In this document: positions 1-46,618 of the stretch, piece after piece | Numbering within the stretch: the first letter of the stretch is position 1 | How the letters are laid out: the number at the start of each line of letters is the position of its first letter | Virus record (IMG/VR): IMGVR_UViG_3300042542_004384 | Location: 1 to 46,618 of that record | Origin: a virus | Length of the DNA: 46,618 nucleotides | Strand: one strand, 5' to 3' | The notes under the pieces: model-generated | Told to the model about the DNA's origin: nothing | Seen by the model: the letters and a program-made list of their open reading frames with translations, nothing else | Databases searched by the model: none | Translations under genes and position numbers: made by a program

Positions 1-193
1 GTAGAGTTCCATTTACATTAATAGTTTCATATTGATTTGCTGTGTAAATGGATTTAACTTGATCAAGGTCATTTTTATAATACAGTTTACCATCGGCGTA
101 ATTGAGTGCCAATTCACCGTATGTTATAGAAGATGTATCGGGAACATTACCAGTGTTTGATGATCTTTTTAACTGTATTGTTGTATTTGACAT
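1..193 (-). CDS. Fibre-type virion protein, N-terminal fragment (runs off the window)
   Basis: The ATG at 193-191 opens a frame that stays open to the window edge; about 64 residues are visible, starting MSNTTIQLKRSSNTGNVP. The ATG shares its A with the TAA of the upstream coiled-coil gene (TAATG), so the two are translationally coupled. The segment has the pattern T-IQ-(L/I)-RS-, then GE-A, then KLY--N, which is also seen at the N-terminus of the 578-aa protein at 740-2476. I infer an N-terminal attachment module of a fibre or appendage protein. No function can be assigned from the fragment alone. Confidence 0.75.
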   Translation of the reverse strand, partial: MSNTTIQLKRSSNTGNVPDTSSITYGELALNYADGKLYYKNDLDQVKSIYTANQYETINVNGTL

Positions 194-708
194 TAAAATT
201 TACCCGCATCTTTTACTGTATTTAAAGATTCGTCGTTTTCTTGGAAAATAAATTCAGAAATTAATTGCTGTTTATCTTTTTTGGAGTTTCGTACAATAGA
301 CTTCGAATCATTTTTCGAATTCAATTTCTCAATTTGCTTTTTCAAATTTTCAATTTCAATACTTTTTTCATCCAACTCTTTGATAAGGTTTTTATTTTTA
401 GTTCTTTCTATAGACAATTCATTTTTAAATGTGTCTACATGCTGAACGGATTTTTTTAATTCATTATTCTCTATAGACGAAACTTCTTTTTGTTTTCTCG
501 CTTCATTTAGTTGATTCTTCAAATCATTAATTTGATTTTGATGTTCAGTTCTCATTGAAACGATTAAATCTTCTAACTTTTTTAATTCTAGTAAATCATC
601 CTCTAAGACTTTTTTTTCGGCCTGAATAACTAGATTTTTATTAATCGCTTCGCTAATTGTAGAATTCAATAAACTGATGTAATAATTTATAAATTTTTCT
701 TTGTTCAA
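193..708 (-). CDS. Coiled-coil protein of unknown function, TTG start
   Basis: A 171-aa protein rich in Lys, Glu, Asn and Leu. Residues about 25-135 have heptad-like spacing of Leu/Ile typical of a long coiled coil; there is no signal peptide or membrane segment. The start is TTG at 708-706, supported by an AGGAG at 720-716 with a 7-base spacer and by the absence of any in-frame ATG upstream. It lies 31 bases after the 578-aa fibre-type gene and is coupled by TAATG to the next fibre-type gene. It might be an oligomerisation or assembly factor for the neighbouring fibres, but that is inference from position. No family is recognised. Confidence 0.7.
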   Translation of the reverse strand: MNKEKFINYYISLLNSTISEAINKNLVIQAEKKVLEDDLLELKKLEDLIVSMRTEHQNQINDLKNQLNEARKQKEVSSIENNELKKSVQHVDTFKNELSIERTKNKNLIKELDEKSIEIENLKKQIEKLNSKNDSKSIVRNSKKDKQQLISEFIFQENDESLNTVKDAGKF

Positions 709-739
709 GATGAAACTCCTTTCACGACAATTTAATTAT

Positions 740-2476
740 TTAGAAAGTACCTCCATCTAAACCACCAAATTTAACTCCATCAGTTCTGTATTGCAATACT
801 TGACCAGCTGAAGGTGCATTTGAAACACCGAGTGTACCAGAGCCTGAGCCAAATAGAACTGCATTTGCAGTTACACTTGTTCGACCTGTGCCACCAAAAG
901 TGACCGGAAGAGCAAATGATTCGCCTAGAACTTGTGTTCCATTGATGTATAGTGATGAAACGTTAGCAGAGCCGTTTACATCTAATGCATATGTGTAGAC
1001 TGCACCAGTTGTTTTGTTGATAGCCCAAGTAGAAGGACCAGTTTGTGAATTGTTTTGTCTAGAAATATAACCAACAATATTCGAAGCAGCAACAGCACCG
1101 ATGTGTAAGTAAATAGCACCGATTGTATCGTTTGTTGTATTTGCTTCAGCAGTACCGATCCATAGGTTACCGAGACCTTGACCAGTGTTGCCTGCGACGT
1201 ATAGATAACCGTCGTTCGGTTTATGAAATCCATCATACGTGTAGCCACCACCCGCAATACCCATGTTGATATAACCAGAAGCATCTGTGCCATTATCTGC
1301 TGTTGCAACCCAGTCACCAGAACCTTCATTGTTAATATTTTGAATATTGTTTTGTATATACTGTTGACTTGAACCCGTCGCTTGGTACAATGTATTAGGT
1401 AATGGAATGTATGCCGAATAACCAACAGCAAGTGTAGTGTTTGAGGTATCAAAAGCAAGTAACGAATTTGCATGAAATCTGTTGTTACCTGAATTACCAT
1501 CAGCTATCATAATGTAATGTTTGCCAGCCACTGGTGCGGCCGCATCAACTACGTTACCGTAATACGCAACGTTCGCTACGTTAGCTAACTGTACATTCGA
1601 AGCAACAATTAATTGATTAGTAATAATTGTGCTATTAGCAGTCAGTGATGCTACGTTTGTATGTCCGGATACTTCGAGTGTGCCTGCATGTAAACCATTC
1701 GTTACAGATGCAGCGTTTAGTGTTGTAGTTCCACCAATCGATTGACCACCGCCTGTGTCTACGATATCATAATTTGTGCCGATTGCTTTATCGAGTTGCC
1801 ATTTATCTGTCGCTTCGTTCCAAATGATTGCTGCATTGTCTGCTGAGCCACGATTGACAGTAATAAATGCATCGATGAGTGGAGAGCCACTCGCATTTGC
1901 ATTCATTACGATTTGATTATTGTCTACAAGTAATGTTTCAACGTTAGTGTAGGAAGTAGCACCTTTAACAACAAGATTACCGGTGATCGTAACATCAGTG
2001 CCGTAGAAATCAGAAGTTGTCTTCGTGAATCTTGCAACTGTCGTGTTGTTTGCAACAAGAATTACAGAGCCACCACCGTCTACAGAAGAAACGTGTACGT
2101 TTGAGTAGCCGCTTTGACCTATCGTGCCATCATAAATTGTATTCGATGATAGTGCATTGATTCTTGAATCTAAGTATGTCTTGTTAACAGCATCAGTTCC
2201 ATTTGAAGCAGCATCTACGATAGTTGCCATTCTAAATGAAACATTTCCAGATACATCTCTTCGAACAAGTGTATTAGATGAATTTGAAGATGTTGCGCCG
2301 TCAATTAAATCGACGTAGTATTTTCCGCCGATTGTAACTACACCGTTAGTGTTATTACCAATGAATAATTTTTGTGATAAGAATGAATACGCTTGTTCAC
2401 CGGGGTTTAATGTTGTAGGTAAAGATGTTGTATCAGAACGTAGTATCTGAATAATTGTATTTGTAGCTCCAGCCAT
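740..2476 (-). CDS. Fibre-type virion protein (578 aa)
   Basis: A 578-aa protein rich in Gly, Asn, Thr, Ser and Val with low Lys and Cys, typical of beta-structured trimeric phage fibres. The N-terminus (NTIIQILRSDTTSLP, then GEQAY) resembles the start of the truncated gene at 1-193. A central segment near residue 380 (GSGDWVATADNGTD, then DGYLYV and GNLWIGT) recurs in the 508-aa protein at 16293-17819, so the two share a module. The C-terminus ends LNGG/LDGGTF-like (GGLDGGTF), as does the small protein upstream (RLNGGTF). The start codon is one base after the TAA of that gene. It is probably a tail fibre or baseplate-attached decoration; the exact T4 counterpart is not clear. Confidence 0.75.
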   Translation of the reverse strand: MAGATNTIIQILRSDTTSLPTTLNPGEQAYSFLSQKLFIGNNTNGVVTIGGKYYVDLIDGATSSNSSNTLVRRDVSGNVSFRMATIVDAASNGTDAVNKTYLDSRINALSSNTIYDGTIGQSGYSNVHVSSVDGGGSVILVANNTTVARFTKTTSDFYGTDVTITGNLVVKGATSYTNVETLLVDNNQIVMNANASGSPLIDAFITVNRGSADNAAIIWNEATDKWQLDKAIGTNYDIVDTGGGQSIGGTTTLNAASVTNGLHAGTLEVSGHTNVASLTANSTIITNQLIVASNVQLANVANVAYYGNVVDAAAPVAGKHYIMIADGNSGNNRFHANSLLAFDTSNTTLAVGYSAYIPLPNTLYQATGSSQQYIQNNIQNINNEGSGDWVATADNGTDASGYINMGIAGGGYTYDGFHKPNDGYLYVAGNTGQGLGNLWIGTAEANTTNDTIGAIYLHIGAVAASNIVGYISRQNNSQTGPSTWAINKTTGAVYTYALDVNGSANVSSLYINGTQVLGESFALPVTFGGTGRTSVTANAVLFGSGSGTLGVSNAPSAGQVLQYRTDGVKFGGLDGGTF

Positions 2477-2477
2477 T

Positions 2478-2723
2478 TTAGAATGTGCCTCCGTTTAAGC
2501 GTGGTACATTCTGTACCACAAATTTATCTATGTTATCATCATATGTTAATACCGATAAATTGTTCTCTGTATTTTGAAATACAACATCAGCAGCATCAGA
2601 AACGCTAAAAGATGCGCCTGATGCAGAATATTGAATTGTTCTAACTCTAGTTGCTGGATTAGTATTTACTCGCACATTGACAGTGCGAGCAGTACCTACT
2701 GTGACTTTCGAAACGGAAGCCAT
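2478..2723 (-). CDS. Small virion-associated protein (81 aa)
   Basis: An 81-aa protein with a Ser/Thr/Val-rich composition (MASVSKVTVGTARTVNVRVN). The C-terminal part (NVPRLNGGTF) resembles the end of the next protein downstream (GGLDGGTF), suggesting a shared terminal element, for example a binding tail. It lies between two structural genes with gaps of 9 bases and 1 base. No family is recognised. Position and composition suggest a minor structural component or adaptor. Confidence 0.65.
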   Translation of the reverse strand: MASVSKVTVGTARTVNVRVNTNPATRVRTIQYSASGASFSVSDAADVVFQNTENNLSVLTYDDNIDKFVVQNVPRLNGGTF

Positions 2724-2732
2724 TTAATTTTC

Positions 2733-3074
2733 CTATTGTTTTGTTACTTGTGGTGATACGTTCACAATACCTTCAAGCACTCTAGTTCGAGATGATGCAT
2801 TCGTAATATAAACATCATAAACATATCTACCCGCATTTATGTTCGCAGTGTTTGCGGAATCAAGTGATATTGTAATTATTCCAAGTGCAGCGTTAGCACC
2901 CGTGTTTACATTAAAAGTCGCCGCCACACTTGTTGAATAGTATGACTTTCTCATTTGCGACGACGCTGTAAAATTTACAAGATTGAATGATGAACCACCA
3001 ACATCATCTAGAGTAACAGACATATTAAAGTCAGCACCTTGTTCTAGAAATAGTTCTGTATATCCTGCTGGCAT
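2733..3074 (-). CDS. Small beta-sandwich-like virion protein (113 aa)
   Basis: A 113-aa protein beginning MPAGYTELFLEQGADFNMSV and containing SSQMRKSYYSTSVAATF. The pattern of an EQGADF start, a QMRKSY motif and a C-terminal beta strand pair is one I recall from small structural proteins of T4-like cyanophages and pelagiphages, often found beside fibre genes. A TAA-to-ATG gap of 29 bases separates it from the large fibre gene upstream; this gap carries a weak ribosome-binding site (GGA) and two overlapping AATAAATA elements. It is likely a minor virion protein. No T4 gene is its clear counterpart. Confidence 0.65.
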   Translation of the reverse strand: MPAGYTELFLEQGADFNMSVTLDDVGGSSFNLVNFTASSQMRKSYYSTSVAATFNVNTGANAALGIITISLDSANTANINAGRYVYDVYITNASSRTRVLEGIVNVSPQVTKQ

Positions 3075-3097
3075 ATTTTATTCCATTTGTTTAAATG

Positions 3098-3112
3098 TAT
3101 TTATTATTTATT
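3098..3112 (-). promoter_or_regulatory. Possible late-promoter-like element (weak)
   Basis: On the minus strand two copies of AATAAATA overlap by one base, each one mismatch from the T4 late motif TATAAATA. They cover the stop codon of the 1673-aa fibre gene and would give a leader of about 18 bases before the ATG at 3074. A+T-rich sequence makes chance matches common, so confidence is low. Confidence 0.25.
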
Positions 3113-6100
3113 TTTCAGTTCATCAATTTCTTTTTTCAAGTCCTTAATCGCTTCAATTAATACGCCGACAATGTTACCATATGCAACTGCAAGATATTCT
3201 GAATTATTTTCTTTATTAACAACTTCAGGTAAATGTTTCTGCACTTCTTGAGCGATTACACCGATACCGTTTCTACCGTCTTTCTCGAAACGAACACCTC
3301 TCAGTTTCTCAACAATCGAAAGTGCGTTATCAATTGTTTGAATGTTATTCTTCAATCTTTCATCAGAAGATGCAGTAACGTTACCTGGAACAGCCAGGTC
3401 GCCAGTAGATGCATTGAAGGTAAATCCTGTTGTTCTCACTCTAGCAGTTTCATTTGCACCAGCAGATCCAATGAACACTGGATAGTATGTCGTACCTGTT
3501 GTAGTTTGTGTCGCATTAATTGTTGTTGAAGGACCTGCTGGACCAATCGGACCAATCGGACCGATAGGACCTTGAGGTCCAGTAGCGCCAACACCAATTG
3601 GACCGATTGGACCTTGTGGTCCAGTAGGTCCAATTGGGCCGATTGGTCCTTGTGGTCCAGTAGCACCAATATCACCAGTTCTATAGAATGTTAGAACACA
3701 CTCTTCTGCTAGGCTAGGAGATGTTCCTGAAACGTAAACAACGCCAAGTTTTCTATATCCTGAGACTGTTGTTACGCTAGTTAATCTGAATATTGCGAAA
3801 GTTGTGTCTGAATTTACATTCGAATTGATCGATAAAAATCCCTTAACTGTAGTTGTCGAATCATCCCAACTGTCAATGTATGCAGAAACATCAACGTTGT
3901 TTATGTCCAAAATGTCGATGTTTATTTCAGTTACAGTTGAAATCACTGACTGATTAAATAGGAATTTACCAGGTGTTGGGTCTTGATCTACGTTGATGTT
4001 ATCGAAGTTGTAACGCAGACCTGCATTTTCGCCCTGTGGTCCCTGAGGTCCCGTCGGTCCAATTGGACCTATTGGGCCTATAGGACCGATTGGACCTTGT
4101 GGACCAATTGGGCCGATTGGACCAATAGGACCTTGTGGTCCACTAGGACCCTGTGGTCCAGTAGCTCCTCTTGGACCAATGGGTCCGATAGGACCGATAG
4201 GACCTTGTGGTCCCGATGCGCCAATTGGACCTATAGGTCCAATTGGACCTATAGGTCCTTGTGGACCAATTGGTCCGATAGGTCCCTGTGGACCAATAGG
4301 ACCGATAGGACCAATTGGTCCCTGTGGTCCTGATGCGCCAATTGGTCCAATGGGTCCGATAGGACCGATAGGACCTTGTGGTCCAGATGCGCCAATTGGA
4401 CCGATAGGTCCGATAGGACCAATTGGTCCCTGTGGTCCTGATGCGCCAATTGGACCGATAGGTCCCTGTGGACCAATGGGTCCGATAGGTCCGATTGGAC
4501 CTTGTGGACCGATAGGACCAATTGGACCGATAGGACCTTGAGGACCAGATGCGCCAATTGGACCGATAGGTCCCTGTGGACCAATGGGTCCGATAGGTCC
4601 AATTGGACCGATAGGGCCGATAGGACCCTGTGGACCTGTTGGTCCCGTTGGACCGTTTAAAACACCTATATCTTTAGTTGTAATTATTTGATAATATGTG
4701 TTTACTTTTACAGGATCCGTTTCATCAGTTGCTCTAATTTTCCACTTACGATCTGAATTGTCAAATTGTATGTAAGCATTTGGTGTGAAAGTGAGTGCGC
4801 TATGTTCACCTCTATTCACACCGACGCGAGCAGCTTGTGAACCGGTTATAGGCACTTCACCGTATAATACGAAATCGGAAGAATTGTAAACAATGTCGCC
4901 TTCTATTACATAATTTCCTTCTACATTTAAGTCGCCCTTAATTGTAGTTGTGCCGCCAATATCGACTGAAGTATTTACAAACAGTTGATTTAAGTTAGCG
5001 TTTGTCGCGTATAGTCTAGCAGTTGTTACATGATTGTTTGAATTCAATGAAGCAACATAAGAATTGCTGCTTGTGTATAGAATAGTTGTATTTACAATTG
5101 TGTTTGAAGTGATGCTGTTAACATTTAAAGAACCACTTATGTTTGCGGAACCAGCATTCAATGCTGTGTTAGCCGTTATCACATCACCAAGAACTCTTGT
5201 AACAGCAGATAATGTTCCCACGTTAGCTGTGTTAGCCTGCATTGTAGATACAATGTTAGCCGTCACTGCATTCAATGCCGAGTTAGATGTTAATGATCCT
5301 GCAAGAACTCTTGTAACAGCAGATAATGTTCCCACGTTAGCTGTGTTAGCCTGCATTGTAGATACAATGTTAGCTGTAACTGCATTCAATGCCGAGTTAG
5401 ATGTCAAAGTGCCAGCAAGCACAACACCAACAACGTTTGCACTAGCCGCATTCAAGAAACCATTTGAAGTAATTGTGCCACCAAGAATTGTTCCAATAAC
5501 GTTAGCTGAACCTGCATTCAAATCAGTATTAGCCGTTAGCACACCAGAAACAACTCTTGTGACAGCCGACAATGTTCCGACATTTCCAGTATTAGCCTGC
5601 ATTGTTGATACAATGTTAGCCGTCACTGCATTCAAAGCGGAGTTGGATGTTAGTGTACCCGCAAGCACAACACCAATAACGTTAGCTGAGCCTGCATTTA
5701 GTCCTGTATTAGCAGTCAATACACCCGAAACAACTCTTGTTACAGCAGATAATGTACCCACGTTCGCAGTATTAGCTTGCATTGTTGATACAATGTTAGC
5801 TGTCACTGCATTCAATGCTGAGTTAGATGTTAATGTTCCTGCAAGTACAGTACCAACAACGTTTGCAAAACCTGCATTCAAATCTGTGTTAGCCGTTAAA
5901 ACTCCAGAAACAACTCTTGTTACTGCGGACAGCGTTCCAACATTTCCGGTATTAGCCTGCATCGTAGATACAATATTGGCGGTGACGGCATTTAGCGCAG
6001 AGTTAGATGTTAACGTTCCTGCAAGGACAACACCAACAACGTTTGCTGAGCCTACGTTAAGTTGTGTATTCGCAGTTAAAGTGCCTGTCAATAAACTTGT

Positions 6101-8125
6101 ATTAGCTACAAGAATACCGATTCTACCCGAAGCAGCATCAATACCACCAATGACATTTGCTGAGCCAACATTCAATTGTGTGTTAGCTGTAATTGTTCCA
6201 GAAAGTAGACTAGTATTAGCTACAAGAACACCAATTCTACCTGAGGCAGCATCAATGCCATTAATAACGTTGGCTGAACCAGCATTTAATTGTGTATTAG
6301 CGGTAATTGTACCACCGATAATTGCTGTCAATGCGGACAATGTTCCAACATTAACTGTATTTGCTTGTGCTAAACCTACTATGTTTGCTGACCCAGCATT
6401 TAATGCAGTATTAGCAGTTAAAGTGCCCGTCAACAAGCTTGTATTGGCAACGAGAATACCAATTCTACCTGATGCAGCATCAATTCCGTTGATAACGTTA
6501 GCAGAACCCACATTGAGTTGTGTATTAGCGGTAATTGTACCACCCAATAAGCTTGTATTGGCAACTAAAATACCAATTCTTCCGGAAGCTGCATCAATGC
6601 CATTGATAACGTTGGCAGAACCCACATTGAGTTGTGTATTCGCAGTTAGAGTGCCGGTTAATAAGCTTGTATTGGCTACAAGTACACCAATTCTCCCAGA
6701 ATCTGCATCGATTCGGCCAATGACATTTGCTGAGCCGACGTTAAGTTGTGTATTAGCGGTAATTGTACCACCCAATAAGCTTGTATTGGCAACTAAAATA
6801 CCAATTCTACCTGATGCAGCATCAATGCCATTGATGACGTTAGCAGAACCCACATTGAGTTGTGTATTCGCAGTTAAAGTACCACCCAATAAGCTTGTAT
6901 TGGCAACAAGCACACCAATTCTACCTGATGCGGCATCAATACCGCCAATAACATTTGCCGAACCCACATTTAATTGTGTATTAGCGGTAATTGTACCACC
7001 CAATAAGCTTGTGTTAGCAACGAGAATACCAATTCTACCTGATGCAGCATCAATTCCGTTGATAACGTTAGCGGATCCAACATTCAGTTGTGTGTTGGCG
7101 GTAATTGTACCACCCAACAAGCTTGTATTTGCAACGAGAACGCCGATTCTACCCGAAGCTGCATCGATACCACCAATGACATTGGCAGAACCAACATTCA
7201 GTTGTGTATTCGCAGTTAAAGTGCCTGTCAATAAGCTTGTATTGGCAACAAGTACACCGATTCTACCCGAAGCTGCATCAATGCCATTGATAACGTTGGC
7301 TGAACCAACATTCAGTTGACCATTTGCTGTTAAAGTTTCTCCAATGACTCTTGTGACAGCAGATAATGTTCCAACGTTTCCTGTGTTAGCTTGTATTGTA
7401 GATACAATATTAGCAGTGACTGCATTCAAAGCAGAATTAGACGTTAGAGTACCACCAAGAATTGTACCAACAACGTTTGCAAAACCAGCATTTAGATCCG
7501 TGTTTGCCGTCAATACACCCGAAACAACTCTTGTGAATGCGGACAATGTTCCGACGTTAGCTGTGTTAGCCTGCATTGTGCCAACAACGTTAGCACTTGC
7601 TGCATTAAGAGCACCATTCGATGTAAGTGTGTCTGAGAATAGCGAAGTTGAATAAACTACAGGTGATACAATATAAGAGTTCGCATTTACGCCAAGTGTG
7701 CGAATGTTAGACGACACTGTTAGTGTGCTTCCAAGAGCAACTGCTCCGGAGAGAACAGAAAGATTTGCTACGTTTAACCCGATACCCGCACCTAACACAT
7801 TCAGATTTGCTACGTTTGCCATTCCGGCGACAGCAAGTCCGGTAACTCCTGCTTGTGTGTTTGTTGCAAGAATTGAACCTTGAACTGTCAGAATATTTTG
7901 AACAAGTGCGGATGAACCAGTACCTGAAACAGTAAACGTACCTTGAACTAAAGCATTATTTGCTACTTGAAGACCAGTTCCACTTGAATTAATGATGAAT
8001 GAACCAGTATTTTTGGTGTAGTTGTTTGCACCAATATCATTGACTTCTGCTAGAACAGAATTTGTTGTAACTAGCCAGTCGCCGAAAGTATTTGCATAAT
8101 TTAGTGGAGTGATTGGATTAGCCAT
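3104..8125 (-). CDS. Giant tail fibre with 38-residue repeats, collagen-like repeats and S74 intramolecular chaperone
   Basis: A 1673-aa fibre protein with three visible zones. Residues about 150-1020 are tandem beta-type repeats; the commonest unit is 38 residues (114 bp) with the core [10 protein letters not shown](V/I)LVANTSLL, interspersed with a second unit ([21 protein letters not shown]). Residues about 1157-1367 and 1484-1530 are collagen-like Gly-Pro-Ile / Gly-Pro-Gln triplets, expected to trimerise. The last 87 residues begin S1587-D-E-R-L-K1592 and contain [15 protein letters not shown], which is the peptidase S74 intramolecular chaperone; this domain normally trimerises the fibre and cleaves itself off just before the Ser. 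The start overlaps the stop of the 75-aa gene by 8 bases. Likely role: host receptor contact or adhesive side fibre. Confidence 0.9.
3536..3672 (-). repeat. Collagen-like repeat block 2
   Basis: A shorter run of Gly-Pro-Ile and Gly-Pro-Gln triplet codons (period 9, GGNCCNATN core) encoding residues about 1484-1530 of the giant fibre, just before the beta domain and the S74 chaperone. Confidence 0.85.
4024..4656 (-). repeat. Collagen-like repeat block 1 (self-complementary 9-bp period)
   Basis: About 630 bp of GGNCCNATN and GGNCCNCAN units encoding Gly-Pro-Ile and Gly-Pro-Gln triplets, residues about 1157-1367 of the giant fibre. The GGNCCNATN unit is its own reverse complement class, so the opposite strand also reads Gly-Pro-Ile; this produces a spurious open frame on the plus strand at 4179-4541. 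Confidence 0.9.
5160..7600 (-). repeat. Tandem 114-bp repeats in the fibre gene
   Basis: Ten copies of the GID-SGRIG unit (one degenerate, [11 protein letters not shown]) plus several copies of a related NIVST-QANT unit. Copies are very similar at DNA level; for example the string aataagcttgtattggc recurs, which suggests recent duplication or gene conversion. Boundaries are approximate. Confidence 0.8.
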
Positions 8126-8345
8126 TTGTGCCTTTTCCTAATAATTGTACCAATAGTTTTTTTATTTCGTCCATATCGTTTTTGATTGAAGAAACTTCAA
8201 TACGAATATTATTTATTTCTTCTTTTTGACTCTTTAATATTTTAGATTTCATCAAATAATCTTCTCTGGCACTTGAATCATTATTGATAAGTGCCATCGA
8301 ATTTGTGTCTCTAACATACTTTGAATCTTTCACATTCACAAACAT
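8118..8345 (-). CDS. Small coiled-coil virion-region protein (75 aa)
   Basis: A 75-aa protein, [20 protein letters not shown], followed by a Lys/Glu/Ile-rich coiled coil (about residues 35-70) and a short Gly-rich end. The ATG at 8345-8343 follows the TAA of the large upstream gene after one base, so I prefer it to a longer frame that would begin inside that gene. The last 8 bases overlap the start of the giant fibre gene. Small proteins with a VRDTNS-ALIN start followed by a coiled coil recur beside structural genes in T4-like cyanophages as far as I recall. Function unknown; a fibre or baseplate assembly helper is possible. Confidence 0.75.
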
Positions 8346-8346
8346 A

Positions 8347-11300
8347 TTATTGTCCTGAAGGTAGCGCAAGAACTCTTAGGTCATATAGAACTGGTGTTCT
8401 TGCGGAATCTGCAGTTGCGAGTACAATCTTAATAGCGAACTGACTGAATTGTGTATATGTAACACCGCTAGTGCTTGTATAACTTATTGAATTGTCGGCA
8501 TTACCGTTTGAACCTGGTGCTGATACATATTCTTTCACATCAGTTCTGATTGTTGAATATGAAGATCCACCTGGGTTTATTTCAGTCATCAGTTGCCAGT
8601 TTTGGTCTTCAAATTTTTCAGTATCATTTCGATTCAGTATCTTGTAATACACAAGAATTCTTGAACCGACTGGTTTGTAAGCAGTGTAGTAAACTCTCAA
8701 GTCGCCAGAATCATTCTCAGGTGTTAATACAACTTTCTTAGTAATGTAACGGCAAACTGCATTACCATCTCTCGCTGAAGTTTCACCAGAGACAGTTGCA
8801 GTTGCACTATAGCCACCACCGTTTGCTGCGATTGTGAGTGTAGGTGTTTGAATATAGCCTGAGCCTGGTGTTGTCACATTGATCTTGTCTACAATGTAAC
8901 CGCCTGAACCATTCGTCACAACGTTTGCTGTAGCATACGCTTGTGTGCCGCCGAGCCCAGTTGGTGCTGAAATTGTAACTGCAGGTGGTGTGCTTGTATA
9001 CACGGCAGTTACGCCCGCAGTGTTTCCGCTTGTCACTGTAATATCAGTGTTTGTCACAGGCATATCATTGATTACATTTCGAATCGCATAGAGTGAAGTG
9101 CCATCATCAGTTATGACAGGAGAAACATATTGATTTGTTGTTGTCAATCTTGCTGTCAAAATAAATGATGAACTTGAATTTGAATCGAGAACACGAGAAC
9201 CTTTACCATCATCGAAGTAAATGTTATCACTCATAGAGGTTGCATATTTACCAGGAATAATTTCTTTTGTTGAATCAGAAGAAAAGTCCGAGTAAATTGT
9301 AGGTCTATAAGTATAGTTGATCTTCGTGTCTGTTGGTTCGAAGTCAACGACAGAAACATTCAATGCATCATACGGTAAATCTTTTAAGAAGTATGTGCTA
9401 TCAGTTGATGACAATGTATTCGAAGCAACGTTTGCGTAATATTCGATGTCACTGTTCACTAGTTTTCTCAGCGGTATCTTTCTAGGTACAATGAAATCAA
9501 CTGTTGGTTCAGCAGAAGTTGTGAACACGCAGTTATCGATTACAAACATCATGCTCTTTGCTTGTTCTGCTGTCCACGCAATACCGTTCTGTGATTCGAA
9601 CAGCGTACCAACGTAAGGTGATGCACCGATTTTTGTTATCGTTGATGGTGTTGGATCTGTCGGTAAATTCTTAACAGAAGAAGCAACTGCAACTGAATTT
9701 TGTTTTGCGACCCAAACAACATAATCTGGTGATGTTGTCTGCAGAATGAATGCATACAAGTTGCCTGATCTGATGTAGACAGGTGCATTGAATACAAACT
9801 CAGTGTATGTTGAACTATCAAGATAATGTGGTGTAGTAGATGCGTTTATTTCACCAACTGTCTTGACAACTAAACTGTTATCTAATACTTCACCGTTAGG
9901 ATAACCGTTCAATGTACTTGTTACAAAGAATTTAACTGGTGGTGCGGAAGCTGTTGTAGGTTTGTTTCTGAAGAACACTTTGATCGAACGGAGGAAAGCA
10001 CCGTTTGGATATGTTTCCTGATCGATCATGAAAGTCTGTGCAACAGGGTCAACAGTTGTTACTGTCTGACTGATGATTTGATTTTGTCTCTGTTCAGTTG
10101 AAACGAATACTGATCCTTTTGCCGCCGCTTGGAGTGAACCGCCGAAGTTTACGTTCACACTCTTTGTAGCAAGAGAACTCGCTGTGAAAATACCCTCAGA
10201 AACTGTTGTTGCAGAATCTGGATTCGCATCCGTTGTTCTGTTGTCGATGCGTAGAACTTTATCACCAGTTCTGAAAGTGCCTCCAGGTAATTGGAAAATC
10301 GCACTGAAGTTGCCATTTTCATCAGTTGAAAGTCTCGGTGCAACATCTAAAGTTGAACTTTGTGAAAGAAGATAAGTTGAACCTGAGATTGAGTATTTTG
10401 AACCAATTAGAACTGCTGGATTATTTGGTTGCGTTTTATTTGAACCAGATGAAATACCAACAGCGGAACCTAGTGTTGCAACTTTTGTTGTACCATCATA
10501 TGCTGTGATAGTTGCGGTGAAAGTTTCAGTCCAAGTTTCATAACTAGTCTGCGTGCTGAAAATGTCTTCATTGGCCCAGCACTGGTTTTCATCACACCAG
10601 CCGCCGGTTGTTCCAATTTTAATGCGTTGAGTTACTAGTTTCTGATTTACTGTTGTAATACGAATAGTTGAACCAACGTAGAATGATGTAGTTGATGATG
10701 AGAGTGGGCATAGAGTGATTGCTGTAGCACCAGTTCTGTATGTACCACCACCTGGCAATGCTGCAGTTGATCCACCAGAAGAACCTTTGACCTCACCACT
10801 CATCGAGATAACACGAAGCGAACTATTTGTATAAGTTCCGAATGCTGTGTTTCCAGTGTATACACCGTTTTGATTGAATCTAGCATTCTGTAAAGTGTTG
10901 GTTGAACTATATGTAATAGTATTTGCATCTGAAGTTACATACAATCTTACAGTTGTTGAAGATGTTTTTGTTGCACCGACAACACGCCCGGTAGGATAGA
11001 ATGTACCAGAAGTAAAGAAACCAATCACATCATCTTCTTCAAAAGTGCCATTCACATTTGTCAGATTGATAATGTTTGGTTGTACAAGGTATTGATTTAC
11101 ATTTTCACCATCAAAGAACACTGAAACTGGTGTGTTGATCTTCATACCCTTCGCACGAAGAATTAGATTTTGCGCTCTAATGTATGGTTGTACTGAAACA
11201 TCAGTAATGAAATTACCAGTGATAGATGTTACTTGATCATAATTTCCAGAAACAGTTTGTCTTTCTTGGCTTGCGTATACTGTAGTAGTAACTTGGCGAC

Positions 11301-14300
11301 CTGACGATTCTTCAATAGTTCTTTGTGTTCCTGCGATTGTTCCCCAATCACCAGTTGAAAGAACGTTGAGTGTGTTACCCTGTCTGAAAAGAGTTGTTTG
11401 TGGATTTACAATTAGAATATCAGGTTCTCTTCCCGTAGAAACCCACATGTCCATTGGTGGGTTAATTTCAAGAACACCTTCTTGAATATCTACAGCGAAT
11501 GGATTCAAGCTGACAGTATCACTTGCCAATTTCTGTATTGCTAGATTCGCACTTGAGTACGGCAGTGTGATAATTGCAGATGTTCCACCGCTAGTTGTGT
11601 GATAACGATATGATAGACTTGTTTGTGCAGACTCTGCTAACTTACCGAAAGCATTGAAACCGTCTTTCGGGAATAGTGGCGCATTCAATACAAAATCTTG
11701 TGCAGTCATGAATGTTAGGCGCTTGTTGATTTTTGCAGCAAAGTCTTCATTCTCCGCGTCTGCAGTCGAGAAACCTGTGAAGTTGTCAACAAGAATACCA
11801 TTTTTGAAACGATTCAAGCCGTTAGAATCAGGCACTTGTAACTCAGCAGCCTGTTTTTCAAGTAGGCTGAGTGATGTATAGTATTCAATATTGTTGATTC
11901 TTGTTTCAAGAGAAGAAATGTCCTGCATTCTCCAGCGACGGTGTTGGATCTTATTCAAACTGATGTTCGGTAGATACTTCGTTGTTTCTTCCGGTAAGTA
12001 AGATGTGTATGGATCAAGTGTTATTTGTGCCAGTAGTAAACTACCATCTGGTTGCAGCGGGAACGAAGGCGCATTACTTGATTTACCTTGAATCAATTTG
12101 AATTGATTGTCCTTCGTCAATGCAACAATATCATTTCTACCCAAGTAATGTGAATAATCGGAGATAAATGTTCCAGAATCCACAGGTATCAACGCACCAT
12201 CAATCGATGGTGTTGAAGTAGAGTATCTAAATTGTAGTGTTGCTGTTGCATTCACTGTTGACAATCTGAAGTCTATACAATCTCTTAGGTTGTAAGTCTG
12301 TCCAGAAATCTTTGCTGTGTAAGAACCAATGTCAGAGTAATTTTCCGGTGATGTAGAAACACCACCTGCACCAGCACTTTGATATGAATTGATACAGAAA
12401 TAACCGTCGCCACCAGTGTGTTGATAGTAGTTCAAGACAACAAGTAGATTGCCTCTTGGCTGTGGTGCTCCACGTTTCAATGTAATCGAAGCGTGACCAT
12501 AGTATGTGTCGTTCTGACCGTTGTCGAACAAGAAGTTATTTGTCACATCGTATGCGGAACTAGATAGCATCGCATCTGTTGCTGCAGTTGTTGGTGCACC
12601 AGTATCAATAATCTTAACGATGTTTTTCACATCAGATATGTAAAGTGACTGTGCATTTCCTGGTGTAACTAGTGTTGTTGATGGGAAGTATACTTGACCT
12701 TGAGCAAGATCAACTTTAACGCCGCCAACATCAGTGCCAGTTAAGTTTACATTTGCTGTATTTCCACTGATCAAATTCTTTACTTTAAGTGCGAGTGCTG
12801 TTGTTCCAGCATTTGTAATTGCTGTTCTTGCAAGAATTGTTCCAGTGAATGTAGCTGTGCCAGTTGTATCTAATGTTGCAATTTTCTTTGTTGAATCGAG
12901 TGCAATCGTGTTTGCACTTGTAAAGTTCACAGGTTGACCAGCAGTAAGCCCAGATGAACCAGGTGCTGTTGCAATTACCAACCAGTTGTTTCTCGCTTCT
13001 GTTGATGATTGTGTAGCACTTGCAGTACCAACAAAAGTAACATCACCAGTCAATGTGAATTGTGCTACACCTGATGAGAAACTTACATCACGCAGCATTT
13101 TCCATGAGTTGTATGTTTGATCACTTAAGTTCTTAACGTAATCATAACCGACTGGGAAAATTAATTCCGGTGATGTTGGATTTGTAAGCACTGTTGGCAG
13201 TATGCTCACACCACTTACGATACCGTCTGTCTTGCTTGAAGGGTCAACACCCGCAGAAGCAGAACGATTAAAGCCGCTAGATGTTGGAGCAACCATCATG
13301 TTGTAGTTCTCAACATCAAAACGAATCGTAACATTTGATGTTGTATCTGGTATCACTGTGAATGCGACATCAACTGTTGCAGTTTTAGTACCACCATTGT
13401 AAGCAACAATCTTACGACGATCACCTGCCGATGTACCAGAATCAATAGTTACTGTTGCGCCGTAGTATGCATTTGCAACAGAAGAGAATTTACCATTAGT
13501 ATCGAATAGTTGAATTGTAGTTGTTGTTCCTGTTGCTGCTGCGTTTGTGCTTAGTGTAGAGTTCTTAAACTCTGAGAGATAAGCCTTGTAAACATATGAT
13601 TGTGTATTTGCAGCATCAGATGCTGTTTCATATTCCAGACCGCGCAAATAAGCAGAGCCTGCTTTAGTTGAATTATAAGTTGTGCTATTTGTTGTTACAA
13701 TCGATGAGTTTACATTGATAGTGTGGAAGTCAACAAGTATAACCTTCGTTGCATCAAAAGCACCAGAGATATTGTTTACGTAGATGTAATTACCATAATC
13801 TGTTGTCAGATTATTATTGTTCAGTGTTTCATACTCTCTTGCTCTTGGTGCTTCAAGAGTAATATCACGCACAGATTCTACTTTATAACCCTTGATATAT
13901 GCTGAACCTGGTCCAATTTGAAGCTTATAAGTATCTACGTTTGCTGTGTTTGCTTTCGGAACTAATTTGAAATCGGTGACAATAAAGTCACCATTAGTAT
14001 CGTATGTTCTCTTTGCAATGTAGTCATCAATCGTAGCATATACTGTTCCGTTTACTAGACGTTGAACAATACCGTTAGTGATTCTAACAAGTTCAATGAA
14101 GTTTGAATCAGCACCTGGTGATAGAGGTAAAGTTGTTAGCGATAGTTTAATCGTGTATCGATCAGCACCTGGTGCCTGATAGTTAGTAGCGCCAATTGCT
14201 GGATCTAATAGCGAAGGATCTGTGACATAATCAGTTACATACTCAGAGATGTCTAGACCAACTCTTCTTGTTGGTGTATTGCCATATTTCTGCACAACGA

Positions 14301-14895
14301 TTGTTTGTGGTTGCACAGAAACGAAATTGCCGATAGAATATCTAGAGTATGTTCCGTCATCGTTTTGTACTGATGAGAATGAGTAACCGTTAACGATGTA
14401 GAAAACACCTTCTGAAATCGAAGCTGTCGTTGCAAAGCCAGTGAAATCTGTAGGCGCAATTTGAGCAGTTGTTCCTGAACTAGAAAGAATTAAATCGCCA
14501 GCAGAGAACTTTGAACCAGAAAGATATGTTATGAATAGAGTAGGGGGATCACCAGAAACTGCTTCTTCTGTTGCTACAACTTTAGCGAAAACTGTTCCAT
14601 CCGTATTTGTAATGATTTCATTTTGAAAATCTTCAGCAACGATATCGTTATCATTATACGTCGCATTTAACTTCAGATATGTCGAACGATTATTGATCGT
14701 GACTTGACCACCAGTCACAGGTGTATTTTGCTTAAAGATGTGATCTGCAAATTTAGAAACTTGGTCTTGCAGAATTGTTTGTGCTTGTGTTAGTTCGCGA
14801 GCTTGAACGGCACGACCAGGCTTAAAAAGAATCCTGTGAAAATTTTTATTCGGATCAAAATCATCGTAATAAGGATCGACGTTGAAGTTTAGCAT
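8347..14895 (-). CDS. DUF4815-type giant baseplate/fibre protein (2182 aa)
   Basis: A 2182-aa structural protein. The N-terminus reads YYDDFDPNKNFHRILFKPGR, then AVQARELTQAQTILQDQVSK, which is the hallmark of the DUF4815 family of large T4-like phage virion proteins found in aquatic myophages. The rest is Thr/Ser/Asn/Val-rich beta structure with a few Lys-rich loops and one small Cys cluster (GGWCDENQCW). The C-terminal part (RTDVKEYVSAPGSNG and YDLRVLALPSGQ) is like the end of other members I recall. It follows gp8 in the operon after 9 bases, in the place where T4 carries gp9/gp10/gp11, so it may connect baseplate wedges and fibres. That role is inferred from position. Confidence 0.85.
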   Translation of the reverse strand: MLNFNVDPYYDDFDPNKNFHRILFKPGRAVQARELTQAQTILQDQVSKFADHIFKQNTPVTGGQVTINNRSTYLKLNATYNDNDIVAEDFQNEIITNTDGTVFAKVVATEEAVSGDPPTLFITYLSGSKFSAGDLILSSSGTTAQIAPTDFTGFATTASISEGVFYIVNGYSFSSVQNDDGTYSRYSIGNFVSVQPQTIVVQKYGNTPTRRVGLDISEYVTDYVTDPSLLDPAIGATNYQAPGADRYTIKLSLTTLPLSPGADSNFIELVRITNGIVQRLVNGTVYATIDDYIAKRTYDTNGDFIVTDFKLVPKANTANVDTYKLQIGPGSAYIKGYKVESVRDITLEAPRAREYETLNNNNLTTDYGNYIYVNNISGAFDATKVILVDFHTINVNSSIVTTNSTTYNSTKAGSAYLRGLEYETASDAANTQSYVYKAYLSEFKNSTLSTNAAATGTTTTIQLFDTNGKFSSVANAYYGATVTIDSGTSAGDRRKIVAYNGGTKTATVDVAFTVIPDTTSNVTIRFDVENYNMMVAPTSSGFNRSASAGVDPSSKTDGIVSGVSILPTVLTNPTSPELIFPVGYDYVKNLSDQTYNSWKMLRDVSFSSGVAQFTLTGDVTFVGTASATQSSTEARNNWLVIATAPGSSGLTAGQPVNFTSANTIALDSTKKIATLDTTGTATFTGTILARTAITNAGTTALALKVKNLISGNTANVNLTGTDVGGVKVDLAQGQVYFPSTTLVTPGNAQSLYISDVKNIVKIIDTGAPTTAATDAMLSSSAYDVTNNFLFDNGQNDTYYGHASITLKRGAPQPRGNLLVVLNYYQHTGGDGYFCINSYQSAGAGGVSTSPENYSDIGSYTAKISGQTYNLRDCIDFRLSTVNATATLQFRYSTSTPSIDGALIPVDSGTFISDYSHYLGRNDIVALTKDNQFKLIQGKSSNAPSFPLQPDGSLLLAQITLDPYTSYLPEETTKYLPNISLNKIQHRRWRMQDISSLETRINNIEYYTSLSLLEKQAAELQVPDSNGLNRFKNGILVDNFTGFSTADAENEDFAAKINKRLTFMTAQDFVLNAPLFPKDGFNAFGKLAESAQTSLSYRYHTTSGGTSAIITLPYSSANLAIQKLASDTVSLNPFAVDIQEGVLEINPPMDMWVSTGREPDILIVNPQTTLFRQGNTLNVLSTGDWGTIAGTQRTIEESSGRQVTTTVYASQERQTVSGNYDQVTSITGNFITDVSVQPYIRAQNLILRAKGMKINTPVSVFFDGENVNQYLVQPNIINLTNVNGTFEEDDVIGFFTSGTFYPTGRVVGATKTSSTTVRLYVTSDANTITYSSTNTLQNARFNQNGVYTGNTAFGTYTNSSLRVISMSGEVKGSSGGSTAALPGGGTYRTGATAITLCPLSSSTTSFYVGSTIRITTVNQKLVTQRIKIGTTGGWCDENQCWANEDIFSTQTSYETWTETFTATITAYDGTTKVATLGSAVGISSGSNKTQPNNPAVLIGSKYSISGSTYLLSQSSTLDVAPRLSTDENGNFSAIFQLPGGTFRTGDKVLRIDNRTTDANPDSATTVSEGIFTASSLATKSVNVNFGGSLQAAAKGSVFVSTEQRQNQIISQTVTTVDPVAQTFMIDQETYPNGAFLRSIKVFFRNKPTTASAPPVKFFVTSTLNGYPNGEVLDNSLVVKTVGEINASTTPHYLDSSTYTEFVFNAPVYIRSGNLYAFILQTTSPDYVVWVAKQNSVAVASSVKNLPTDPTPSTITKIGASPYVGTLFESQNGIAWTAEQAKSMMFVIDNCVFTTSAEPTVDFIVPRKIPLRKLVNSDIEYYANVASNTLSSTDSTYFLKDLPYDALNVSVVDFEPTDTKINYTYRPTIYSDFSSDSTKEIIPGKYATSMSDNIYFDDGKGSRVLDSNSSSSFILTARLTTTNQYVSPVITDDGTSLYAIRNVINDMPVTNTDITVTSGNTAGVTAVYTSTPPAVTISAPTGLGGTQAYATANVVTNGSGGYIVDKINVTTPGSGYIQTPTLTIAANGGGYSATATVSGETSARDGNAVCRYITKKVVLTPENDSGDLRVYYTAYKPVGSRILVYYKILNRNDTEKFEDQNWQLMTEINPGGSSYSTIRTDVKEYVSAPGSNGNADNSISYTSTSGVTYTQFSQFAIKIVLATADSARTPVLYDLRVLALPSGQ

Positions 14896-14904
14896 TTTTA
14901 TCCT

Positions 14905-16281
14905 TTAAAAACTTAAAACCAGTTTAAATTGTTCAGAACCATCGGCATTTCTTTGAACTGGTGCTCGATTGACTAAGTATGTTAGATAACCAGAATTCTT
15001 AATGAATGTTGGTGTTTGTTGTTGCAATAAAACTCTTGCTGTACCGCTTGTTTGACCGTAAAGAACAGTATCTTCTAATGCAGTTCCGTATGTATTTATC
15101 AGTTTAACTATATTAAAAGTACTATCGAAACTCAAAACTCTAGCACTAAATGTCGCACCTAAAATAGAACCGTTCGCAGACTGATAGATAATTTCATCTG
15201 GTGTATATGCACCGAAACCTGAAGACACTGTAAAATCAGTTGTTGTCTTATATATCTCAGCATTTGCTAAACCATATGTAACGCCGAAATAAGCGTATGG
15301 ATTTACTAAGATACCGAGTTGTCTATAGTCAATGTTCGTTGGTATATTACCGTTTTCATCAGTATCAAAAGTTGCAGTCAACATAATGTTTCTTGCACCC
15401 AATTCTGATATGGGATTATAGCCGTGCCCACCGATTGGTGAAATTGGTGCAATTACATTTGCTCCTGAGCCGCTTGAAGATGTAATAGCAACGTTAGCAA
15501 AACTATAGTTTGAGCCAGTATTCGCTACGAGTATGTCTGTGATTACATTCCCTGTTACAACAGCATTCGCTGTAGCAAAGTTACCGTCGCCCGTGATAGT
15601 TATAGTGATCGGTGCATTTGCTTCATCGTAACCAGTACCGCCGCTAATCACATTGATGACATCGATAGAACCTATACCAGACAAACTACCAACAGCATTT
15701 GGAACAGTATTTCCTGCAGGTACTGGCATCCAATTTTCATCCATGAATTTGATTTTCACACCCGCTGAAATCGTGTACATATACTTCCACTTATAATCAT
15801 CAGCACCTTGGAAAATTTGATTCGCGTTGTAAGTTCCTGGTTCGAAATAAGGTTCAACAGTAGACGCAGCGCCGTTGTTATTCCATAGGCATTTGAAAAC
15901 TTGATCGAATCTATTTTTTATGTAGAATTTTCTAACTAAGTAACCTTCTGCATTAAGTTCAAACATATTGGTCGTGTCTGAATAATAATCGTAGACAGTG
16001 CCAGTTTGCCAATTTATTCGCTGAATCACTGGTGTCATATCGTTCGTCGTTATTTTCTTTGCGACAAACATATTTTTAAATACGTTTTTAATGTATCTTT
16101 GTGTTTGCTCTGGTGTAGGCGGAACTTCTTCTGTTTCCCATGGCTCGACTTGTGATAGGAAACAATAGAGTGTGCCTAAAATTTTGCCAGTCGAACCGAC
16201 TGTTGAACTCGGAGCATTGTAGTTCAGTAGAGTGTTATAAACACCAGAATTGTAAGTAAGAATACCTGTATTAGATGCCAT
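14905..16281 (-). CDS. 8: Baseplate wedge protein gp8
   Basis: A 458-aa protein matching the pattern of T4 gp8, a wedge subunit of the baseplate. Visible landmarks, in order: YCFLSQVEPWETEE (T4: GRSEPW), V-(I/P)-RI-W, a YKWKYMYTISAGVKIKF segment (T4: YVWEYLFEIPPDVSI), RQLGILVNPYAYF (T4: ISIITNPL), and an end with VNRAPVQRNADGSEQFKLVL (T4: ENRPPI...EINILFTF). T4 gp8 is 334 aa; the extra length here lies mainly in a Gly/Ile-rich central insert (residues about 200-300) with repeated GTGYDEANAPITITITGDG-like strands also seen in gp6 and the gp7-position protein. It lies between an accessory fibre-like gene and the DUF4815 protein. Confidence 0.85.
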   Translation of the reverse strand: MASNTGILTYNSGVYNTLLNYNAPSSTVGSTGKILGTLYCFLSQVEPWETEEVPPTPEQTQRYIKNVFKNMFVAKKITTNDMTPVIQRINWQTGTVYDYYSDTTNMFELNAEGYLVRKFYIKNRFDQVFKCLWNNNGAASTVEPYFEPGTYNANQIFQGADDYKWKYMYTISAGVKIKFMDENWMPVPAGNTVPNAVGSLSGIGSIDVINVISGGTGYDEANAPITITITGDGNFATANAVVTGNVITDILVANTGSNYSFANVAITSSSGSGANVIAPISPIGGHGYNPISELGARNIMLTATFDTDENGNIPTNIDYRQLGILVNPYAYFGVTYGLANAEIYKTTTDFTVSSGFGAYTPDEIIYQSANGSILGATFSARVLSFDSTFNIVKLINTYGTALEDTVLYGQTSGTARVLLQQQTPTFIKNSGYLTYLVNRAPVQRNADGSEQFKLVLSF

Positions 16282-16292
16282 ACTAAATCCCG

Positions 16293-17819
16293 TTAAGCAG
16301 TAATAGAAACGAATGTGTTTGCTTGATCACCATCAATACTGAAGTATCTCAGATAAGCACATGAGTTTGAAAGTATTGTGAATGTAGTTGCTTTAGAAGT
16401 TGAATTATTCGCTAAACAACCGTGTGTGATTGTTTTATTTTGTGCTGCAGAGTTTGTAATCCACATCTCAACAACTTTACCGTAAACATAATTTGACAGT
16501 GTGATCGTTAAGTTATCTGTTATATTGAATTTAACTAGATTATCTCTCTGAAAATCTAATGCAAAAGAAGTAATTGTGGAGAGTACATTCGGCGTATAAA
16601 TGAATCCTTTTTCTGGCGCAACTGTTCCTGTAAACTCTACTGTATTAGCATTAAAAGAAGCAATTAGATTTACAACATTAGAACCATTGGGAACGTTGTA
16701 AAATAAAATTCTCGATCCGCGAGCCGAATCTGTATAGTTTTCTGTAGCAACGATATCGATACGTGCGACGCCTAGTGGTGCGAATCCTGTTGTGCCCCAA
16801 CCGTTGCCAGCTAAACGCATTAAAACATCATTGTTTTGTGTTGCTGTTGGAGATGAAACTGTTCCACGCGCAGTGCGGCCTGCCACTATACCATAAGCTG
16901 AACCGTCAGTACTGAATGAATCGAAAATAATTCTAGAAGGTGTATTTGCTTTACCTGAAATGTGGAGCATTGTTCCGGATTGCGACGGAGTTTGCACTGT
17001 TGCAGTGGCTTTAATCGTCATCGCAGATTCTGTTGCACCAAACGTCGAGTTCGCTAATGTAAATGTGCCATTAACGAAGCCATCACCTGACATGTAAAAA
17101 TCACCAGCAGTATAAACACCATTCGTGTTTGCGAGTGCATTATTTGCTTTATCAAATGCTGCTTGAGTGAATAAGTTTGCTGTAGCAATATTAGAACTAA
17201 TTCTAGAATTGATCACAGAATTAGCACTATCAGCATTAGCCGTTATCTCACCGCGAAGTGTTGCTACGTTAGCTGCGACTAGAGAATCGATTGATGGTGA
17301 ATATATTCCTGACGATGAGATATACGAAACGATATTGGTACTTTCTGTTCCACCAACAATAAAATTGATTCTACCTAATGAAGAAGTTGTTCCAAGAACT
17401 AAGTTACCTTCAGCATCATTTGTGTTGACGTACAAATAACCATCATGTGCTTTTGTTGCTGAGTAATCGGGATCACTATACGTTGAACCATTCAAACCTA
17501 AATCTAGAAAGTGTGTACCATCTGTTCCATCATCCGCTGTGACTACGAAATCGCCAGAGCCATCACTGTCTTGATTTCTTACTGCTACTTGTAAATACTG
17601 TGTAGAATTTCCGGTGAATTGTCCCACAGCATTTGCATAAATGATGTCATTGTTACCAACTTTTAGGTTGTTGTTTGAATACAAACCAACAGCTAAAGTT
17701 GTAAGTGTCAATTGACCTGTGAAATCACCGGGCACATCTACACCAAGAAGAATCGTGTTAGCTGTGTTAGATTGTAGTGCTGTGATGTAGGGTAAATCTG
17801 TTAGTTTTACTGTTGCCAT
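16293..17819 (-). CDS. Accessory fibre-like virion protein (508 aa)
   Basis: A 508-aa protein starting MATVKLTDLPYITALQSNTA, a form common at the N-terminus of virion-attached beta proteins. Residues about 85-160 (GSGDFVVTADDGTDG, HDGYLYVNTNDAEGNLVLGT) are clearly the same module as in the 578-aa protein at 740-2476, and the C-terminus (NLTITLSNYVYGKVVEMWIT and TITHGC) looks like a compact beta-domain. It sits between gp8 and the gp7-position gene, with gaps of 4 and 11 bases, so it is expressed with the wedge genes. A decoration or short fibre attached to the wedge is likely; no T4 equivalent is apparent. Confidence 0.75.
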   Translation of the reverse strand: MATVKLTDLPYITALQSNTANTILLGVDVPGDFTGQLTLTTLAVGLYSNNNLKVGNNDIIYANAVGQFTGNSTQYLQVAVRNQDSDGSGDFVVTADDGTDGTHFLDLGLNGSTYSDPDYSATKAHDGYLYVNTNDAEGNLVLGTTSSLGRINFIVGGTESTNIVSYISSSGIYSPSIDSLVAANVATLRGEITANADSANSVINSRISSNIATANLFTQAAFDKANNALANTNGVYTAGDFYMSGDGFVNGTFTLANSTFGATESAMTIKATATVQTPSQSGTMLHISGKANTPSRIIFDSFSTDGSAYGIVAGRTARGTVSSPTATQNNDVLMRLAGNGWGTTGFAPLGVARIDIVATENYTDSARGSRILFYNVPNGSNVVNLIASFNANTVEFTGTVAPEKGFIYTPNVLSTITSFALDFQRDNLVKFNITDNLTITLSNYVYGKVVEMWITNSAAQNKTITHGCLANNSTSKATTFTILSNSCAYLRYFSIDGDQANTFVSITA

Positions 17820-17823
17820 TTTT

Positions 17824-20800
17824 TTATATTCCTAGTGTTAGTACATCACCACTTTGTGTTAGTAATACTTCACCCGATTGTGTTGTTAAGAAAGGTGTTC
17901 CTGGAGTTCCGACTGTATTGTAAATGTTCACAGTTGTTGATACTAGATTTCTACCAATTGATAATAAAGCATTACTATTTCCGAAAGACGGTGCTGGTGT
18001 TACAAACAAAGTATTATTCGCATACGAAACATAAGTCACAGTACCAGTATAATCATATGAAGCATTTGAATATAGACGAATGCTATCACCAACAAATGCA
18101 ATATCAGCTAATTTGTTCTCTACATTAGAGTACTCGCCGTTATTGATCAAATCATATTGATTTGTTATACTTGTAATATTTATTCTGTTGTTTGTGACAA
18201 TGACATTTGCTATTGCAACATTTGCGAATCTTAAGAATATATTATCAGAAACAACAACAGTGTTTGAAGTATGATTTACAGAAACAACTGTAGAGAATAG
18301 ATTTGGACCGTGAGTATTTGTAACAGATATATAACTATTGACGTTAATGAATTCGGCAATGTTTGCACCGACTAATGCATCAAATTTAATTATGTTGTTA
18401 CTTGGATTACTGAAAGAAGCGAATACTGTTGCATTTGAACCAGTAGTACCTGTGTAATAAGAAAGAGGTAGAGAGTTCGACTTGTAGTTGTTTTGAACTA
18501 CATTTATTTTAGCGTCAGATTTCAGTGTATAAATTGGCTTTACTCTTGTTCCAGCTGGATGTAGAAGAGCATATAGAATTTCTTTGTATGCACTAAATGA
18601 TTCTTGTACTTTTAATTGATACGTGAAATTGTTGTAGTCTTCACTTTGTAGAACTTGGAAAGAACTAGGGAAACCGTCATCGTTCAAATATTGACCAGCA
18701 CCAATAATTAGACCGTTTAAAAACCTTGCAGTAGCCTGTGCTGCGCCGTTACCATATGTGCGGATACCATCTTTAAACAGAGGATTAAGACTCGAATCAA
18801 ATGTGTTATATGTTGTGTCTAGATCGAGATACAAATTCGCGCCAACATTTCTGTTTGTTATCTTTAGTTGCAGATCAGTTTTTGTATTTGACGTATAGTT
18901 GTAAACTCTAAGTCTATATTTCGACTGTAATGGATCTACGTCACCAGAAACAAGAGAAATAGAATCGATATTTGCTTTGAAAACAAAACTATCAATGCTG
19001 GTGCCCTGATATATTATGTCATTGCTTGTCGGAATATTAGTTGGTGATACGTTTGTAACTATTAGATCACGAACTTTCAGTGATACTCTCGGCGCGGAAA
19101 TATAATCTTCACCAAAATTTGTAACGAGAATCGATGTGATAGCACCAATGCCTCGTTCATCAGGAACTGCTTCGAGTTGTGCGCCAACACCCAATACATT
19201 ATTCACTCGAAGAACTGCGCCTGAGCCAGTTGCAGTAGCAACATTCAGTGTCGGTAAACTATCTGCTTTGTAGCCGATACCGCCGAGTGGTGTGACAACT
19301 ACTTTGTTTGAAGTGTTTGCATATCTGTAACTGACAGAGGTGATACTACCAGTCGCATTTACAGTGATGTTTGCATTTGCTCCGACGCCGCCAGCAGTAT
19401 TTGAAAACGTTATGTATTCACCTCCGACATAACCGGTGCCGGGTGTAACGATCTCAATGGGACCTAAAATACCCAGAGAGCCAAGTTTGCCTTTTAATCT
19501 TAAACTTTCTGTTGTTTCCGGGTCTGTTGTGTTGTATAATGACTCCGCCTTGACAGATGGTACCCCAATATACCCCCCTCCGCCATTATTAACAATAACA
19601 GATGATATCGGATATGTTGAGAAGCCTACAAATGTAAATGCATTCGCAAGAGAACAGTTCAGATTCGCATTGACGTTTGCGCCGAAGAATGTATAAACAC
19701 CATCCAATCTTTTGTTCTGTGCTGCAGACGAAATGTAATCAGTTGGTATATAAGCTACATTAATTGCTTCAGCAGGATCAACTGCTCCGACATTCGCAAT
19801 AGCACCAGAACCACCGCCGCCAATAAAAGTAATTAATGTGTTTGGATCTTCCCTGTAACCAATACCGCCTTCATTGACGTTAACAGCACGAATAGAACCT
19901 GACGTTGTTTCAAGAACATATGCTTCAGCACCAATTGGATTTACACTCTCGGGATTTAATCCACCATAGAAAACAACCGGGTCACCAGAGTAACCGTTTG
20001 CTATGTCTCGTGGTCGATACAATTGGCCACGTTTATTTGAATTTACTTGTACAGAAGATATAGAACCAATAATTTTAGCGCGAAGTGATGTTGAACCAGT
20101 TGTATTTGCTGAGACAATTTCGGAATCTTTGAAATATAAAGTTTGATTATTGTTATCTACAACACGTACTGTTTCACCAGACTCAAATAGTCTTTCAATA
20201 TTCGAAATGTAAAGTTCTATTCTTGTGCCAGTTCTTACACCTCTTTCAACTGTTGCAATCGATTTAGAAGATTCGCCGAATAATCTTAAATTTTGAATTG
20301 ATAAGAATTGTTCATCTTCTGTGTCTAGTTTTAGACTCTTCGAAACATACCATTTACCATCTGAAGCACGAAGTACAACATCTCTACTCAAAAATACATC
20401 AGCATCAGAGTTGTATAATGCTCTGAATAAAAATTCATATGATGCAGGTGTGCCCTTCTTCGAATATAATTCTCTTGCAACTTTAATTAGTTTTGTTTTA
20501 TCAGCAAAACAATCTTGCGGAAAATTAGGAAGAAAATCATTTAAATAATAATCAATAAATTTGTTATATGTGTATTCTTGACCGGTTTTAATTATGAAAC
20601 CAGTGCCTGTTGTATATACACCATTAGGTATTGGATTCGTTGTATTGAACGTGAATGTGTCAGTTGTTACATTCGAAACCGTCCAAGTATTAGTTCCGGT
20701 GTTGTTGAGATTCGCAAGTAATGTGTTTGCACCATAACTGTATATGTTATCATTTAAAGCAACTTCATGATAAGGTGCATAGACAATAACAGTATTTGAA

Positions 20801-21039
20801 TTAGATACTGTATATTTTTTTGTATCAACTGTATTATCGTAATAATCAATATCAGAATAGTTTAATAACTTTTGTGTGCCGTATATAACACCTTGCTTAT
20901 CAGCAGCAATGTTTTGTTGTTCCATCCATTCATAATATGCCTGGAGGAATGCAACAAAAGTCTGATAGTTCGTATCGGAACGAATAAACTCCGGTAACTG
21001 ATATGGTATCTTGAGTGATGTTTTATTTTCGATTGTCAT
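17824..21039 (-). CDS. Large baseplate protein at the gp7 position (1071 aa)
   Basis: A 1071-aa protein beginning LKIPYQLPEFIRSDTNYQTF, then VAFLQAYYEWMEQQN, a start typical of a large baseplate-associated protein of aquatic T4-like phages. The N-terminal 230 residues look alpha/beta (DCFADKTKLIKVARELYSKK, GTPASYEFLFRALYNSDADV); the rest is rich in short Gly-Ser-Gly beta repeats such as GGGGYIGVPSV and GGIGYKADSLP. The gene lies between gp6 and gp8, and its length is near that of T4 gp7 (1032 aa). I therefore infer a gp7-like wedge role, but I do not see sequence similarity to T4 gp7. It is TAATG-coupled to gp6. Confidence 0.75.
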   Translation of the reverse strand: MTIENKTSLKIPYQLPEFIRSDTNYQTFVAFLQAYYEWMEQQNIAADKQGVIYGTQKLLNYSDIDYYDNTVDTKKYTVSNSNTVIVYAPYHEVALNDNIYSYGANTLLANLNNTGTNTWTVSNVTTDTFTFNTTNPIPNGVYTTGTGFIIKTGQEYTYNKFIDYYLNDFLPNFPQDCFADKTKLIKVARELYSKKGTPASYEFLFRALYNSDADVFLSRDVVLRASDGKWYVSKSLKLDTEDEQFLSIQNLRLFGESSKSIATVERGVRTGTRIELYISNIERLFESGETVRVVDNNNQTLYFKDSEIVSANTTGSTSLRAKIIGSISSVQVNSNKRGQLYRPRDIANGYSGDPVVFYGGLNPESVNPIGAEAYVLETTSGSIRAVNVNEGGIGYREDPNTLITFIGGGGSGAIANVGAVDPAEAINVAYIPTDYISSAAQNKRLDGVYTFFGANVNANLNCSLANAFTFVGFSTYPISSVIVNNGGGGYIGVPSVKAESLYNTTDPETTESLRLKGKLGSLGILGPIEIVTPGTGYVGGEYITFSNTAGGVGANANITVNATGSITSVSYRYANTSNKVVVTPLGGIGYKADSLPTLNVATATGSGAVLRVNNVLGVGAQLEAVPDERGIGAITSILVTNFGEDYISAPRVSLKVRDLIVTNVSPTNIPTSNDIIYQGTSIDSFVFKANIDSISLVSGDVDPLQSKYRLRVYNYTSNTKTDLQLKITNRNVGANLYLDLDTTYNTFDSSLNPLFKDGIRTYGNGAAQATARFLNGLIIGAGQYLNDDGFPSSFQVLQSEDYNNFTYQLKVQESFSAYKEILYALLHPAGTRVKPIYTLKSDAKINVVQNNYKSNSLPLSYYTGTTGSNATVFASFSNPSNNIIKFDALVGANIAEFINVNSYISVTNTHGPNLFSTVVSVNHTSNTVVVSDNIFLRFANVAIANVIVTNNRINITSITNQYDLINNGEYSNVENKLADIAFVGDSIRLYSNASYDYTGTVTYVSYANNTLFVTPAPSFGNSNALLSIGRNLVSTTVNIYNTVGTPGTPFLTTQSGEVLLTQSGDVLTLGI

Positions 21040-23111
21040 TATTGTGCAATGATTGTAACTTTAACGGCATCTGGATCAAAATCATCAAGTGCAACTATAC
21101 GATTAAATGATGATGAAATAATTGTAGAGTCTGGAACTGCTGTGATTGTAAATAACCCTAAATCATTATTGATATCGATTGGTGCGAAATCAACCAATGT
21201 TACAACGCCTTTAGCATAATCGATTGTACCGGCATTGGGATTCAATATCACTTTTACGTTATTGTTATAGTAATAAGTGCGAAGTGAACCAAGAGAACCT
21301 TCAAGAACTGCGCTCGCAAAAGCAAGAGCACCAGTTGTATCACCGCCTGCATTTGTAATCGTAACGATAGCTTGTGTGTAGTTGAAACCTGGATTCGTTA
21401 CAACGATATTGGTGACTCTTCCTGCTGTAAGAACAGCATATGCTTCTGCGCCGGAGCCATCACCAGTGATTGTTACAGTCGGTGCTTTTGTGTAACCGAA
21501 ACCTTGATTTAAAACGTTAATTGTAGCAACACCACCGGAAGTTGTCGGAACTTCTTCGAAAAATACACCTCTTCTTATATTGTTCGGCGCATTCACATCT
21601 GTTACGCTAAAGTCTGGATAACTTTTAACACCAGAATTGAAGTAATTTCTTTTGATCTTTGTTCCGAAATTCAAAGTATATGTCGTCTTAGCGTTTAAAG
21701 TCGGATAAAACTTTTTCTGAACGCGAACATCCGATTCGTTCGTTATGATTGCAAGATTTGTACTTTGTATTGTAGTAATGAGTGCTGGTGAATTGAAAGT
21801 TGAATTGAATGTATTGAGTGTGGTCCCACCGAATGTTCTTATAGAAGATAAAACTGCTTCTTTTAATTGACCTGCATTTAAAGTGGTTCTTTTTGGATTG
21901 TAGAGAACTTTTGTATCGATTGTTACATAAGTGTAATCTGGATCAACAATCGTTGGAACAACAGTCATAACACTGATTGGTTTTATGACTTCATCAATGA
22001 TTCTTTCTTTTTGTGTTGGCGTAAGTGTGAAGCCACCTGAAGGCTTGATAGCGCAGAATAGTTGCCCGTAAACTGGTGGATCGTTTTCTTCACCGCCCCA
22101 AACAGAAACAGAATCGACTGGGAAATTACCCGTATTGTTCTGAATTAAATAGATGTAATCTTCTTTAGTGACTGCTCTACCCTGTGCAGCGAAAGATTTA
22201 GGCGCTGCATATTTAATCGAGTCGATAGTTTCTCTATCAGAACCGTTCGAAGCAGGTGTTACTGCTTGTGTTACTGTGTTTGCAAAACCGGAGATAGTTT
22301 GTGAAAGAGTGAAAGAGTTAGCACCAAAAGCACTTGTACCGTTTGTTGTAATGTATGTTATGTTAACGACATTGTTATGTACTAATGATTTACCTAGAAT
22401 GTTGTCGCCGAAATATATCTCGTAATTGCCATCCATACCCTCTTGTAAGAAATATACTTTACTTGTTGGCGTTAAGCTGATATAATCTGTTTCTAATGTG
22501 TATGTTTCGAATGTGTTATTTGAACTTGATTCTTGTACTGTAACGAGAAGTGTACTTGTGTCAATGTTTGTGTCTGGTATTTGAAAAATCTGTTTTGGAT
22601 TTGTCAATGAGTTGTATGTGAAACTGAAAGAAGAGGGTATGCCTTGTGCGATTTCTATTTCTTGAAATAATGCTGTGTTCGCTGTCACATTTACAGTTGT
22701 TGAATCTGTCGTTACAAATGTGTAGTTTACGTCATCGATAGGTTCTGAGATGAAAGTTGTGAACTTAGGTATTGTAAGAGTCGATGTTGTTACTTGGTTT
22801 ACTGTTAGATTTACTGTTGCTTTTGGTGCTACTGCTGATTTTGGCGTATAGTTTAGTAACTTTGCGTGTGATACTACTGAGTTTCTTTGTAGTGCTGAAT
22901 CGAGGAATAACTCATTTGCTACCATGTTTAGGTAGTATGCGTTATATTGTGTGTTATATGCTAGTAAGTCAACTAATACAGAAAGAGCGGAGCCATCAAA
23001 GTCGTAATCTTTGAGTGTATCTTGTTGCTGTAGAAATGATTTTAAACTGTTCTTAATAGAACCGAAATCAAGATTTGTGATTTGTAGACCTGAGTTTGCT
23101 GATGTTGCCAT
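21039..23111 (-). CDS. 6: Baseplate wedge protein gp6
   Basis: A 690-aa protein with the gp6/gpJ-like baseplate pattern: NLDFGSIKNSLKSFLQQQD, then DYDFDGSALSVLVDLLAYNT and QYNAYYLNMVANELFLDSAL near the N-terminus, all conserved in T4-like gp6. Around residue 300 (AAPKSFAAQGRAVTKEDYIYLI) is the second conserved block. gp6 forms the ring that joins neighbouring wedges and holds the baseplate in its dome or star state. T4 gp6 is 660 aa. A Gly-rich insert near residues 525-590 (GFGYTKAPTVTITGDGSGAE) resembles elements in gp8 and the 1071-aa protein. The start is coupled to gp25 by TAATG. Confidence 0.93.
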   Translation of the reverse strand: MATSANSGLQITNLDFGSIKNSLKSFLQQQDTLKDYDFDGSALSVLVDLLAYNTQYNAYYLNMVANELFLDSALQRNSVVSHAKLLNYTPKSAVAPKATVNLTVNQVTTSTLTIPKFTTFISEPIDDVNYTFVTTDSTTVNVTANTALFQEIEIAQGIPSSFSFTYNSLTNPKQIFQIPDTNIDTSTLLVTVQESSSNNTFETYTLETDYISLTPTSKVYFLQEGMDGNYEIYFGDNILGKSLVHNNVVNITYITTNGTSAFGANSFTLSQTISGFANTVTQAVTPASNGSDRETIDSIKYAAPKSFAAQGRAVTKEDYIYLIQNNTGNFPVDSVSVWGGEENDPPVYGQLFCAIKPSGGFTLTPTQKERIIDEVIKPISVMTVVPTIVDPDYTYVTIDTKVLYNPKRTTLNAGQLKEAVLSSIRTFGGTTLNTFNSTFNSPALITTIQSTNLAIITNESDVRVQKKFYPTLNAKTTYTLNFGTKIKRNYFNSGVKSYPDFSVTDVNAPNNIRRGVFFEEVPTTSGGVATINVLNQGFGYTKAPTVTITGDGSGAEAYAVLTAGRVTNIVVTNPGFNYTQAIVTITNAGGDTTGALAFASAVLEGSLGSLRTYYYNNNVKVILNPNAGTIDYAKGVVTLVDFAPIDINNDLGLFTITAVPDSTIISSSFNRIVALDDFDPDAVKVTIIAQ

Positions 23112-23509
23112 TATCGTGTTCTCTTAAGCATTAAACTTATTTCGGTTGGTTGTGTATTATTTCCGATAAAAAATTCTAAAGAAACATCATAAGCATTTTT
23201 TTCTTCCTTTGCTATAACCGTAACATTTGACAAAGTTACTCTTGGTTCAAAATTGTTTATCGTGTTTTCAATAGAACTTTTCAGAGATTGTGTTGTAATT
23301 GAATCAATTGGTTCAAATAGTAATTTTGTTACGTTAGAACCAATTTCTGGTTGAAATGGTCTTTCATAGTTATTTGTTAATAACAAGTATCTAACAGCAC
23401 GTACAACAGCCATTTCATCATAACTTAAAGCAATATCATTCTTACCAGGTGTTCTGGTAAAAGCAAAGTCTATGTCTGAATATCTTTTTGTTAATGATGG
23501 TGCTGGCAT
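23111..23509 (-). CDS. 25: Baseplate wedge protein gp25
   Basis: A 132-aa protein of the gp25/GPW family, the same length as T4 gp25. Visible signature: YSDIDFAFTRTPGKNDIALS, then VVRAVRYLLLTNNYERPFQP, EIGSNVTKLLFEPI, and a C-terminal KNAYDVSLEFFIGNN strand. gp25 nucleates the sheath on the baseplate through its handshake strand and joins wedge gp6, gp7 and gp53. The start is ATG at 23509 with no evident ribosome-binding site; a TATAAATA motif lies 5 bases upstream. Confidence 0.93.
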   Translation of the reverse strand: MPAPSLTKRYSDIDFAFTRTPGKNDIALSYDEMAVVRAVRYLLLTNNYERPFQPEIGSNVTKLLFEPIDSITTQSLKSSIENTINNFEPRVTLSNVTVIAKEEKNAYDVSLEFFIGNNTQPTEISLMLKRTR

Positions 23510-23514
23510 TTTAT

Positions 23515-23522
23515 TATTTATA
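23515..23522 (-). promoter_or_regulatory. Candidate T4-type late promoter before gp25
   Basis: A perfect TATAAATA on the minus strand in the 89-base gap before gp25. By the T4 spacing (start about 6 bases after the motif), transcription would begin at or next to the A of the gp25 ATG, giving a leaderless message. The rest of the gap (23523-23598) holds no gene; it contains a short palindrome, AATTTCGAAATT. Confidence 0.5.
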
Positions 23523-23598
23523 GTAGGAGTAAAATGACTTTTTAGAAATTAGGTTCTTGTGGAAAAAATTTTTGCGGCCGGAACGGAATTTCGAAATT

Positions 23599-24378
23599 TT
23601 ATAATCTCTCTAAAAGTTTGGGTGTTCCTATGTAGTTTTTGTATAAGTAGTCTTCAGTCTGTCCCATTTTTGAAAAACCTTTGAGTGAAGAATACTCGGC
23701 GAGTAGATTTCTCGAATTTGCGTAAAAATTCAAATCTTGAGACATTGTATTGAGAATGAATGTGTTTACATTGTTTATATCTGAGACGATTTGAGATATT
23801 TGACCCACTGTGAGACTGCTTACGCCACCAGTAATACTTGTGTTGACTGTAGTTGCATCAACATTAAGAGTATTAGCCATATTTGAAAATGTGTTGTATG
23901 TGAGAATTGAACCCAAACTACCAATCATCACAGCATTGTTTGAAACATCATCACTCTGATAGACGAGATATGAAAGTATTTTACCTATGCCAATAACGCT
24001 TTCGAGATATGGTTGACTTACATTTTCTGTGTTTGCGCCGGTAACACCAGATAAACGATCCGTATGTTCACGATAATAAATTACATTATTGCTTTTTATC
24101 AAATTATTTGCTGCAGTTTCAATTGAAACAAGTTCGACTATTCCTGTTGTATTAGCAATAATTGATTCAAGTGATACTATGATACTATTTGCACTGTTCG
24201 AGACAGGATTGTACAAATAACCATTTGCAGCATTGTTAGCCATGTCTTCAAATTGCCACGGTTCTAGAAGAGCCGGCATCGAATTCATACCATTTAATGT
24301 TCCACTTGAATAAACAATTGTTTCATTTTCAAGTGAACTAGGAAACCCTAAACGATCAAAAATACCATAATTTGGCAC
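23599..24378 (-). CDS. Structural-operon protein of unknown function (259 aa), GTG start
   Basis: A 259-aa protein, (M)PNYGIFDRLGFPSSLENETI, rich in Asn, Ser and Leu, predicted mostly alpha-helical in its second half (NMANTLNVDATTVNTS, QISQIVSDINNVNTFILNTM). The start is GTG at 24378-24376, supported by GGAGG at 24390-24386 with a 7-base spacer inside the end of the spike gene; only 2 bases separate the two genes. The gene lies between the spike and gp25, where some aquatic T4-like phages carry an uncharacterised virion protein. It is presumably a baseplate or hub component. No family recognised. Confidence 0.7.
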   Translation of the reverse strand: MPNYGIFDRLGFPSSLENETIVYSSGTLNGMNSMPALLEPWQFEDMANNAANGYLYNPVSNSANSIIVSLESIIANTTGIVELVSIETAANNLIKSNNVIYYREHTDRLSGVTGANTENVSQPYLESVIGIGKILSYLVYQSDDVSNNAVMIGSLGSILTYNTFSNMANTLNVDATTVNTSITGGVSSLTVGQISQIVSDINNVNTFILNTMSQDLNFYANSRNLLAEYSSLKGFSKMGQTEDYLYKNYIGTPKLLERL

Positions 24379-24380
24379 GA

Positions 24381-25241
24381 TTATGCCTCCAACATAGGAC
24401 TGAACGGAGTGCCCGTAACACCTTTCGGTGCTGGGTGCGTGTGTATGTTATAGATACCGGAATTTATTACGTCACCCATTAGAACTGAAGTCATAATTCC
24501 GAATTCGCCTGTAGGTGCTGCTACGTTTACTGCAGCGTTAACGTAACCGAGTGACGATATGCCAACTCCAGCTTGTATTGTACCTGAGCATATGATTTGT
24601 TGCGGTATGGCTATAGGCACACCAATTGATAGCCCACCTTCAAGTGATACGAAACCTAACTTACCAGCACTTACACCTTCTAGTGCATCAATACGTCCAG
24701 ATGAAGTAATTTTCTTTGCGGTAACTTCGCCATTAACGTTCAAGTCGCCATCGAAATAAACACAGTCACCTACTGTAAGTGTGAGTGAACCAGATATATT
24801 TGGTCCTGTTTTAATATCAATAAAACTGCCTGATGCGATGTTTAATGCTTGATCTATAACTTGTGTGTATGTTCCCTTTACACGAAGTTCATAGTTACCG
24901 TCAATTTGTTCAATTTTATCACCCTGAACGTGAATATTTGCATCACCTAGTATTTCAATGTTGCATTTACCTTGAATGAGTACATTCTTGTCTTTAATTG
25001 TAATTTCGTAACCATCACCGAAAACTTTATGAACTTCGTCACCGTTTGGATGCATTTCAATGAATGTTCCAGTGCGATGTGTGAGGCGAATTCTTTCGCG
25101 TTTTGGTGTATCATCCAATTCGAATGAGTGGCCAGACTCAGTGATCGTCGCATTGTTATAAGGATAAATTGGCTGATATTCGGTATTTGCTGCAGATTGC
25201 GGCTCTACCCATCCTGAAAAAAAATCTGGTTTTGTTGTCAT
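24381..25241 (-). CDS. gp5-type membrane-puncturing spike (separate needle gene)
   Basis: A 286-aa protein with the pattern of the C-terminal needle of gp5/VgrG. Residues about 30-150 carry the short strands of an intertwined beta-helix: SFELDDTPKRERIRLTHRTG, FIEMHPNGDEVHKVFGDG, YEITIKDKNVLIQGKCNIEI, GDANIHVQGD. A Gly-rich region follows and the end contains H267-T-H269-P (YNIHTHPAPKG), like the metal-binding tips of P2 gpV and Mu gp45 spikes. In T4 the OB, lysozyme and needle parts are one protein of 575 aa; here the OB half is the preceding gene and the needle is separate, overlapping by ATGA. It pierces the outer membrane on contraction, by family inference. Confidence 0.85.
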   Translation of the reverse strand: MTTKPDFFSGWVEPQSAANTEYQPIYPYNNATITESGHSFELDDTPKRERIRLTHRTGTFIEMHPNGDEVHKVFGDGYEITIKDKNVLIQGKCNIEILGDANIHVQGDKIEQIDGNYELRVKGTYTQVIDQALNIASGSFIDIKTGPNISGSLTLTVGDCVYFDGDLNVNGEVTAKKITSSGRIDALEGVSAGKLGFVSLEGGLSIGVPIAIPQQIICSGTIQAGVGISSLGYVNAAVNVAAPTGEFGIMTSVLMGDVINSGIYNIHTHPAPKGVTGTPFSPMLEA

Positions 25242-26530
25242 GGTGATGAACTATTCGCTACGTTGAATGCTTCTACTGAATATTGACTAATGACAACATT
25301 CGTATTCGGATAAATCTGTTCATAATAAAGAAGCAAATTGTTTGCATCTTCACTGCTTGGTGATGTTATATATGATATGAAATTATTTGGTAGAGCTATC
25401 GATCCGTTTGCTGTGTTTGCTGTATTTTGTACACTGTTTACAACTTGTTCCGTAGAATTAGCTAAATCATTAAAAACATCAACTAATGGGCCGGCAAGAG
25501 TTTCAGGAATACTTTTAATTTGACCAACTGCACTGTTAATTGCACCCAAAAATGTGGATAAACAATTTTTAAGTATAGCAATGATTCTTTCTGGTAAAGA
25601 AAGTATATATTCAATGATTTGTTTTAATTGAGAAACTAATTCGACTACCATTGCTGCGATTTCAACATATTCTGCAATTTTTCTTGCATAATAATTCACT
25701 TTTCGAAGAATATCTTGTATTACCGAAAATGCTTTTGCTATTTGACCGCTTGGATCTAGATTCAATGATGCTATTATACCGTTTTTAACGAGTCTAATAG
25801 CATCTGCAATTTTAGTTATGATTGCTCGAATAATAAAAGCAGCTTTATTCTTACCATTTTTAATCGCATTCTTTATGATTGTAATTGGATTCTCAGAGAA
25901 ATCTAAACCTAATCCTGCAAAATCAATTAAGAATTTAAAATCACATGAATGCACTGATTGTTCATTTGCAATTTGAAGTGTTGTTCCGGCAACACTATAA
26001 GTTGTAGTTGGAATTGTTGGAAATCCAACTCTACTTACTAACATAGCAGGTGCAGTAACTTTTTCGATAACTGTTTTAGAACCATCAACAATTTTAGCAA
26101 CAATTACATCTGCTGCTGTTGCGTTTGATATTGGTTTTGCTATTTCACTCTTTGGTACTGGATTTCTGTAATATTTCGATTCTGCTGAAAAACCAATACC
26201 TTCTCTCGGTGGTCTCTGAGGCACACCGGGTATTGAACCCATAATCACTGGCACTTGTGAGCTTGCGCCGTCCATGAAAAAGCCGCAAACATAAGAACCT
26301 TCTTTAAAATATGAAGATGTTTTAGAACCTCCGCCAGTTACCGAGTACATTGTTTGTGCCCACGGTAAATCTTCTGTTGGAATTAAATTCAAATTTTCCG
26401 TATGTAAACCAAAGATTCGTACTCTCGAACGTCCAGCTTTGTTCGGATCTTGTATATCTTCTACAACACCAATCCACCAATTGAAGCCGTCTTGACCTAG
26501 AATGTTTTCGAAATTTTCTTTTTGTATCAT
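25238..26530 (-). CDS. 5: Baseplate hub protein, gp5 OB-fold half without lysozyme domain
   Basis: A 430-aa protein. Residues about 14-102 (FNWWIGVVEDIQDPNKAGRS, RVRIFGLHT, LPWAQTMYSVTGGG, GSYVCGFFMDG, PVIMGSIPG) form the gp5/VgrG OB-fold that docks on the hub trimer. Residues about 205-345 are a Lys/Ile-rich amphipathic helical region (AAFIIRAIITKIADAIRLVK). No T4-type lysozyme domain is present and there is no needle. The stop and the next start overlap as ATGA, as do this start and the gp27 stop. The order gp27, gp5-OB, spike matches a normal hub operon. The helical extension has no counterpart that I know in T4 gp5. Confidence 0.85.
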   Translation of the reverse strand: MIQKENFENILGQDGFNWWIGVVEDIQDPNKAGRSRVRIFGLHTENLNLIPTEDLPWAQTMYSVTGGGSKTSSYFKEGSYVCGFFMDGASSQVPVIMGSIPGVPQRPPREGIGFSAESKYYRNPVPKSEIAKPISNATAADVIVAKIVDGSKTVIEKVTAPAMLVSRVGFPTIPTTTYSVAGTTLQIANEQSVHSCDFKFLIDFAGLGLDFSENPITIIKNAIKNGKNKAAFIIRAIITKIADAIRLVKNGIIASLNLDPSGQIAKAFSVIQDILRKVNYYARKIAEYVEIAAMVVELVSQLKQIIEYILSLPERIIAILKNCLSTFLGAINSAVGQIKSIPETLAGPLVDVFNDLANSTEQVVNSVQNTANTANGSIALPNNFISYITSPSSEDANNLLLYYEQIYPNTNVVISQYSVEAFNVANSSSP

Positions 26531-27930
26531 TTTTCACCTCTTTTTGCTGCTGCAAAATCGGGATTTGTTTCAGTTGATGGAAAATCACTTGAAAAACTAT
26601 CTTTTGCAACTTCAAGAATCGTTTCATATTTTAAGTTTATATCTATGACATGTCTAACGCCAATGATTAAATACTTACCTGAGTTGAATAAACTCTTTTC
26701 ACTTTTATTTTCTTTTTTCGTACCGTCTTTTGATATGTTTGATGGTAAAATTACTTCGATAATTTTACCGACTGATAATTGCGGATCACCAGTAACCAAT
26801 AGTCTCACTCTAGAATATGAAGCAAGTTTTATCTGTGCAGTTCTAAATGGTATAAAAACTTCTGCCATGATATCGTTTGCGACACCGGACGGATCATTTT
26901 TATACCATTCCGCAAATCTTACTCTAAAATTAGAATTAACTGTTTTGAAAACTCCATCATAATTTTCATTTGGCTTTTTACCTAGTCTATTTTCTATAGA
27001 ACCAATTATCGGTGAGTTGTTTAGAGTGTTTGTTGAATTGAAATATTTTGTGTAGTCGAAAGTCACATCTTTATAATCTTGTGTGAGTGTGTTCACCACT
27101 CTTACTTTGTTTGCGAGTACGCCGCCACTGACTGCATATAGAGAATCAAATGTATCCAAATATTTGTATGACTTTATGTTATTGAATGATCTTGTTAATT
27201 CAGTTGTTTTATTGAAAAGGCCGGCATTATTCGGATTATAGGAATATTCAGAATAAGGCACTTTTTCGTATAATTTTTGAAGAGAAAGAAAATTAAAACC
27301 ATCTTGATTTTCATAGAATAAGTAGTCGGCACCTTCTTTACCAAGTGGTTGTGCAACGTTGATGAGCCAGTTTATGGCTTCAAAAGGTTTTTTGTTCGGC
27401 ACAATTAGATCATATAGTCCATCAGAATCATCAACATTAATTCTTTTTTCTGGTATTTTCAAATAGTTTTTCAATATATCTTTAATGATCTCACTTATTT
27501 GTTTATTCTTATAAGATTTTAGTACTCGGATTTGTTCCGAAAGAAATAATTCTTCAGAACAGAAATGCAATGTATACATTTCTGTGTTATTATTTTCTAG
27601 TGTTCTTTCACCAACTCTGTATACTCTGAAATAACGATAAAATTCTGCTTTATTATTAATACTTTCGTTTTTATTGAATACTAATTTGATGTATTCATTG
27701 CCGCAAAGCTTTAAACCTTCAATTAACGAGATGGAATCTCTTATGAGTATGTGACCAGATGTACTGCAATTGAAAATGTCTTCGAAATAAGATATTTCGA
27801 TCATCATTGTTTTCAAACTGAATGTCTGAACAGGCGTTATTAGATTAATTTCCGATAACGCATAGCTATCTATTACTTTCGTGCCTTCGAAAGTATCCTT
27901 TACATTATCGAGTTCAACATAATTAGACAT
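26527..27930 (-). CDS. 27: Baseplate hub protein gp27-like
   Basis: A 467-aa protein from ATG at 27930 (MSNYVELDNVKDTFEG). A GTG 12 bases upstream could also be used but has a poorer signal and overlaps gp53. The N-terminal part (LKTMMIEISYFEDIFNCSTS, GHILIRDSISLIEGL, GNEYIKLVF) is the hub tube domain seen in gp27 of aquatic T4-like phages. A middle segment (KPFEAINWLINVAQPLGKEG) and the C-terminus (GDPQLSVGKIIEVILPSN, SGKYLIIGVRHVIDINLKYE) match the second tube domain and the phage late-control pattern. The hub trimer continues the tail tube into the baseplate and carries the spike. T4 gp27 is 391 aa. Confidence 0.85.
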   Translation of the reverse strand: MSNYVELDNVKDTFEGTKVIDSYALSEINLITPVQTFSLKTMMIEISYFEDIFNCSTSGHILIRDSISLIEGLKLCGNEYIKLVFNKNESINNKAEFYRYFRVYRVGERTLENNNTEMYTLHFCSEELFLSEQIRVLKSYKNKQISEIIKDILKNYLKIPEKRINVDDSDGLYDLIVPNKKPFEAINWLINVAQPLGKEGADYLFYENQDGFNFLSLQKLYEKVPYSEYSYNPNNAGLFNKTTELTRSFNNIKSYKYLDTFDSLYAVSGGVLANKVRVVNTLTQDYKDVTFDYTKYFNSTNTLNNSPIIGSIENRLGKKPNENYDGVFKTVNSNFRVRFAEWYKNDPSGVANDIMAEVFIPFRTAQIKLASYSRVRLLVTGDPQLSVGKIIEVILPSNISKDGTKKENKSEKSLFNSGKYLIIGVRHVIDINLKYETILEVAKDSFSSDFPSTETNPDFAAAKRGEK

Positions 27931-27934
27931 AAAA

Positions 27935-28564
27935 TTAAACACCCATTACTGTCTGAAATACTTTTTCAAAACGCGGCACATAAGAAGAATTTAACAATTT
28001 AATAATTCTTTTGTTTTCATTCTTTTCATATTCGTTTTCAAAAATTGTTACAATTCTTTTTGATATTTCTACTTTGCAACTATAATCACCAATTTTAAAC
28101 GTTTGTGTCGATGATGATAATGAGTTGTACGCACTCTGTGTTAAATTTGTATATATTGTATTTTCAGTTAAATTATCTAAATTTGTCGTTTTTGTTATTT
28201 TCTGATAAGCGTATACAGTAACATTTGTGTATTCAAATGGCGTCATTGAAACGGATTCCGCCTCGACTTTGTATTTTTCATTAATGTAATCTAGAAATTG
28301 TTCCTGTCTTAGTGGCCAATCCCAGAGTGGGTCGAGAATATTGTTTGAATATAAAACAATCCAATAACGATACGGACTATTGTAATATTTTTCGGCGACT
28401 ATCTCTGGTGTATCACTATCTTGTATAGAATATTGATAGAATAACATAGGATTGTTTTGAAATTCTTCGAGCAAAGTTGCTCTTGTAAGAATGTTTGTCA
28501 AAACAATTGAATTTCCATTTTGATCTGGTGTTACAACCTTTGGTAATGAATTGAAATAGAACAT
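27935..28564 (-). CDS. 53: Baseplate wedge protein gp53
   Basis: A 209-aa protein. The conserved gp53 pattern is clear: FQNNPMLFYQYSIQDSDTPE, IVAEKYYNSPYRYWIVLYSN, NILDPLWDWPLRQEQFLDYI, corresponding to PEELANAIYGNPQLYWVLLM and DPYYGW in T4 gp53 (196 aa). This region is a LysM-like fold. gp53 clamps neighbouring wedges around the hub. The start is joined to the gp48 stop by TAATG and four bases separate its stop from the gp27 ATG. Confidence 0.9.
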   Translation of the reverse strand: MFYFNSLPKVVTPDQNGNSIVLTNILTRATLLEEFQNNPMLFYQYSIQDSDTPEIVAEKYYNSPYRYWIVLYSNNILDPLWDWPLRQEQFLDYINEKYKVEAESVSMTPFEYTNVTVYAYQKITKTTNLDNLTENTIYTNLTQSAYNSLSSSTQTFKIGDYSCKVEISKRIVTIFENEYEKNENKRIIKLLNSSYVPRFEKVFQTVMGV

Positions 28565-29652
28565 TAGTAACCTTCTTCGATGCGATTTTTGTCAATAATG
28601 AATATTTCTCTAAATTGCATTGTTAATGCAGTTTGTATAGCAGAACCATCATTAAAACTCGACCAACCGTTCGGTGAATAATCAACGTCAATTGATTCGA
28701 GTACACATTCACCGATTCTGTTCACATTTAAATTCTCTTCACCGTTAAATAAAAACTTAATTTTAAAAGTGTCTGGCACTCTCAAGAAAATTGATTGTTC
28801 TGTTACAAACCCAGGTTCAAATTTCGGTGCAGATGCCTTCTTAAATATTTTGATGATATTTTGAATTGCTGACGCTTCTGCTTGATTCTTCGGCGAAAGA
28901 ATGAAAGAGAATTGAAATGTTCTGAAGCTTACGTTTGAAAATAGAACTTGAAGTTGTGGGTTATCCGCATAACCCACGCTTGATAATGCAAAAGGTGTTA
29001 AGTTTGTACCTAAAGTATTATCAATTGCACCGGCAGCAAGTTTTCTGAAAAATGGATCATTTATAACGTTTTTTATTCTTTCCGCGGCACCTTGATTAGT
29101 TTTGAGTGAATCAACTATATTTGAACCTGCTTGAGCTAAAAATAATGGCTTACCAAGTGCCGCAGTCAAACTGTCATTTGAATATTGTGCGCTGTATTGG
29201 ACGTTCACTGTATCTGGTACATAAAGTGCGACAGTATCACCATCTTTTCTTTTTGGTCCAGTTCTGAGCGTAGAAATAAATTCTTCAAATAACTTTTCAG
29301 CTTGATCAAGTCCTTCTTTTGCTCTCATTGCAGCTTCTGCTGCGGCTTGAGTGGGTGTTAAATTAACAATGCGTTGCGCTTCATTGAATGCGGATCTTGC
29401 TGTTTGAACTGCTACTGTCCTGATTGAAATATCCGATTGGATACCTCTAGGTGCCGATTCAACTTGTTCTTGAACAGTGAAAGTAATTACATGCCCACGA
29501 TTTGATGCACCCAAATCTGATGGGAATTGGAAAATATTGTTTACGTACTTATTTTGATATAGATTTCTTAGTGGTCCGATTGGTGTACTACCAGTCGTAG
29601 GCACTCTTAGACCAGACACGATGACTGGTGTTGTAATTGAACTTTCTGCCAT
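28564..29652 (-). CDS. 48: Baseplate tail-tube cap protein gp48
   Basis: A 362-aa protein, close to the 364 aa of T4 gp48. The start is ATG at 29652 (MAESSITTPVIVSG); an open frame continues upstream to 29871 but would run across the divergent gp4 gene. Landmarks: FQFPSDLGASNRGHVITFTV, VALYVPDTVNVQYSAQYSND, NPQLQVLFSNVSFRTFQFSF, LSPKNQAEASAIQNIIKIFK, and VDYSPNGWSSFNDGSAIQTA near the end, all parts of the gp48/gp54 pattern. gp48 caps the hub and starts tail-tube polymerisation. An Ala/Glu-rich helical insert is present near residues 95-130. A late promoter (29688-29695) precedes it and it heads the long minus-strand operon. Confidence 0.9.
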   Translation of the reverse strand: MAESSITTPVIVSGLRVPTTGSTPIGPLRNLYQNKYVNNIFQFPSDLGASNRGHVITFTVQEQVESAPRGIQSDISIRTVAVQTARSAFNEAQRIVNLTPTQAAAEAAMRAKEGLDQAEKLFEEFISTLRTGPKRKDGDTVALYVPDTVNVQYSAQYSNDSLTAALGKPLFLAQAGSNIVDSLKTNQGAAERIKNVINDPFFRKLAAGAIDNTLGTNLTPFALSSVGYADNPQLQVLFSNVSFRTFQFSFILSPKNQAEASAIQNIIKIFKKASAPKFEPGFVTEQSIFLRVPDTFKIKFLFNGEENLNVNRIGECVLESIDVDYSPNGWSSFNDGSAIQTALTMQFREIFIIDKNRIEEGY

Positions 29653-29687
29653 GTTTTTATTCTCTAGAGGATGATGACATATATACT

Positions 29688-29695
29688 TATTTATA
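29688..29695 (-). promoter_or_regulatory. Late promoter for the baseplate operon
   Basis: A perfect TATAAATA on the minus strand, 35 bases from the gp48 ATG, leaving a leader of about 30 bases that carries a TAGAGA ribosome-binding candidate. The 65-base gap also holds the start region of the divergent gp4 gene, whose own signal is GGAA before the ATG at 29718. The co-activator gp33 encoded at 40338-40559 supports the use of such promoters. Confidence 0.7.
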
Positions 29696-29717
29696 TGTTT
29701 TGTTGGAAAGTTAAAAA

Positions 29718-30155
29718 ATGGCATATTCTGGAAAATTTTACCCTCAAAACCCAGGAAAATACAAAGGTGATTACAACAACATAATCTATCGTTCATCTTG
29801 GGAATGCAGAGTGATGAACTGGCTCGATAAAAATGAAAATATCGTTGAATGGGGCTCTGAAGAATTTTCAATACCGTATAAGTCTCCAGTTGATGGTAAA
29901 TTTCATCGTTATTACCCAGATTTCTTTGTAAGAGTTAAGCAAAAAGATGGTATAATCAGAGCAATGGTAATTGAAATAAAGCCAAAGAAACAAACAAAAC
30001 CCCCTCAAAAGAAAAAGAGAGTCACGAAACAATACATTCAAGAAGTTGTTACGTGGGGTATAAATGAAGCGAAATGGAAAGCAGCAACTGAATTTTGTAC
30101 AGACAGAGGATGGGCTTTCAAAGTTTTAACTGAAGATGATATAGCTTTCACATAA
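29718..30155 (+). CDS. 4: Head completion protein gp4
   Basis: A 145-aa protein nearly colinear with T4 gp4 (also called gp50): MAYSGKFYPQNPGKYKGDYN, NIIYRSSWECRVMNWLDKNE, EWGSEEFSIPYKSPVDGKFH, RYYPDFFVRV, and VIEIKPKKQT. The segment P67-D68 ... E86-I-K88 fits the PD-(D/E)xK nuclease-like fold (TnsA type) described for this family. gp4 acts after DNA packaging to make filled heads competent for joining to tails. It is the first gene of the plus-strand operon, divergent from gp48, and the FkbM fusion gene follows after 11 bases with its own GGAG signal. Confidence 0.95.
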   Translation: MAYSGKFYPQNPGKYKGDYNNIIYRSSWECRVMNWLDKNENIVEWGSEEFSIPYKSPVDGKFHRYYPDFFVRVKQKDGIIRAMVIEIKPKKQTKPPQKKKRVTKQYIQEVVTWGINEAKWKAATEFCTDRGWAFKVLTEDDIAFT

Positions 30156-30166
30156 TTGGAGATACT

Positions 30167-31939
30167 ATGATTAGATTGCATGTTCTTGCTGTGCCACACA
30201 CAGCATCTACGAAAGAATATACTGTGTGTGCTTTTACCCAGAAGGTAATTAACTTCTGTAAAATGTACAAAGAACAGGGTATGTACGTTATTCATTATGG
30301 TCATGAAGCATCAGATGTTATATGTGATGAACATGTAACTGTGACTACACAGAAACTTCTTGATGATGCATATGGCATATATGATTGGAAGAACCGAGGG
30401 CTTAAGTACGTCATGGGTGATATCGTACAGAGAACATTTAATGAAAATGCGATTCGTGCGATTGCAAAAAGAAAACAACCTGGCGATATCATACTTTGCT
30501 TTTTCGGCAATGCACAGCAAGCAGTTTGTGAAGCACACTCTGATTTGTTTTGCTGTGAACCGAGTATTGGTTATCCGTCAGCATTTGCGCCGTACAAAGT
30601 TTATGAATCATATGCAGTCATGCATGGGCTTCAGGGTCAATCGAAGATTTCAAACGCAGAGTATAAGTTCTATGATGTTGTAATACCTTCCGGCTTTGAT
30701 CTTTCCGAGTTTGAGTTCAGGGAGAAAAAAGAAGGTTACTTCTTAATGTGCGGGAGAATAATCTGGTCAAAAGGCGTTGATATTGCATCACAAGTATGCG
30801 AAAAATTGGGTATGAAACTTATTCTTGCCGGGACAACGAACGGACCAGAAGATTGCAATCTCGGCGATAAATGGCCTGATCACGTTGCGTATGTTGGTTA
30901 TGCTGATGTAGAAAAACGGAAGAAATTGATGGCTGGTGCAAATGCTCTTTTTTGCCCGACAATATACAATGAGCCATTTGGCTACGTAGCAATTGAAGCA
31001 ATGCTCTCTGGTACACCTGTAATCACGGTCGATTGGGGTGCGTTCACTGAGACTGTGCAGCACGGTGTAACTGGTTATCGCTGCCGTACTTTTGAACAGT
31101 TTCTCTGGGCGGCAAAGAACATTGACACAATCTCACCGCGAGCATGTAGAGAATGGGCTGAGAAGAATTACAGCTTTGAAAAAGTTGGTAAGATGTATAA
31201 AGAATATTTTCAGTCACTTCAAAATTTGAACGGCGGTGGCTGGTATACAGAAAACGAAGAGAGGCGAGAACTTGAATGGCTCACGAAAGAAGTGCCACAG
31301 ACACCGAAGACCTTCTCGAACATTCTTAATTTACTGAATCGTAACTTGAATGGAAAAATTAATTTTATACAAATCGGTGCAATGGACGGTGTTAAATTTG
31401 ATGATCTTCATTTGTATATCAAGAATTTTAATTGGTCTGGTTATCTTGTAGAACCATTACCAGAGAAATTCGATAAGTTGATGCAGAATTATCAAGATGT
31501 TGAAGGACTTTCTTTTGAATGTTCTGCGATTACAAACTTTGACGGTGAGGTAGAAATCTATACTGTTCCACAAGAGAAGATTGGGGATGGCACTGTACAA
31601 GAATGGGCAGAAGGTTGTTCAACACTTACGCCTAAAACACATATTGAGCATTTAGTTCCGCATATGGTTCCTCAAATAGTGAATGCCATGACATTCAATA
31701 CGTTCGCTAATAAATGGAATATACAGTCGAATGATATCGATTTTATACAAATCGATACTGAAGGTTCCGACTACGATATTATGCTTCAGATTATGGATTC
31801 GAATATTCGACCGAAACTATTCAAAATCGAAATTGCACACATTACATATACGAAAGCATTCTATATTCGCTGGCTTCTAGAGAAAGAAAACTATAAAACA
31901 TTCATCGACAACTATGATTTAGTCGCTTATAGGTTCTAA
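30167..31939 (+). CDS. Glycosyltransferase (GT4-like) fused to FkbM-family methyltransferase
   Basis: A 590-aa two-domain protein. Residues 1-385 fit a GT-B glycosyltransferase of the GT4 type: GRIIWSKGVDIASQVCEKLG near 196-215, then E269-PFGYVAI-E277-AML and SGTPVITVDWGAFTE, the conserved nucleotide-sugar motif. Residues about 398-590 are an FkbM-type methyltransferase: INFIQIGAMDGVKFDDLHLY, WSGYLVEPLPEKFDKLMQNY, DIDFIQIDTEGSDYDIMLQI. The gene follows gp4 with a GGAG signal 5 bases before the ATG. It looks by eye richer in G+C than its structural neighbours. The product might glycosylate and methylate a virion protein or alter a host surface glycan; substrates are unknown. No signal peptide is visible. 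Confidence 0.85.
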   Translation: MIRLHVLAVPHTASTKEYTVCAFTQKVINFCKMYKEQGMYVIHYGHEASDVICDEHVTVTTQKLLDDAYGIYDWKNRGLKYVMGDIVQRTFNENAIRAIAKRKQPGDIILCFFGNAQQAVCEAHSDLFCCEPSIGYPSAFAPYKVYESYAVMHGLQGQSKISNAEYKFYDVVIPSGFDLSEFEFREKKEGYFLMCGRIIWSKGVDIASQVCEKLGMKLILAGTTNGPEDCNLGDKWPDHVAYVGYADVEKRKKLMAGANALFCPTIYNEPFGYVAIEAMLSGTPVITVDWGAFTETVQHGVTGYRCRTFEQFLWAAKNIDTISPRACREWAEKNYSFEKVGKMYKEYFQSLQNLNGGGWYTENEERRELEWLTKEVPQTPKTFSNILNLLNRNLNGKINFIQIGAMDGVKFDDLHLYIKNFNWSGYLVEPLPEKFDKLMQNYQDVEGLSFECSAITNFDGEVEIYTVPQEKIGDGTVQEWAEGCSTLTPKTHIEHLVPHMVPQIVNAMTFNTFANKWNIQSNDIDFIQIDTEGSDYDIMLQIMDSNIRPKLFKIEIAHITYTKAFYIRWLLEKENYKTFIDNYDLVAYRF

Positions 31940-31947
31940 TATAAATA
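31940..31947 (+). promoter_or_regulatory. Candidate T4-type late promoter
   Basis: A perfect TATAAATA on the plus strand right after the stop of the fusion gene; its last base is 7 bases before the A of the ATG at 31954. As with gp25, a T4-like start would fall at the start codon and no ribosome-binding site is visible, so either the message is leaderless or the motif is fortuitous. Confidence 0.5.
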
Positions 31948-31953
31948 ATAACT

Positions 31954-32538
31954 ATGGGAACAAAATTAATAGAAATAACAAAAAAAAGGTCTGCTCTAGA
32001 TTATGCATTTTTATCTAGAGAGTCTTATGATTGGTTTCAAAAGGAAGTTAAGAAATTAAATTCGCCCATTGATTTGGCTAAAGAAATTGCAAAATTGCGT
32101 AGAAAAGCACCGTTTGAAGTTGGTGGTTTATATACTTATTTCTATGATCCGCTTCATAAAGATAAACTACCGTATTATGATACTTTTCCGCTTGTTATAC
32201 CTTTGTCTTTGTTGCCGGATGGTTTTATAGGTCTTAATCTGCATTACTTATCGCCGATGAAACGTGCTTTGTTTCTAGATAAACTCATTGATTTTGATCC
32301 ATATAGCACGAAGGATCAAAAGAAAAGAATAGATGTCGCTTACGATATGTTAAAGGCAACTAGTTCGATGAAAGAATATAAGCCGTGTCTTAAACGTTAT
32401 TTGAATACACAAATAAGATCGAGAATCATACCAATAAAAACAAGCGAATGGGAAACTGCATTGTTTTTACCAACTGCTAATTTCGTTGGTGCTAAAAATG
32501 CTGAAGTATACCGAGATTCAAACAAAAGGATGCGCTAA
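31954..32538 (+). CDS. Conserved T4-like virion assembly protein (possible gp2, DNA-end protector)
   Basis: A 194-aa basic protein. The central block VGGLYTYFYDPLHKDKLPYY, DTFPLVIPLSLLPDGFIGLN, LHYLSPMKRALFLDKL and the distal block KRYLNTQIRSRIIPIKTSEW, ETALFLPTANF recur in a conserved protein of aquatic T4-like phages. I recall it annotated in some of them as gp2-type DNA-end protector, but I cannot confirm that; in T4 genes 2 and 4 are close, which agrees with the present position. A TATAAATA motif directly precedes it. Its stop overlaps the next start (TAATG). Confidence 0.75.
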   Translation: MGTKLIEITKKRSALDYAFLSRESYDWFQKEVKKLNSPIDLAKEIAKLRRKAPFEVGGLYTYFYDPLHKDKLPYYDTFPLVIPLSLLPDGFIGLNLHYLSPMKRALFLDKLIDFDPYSTKDQKKRIDVAYDMLKATSSMKEYKPCLKRYLNTQIRSRIIPIKTSEWETALFLPTANFVGAKNAEVYRDSNKRMR

Positions 32539-33185
32539 TGGCAAAAGGTTCAATATCACAGTTTTTAACTAGCTTTAAAAACGAATTAGCCCGTCAAAAT
32601 CATTTTGAAGTTGACATAATGTTGCCTAGCGGCCTTTCGACCTATGGTGATTTTAGTCGTAGCAATTTAAACTTACGCTGTGAAGCAACTGAATTGCCAG
32701 GAAGAAGTTTGCTCACTGCGCCGATGAAAGTTTATGGTGTCGAAGAAAAATATCCATATTTGTCGAACTTCAATGATATAACACTAACTTTCATTGTCAC
32801 AGATACAATGATTGAAAAGAAAATATTTGAATCATGGATTAACTTCATACATCCGTCTTCTACTTTCAATTTTAAGTATAAGAATCAATATGCGACTGAA
32901 ATGAAAATTATACAGTATGATATGAGAAAAGAAGAATCATATAAAATTAAATTGTTAAATGCATATCCAATTGGAACGAATCAACTTGATCTGAACTGGA
33001 ATTCAGAGGGATATCATAAACTAACAGTTTCATTTGTTTATGATAAATGGGAAGATATGAGTGAAGCAAGTATTGATGCTCTTGATTTGGAAATTAGCAA
33101 TGAAAAATCAAATATTCCAAGTTTAACAAAAAATGAAATTGTTTATCGCGGTGAAACTTTTACAACACCAACAACAGCATTATAA
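32538..33185 (+). CDS. Tail-tube-fold protein (gp19 family; gp54-type role likely)
   Basis: A 215-aa protein of the T4 gp19 tail-tube family: NHFEVDIMLPSG, LRCEATELPGRSLLTAPMKV, FNDITLTFIVTDTMIEKKIF, ESWINFIHPSS, then LLNAYPIGTNQLDLNWNSEG and KLTVSFVYDKWED, matching in order the QCKATALPAG, DDWTVTVMND and LWPTNVGELQLDWDS blocks of T4 gp19. The major tube gene of T4-like phages normally lies beside gp18 and the head genes, outside this window, so this copy probably acts at the baseplate-tube junction as gp54 does. An additional C-terminal tail of about 40 residues is present. An AAGGA signal overlaps the end of the preceding gene. Confidence 0.85.
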   Translation: MAKGSISQFLTSFKNELARQNHFEVDIMLPSGLSTYGDFSRSNLNLRCEATELPGRSLLTAPMKVYGVEEKYPYLSNFNDITLTFIVTDTMIEKKIFESWINFIHPSSTFNFKYKNQYATEMKIIQYDMRKEESYKIKLLNAYPIGTNQLDLNWNSEGYHKLTVSFVYDKWEDMSEASIDALDLEISNEKSNIPSLTKNEIVYRGETFTTPTTAL

Positions 33186-33200
33186 AATGAGGTTTAATTT

Positions 33201-33926
33201 ATGCCATTACCAAAGATTGATACACCAATATATGATTTGACATTACCACTATCGAACAAAAAGATTCGATATAGACCTTTCTTAGTGAAAGAACAGAAAA
33301 ATCTATTGATGGCCATTGAGTCTGATGACCAAGAATCAATTCAAGAAAACATCAAACAAATTCTAAGAAACTGTACTCTTACAGAAGACATTGACATCGA
33401 TGATCTTCCTGTTATAGATATTGAATATTATTTCATTAATCTTCGAGCAAAATCTGTCGGTGAAGTTATCGAAAATAAATATCGTTGTGAAGCAATTGTT
33501 GATGATAAAAAATGCAATAACGTCATGGAAACAACGATCAATTTACTTGACATCAAAGTTGATGGATTAGTTAAAGATAACGATGTAATTCAACTGAATG
33601 ATAAGATTTCAGTGAAGATGCGATATCCTAAATTTTCTGTTCTCAAGTCTGTTAAAGATATGAACAAGATGGCGGATATTGCAATGAAAATGGTTGCTGA
33701 GTCAATTGAATATATTTACGATGGTGAGCAATTTTATTATTCGAGAGAAGCAACAGAAAAAGAACTTCTTGAATTCGTAGAATCATTGAACCAAAAACAG
33801 TTTGAAAAGATAGAAAAGTTTTTCGATTCTTTGCCTAAGCTGCAAAGAAAAGTGCAAATGACATGTTCAAAATGTGGTTTTCAACACAACTTTGATATAG
33901 AAGGACTAGAAAATTTTTTCGGTTAA
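33201..33926 (+). CDS. 26: Baseplate hub / tail-assembly chaperone gp26
   Basis: A 241-aa protein with the gp26 pattern: PLPKIDTPIYDLTLPLSNKK, IRYRPFLVKEQKNLLMAIES, then DIEYYFINLRAKSVGEVIEN, a middle block KMRYPKFSVLKSV, and EKELLEFVESLNQKQFEKIE, with the end GLENFFG. Four cysteines (C96, C105, C222, C225; CSKCGFQH) could bind zinc. The start has GAGG upstream. T4 gp26 is 208 aa. The gene stands after a tail-tube gene and before tape-measure candidates, the usual place of tail-assembly chaperones, and its 3' end has a strong slippery sequence leading to a longer product. Confidence 0.88.
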   Translation: MPLPKIDTPIYDLTLPLSNKKIRYRPFLVKEQKNLLMAIESDDQESIQENIKQILRNCTLTEDIDIDDLPVIDIEYYFINLRAKSVGEVIENKYRCEAIVDDKKCNNVMETTINLLDIKVDGLVKDNDVIQLNDKISVKMRYPKFSVLKSVKDMNKMADIAMKMVAESIEYIYDGEQFYYSREATEKELLEFVESLNQKQFEKIEKFFDSLPKLQRKVQMTCSKCGFQHNFDIEGLENFFG

Positions 33927-34120
33927 TATTTCGTCATGATAACCTGCAAAATTATTATAGAACTAATTTTGCGTTGATGCAACATCATAAGTATTCTTTG
34001 ACAGAATTAGAATCAATGATGCCGTGGGAAAGAGATATATACGTTTCATTATTAATACAGCATATTGAAGAGGAAAATGAGAAGATAAAACAATTAAACA
34101 ATCAAAGAAGAAGTAAATGA
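33201..34120 (+). CDS. Probable -1 frameshift product of gp26 with gp51-like extension (306 aa)
   Basis: At 33911-33920 the zero-frame codons GAA AAT TTT TTC contain two overlapping slippery heptamers (A-AAT-TTT and T-TTT-TTC). A -1 slip continues through an open frame of 66 codons to TGA at 34118-34120, which overlaps the next ATG as ATGA. The extension is protein-like: RHDNLQNYYRTNFALMQHHK, YSLTELESMMPWERDIYVSL, LIQHIEEENEKIKQLNNQRR. This PWERDIYV pattern is what I recall from the short gp51-type partner of gp26. No ATG, GTG or TTG is available before its conserved N-terminal part; the first possible starts are the adjacent TTG/ATG at F-A-L-M. Location is -1 join(33201..33920, 33920..34120). 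Confidence 0.7.
33911..33920 (+). other. Slippery site for -1 frameshifting
   Basis: AAAATTTTTTC read in the zero frame as (GA)A AAT TTT TTC fits X-XXY-YYZ twice: A-AAT-TTT (33911-33917) and T-TTT-TTC (33914-33920). Either slip joins the gp26 frame to the downstream open frame. A perfect 9-bp hairpin lies at 33946-33972, 25 bases away, further than usual. Confidence 0.7.
33946..33972 (+). other. Inverted repeat (possible frameshift stimulator)
   Basis: GCAAAATTA and TAATTTTGC form a perfect 9-bp stem around a 9-base loop (33955-33963), inside the frameshift extension. Its distance from the slippery site (25 bases) is longer than the usual 5-9, so a role is uncertain. Confidence 0.5.
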
Positions 34121-36429
34121 ACGAAGAAAAAAAAGCTGCCCTTGGAAATATTTTTCGAGGGCTTTTTGTATCTGAAAGACCGGGTGATATAACACCAACT
34201 GTTTCACTTCGTGATGTGAGTACTTTATTTTCTAGAACAAAATCTGAGAAATATGAAGAGAAAGAAACGAGAGTAAAAAGAAATACGAATACAAAAAATT
34301 ATGAAGAAGTGTCGGGCGCAACTAAAGAGAGAGTGCAAAGAAGATATACCGAACTAAAGAATAAAAGATCATTAGAGAAAATTGCTAATGATATTTTAAA
34401 GACGGTAATAGAAATTCAAACATTTGAATTTAACAATACTGAATATAAAAAAGCACTAAACGAATATAGATCAATAGCTGAGGCAAGAAGACACAAAGAA
34501 ATAATGAAAGTCTTCGAAGGCGCTATTGGCAAAGAGTCTATGCCTAAAATAGTTGATGTAAAAAAAGAAAAAGATAAAAGCGGATTACCACTTCTACTTG
34601 GCGGCGCAGCAGTTGGTGCGATTGCACTAATGGCACCAACAAGAGTATTTTCAAAAGAAATAGAAAATGCGTTTGATGAAAATACATTAAAGAGTGGATT
34701 AGAAGAAATCAATAAAATTGCCGATGATGCCGAATTAAATAACTTAGATGCAGAGTTCTCTGATTTAGAAGTTGATTTTGATATACCAGATATTCTTAAT
34801 GTTAGAGATACAGAGACAACAGAAATACAAACGCAGATAGAACAATTACAGCAAACAATAAATGAACAGATGGTAGAGGGTGCTGGTCCAGAAATGCCAG
34901 AAATTCGTACCGAAACTGCTGCTGCAACACCAAGTCAAGAACCAACTATTCAAACAGGACAAGATAGCGTTAGCACCACTTTCACAAGTCGACCATTAGT
35001 CGCCCAAACAGGACAAGATAGCGTTAGTACAACGTATATAAGTCAGGCACCATCTGTTCGAATAGAAGAGCCCGTTGCTGGTAGACCTATACCATTTGTT
35101 TCTGCTCCAGCACCAACACCAGTTGCTGTTGCACCGCCATATGATGAGTCTGGAATAGTTGGCGGAAGACAAACACCAGTAGAACCTCCGACTGCAGTAG
35201 AACTCGGTAGACCTATACCATTTGTTTCTGTTCCAGCACCAACACCAGCACCAGTTGCTGTTGCACGACCATATGATGAGTCAGGAATAGTTGGCGGAAG
35301 ACAAACACCAGTAGAACCACCACCTTATGATGAAACCGAAAGACTGAGAAGAAGACCACAAAGACCGCCAACACCAGTGTTAGCACCTTCTGCACCACCA
35401 CCTAGAATTGTACCCAGTGGTGCACCTCAAACAGTTACAAGAGTTACAAAACCTGTTGAAAGTATAGATGAAATTAAACAATTGATAGCAAAAACAGAAG
35501 GCGGTGCTTTGTCATATAACGCTATGAACGTACCAGTAATTAGAAACAGAAACTCTTATGATGAAGCAACGAGAAAAAAGATATACAACATATTGTATAA
35601 AGATGCTGAAATTAAATCTGGAAACATAGATGTAACGACCGGTAAAAAATTCGAAAAAGATTTAAATGATATGACCATGCAGGAAGTAATAAGTTTAGCT
35701 GAAAGAAGAAAAAAATATTATTCCGATTTTAAATATGATGGTAAAAAAGTCGATTTAGCAGTAAGCGGAGCATCAGGTAGATACGGCTTCACGCCAGAAA
35801 CTATTGAAGATTATGCATCTAAATTGTTTGGTCGCAACTGGAAAAATGAACTTTATGATGAAAAAAATCAAGAAGAATTACAAACACTTCTTTTGAAAAG
35901 TAATATATTAAAGATTGAAGAGCAGAAAATTCCTATTTCAACAGCGTTCTTATACATGAAACATTTCTTTGGTTCAAATTCATCTAAACCGTTGCAAATT
36001 ATAAATGCAGATGACGATAAAAAAATGTATGTTGAAAGAAATCCAAAATTATCGATAATGTCTGAAACTCAGGCGAAATATAATCCAGTTCAAGCCGCGA
36101 TGACAGTTAAACAATATAAAGATGATCTAATCAAAAAAGGTTTCACATTTGATCCAATTGATACAAAAAAATTAATATCCGATGAAGAGAGAAAAAAACT
36201 ACAACAAACTGGTAGAAATGTACCGAAAAGTGTGAATGAAGCAGTATCTGATATACGATCTAAAGTGACTTCTCTCTCAACTGAAAATATTGATTCGAGA
36301 AGACAATCATCTAATCGTTCAAATATTATCATCGTTCAAAATAACAATACAACAGTTCTAAATCAGAGAAGAGTTATGGCTGCAATTCAACCGCAGCAAA
36401 ATATTAATCCAGGATTAGGAATAACATAA
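34117..36429 (+). CDS. Tape-measure-like tail protein with lysozyme-like domain (770 aa)
   Basis: A 770-aa protein. N-terminal part is basic/helical; a hydrophobic segment at about 155-173 (LPLLLGGAAVGAIALMA) could be membrane-inserting; residues about 250-440 are a Pro-rich linker with duplicated units (RPIPFVSAPAPTPVAVAPPY, then ESGIVGGRQTPVEPP). Residues about 449-600 look like a lysozyme-superfamily domain: IAKTE461GG-SYNAM, NDMTMQEVISLAE, SGASGRYGFTPETIEDYA, then a QEELQTLLL helix, in the order of phage transglycosylase-like domains, with E461 the candidate catalytic acid. Position right after the tail-assembly chaperone (ATGA overlap) suits a tape measure or hub protein; T4 gp29 is 590 aa. 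The murein-cleaving role is inferred. Confidence 0.75.
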   Translation: MNEEKKAALGNIFRGLFVSERPGDITPTVSLRDVSTLFSRTKSEKYEEKETRVKRNTNTKNYEEVSGATKERVQRRYTELKNKRSLEKIANDILKTVIEIQTFEFNNTEYKKALNEYRSIAEARRHKEIMKVFEGAIGKESMPKIVDVKKEKDKSGLPLLLGGAAVGAIALMAPTRVFSKEIENAFDENTLKSGLEEINKIADDAELNNLDAEFSDLEVDFDIPDILNVRDTETTEIQTQIEQLQQTINEQMVEGAGPEMPEIRTETAAATPSQEPTIQTGQDSVSTTFTSRPLVAQTGQDSVSTTYISQAPSVRIEEPVAGRPIPFVSAPAPTPVAVAPPYDESGIVGGRQTPVEPPTAVELGRPIPFVSVPAPTPAPVAVARPYDESGIVGGRQTPVEPPPYDETERLRRRPQRPPTPVLAPSAPPPRIVPSGAPQTVTRVTKPVESIDEIKQLIAKTEGGALSYNAMNVPVIRNRNSYDEATRKKIYNILYKDAEIKSGNIDVTTGKKFEKDLNDMTMQEVISLAERRKKYYSDFKYDGKKVDLAVSGASGRYGFTPETIEDYASKLFGRNWKNELYDEKNQEELQTLLLKSNILKIEEQKIPISTAFLYMKHFFGSNSSKPLQIINADDDKKMYVERNPKLSIMSETQAKYNPVQAAMTVKQYKDDLIKKGFTFDPIDTKKLISDEERKKLQQTGRNVPKSVNEAVSDIRSKVTSLSTENIDSRRQSSNRSNIIIVQNNNTTVLNQRRVMAAIQPQQNINPGLGIT

Positions 36430-36430
36430 G

Positions 36431-38224
36431 ATGGCAGCACTATCGAAAATATCAGAAATTATTTCTGAATTGAAAAAACAAAATAAAAATGAGCCAGATG
36501 TTAAATTGACGAGACTGGAAATAATTTTTATGGATATTCTTCAAGTTCTTAAAACGAATATTGAAGAAATGAAAATGCGTTTTGCGATTGAAAGAACCTT
36601 CCAAGAAGAAAAAGATTATGAAGATGAGAGAAGACATCGTGAATTTATCGAAGTACTAAAACAATTTGTCTCACTCGAAAAGCCACCTACTGTCATAGAA
36701 GAAGAGAAAAAAGAAGAAGGTGGATTTCTTGATTCACTTAAGAAATTTTTGGTTGGTTTAGTTGAAAAAATAAGTAACTTGATGAAAAGCATTTTAGGTG
36801 CAGTAGGTAAATTAGCTAAACTACTTAAAAATTTTGGTAAAATTTTACTGAAAGTTGGAAAATTTCTAGGCGGCGGCTTAATGAAATTATTCCGTCTAAT
36901 TAAAAGCCCAGCTGTGGTTGGATTTTTACGTATGTTAGTTACAAATCCTTGGGTTGTTGGTGCTCTACTTGCAAGTGCCGGGCTTTATGCACTTTACAAA
37001 GTCTTAGATAAGGATAGAACACGCATTACAGGTGATGAAGCAGCAAATGTTCTAGAATCTGGAACAATTCAAGATGTTCGTCTTTTTGCAAAAAGATTAA
37101 ACGAACCTGAAAAAATGTTCAATGAAGAAGAATTGAAAGCGTTCAAAGAAGAAAAAGATCCAGAAAAGAAATTGTTAATGTATGTTAACAAATACCGAGA
37201 AAAAAGAAAACAAGAATTAGAAGACAAAAAACAACAAGAAAATGAAATTCTTAAGTCATTTAATGTGACTAGAGTTGAAGATTTGCCGAGCGAAACTCGA
37301 ACAAAATTGAAAGACATGCTTCTTTCAGAAGATGAGAGAAAAGAATCAGATCGTTTATCTAAACCGATTCAATTGCTCAAAGATAGAGTTGATACTGAAA
37401 GATTTGAAGTGATGCCAACTAGAACCGGCACTGGTAGAATTAGTTTAGGCGATTTGAAACAAAGTTTAAGTAATGACATCACTAAATTAACAGAAAAAGA
37501 AAATGAAATCAAAGAAAAATTGAGAACAAAGCCGGGTGATAAAGCACTTCAAGAACAGTTGAATGATATCAAATTACAAAAAGAAGATAAAACAGAGAGA
37601 CTCAAAAAAGTTCAAGATGAGGAAAACAGAAGAAATCAAAGAGAAACTCAACTCGGATCAGAAATAAAACAATTAGAAAATCAACAAAGCGATTTGCAAA
37701 GAAAACGTGGATTAGTTCCTGGAATTGCAGGTAGAAGAACACCCGAACAAATGAGACAAATCGAAGATTATGATAAGCAGATAGAAGACACTAAAACACA
37801 AATAGGACAGAAAGAAAGAGAACGTGCTTTAATTCACACTGGTTCACCCGGAGCTACAGCATCACCTGTAATGTCGCCAACACCTGCAGCTACTCCAACA
37901 GTATCACCTATGCCGCCGGCACCAACACCTTCGTTACCAACGCCTACAGAATCTTCAACTGGCGATGTTTCGCCCGTACCAACAACAGTGTCTTCTATAA
38001 CACCAGATAATGAAATCACTGCAATGCTTAGAAATGCAATATACATGAACAATGATTTGAATTTGAAAAATACTCTTTCCGGTGGCGATGTTGTAAGTTC
38101 AGTAAATAATAATGGAAATTCAACAGTTATGCCAGATATACCTATGTCTGTTGAAGCATCACAAAGAGATGATACGCCAGTATTCGCACACGTAATGAAA
38201 CGATATAAACAAATATACGTATAA
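36431..38224 (+). CDS. Tape-measure candidate with hydrophobic helices and coiled coil (597 aa)
   Basis: A 597-aa protein, close in size to T4 gp29 (590 aa). Residues about 98-168 are amphipathic/hydrophobic helices (FLDSLKKFLVGLVEKISNLM, LGAVGKLAKLLKNFGKILLK), followed by a probable membrane-inserting segment at about 172-192 (NPWVVGALLASAGLYALYKV). Residues about 330-470 form a long charged coiled coil (KLTEKENEIKEKLRTKPGDK and EIKQLENQQSDLQRKRG). A Pro/Thr-rich linker precedes a short C-terminal tail. This layout is typical of tape-measure proteins that sit in the tail lumen and enter the host membrane. It follows the 770-aa gene after one base and ends the operon before a strong terminator. 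Confidence 0.7.
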   Translation: MAALSKISEIISELKKQNKNEPDVKLTRLEIIFMDILQVLKTNIEEMKMRFAIERTFQEEKDYEDERRHREFIEVLKQFVSLEKPPTVIEEEKKEEGGFLDSLKKFLVGLVEKISNLMKSILGAVGKLAKLLKNFGKILLKVGKFLGGGLMKLFRLIKSPAVVGFLRMLVTNPWVVGALLASAGLYALYKVLDKDRTRITGDEAANVLESGTIQDVRLFAKRLNEPEKMFNEEELKAFKEEKDPEKKLLMYVNKYREKRKQELEDKKQQENEILKSFNVTRVEDLPSETRTKLKDMLLSEDERKESDRLSKPIQLLKDRVDTERFEVMPTRTGTGRISLGDLKQSLSNDITKLTEKENEIKEKLRTKPGDKALQEQLNDIKLQKEDKTERLKKVQDEENRRNQRETQLGSEIKQLENQQSDLQRKRGLVPGIAGRRTPEQMRQIEDYDKQIEDTKTQIGQKERERALIHTGSPGATASPVMSPTPAATPTVSPMPPAPTPSLPTPTESSTGDVSPVPTTVSSITPDNEITAMLRNAIYMNNDLNLKNTLSGGDVVSSVNNNGNSTVMPDIPMSVEASQRDDTPVFAHVMKRYKQIYV

Positions 38225-38248
38225 AAAAAGGACCTTTCGGTCCTTTTT
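38225..38248. terminator. Bidirectional rho-independent terminator
   Basis: AAAAAGGACC and GGTCCTTTTT form a perfect 10-bp stem with a 4-base loop (TTTC at 38235-38238). The A and T runs serve as U-tracts on both strands, so it can end the plus-strand tail operon (stop at 38224) and the minus-strand gp32 gene (stop at 38255). Confidence 0.93.
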
Positions 38249-38254
38249 CTTTAT

Positions 38255-39163
38255 TTACTCATCAGCCAATTTACTGAAGTAAGCGAGATCATCTTCATCA
38301 GCGTCATCGGCTACTGCCGCAACAGCAGACTTTGATGCTTCCTTCTTCTTCAGAACTGGATCAGCCTTCATTTGCTCGACAGTAGTGCGAGCGCGAGGCT
38401 CAGAACCATCAAGACCAAGAACACGATTCATCTTGGTTTCAAGTTCTTCATAAGTCTTGAAGTTGCTACGATCCATGAACTGAGCAAGAGAATGCTCCTT
38501 CTTCCAGATAGATTCAAGAGTATCATCATCAAAGCCACCAAGAGTGCCAGCCTTATCGAACTCTGAACGATCATAGTTGCGATAGCCCTCGACGTTACGA
38601 ATCTTCAACTTGAAGTTTGCACCAGACCAAAGATCGAATGGGTTCACTGGCGTTTCATCCGCGAATTGCGGGTTCATTGCTTCCTTGATCTTCTCGAAAA
38701 TCTTCTTACCGAACTTAAACAGAAACACCTTACCTTCGTTCTGAGGATTCTTAGAATCCTCAACAACGTAGATATTCGCAATGTACGTCAGGCGACGCTT
38801 TTGCTTACGTGCAATGTCCTTGTTTGCTTCGATGCCAGAATTCCAGAGCTTCGAGTTATACTCAGAGACTGGATCCTTTTCACCAAGAGTAGTGAGAGAG
38901 TTTTCGATGTACCAACCGCCAGAACCTTGAAAGCCATGATCCCAGAGTTTAACCCAAGGAAGACCAGAAGAATCACCTTCTGCATCAACTGCGGGAGACG
39001 GGAGGAAGCGAATTACTGCATATCCGTTGCCAGACTTATCAACTTCAGGCTTCCAGAAGTTGTCTTCTTTTGAAGAAGAAGAATTGTCTGAGAGAGTTTC
39101 GATAGCCTTTGCAAGCTTTTCGAGATTACCGGATTGCTTTTTGAGAGATGCGAAATTAGACAT
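38255..39163 (-). CDS. 32: Single-stranded DNA-binding protein gp32
   Basis: A 302-aa protein, about the length of T4 gp32 (301). The N-terminus MSNFASLKKQSGNLEKLAKA carries the basic self-association LAST-like region; the OB core has DNFWKPEVDKSGNGYAVIRF and WVKLWDHGFQGSGGWYIENS; then KKRRLTYIANIYVVED-like (KQKRRLTYIANIYVVEDSKN) and FKFGKKIFEKIKEAMNPQF, all conserved. The C-terminus is acidic (DDADEDDLAYFSKLADE), which binds gp59 and other partners. The four zinc ligands of T4 gp32 are not kept: where T4 has SCPVCQY this protein has KDPVSEY, as in cyanophage homologues. Its ribosome site is AAGG. Codon composition looks richer in G+C than neighbours, as expected for an abundant protein. Confidence 0.97.
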   Translation of the reverse strand: MSNFASLKKQSGNLEKLAKAIETLSDNSSSSKEDNFWKPEVDKSGNGYAVIRFLPSPAVDAEGDSSGLPWVKLWDHGFQGSGGWYIENSLTTLGEKDPVSEYNSKLWNSGIEANKDIARKQKRRLTYIANIYVVEDSKNPQNEGKVFLFKFGKKIFEKIKEAMNPQFADETPVNPFDLWSGANFKLKIRNVEGYRNYDRSEFDKAGTLGGFDDDTLESIWKKEHSLAQFMDRSNFKTYEELETKMNRVLGLDGSEPRARTTVEQMKADPVLKKKEASKSAVAAVADDADEDDLAYFSKLADE

Positions 39164-39245
39164 ATATTACCTTTCTTGTGCGTTGTATAGCGTTTTGTAC
39201 GAATTTATCACAGAAAACATATCGAACGATATATTTAGTGATATT
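39164..39245 (-). promoter_or_regulatory. gp32 leader region
   Basis: An 82-base A+T-rich gap before gp32. It contains the near-perfect palindrome ATATCGTTCGATAT (39219-39232) and an unstructured A/T stretch before the ATG. T4 gp32 represses its own translation by binding such a leader beside a pseudoknot; I see no clear pseudoknot, so a regulatory role is only suggested. No exact TATAAATA is present. Confidence 0.4.
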
Positions 39246-39743
39246 TTATACGTAAAGTGAGAGAATTGCAATAGTGGAAACGGCATTCTTGTGTAGAACA
39301 CCAATACCACCTGCTTTATCCCAATCATTGATTACAGAGAGTGTGTCATCAATGATAATGGAATTCGGTGTAGCAAACTTTGCCTTATGTCGTTTACCTG
39401 GAACAAAGTTCTGCTTAAAGTCAATATTGTGTTTCTTCAGCCACTCACTTTTTTGTTCTGAGATAGCATCATGATGTTCTTCTCTTGCAGTAGAAGAGAG
39501 AATCTCTTTAGGAATATGTTTTAGCGTATTCAGATAAGTAAGAAGCAGAGATGCGTCAGACATGGGATCTAGATCCGCAAAGCCACGCTTTTCAATCAAT
39601 TCTTTGAAATTCTCACTGAAATTCTTCCTCGAATCACCACTGTCAGGTGCAGATCCAAACATTTCAATGTATTTCTTGTTGAAGTTTGCAATCACACCAT
39701 CCATGTCAACGTAGATTTTTTCTATACCGATTGAGTTTGACAT
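39246..39743 (-). CDS. HAD-family 5'(3')-deoxyribonucleotidase
   Basis: A 165-aa protein of the NT5C-type HAD phosphatases. Motif I is YVD13MD15GVIANF, with the nucleophile and the acid/base Asp; motif II is the Ser/Thr in LSSTAREE; a Lys-rich segment (GKRHKAKF) supplies motif III; motif IV is IIID132D133TLSVINDW, which holds Mg. Such enzymes remove phosphate from dNMPs and are common near replication genes in aquatic T4-like phages, where they help reshape the nucleotide pool. Its start lies inside the end of gp59 (22-base overlap). Confidence 0.88.
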   Translation of the reverse strand: MSNSIGIEKIYVDMDGVIANFNKKYIEMFGSAPDSGDSRKNFSENFKELIEKRGFADLDPMSDASLLLTYLNTLKHIPKEILSSTAREEHHDAISEQKSEWLKKHNIDFKQNFVPGKRHKAKFATPNSIIIDDTLSVINDWDKAGGIGVLHKNAVSTIAILSLYV

Positions 39744-40336
39744 ACGTTTTCTTTCAAAATAGTTTTAAATTTCAATTGATCATAGTTCAGAAATGGCGAA
39801 TACTTTTCACATTTCCTCACAAATTGCGGGAAGATTATATCATCATTTATTTTCTTCAACCACATCGGCATGAAGTTCATAAAACTATTCATGATGATGA
39901 TCGTTTCAATTTCAATCTTCTCTTGTAGATGATAAGTGTACAACAAAGGGTAGTCACCGTCAACCACGCGAAGAAGTTCTTCTGGATTCTCCACGGTATC
40001 GAATAGGAAGTTCAAATTCTCTTTGAATGTATATGCAAGAGATTGTTGCTTCTTCAGCCACTTTTTATATCTTTCATCAGCTTCTTCAGTGAGTAGATCA
40101 AAGATCCAAATCTTTGGATCATGCAAGAAATTAGAGATATAAAACTCTAGTAGTTCTTCTTTCTTGTACTTCCGCGAAAGCCTATAGAAACTATACTTAT
40201 CTTTTCTCCGTGAGAATTGTTCCTTAGATACTTTGGTTTTGCCATGATATTTGATGAAGTCATAAGTGCCACCGAAATGAAACTTTAACCCTTGATACAT
40301 TGCAAATGCGTCAAAACCACCAAGTTCAGTGTTCAT
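39722..40336 (-). CDS. 59: Helicase loader gp59
   Basis: A 204-aa protein matching T4 gp59 (217 aa) along its length: GGFDAFAMYQGLKFHFGGTY, DFIKYHGKTKVSKEQFSRRK, DKYSFYRLSRKYKKEELLEF, YISNFLHDPKIWIFDLL, and further KENLNFLFDTVENPEELLRV and YHLQEKIEIETIIIMNSFMN (T4: KRRDKYFFQKLSEKYKLKEL, ISNLVANQDAWIGDI and IISFETFILLDSFLNI). gp59 binds forked DNA and gp32 and loads the gp41 helicase. It lies between gp33 and the nucleotidase, one base from the gp33 stop, and in the same operon as gp32, its partner. Confidence 0.93.
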   Translation of the reverse strand: MNTELGGFDAFAMYQGLKFHFGGTYDFIKYHGKTKVSKEQFSRRKDKYSFYRLSRKYKKEELLEFYISNFLHDPKIWIFDLLTEEADERYKKWLKKQQSLAYTFKENLNFLFDTVENPEELLRVVDGDYPLLYTYHLQEKIEIETIIIMNSFMNFMPMWLKKINDDIIFPQFVRKCEKYSPFLNYDQLKFKTILKENVCQTQSV

Positions 40337-40337
40337 C

Positions 40338-40559
40338 TTAGATTGGAAGTTTGTTGACCTTCTTAATTAGGTTTGCACTTTGAGCTTCTTCTGAAATCTT
40401 TGCTTTAACTGGCGCTGAAAGCAAAGACGCTGCAAGTTCCATTTCAAAACCAGTTTCTTCACAATGCCAAACAATTGCATCGATATAAGACAACTTCTTT
40501 GACGCGACAATATTCTCAATTAGACTTGAGAAATTCTTGATTTCATCTTTCGTCGGCAT
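40338..40559 (-). CDS. 33: Late transcription co-activator gp33
   Basis: A 73-aa protein starting MPTKDEIKNFSSLIENIVAS, with KKLSYIDAIVWHCEETGFEM, ELAASLLSAPVKAKISEEAQ and the end LIKKVNKLPI. This is the pattern of gp33 in aquatic T4-like phages, which links the sliding clamp gp45 and the beta flap of host RNA polymerase to activate late promoters; the short hydrophobic C-terminus is the clamp-binding end. T4 gp33 is longer (112 aa). The start is ATG at 40559, which shares its A with the stop of the preceding gene (TAATG); an extension of 11 residues upstream would lie inside that gene. Its presence supports the TATAAATA motifs in this window. Confidence 0.85.
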   Translation of the reverse strand: MPTKDEIKNFSSLIENIVASKKLSYIDAIVWHCEETGFEMELAASLLSAPVKAKISEEAQSANLIKKVNKLPI

Positions 40560-40789
40560 TACTTCATACCCCTCAGAGCGTAGGTAATGCAAGTCGCAGA
40601 AGAATACTGATCATAAGTACACTTCACAGAGATTGGATCAACACCCTTTGCAAGTGCAGATTCAATGTTTTTCGACATATTGTTTTGCTGATTTAGATTA
40701 TATGCACTCACTGATGCAACAAGTGCAATAAGAAAAATCGTAATACAAACGATAAAAGTAATCATTTCCTTGTTGATTTTAGATTCCAT
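40559..40789 (-). CDS. Small single-span membrane protein (76 aa), holin candidate
   Basis: A 76-aa protein. Residues about 9-29 (MITFIVCITIFLIALVASVS) form one hydrophobic membrane span preceded by a short charged N-terminus, giving a probable N-in topology. The C-terminal part is soluble and has two cysteines (CTYDQYSSATC) that could form a disulfide in the periplasm. It lies 2 bases after the endolysin stop and is TAATG-coupled to gp33. A holin or other lysis helper is possible because of the endolysin neighbour and because T4 holin T is also a single-span N-in protein, but this is speculative. Confidence 0.75.
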   Translation of the reverse strand: MESKINKEMITFIVCITIFLIALVASVSAYNLNQQNNMSKNIESALAKGVDPISVKCTYDQYSSATCITYALRGMK

Positions 40790-40791
40790 GT

Positions 40792-41343
40792 TTACTTCCT
40801 TTCAAAATTTGAAACATCACTATGACTTCTGTAAAAGATATGACGACCAATCTTGCTCACTCTCTGAAGAGCCCAACCGGGATTTACATAATCAGCATGA
40901 TAAAACGTAGATCCTTTCGTCACATCATGCTTGACACTGTAGTTCAAGAAGACTTCTGTCGCCAACTCTAAGATTTGATTGTACTCTTCTGTCTTACGAA
41001 TTGTCAAGCGTTGTTTTAGGTGTTTTTCCATACAATACCACGAGAACTGGCACACGCCGTTCACTTTCTGATGAACGACACCGCAGATTGTATTCGCATA
41101 GTTCTTAGATAAGAGTCTATTCATCGTAACGTGTGCTACTGCTTTTTGCCCTTTCACTGGTTCGTTAACGGATTCGAAATAGATGTTATCCGCTAGACAA
41201 GTCACTTGCCTCTTCGATTCTGGTGATAAGAAAGAATAAGACGCTTTGAGTGGAATTTTTTTATCGATTGAATTATAGCCAATTGTTCCAAGGAACATTA
41301 AAGAACTTACACATAATGTAATGAGTATAGGTTTACTTTTCAT
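40792..41343 (-). CDS. SleB-type cell-wall hydrolase (endolysin)
   Basis: A 183-aa protein. Residues 5-22 (PILITLCVSSLMFLGTIG) form an N-terminal hydrophobic segment, a signal or signal-anchor. The rest is the Hydrolase_2/SleB fold: C49LADNIYFE57S with the candidate catalytic Glu57, then EPVKGQKAVAHVTMNRLLSK, CGVVHQKVNGVCQFSWYC, and STFYHADYVNPGWALQR with KIGRHIFYR at the end. Such enzymes cleave peptidoglycan as glycosidases and serve as endolysins in many aquatic myophages. GGAG stands 9 bases before the ATG at 41343. It lies just after the tmRNA terminator. Confidence 0.88.
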   Translation of the reverse strand: MKSKPILITLCVSSLMFLGTIGYNSIDKKIPLKASYSFLSPESKRQVTCLADNIYFESVNEPVKGQKAVAHVTMNRLLSKNYANTICGVVHQKVNGVCQFSWYCMEKHLKQRLTIRKTEEYNQILELATEVFLNYSVKHDVTKGSTFYHADYVNPGWALQRVSKIGRHIFYRSHSDVSNFERK

Positions 41344-41356
41344 AAATTTTTACTCC

Positions 41357-41398
41357 AAAAGAAAATGCCGATTGTTTCTGTTTCCAAGTACAATCGGC
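41357..41398 (-). terminator. Terminator-like hairpin at the 3' end of the tmRNA coding piece
   Basis: GCCGATTGT (41398-41390) and ACAATCGGC (41375-41367) form a perfect 9-bp stem with a 14-base loop, followed by ATTTTCTTTT. It could end the tmRNA transcript before the endolysin or form the last helix of the coding piece. Confidence 0.7.
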
Positions 41399-41557
41399 GA
41401 AAACTCATGCCGCAGGTTTAGGCTGCAGCTAGGAAACGCTCTTCGTTTGCGTTTATTGGCTTGCTTCTTCGACTGGGTTGCCCCAATCCTAACGGGTTTC
41501 ACATTCCCGTGCTGTCCATTTCGTTACTCTTTGCCCCGTCGAAACCTGGTCAGGCCC
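41399..41557 (-). ncRNA. ssrA: tmRNA coding piece (5' acceptor strand, D-loop region, tag ORF)
   Basis: On the minus strand the piece begins GGGCCTG (41557-41551), the 5' acceptor strand, followed by GGTTTCGACGGGG, the conserved D-loop-like signature of tmRNA. A stable hairpin GATTGGG-GCAA-CCCAGTC follows (41488-41471), in the place of a tmRNA pseudoknot/stem, and then the tag frame 41450-41418. The acceptor strand pairs with CAGGTCC of the acceptor piece through seven pairs with a G-U at the third, which is the alanine identity element. The 3' end is not fixed; it lies between the tag stop and the following hairpin (41398-41367). Confidence 0.88.
41418..41450 (-). CDS. tmRNA proteolysis tag reading frame
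   Basis: Ten codons from GCA at 41450 to GCC at 41421, then TAA at 41420-41418. They encode ANEERFLAAA; with the alanine from the tmRNA itself the tag is AANEERFLAAA. Ala-rich hydrophobic ends such as LAA direct tagged proteins to ClpXP. The codons are preceded by AATAAAC. The tag resembles proteobacterial tags (the beta-type ANDERFALAA that I recall) more than the longer cyanobacterial form. Confidence 0.85.
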   Translation of the reverse strand, partial: ANEERFLAAA

Positions 41558-41619
41558 ATCATAAAAACACAATACCAAAGTAAATTTACACGGAATACCA
41601 AAGTAAATTTATGCTCTTA
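41558..41619 (-). other. Intervening spacer between the two tmRNA pieces
   Basis: Sixty-two bases lie between the encoded CCA of the acceptor piece and the GGG of the coding piece. They would be removed from the precursor to leave a two-piece RNA. The spacer carries two copies of an 18-base direct repeat. Confidence 0.75.
41571..41611. repeat. 18-base direct repeat in the tmRNA spacer
   Basis: aataccaaagtaaattta occurs at 41571-41588 and again at 41594-41611, separated by 5 bases (cacgg); the period is 23. Confidence 0.95.
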
Positions 41620-41680
41620 TGGTGGACCTGGGCGGAATCGAACCGCCGTCCGGAACACTTTTCTCTCTACTTCATACAGC
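41620..41680 (-). ncRNA. ssrA: tmRNA acceptor piece (T-arm and CCA end)
   Basis: On the minus strand, GGCGG-TTCGATT-CCGCC (41647-41631) is a perfect 5-bp T-stem with a T-loop, followed by CAGGTCC (41630-41624), discriminator A (41623) and encoded CCA (41622-41620). No complementary GGACCTG occurs just upstream where a tRNA 5' end would be; the partner is found downstream at 41557-41551, which shows a circular permutation. TTCCGGAC just before the T-stem resembles the TTTCGGAC found there in E. coli tmRNA. The 5' end is uncertain and may reach the stop of the upstream gene at 41689. Confidence 0.88.
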
Positions 41681-41688
41681 AATATTTT

Positions 41689-42381
41689 TTATGTTAAACT
41701 TCCGGCTACCCTACCTGCTACGGAAGCTACACGCTCCGCACCTGATTTAACCGCACCTTTTACTTTATTTTTAATGTTAGAAACACCCGTATCAATTTTT
41801 CTCTTTAATTCTGTACGTTTTTGTAATCCTTGAATATGTTTCGATTGTGCAGCTTTTGAAGCGGTATATGCAGATGATGCTTTATCGAAAGCAACATTTC
41901 TGCGTTTTTCCAATGATGCAGCTTTAGCTCTTTTAAAAGTTCCAGATAATCCTGTTGCGTTCTTTGCGTCTTTTTTTGCGGATCTCATTTTATTATACAA
42001 TTTTTCATGTGCTTTTAGTGTTGATGCAGCAGCACCGGCAGCACGTTTTGCACGGTATTTGTTAATTAAGTTTCTAATACCATGAACTGCACCGGATACA
42101 GCACCGCCTAATGATTCATCTAGTGCCAAATCAATAAATTCTTCATATAATTCTAGATTTGGATCTTCAGCACCCGTTAATGAGAGAATTGCGGATTCTT
42201 TTAAAGAAAGAAAAATATAGTTTTCAACAAAATGTTCCATCATAAGAGAAGCTAAATAGGCTTCTTCTTCTGAAATTTCATAATTTTCATCCACTTCATT
42301 ATATAGCTCTTGAGCCATAATTTCGATGAATTCAAAAAATAGACCCTCTCTTTGATTTTTTTGTTCTTCTGTTAGATACAT
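41689..42381 (-). CDS. Acidic-basic Ala/Lys-rich protein of unknown function (230 aa)
   Basis: A 230-aa protein with a strong charge split. Residues 1-90 are acidic and helical (FIEIMAQELYNEVDENYEIS, EEEAYLASLMMEHFVENYIF); from about 105 on it is Lys/Arg/Ala-rich (KYRAKRAAGAAASTLKAHEK, AKAASLEKRRNVAFDKASSA) and ends VASVAGRVAGSLT. The ATG at 42381 has AGGAG 7 bases before it. A nucleic-acid-binding or internal head/scaffold role would fit the basic part, but no family is recognised. It lies directly upstream of the tmRNA acceptor piece, so both are probably co-transcribed. Confidence 0.7.
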   Translation of the reverse strand: MYLTEEQKNQREGLFFEFIEIMAQELYNEVDENYEISEEEAYLASLMMEHFVENYIFLSLKESAILSLTGAEDPNLELYEEFIDLALDESLGGAVSGAVHGIRNLINKYRAKRAAGAAASTLKAHEKLYNKMRSAKKDAKNATGLSGTFKRAKAASLEKRRNVAFDKASSAYTASKAAQSKHIQGLQKRTELKRKIDTGVSNIKNKVKGAVKSGAERVASVAGRVAGSLT

Positions 42382-42395
42382 TTTGTTTCTCCTTT

Positions 42396-42710
42396 TTATT
42401 TATTTGAATTGTGAGAAAAACTACCTGACCCGGATGCAATTATACATGCAAGATTGCTCTTTGTCAAGAACAGTCCGATCGTGTATTCCTCATTGTCCTT
42501 ATTGTGTGTCATGAAAGAGAGTACGCCTTCTTTCGCATGGAGTGTGTCAATGCCGGCGAATACAATCTTCTCTTTTAGCTCTTTTGTTAAGAGATTCAAC
42601 ACAACATCTCTCTCAAAACAATTCACAGTGAATGTGACTTTGGTTTCTTTACTTTGTGCAGAAACTAAAGTAGAAAATGCAATTAGTACTGCACAGAGTA
42701 TAGTTTTCAT
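42396..42710 (-). CDS. Exported protein of unknown function (104 aa)
   Basis: A 104-aa protein whose first 19 residues, MKTILCAVLIAFSTLVSAQS, form a typical signal peptide with an A-x-A-like cleavage site (V-S-A). The mature part is mainly beta (KVTFTVNCFERDVVLNLLTK) with two cysteines. The ATG at 42710 follows the TAA of the cupin gene after one base; a longer reading frame would start inside that gene. It may act in the host periplasm during infection. No family recognised. Confidence 0.7.
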   Translation of the reverse strand: MKTILCAVLIAFSTLVSAQSKETKVTFTVNCFERDVVLNLLTKELKEKIVFAGIDTLHAKEGVLSFMTHNKDNEEYTIGLFLTKSNLACIIASGSGSFSHNSNK

Positions 42711-42711
42711 T

Positions 42712-42990
42712 TTATGTTCCCGTAGAAAATACATTTACGAATATTGTGTTATCTTCCAATGCTTCTACCTCATGCCATTCATTATCCACAAGATTCAATG
42801 GAACTGAGTTTTTGTTGATGATCTTTTCACCCTTTTCTTTACGTACAACACAGCTTCCAGAATGACACATCGTCAGATGATTAAAATTGTGTTCATGTCT
42901 CGGTAAACCTTCACCCGCATTTGCATGGTAAATATTTAATGTAGTGCCAGAAAATTCTACTGAATTTTTCGGCGTTATGAGTTTTACCAT
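42712..42990 (-). CDS. Small cupin-fold protein (92 aa)
   Basis: A 92-aa protein with the cupin pattern: GEGLPRH32EH34NFNH38LTMCHSG, a short loop, then VPLNLVDNEWH73EVEALED and FVNVFS. His32, His34, His38 and His73 could bind a metal. It is TAATG-coupled to the gene at 42990-43283 and follows the glycine-rich adhesin genes. Small cupins of this type are frequent in T4-like phages of aquatic bacteria; substrate and role are unknown. Confidence 0.75.
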   Translation of the reverse strand: MVKLITPKNSVEFSGTTLNIYHANAGEGLPRHEHNFNHLTMCHSGSCVVRKEKGEKIINKNSVPLNLVDNEWHEVEALEDNTIFVNVFSTGT

Positions 42991-43283
42991 TAGAATGTTT
43001 CGGTTCCGGTTGTAGTATTATTTTGAGAAACTGGCATAGGTTGATTTGTAATAAGATATGTTCCGTCCCACTCCCATCCGATACCACCTTGGCCAATTGA
43101 GTCTACTAAAATCCAAGTGTTAGAATTAGTCTTTTCCCAAATTTTAGTAGGTGTATCATTTTGTGGTAGTGCAATGTGATTTGTCGGAGGATTCCATTTA
43201 TCGGTATCACCATCCCATAAAACGATATTATCACAGTAATTTGGCTCAGACTGTGTATCAATTATGACGTAATTTTGTAACAT
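42990..43283 (-). CDS. Adhesin-associated small protein of unknown function (97 aa)
   Basis: A 97-aa protein, MLQNYVIIDTQSEPNYCDNI, then VLWDGDTDKWNPPTNHIALP, rich in Trp, Asn and Asp. The ATG at 43283 has AGGAA upstream and lies 10 bases after the stop of the glycine-rich protein. A longer frame up to 43577 is a shadow of that protein. A fibre cap, tail-fibre-assembly or tip protein is possible from position. The C-terminal end is Thr-rich (NNTTTGTETF). No family is recognised. Confidence 0.7.
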   Translation of the reverse strand: MLQNYVIIDTQSEPNYCDNIVLWDGDTDKWNPPTNHIALPQNDTPTKIWEKTNSNTWILVDSIGQGGIGWEWDGTYLITNQPMPVSQNNTTTGTETF

Positions 43284-43293
43284 TTTATTTCCT

Positions 43294-43974
43294 TTACCAT
43301 TCGATAAGTACAAGACCCGCGGCACCAGCACCACCGTTGTTGCCGGTATTGCGGGTTGGGTGTCCAGAGCCTCCTCCACCATAATTACCACCTGCGACCG
43401 ATGCACCGCCCGTGGTTGGAATAGCCAAAGAACTAAGTGAAGAATTCCCACCAGTGCCACCAATAGCCGAACCCAGGCCGAGATATGTACCACTCGAACC
43501 ACCAAAAGTAAGATCCGCTCCGGAAGAAGTTGATGAACCGGAACCTGGAGCGCCGCCTGCTGTAGCAGCGCCACCACCGTTCGCTGAAATAGTTGTTATA
43601 GATTGCGTACCGGATGCAACACTTGATTGCCCACCTGCGGTTGCTGCAGAAGCCAGAGAACCAAGCCCTCCGCTGCCGCCGGCACCTATAGTTACTGACA
43701 ATGTGCCAGCTGGGGTTAAACCAGTTAACCATTTAATCGCTGTACAACCGGCACCACCTCCAGGTCCGATAACAGTTACGCAGCAGCCGCTAGCGGTGGC
43801 GGCGGCGCCACCACCGCCGCCACCAACCACAGTAACTTTGATTTTAGTTACACCTGTAGGTATAGTAAATGTACCAGAAGAAGTAAAGGCTTGTGCAGAC
43901 CCACCGATAAATGCTGTGTTCTGTTGGCTACTATCGTTGAATAATACACCTGTATTATTAAGTGTTGCTGGCAT
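43294..43974 (-). CDS. Glycine-rich adhesin / tail-fibre tip protein
   Basis: A 226-aa protein. A short N-terminal hook (MPATLNNTGVLFNDSSQQNT) is followed by FTSSGTFTIPTGVTKIKVTV, VGGGGGG, and a long series of Gly-rich segments (GPGGGAGCTAI, GAGGSGGLGS, GGNYGGGGSGH) and ends GAAGLVLIEW. This layout is typical of phage receptor-binding tips made of polyglycine-type repeats, functionally like T4-group gp38 adhesins. Such proteins vary quickly at their loops and decide host range. The gene lies away from the main fibre operon, between a nuclease gene and two small genes, with a GGGAG signal. Confidence 0.85.
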   Translation of the reverse strand: MPATLNNTGVLFNDSSQQNTAFIGGSAQAFTSSGTFTIPTGVTKIKVTVVGGGGGGAAATASGCCVTVIGPGGGAGCTAIKWLTGLTPAGTLSVTIGAGGSGGLGSLASAATAGGQSSVASGTQSITTISANGGGAATAGGAPGSGSSTSSGADLTFGGSSGTYLGLGSAIGGTGGNSSLSSLAIPTTGGASVAGGNYGGGGSGHPTRNTGNNGGAGAAGLVLIEW

Positions 43975-43978
43975 TGTG

Positions 43979-44650
43979 TTAATTCTCCCGTACTGTTGTC
44001 CTGTAGTATTTGATGTATTCTGCCAATGTATTTATATGATCTTCAGTTTTCTCAATAAAAACTAGCGGTTCATCATTTTCAACAGCCATGACTGTGACAA
44101 GTTGATCAATGTTTTTACCGACTAATTCGTCATACATGAGTGCATAAGCACATTCTTGTGCAAAGTAATCAAAAATATCATCTCTCTTCTTCACTTTCTT
44201 TGAAGTCTTGAAATCAATTACAGAGAGTACACCGTCCCACTCTGCAATTAAGTCCACGCGACCTGCCATGCCGATCTTTTCAGACCAAAGAGAACATTCT
44301 TGATAATGAATATTATTAATCTTACTCATCAGCGGCTTCAGCGAATTGAACATTTCAATTGCATCTGGCATTTCTTTTTGCCACATGATCTTTTCATTGT
44401 TCAAGTATTTTTCCGCTAGAGAGTGTACGCGAGTACCACGACCGGAGGCCATTTTCGAAATACGATTAGCCTCAGCTTCGCCGACACGCGCACGCCACTC
44501 CATAATCGCCTGCTTCTTCATTGCACCGATAACAGTGGTGACAGACGGTAAACGCACACCACTTGGCGTGGTGTAGTAACGCTTACCGTCGTCGCCTGTT
44601 ACTGAGACTAGATCAGGTAATACCTTCGGCGGGCAATGAATAAATGTCAT
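43979..44650 (-). CDS. MGME1/PD-(D/E)xK-type exonuclease
   Basis: A 223-aa protein from ATG at 44650 (MTFIHCPPKVLPDL). It has SGVRLPSVTTVIGAMKKQAI, a basic stretch with RGTRVHSLAEKYL, then the nuclease core MAGRVD133LIAEW and VIDFK148TSKK (D146-x-K148), and the following Q165ECAYALMY helix of RecB-like nucleases. This is the pattern of the mitochondrial-genome-maintenance exonuclease type that is common in T4-like phages, likely in DNA recombination or repair. The start overlaps the preceding gene by 38 bases. A longer frame to 44722 is probably not used. Confidence 0.82.
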   Translation of the reverse strand: MTFIHCPPKVLPDLVSVTGDDGKRYYTTPSGVRLPSVTTVIGAMKKQAIMEWRARVGEAEANRISKMASGRGTRVHSLAEKYLNNEKIMWQKEMPDAIEMFNSLKPLMSKINNIHYQECSLWSEKIGMAGRVDLIAEWDGVLSVIDFKTSKKVKKRDDIFDYFAQECAYALMYDELVGKNIDQLVTVMAVENDEPLVFIEKTEDHINTLAEYIKYYRTTVREN

Positions 44651-44891
44651 CGTATAGTTCTTTCTGTTTAAAACGCTTTTCTTGTATGGTTTCTTGTTTC
44701 CAGATTTTTCTGGGATTGCCACACATTATACAACGTGGCGTGTGACAATTCAATGCGTGGTGTTTAAAGAACCGATGTGGTTGTTTTTCTACAATTCCCG
44801 CAGCTTTTGCAATTTTCGCTTGCTTTTTTACTGCAATTTGTTTCGAGTGAATGCGTTTACTGTGTTTGATTTTAAACTCTTCGCTACTCAT
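44613..44891 (-). CDS. Cys-rich conserved phage protein (92 aa)
   Basis: A 92-aa basic protein (MSSEEFKIKHSKRIHSKQIA). The core HALNCHTPRCIMCGNPRKIW, followed by QETIQEKRFKQ, with CxxxxxCxxC cysteines, is a small zinc-type motif I recall from conserved hypothetical proteins of T4-like phages. Its start overlaps the stop of the homing endonuclease by 8 bases, and its end overlaps the nuclease start by 38 bases. Function unknown; DNA or RNA binding is possible. Confidence 0.7.
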   Translation of the reverse strand: MSSEEFKIKHSKRIHSKQIAVKKQAKIAKAAGIVEKQPHRFFKHHALNCHTPRCIMCGNPRKIWKQETIQEKRFKQKELYDDIYSLPAEGIT

Positions 44892-45549
44892 TATGCATCT
44901 CCGATTTAAACTTACATTTTTCCCCGTGATATCTTTTATAGTTTCCGTTGTCTATAATTTTACCACAATGTTCGCAATTTTTCTTCGGTTTGGATTTTCC
45001 TTTATTTGGATGAACATAGTTTGGATCTGTTAATGTTTTCATTAGAGAATCATGATGTTTTTTATTATGTTCTTTAGTATGTTTTCTTCCTTTAAGCGCC
45101 TCACTTACTAATTGTTTTTGTTTTTCGCTCTGTTTTTTCCCATACATTCCGCATCTTTTTTGAATGTGCAATTGTTTAACAGTAGAACTTATTAAATCTG
45201 ATCTACGTAAAGCAGATTCTGATATTTTCTTGCATACTTTTTCATATAGAGGATGTAAAGGATCAAGAACAATATTACCACCTTGACCTCCATATGCAAT
45301 ATTATAATATTCATCACTTTCGATAATAGAATTATCGATCAATTCTTTTTCTTTGTTGTCCATATCTTCTTTGTTATCAAAGACATAAAGTATTTCTCTT
45401 TTGAATTTATCTTTACCATACTTTTTTATAGCTTTTGCCAATATTTTACCAGATCCAAGATATAAATCATTCGCATCTGTTGTAATATGTTTTCCTATAT
45501 ATTTTTTATTGTTTACTAAACATGTAGTGACATATATTGTATAGTACAT
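44884..45549 (-). CDS. GIY-YIG homing endonuclease (free-standing, Seg-like)
   Basis: A 221-aa protein. The N-terminus YTIYVTTCLVNNKKYIGKHI holds the two strands of the GIY-YIG nuclease motif, followed by YLGSGKILAKAIKKYGKDKF, KREILYVFDNKEDMD and the conserved Glu in NKEKELI. Residues about 135-170 (CGMYGKKQSEKQKQLVSEAL, KGRKHTKEHNKKHHDSLMKT) resemble the NUMOD3 DNA-binding helices, and the end (CEHCGKIIDNGNYKRYHGEK) is a zinc-finger-like element. Such free-standing enzymes cut neighbouring DNA of related phages and spread by repair. It stands between phoH and the 92-aa gene, overlapping the latter. Its ribosome-binding site AGGAGG (45560-45555) is 5 bases from the ATG and lies in a strong hairpin. 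Confidence 0.92.
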   Translation of the reverse strand: MYYTIYVTTCLVNNKKYIGKHITTDANDLYLGSGKILAKAIKKYGKDKFKREILYVFDNKEDMDNKEKELIDNSIIESDEYYNIAYGGQGGNIVLDPLHPLYEKVCKKISESALRRSDLISSTVKQLHIQKRCGMYGKKQSEKQKQLVSEALKGRKHTKEHNKKHHDSLMKTLTDPNYVHPNKGKSKPKKNCEHCGKIIDNGNYKRYHGEKCKFKSEMHNE

Positions 45550-45551
45550 TA

Positions 45552-45604
45552 ATTCCTCCTATGTTAACATATCTATTTATATCAAAACTTAACATAGGAG
45601 GAAT
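45552..45604 (-). promoter_or_regulatory. Hairpin that hides the endonuclease ribosome-binding site
   Basis: A perfect 16-bp inverted repeat: ATTCCTCCTATGTTAA (45552-45567, plus strand) and TTAACATAGGAGGAAT (45589-45604), with a 21-base loop. On the minus-strand RNA the distal arm includes AGGAGG of the homing endonuclease, 5 bases from its ATG, so transcripts that read through from phoH would fold and block initiation. The distance from the phoH stop (45610) is 5 bases. Confidence 0.9.
45574..45581 (-). promoter_or_regulatory. Late promoter inside the hairpin loop
   Basis: A perfect TATAAATA on the minus strand lies in the loop of the 45552-45604 hairpin. A start about 6 bases downstream leaves out the upstream arm, so late transcripts have a free AGGAGG. 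T4 genes e, soc and some homing endonucleases are known to use this arrangement. Confidence 0.8.
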
Positions 45605-45609
45605 ATTAT

Positions 45610-46383
45610 TTAGTCGGATGATGAATTATCATCTTCATAACGCATTGTAGCAGAAATCCAATCACGCACTAAACTGGATCTCACAATATCATTAACAGTA
45701 AACTCTATTCTGGAGTGTGAATTCATAAGCTTAGAAATTTCTAAAAACTTTATGAGACCCGATACATCATTCTTTTTCTTGTTTAAATCAGTTTGACGAT
45801 AGTCGCCGCACCAAATAATTTTGGATCGATAACCGACACGGGTCATTACGGTGTTTATTTCTTCCCACGTCATATTTTGGCATTCATCAACAATGATAAT
45901 TGCATCATCGAATGACATACCGCGGATGAAAGACGTTGAAATGAATTCAATAAAGCCCTGTTCCTCTAGTCGAGTATATGCGTCTGGACGACCAAACAAT
46001 GTGTGGCAAATTTGCTGATAGGGTTGTCTGTAGATTTCCGTCTTTTCATCTAGGTCACCGGGTAAGTGCCCGACTTCTCGCGACGGAACTGCCGATCTAA
46101 CAATAATTATCTTGTTAAACGGATTTGATTTGTCTAATACTTCTTCAAGTGCTTTGTAAAGTGCTATAAATGTTTTACCTGTTCCTGCTACACCGTGAAG
46201 TGCAACAAAGTAATCACCTCTTCGATATGCGTCGTAGAATTTCTTTTGATTTTCTGTTAGAGGTTGAAATGTTTTTAAATGATCCAGCTTTAGTTTGAGA
46301 CAATTTGATGTATTACCACTTGCTCTGTAGTCTTCAATTTCAATGATATCGTCTCTTTTTACATTTGATTTGCGACTGGCCAT
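45610..46383 (-). CDS. phoH: PhoH-like ATPase
   Basis: A 257-aa P-loop ATPase. Walker A is GVAGTGKT (64-71), Walker B AIIIVDECQN (161-170), with KIIIVRSAVPSREVGHLPGD between them and KIIWCGDYRQTDL as a sensor region, all typical of PhoH. The N-terminal LKTFQPLTENQKKFYDAYRR block is also conserved. PhoH is very common in marine and freshwater T4-like phages; its function is unsettled (RNA helicase or nuclease related). AGGAG is 6 bases before the ATG. The homing endonuclease follows after the hairpin. Confidence 0.93.
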   Translation of the reverse strand: MASRKSNVKRDDIIEIEDYRASGNTSNCLKLKLDHLKTFQPLTENQKKFYDAYRRGDYFVALHGVAGTGKTFIALYKALEEVLDKSNPFNKIIIVRSAVPSREVGHLPGDLDEKTEIYRQPYQQICHTLFGRPDAYTRLEEQGFIEFISTSFIRGMSFDDAIIIVDECQNMTWEEINTVMTRVGYRSKIIWCGDYRQTDLNKKKNDVSGLIKFLEISKLMNSHSRIEFTVNDIVRSSLVRDWISATMRYEDDNSSSD

Positions 46384-46406
46384 TAAAGCTCCTTGTTATT
46401 GTTGTT

Positions 46407-46618
46407 TTACCACTCCCTCTGCATCTTTGTTTTGTGTGTCTTAGCCAAAGTATTGCCGGGAACTGACTCTTTGATTCTGTTAATAACATATTTTTCAAAA
46501 GTAGAATCGGCTTTTCCTACACCTGGAGTACTCATTCGCATACCATCACCAAAACCTGGGAGACTCTCAAGTGTAAAAAATCTTTCGAGATGTGGATTAC
46601 TTTCCTTGAACGCATCAA
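46407..46618 (-). CDS. C-terminal part of an unidentified gene (cut by the window end)
   Basis: Seventy codons and two bases remain of a frame that ends TAA at 46409-46407. The visible part has FKESNPHLERFFTLESLPGF, then GDGMRMSTPGVGKADSTFEK and a basic end (KTHKTKMQREW). No family is recognised. It stops 23 bases before the phoH start and is read in the same direction, so it probably heads the same operon. Confidence 0.6.
   Translation of the reverse strand, partial: DAFKESNPHLERFFTLESLPGFGDGMRMSTPGVGKADSTFEKYVINRIKESVPGNTLAKTHKTKMQREW

Follow-up and report, generated by a model that had tools for sequence, protein, structure and literature searches.

Two-piece tmRNA (ssrA) genes are known from phages. 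One was published for the OM43 phage Melnitz in work that suggested a two-piece form for 53 of 133 unique phage tmRNA structures (PMC9004378), and 79 unique phage tmRNA sequences are listed in PMC11915505. Two scans of viral contigs by us each gave at least 120 stretches with permuted tmRNA patterns. Melnitz (a Methylophilales phage, MZ577097) and the Pelagibacter phage Mosig (MT647606) are cultured T4-like Kyanoviridae, and in both the two-piece gene follows a PD-(D/E)XK exonuclease and precedes gp33, gp59 and gp32: the order is PhoH, exonuclease, two ORFs, ssrA, gp33, gp59, gp32 in Melnitz and exonuclease, ORF, ssrA, gp33, gp59, gp32, with other genes between, in Mosig. Both RNAs match alpha_tmRNA (RF01849; 106.7 and 67.6 bits, respectively), and a glutamine riboswitch lies beside the Melnitz gene. 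Permuted tmRNAs over the cut-off of RF01850 occur in cultured phages, namely the Stenotrophomonas phages Marzo (L519, 94.6 bits) and DLP6 (L524, 103.7 bits) and the Alcaligenes phage QDWS595 (L523, 93.8 bits), where they adjoin tRNA genes and, according to ARAGORN, encode the tags VAANDDSYTVRIAA, ANDDSFAPMAIAA and ANDNVYAAAA. The hosts of these three phages belong, to our knowledge, to groups not known for permuted ssrA. The records of DLP6 and QDWS595 do not annotate the tmRNA. The two-piece ssrA genes of betaproteobacterial hosts (Rhodocyclaceae and others) are of the RF01850 type and encode ANDERFALAA and its kin. One-piece phage tmRNAs, such as that of Cellulophaga phage Calle_1 (RF00023, 86.6 bits), are phage-borne too but have the standard unpermuted order.

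The DNA analysed here (the window) is an IMG/VR record of 46,618 bases, a fragment of a T4-like aquatic phage, and its minus strand carries a complete circularly permuted (two-piece) tmRNA gene at 41681-41367. An earlier note, made from the letters of the window, had proposed such a phage-encoded gene and a search with the Rfam tmRNA covariance models as a check; the search was positive. Over the whole window, RF04321 (tmRNA_permuted) scored 121.1 bits (E 3e-23, match 41681-41418 minus, gathering cut-off 47) and RF01850 (beta_tmRNA) 99.7 bits (E 2.9e-29, gathering cut-off 84), the latter being the clan match kept after the program had dropped lower-scoring overlapping matches of the same clan. 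ARAGORN called a tmRNA* (permuted) on the minus strand with the tag ANEERFLAAA. The earlier note had named the alphaproteobacterial, cyanobacterial and betaproteobacterial groups without choosing between them; with beta_tmRNA as the best-scoring subtype model of the clan, the gene is of the betaproteobacterial subtype.

Read along the minus strand from 41690 to 41360, the blocks are distal P2, P2, T arm, acceptor 3' strand, A, CCA, spacer, GGGCCTG, GGTTTCGACGGGG, two short hairpins, tag, stop hairpin, terminal hairpin and T-rich stretch (Table 1), so that the acceptor 3' end with CCA comes first and the spacer, the 5' end and the tag follow. All elements that had been noticed, from the T arm, CAGGTCC, A and CCA across the 62-base gap to GGGCCTG, the D-loop signature and the tag frame with its stop, were located in the sequence, and the proposed span of 41367-41689 fits, as the last stem stops at 41367 and the upstream ORF at 41689. 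Between GGGCCTG and CAGGTCC all seven base pairs can form, including, in third place, the G-U of alanine tRNAs, and the tRNA-Ala-like domain further contains A73, CCA, a T arm and a reduced D arm. The tag frame has an alanine resume codon, a hydrophobic C-terminus ending in Ala-Ala and a stop, its end being LAAA as against ALAA. The precursor has a folding z of -4.24. This pattern is far beyond chance. RF04321 and RF00023 do give weak matches on nonpermuted genes and tRNAs, which would suit a tRNA-like sequence misread as a tmRNA, but the window scores 2.5 times the RF04321 cut-off, and the explicit order of CCA end and then 5' end, the tag and stop in place and the covarying helices speak against an artefact, whose chance we regard as negligible.

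Table 1. Positions of the parts of the tmRNA gene and of neighbouring protein genes in the window.
Feature	Position	Strand	Basis
Acceptor (3') piece of mature tmRNA: distal P2 strand, P2 strand, T arm, acceptor 3' strand, A73, CCA	41620..41681	-	RF04321 match, ARAGORN; precision of the 5' end limited by that of the model
Distal P2 strand GCTGT, pairs with ACAGC 41515-41511	41676..41680	-	Helix 1, two-sided changes in 4/5 pairs
P2 strand of acceptor piece, TGTTCCG	between distal P2 and T arm	-	Sequence reading
T stem and loop GGCGG-TTCGATT-CCGCC	41647-41631	-	Sequence reading
Acceptor stem 3' strand CAGGTCC	41624..41630	-	Helix 4, 100% of cells paired
A73	41623	-	Sequence reading
Encoded CCA	41622-41620	-	Sequence reading
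Spacer (62 bases) with predicted excision; ends pair TAAGAGCAT / GTGTTTTTA	41558..41619	-	Helix 5, 94.5% paired, 7/9 pairs with two-sided changes
Acceptor stem 5' strand GGGCCTG, start of coding piece; predicted RNase P site directly before	41551..41557	-	Sequence, ARAGORN, helix count
D-loop signature and P2 strand GGTTTCGACGGGG	41534..41546	-	P2 is helix 2, 98.8% paired
Short PK1-type stem CGGG / CCCG	41493..41509	-	Helix 6, 100% paired
Additional hairpin GATTGGG-GCAA-CCCAGTC	41471..41488	-	Helix 7, 100% paired, A-U to G-C exchange in 11/23
Tag reading frame ANEERFLAAA, resume codon GCA	41421..41450	-	ARAGORN
Tag stop codon TAA, within loop of hairpin GCTGCAG/CTGCGGC (41429-41409)	41418..41420	-	Sequence, alignment pairing 55.7%
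Terminal hairpin GCCGATTGT...ACAATCGGC, loop ACTTGGAAACAGAA, then ATTTTCTTTT	41367..41398	-	Helix 9, two-sided changes in 7/8 pairs
230-aa ORF directly upstream of tmRNA, no family	41689..42381	-	Family search
SleB-type cell wall hydrolase, first gene downstream of tmRNA	40792..41343	-	phrog_938 endolysin, cell wall hydrolase relatives
gp33-type late promoter transcription regulator	40338..40592	-	phrog_254
gp59-type DNA helicase loader	39722..40336	-	phrog_269
gp32-type single-strand DNA binding protein	38255..39163	-	phrog_224
Exonuclease upstream of tmRNA	43979..44722	-	phrog_298
PhoH-like protein	45610..46383	-	phrog_170

The additional hairpin is common to one class of phage relatives and is missing in many others and in the host genes read. 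T-rich sequence directly follows the terminal hairpin. Within the spacer, 18 bases (TAAATTTACTTTGGTATT) are directly duplicated, which none of the aligned relatives shows. Two plus-strand ORFs (41619-41750 and 41321-41833) are antisense to the tmRNA and almost surely spurious (e.g., MVDLGGIEPPSGT...); peptides of the GGIEPP kind typically arise where an ORF runs antisense to a tRNA-like T arm.

Nine helices defined in the window were scored in an alignment of 23 phage relatives of the same structural class. Standard pairs filled 91.6% of the cells and two-sided changes were found in 36 of 57 pairs, the control with the partner slid by 1 to 3 columns giving 40-47% paired. The acceptor stem, T stem, PK1-type stem and additional hairpin were paired in every cell. 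The stop-codon hairpin pairs poorly (55.7%), with register shifts between sequences visible by eye. As the stem formed by the spacer ends is paired in 94.5% of cells, selection appears to act on the fold of the precursor as well, and the conservation of this stem is consistent with two-piece processing. Among 281 viral permuted genes, full acceptor pairing was present in 279 and pair 3-70 was G-U in 280, a count to which a bias of ARAGORN towards alanine-type stems may contribute. Because the search pattern included CCACCA, A73-CCA is not independent evidence.

The carrier is T4-like by its gp32, gp33, gp59, baseplate wedge and tube-cap families, all on the same contig, which also encodes tail fibres, PhoH and an exonuclease. 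The nearest cultured records to its gp32 are from marine cyanophages, and its gp59 has matches in cyanophages and in Melnitz. Positions 39892-44378 of the window recur with 100% identity in a second IMG/VR contig, of 4,487 bases. ARAGORN found no tRNA genes in the window. The tmRNA is flanked by the 230-aa ORF ending at 41689 and the SleB hydrolase starting at 41343, within the conserved order PhoH, exonuclease, tmRNA, SleB, gp33, gp59, gp32. A homing endonuclease (phrog_314) lies near this locus, at 44884-45549 between PhoH and the exonuclease. The T4 late promoter TATAAATA had no match beside the tmRNA gene and showed no excess across the window. A perfect sigma-70 consensus, TTGACA-N17-TATAAT, is located at 42467-42439 (-), upstream of the 230-aa ORF and the tmRNA and reading towards both; with up to one mismatch allowed, about one such site is expected by chance.

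The locus is conserved among relatives. When contigs were picked by the SleB protein alone and not by RNA, a permuted tmRNA was present upstream of SleB, always in the same orientation, in 45 of the 57 loci with enough upstream sequence. It was not found in the other 12, suggesting that it is dispensable in some relatives or located elsewhere. Across three contig sets, the first two of which were found by RNA patterns, the exonuclease was upstream of the tmRNA in 45/45, 35/35 and 35/35 loci where it was detected and gp33 downstream in 41/43, 35/35 and 33/33. T4-type neighbours were present in 53 of 114 and 44 of 117 RNA-pattern contigs among the matches listed, that is, in about half or fewer, which indicates that permuted tmRNAs occur in other phage contexts as well.

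The shared place of the gene leads us to read the window as the locus corresponding to that of Melnitz and Mosig, carrying an RNA of the beta and not the alpha type. Unlike in these two phages, the SleB gene stands between tmRNA and gp33, and no glutamine riboswitch was seen in the Rfam search of the window. The tmRNAs of Marzo, DLP6 and QDWS595 are of the same type as ours but differ in tag and lie away from the gp33 locus. Betaproteobacterial host ssrA shares architecture and subtype with the window, whereas the window has the extra covarying hairpin, the tag ANEERFLAAA and a position in an all-virus clade. The tmRNA of the window is real, but it belongs to an already described phage gene type that is common in aquatic phages; the earlier note had called a phage-borne gene of this kind unusual, and given the published Melnitz gene, the proportion of phage structures suggested to be two-piece and the yield of our scans, it is less so than claimed. 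Seen beside the genes of Melnitz, Mosig and the Stenotrophomonas phages in culture, that of the window is in itself unsurprising. What our analysis adds to the type is the all-virus clade, the lack of SmpB and SspB matches in related viral records and the FLAAA end of the tag.

With the window tmRNA as query, blastn against 50,697 phage records gave no match at E 1e-5 and only partial matches at E 10; the relative L118, used as query, did find cultured phages. In a tree of 133 tmRNAs, the window tmRNA falls inside an all-virus clade of 42 rows (support 98/100). The larger set of 90 rows around this clade (support 97/97) also contains two or three clades of host beta-type genes; one-piece betaproteobacterial genes and alphaproteobacterial genes fall outside it. 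The all-virus clade makes the gene look like a long-standing phage gene and not a recent host capture. A passenger, either a recently captured host ssrA or a decayed copy as left by prophages integrating at ssrA, would accord with ssrA being a common integration site (PMC11915505; PMC9004378), but all parts of the gene are intact and covary, it sits in that clade and in a conserved T4-like gene block, and its identity is ~70% to the nearest sampled host compared with 84% to the nearest other phage; we judge a passenger very improbable. The data instead indicate that a rearranged ribosome-rescue RNA is a stable gene of a T4-like phage lineage and not a stray host copy.

The tree was better aligned than our first, and it weakened the strong nesting of hosts in phages that the first had given. 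Neither constraint was rejected by AU tests, host monophyly giving p 0.106 and virus monophyly p 0.361, and either direction of transfer between phages and betaproteobacteria is thus compatible with the data. Because host genes lie within the wider phage spread in both trees, phages might be a long-term reservoir of beta-type permuted tmRNA from which betaproteobacteria got their two-piece ssrA, possibly more than once, a scenario that we put forward as speculative and on the whole unlikely. Phage spread of permuted ssrA to bacteria and the need of a phage for its own tmRNA in lytic infection become testable questions. In one GTDB family, that of G073, 10 of 101 genomes have permuted ssrA (L440, L442, L509-L516), with the tags ANDESYALAA, ANDENFALAA and ANDDKFALAA and in a clade separate from the Rhodocyclaceae type; this patchiness suggests repeated gain or conversion. 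Genome assembly G174 (G174:C54:52542-52752, G174:C15:26157-26525) contains a permuted tmRNA alongside a one-piece one (230 bits), perhaps owing to phage sequence or a contaminant.

Among 18 related viral records, of which six exceed 90 kb and three 160 kb, none matched SmpB (PF01668), and among 18 related viral records with eight above 160 kb none matched SspB (PF04386); the records may be fragments. The host would then supply both proteins, and on the simplest view the phage RNA works with the SmpB of its host. We consider it likely that the two-piece tmRNA (ssrA) gene of this T4-like phage is functional, has been passed down in a phage lineage and rescues stalled ribosomes via host cofactors. 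Drawing on established knowledge of two-piece tmRNAs (work cited in PMC9004378 and PMC11915505), we picture the gene as transcribed into a precursor that would fold with the acceptor stem stacked on the spacer stem; host RNase P and tRNA 3'-end processing would cut out the 62-base spacer, leaving the coding and acceptor pieces joined by the acceptor stem and P2. The host alanyl-tRNA synthetase would charge this RNA via G3-U70, and host SmpB would bring it to ribosomes that have stalled because their mRNA is broken or lacks a stop codon. Such ribosomes should be frequent, as a lytic phage degrades host nucleic acids. ANEERFLAAA would be added, the ribosome freed at TAA and the tagged protein passed to host proteases. 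The benefit to the phage would most likely lie in ribosomes kept available during infection, the simplest benefit given the many broken mRNAs expected in lytic infection, and degradation of the tagged proteins would be secondary.

ANEERFLAAA is close to the betaproteobacterial tag ANDERFALAA, the Leu being displaced by one position, and its FLAAA end is unusual compared with the usual FALAA. Of 266 viral rows, 10 have FL-form ends, copies making up several of these, compared with 0 of 162 host rows, a host control that is small and partly biased; the other phage tags of this form are ANEESFLMAA, ANDERFLMAA, ANDEQFLMAA and ANDSRFLMVA. Only the smaller host sample is unbiased for tag ends, the larger having been picked with a pattern demanding Ala after the Phe codon. 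As ClpX of E. coli depends critically on the terminal LAA and degrades variants at a different rate (PMC9382460), altered proteolysis through the FLAAA end is possible. The phage tmRNA could even act as a competitor or reprogrammer that outcompetes host tmRNA and, by a phage-chosen tag, alters the fate of tagged proteins, e.g., if proteases recognise the tag less well or differently, or if host proteins are disposed of preferentially. The shifted Leu, the viral FL ends and their ClpX context would suit this role, as would the selective tagging of host proteins that Buchholz et al. proposed as an alternative benefit for Melnitz (PMC9004378). Most viral tags, however, retain LAA, VAA, IAA or MAA ends, as expected if ordinary proteolysis is kept, and the larger host sample was by its pattern blind to FL ends; we hold reprogramming to be quite unlikely and prefer ribosome rescue via host cofactors. 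Long ARAGORN tags recur in several viral contigs (loci such as L013, L031, L045 and L092; ANADTFDFSAMSFTGNTV...ALAA, ANASTFEYFTVEGF...VAA) and may be either true long tags or the product of misplaced resume codons.
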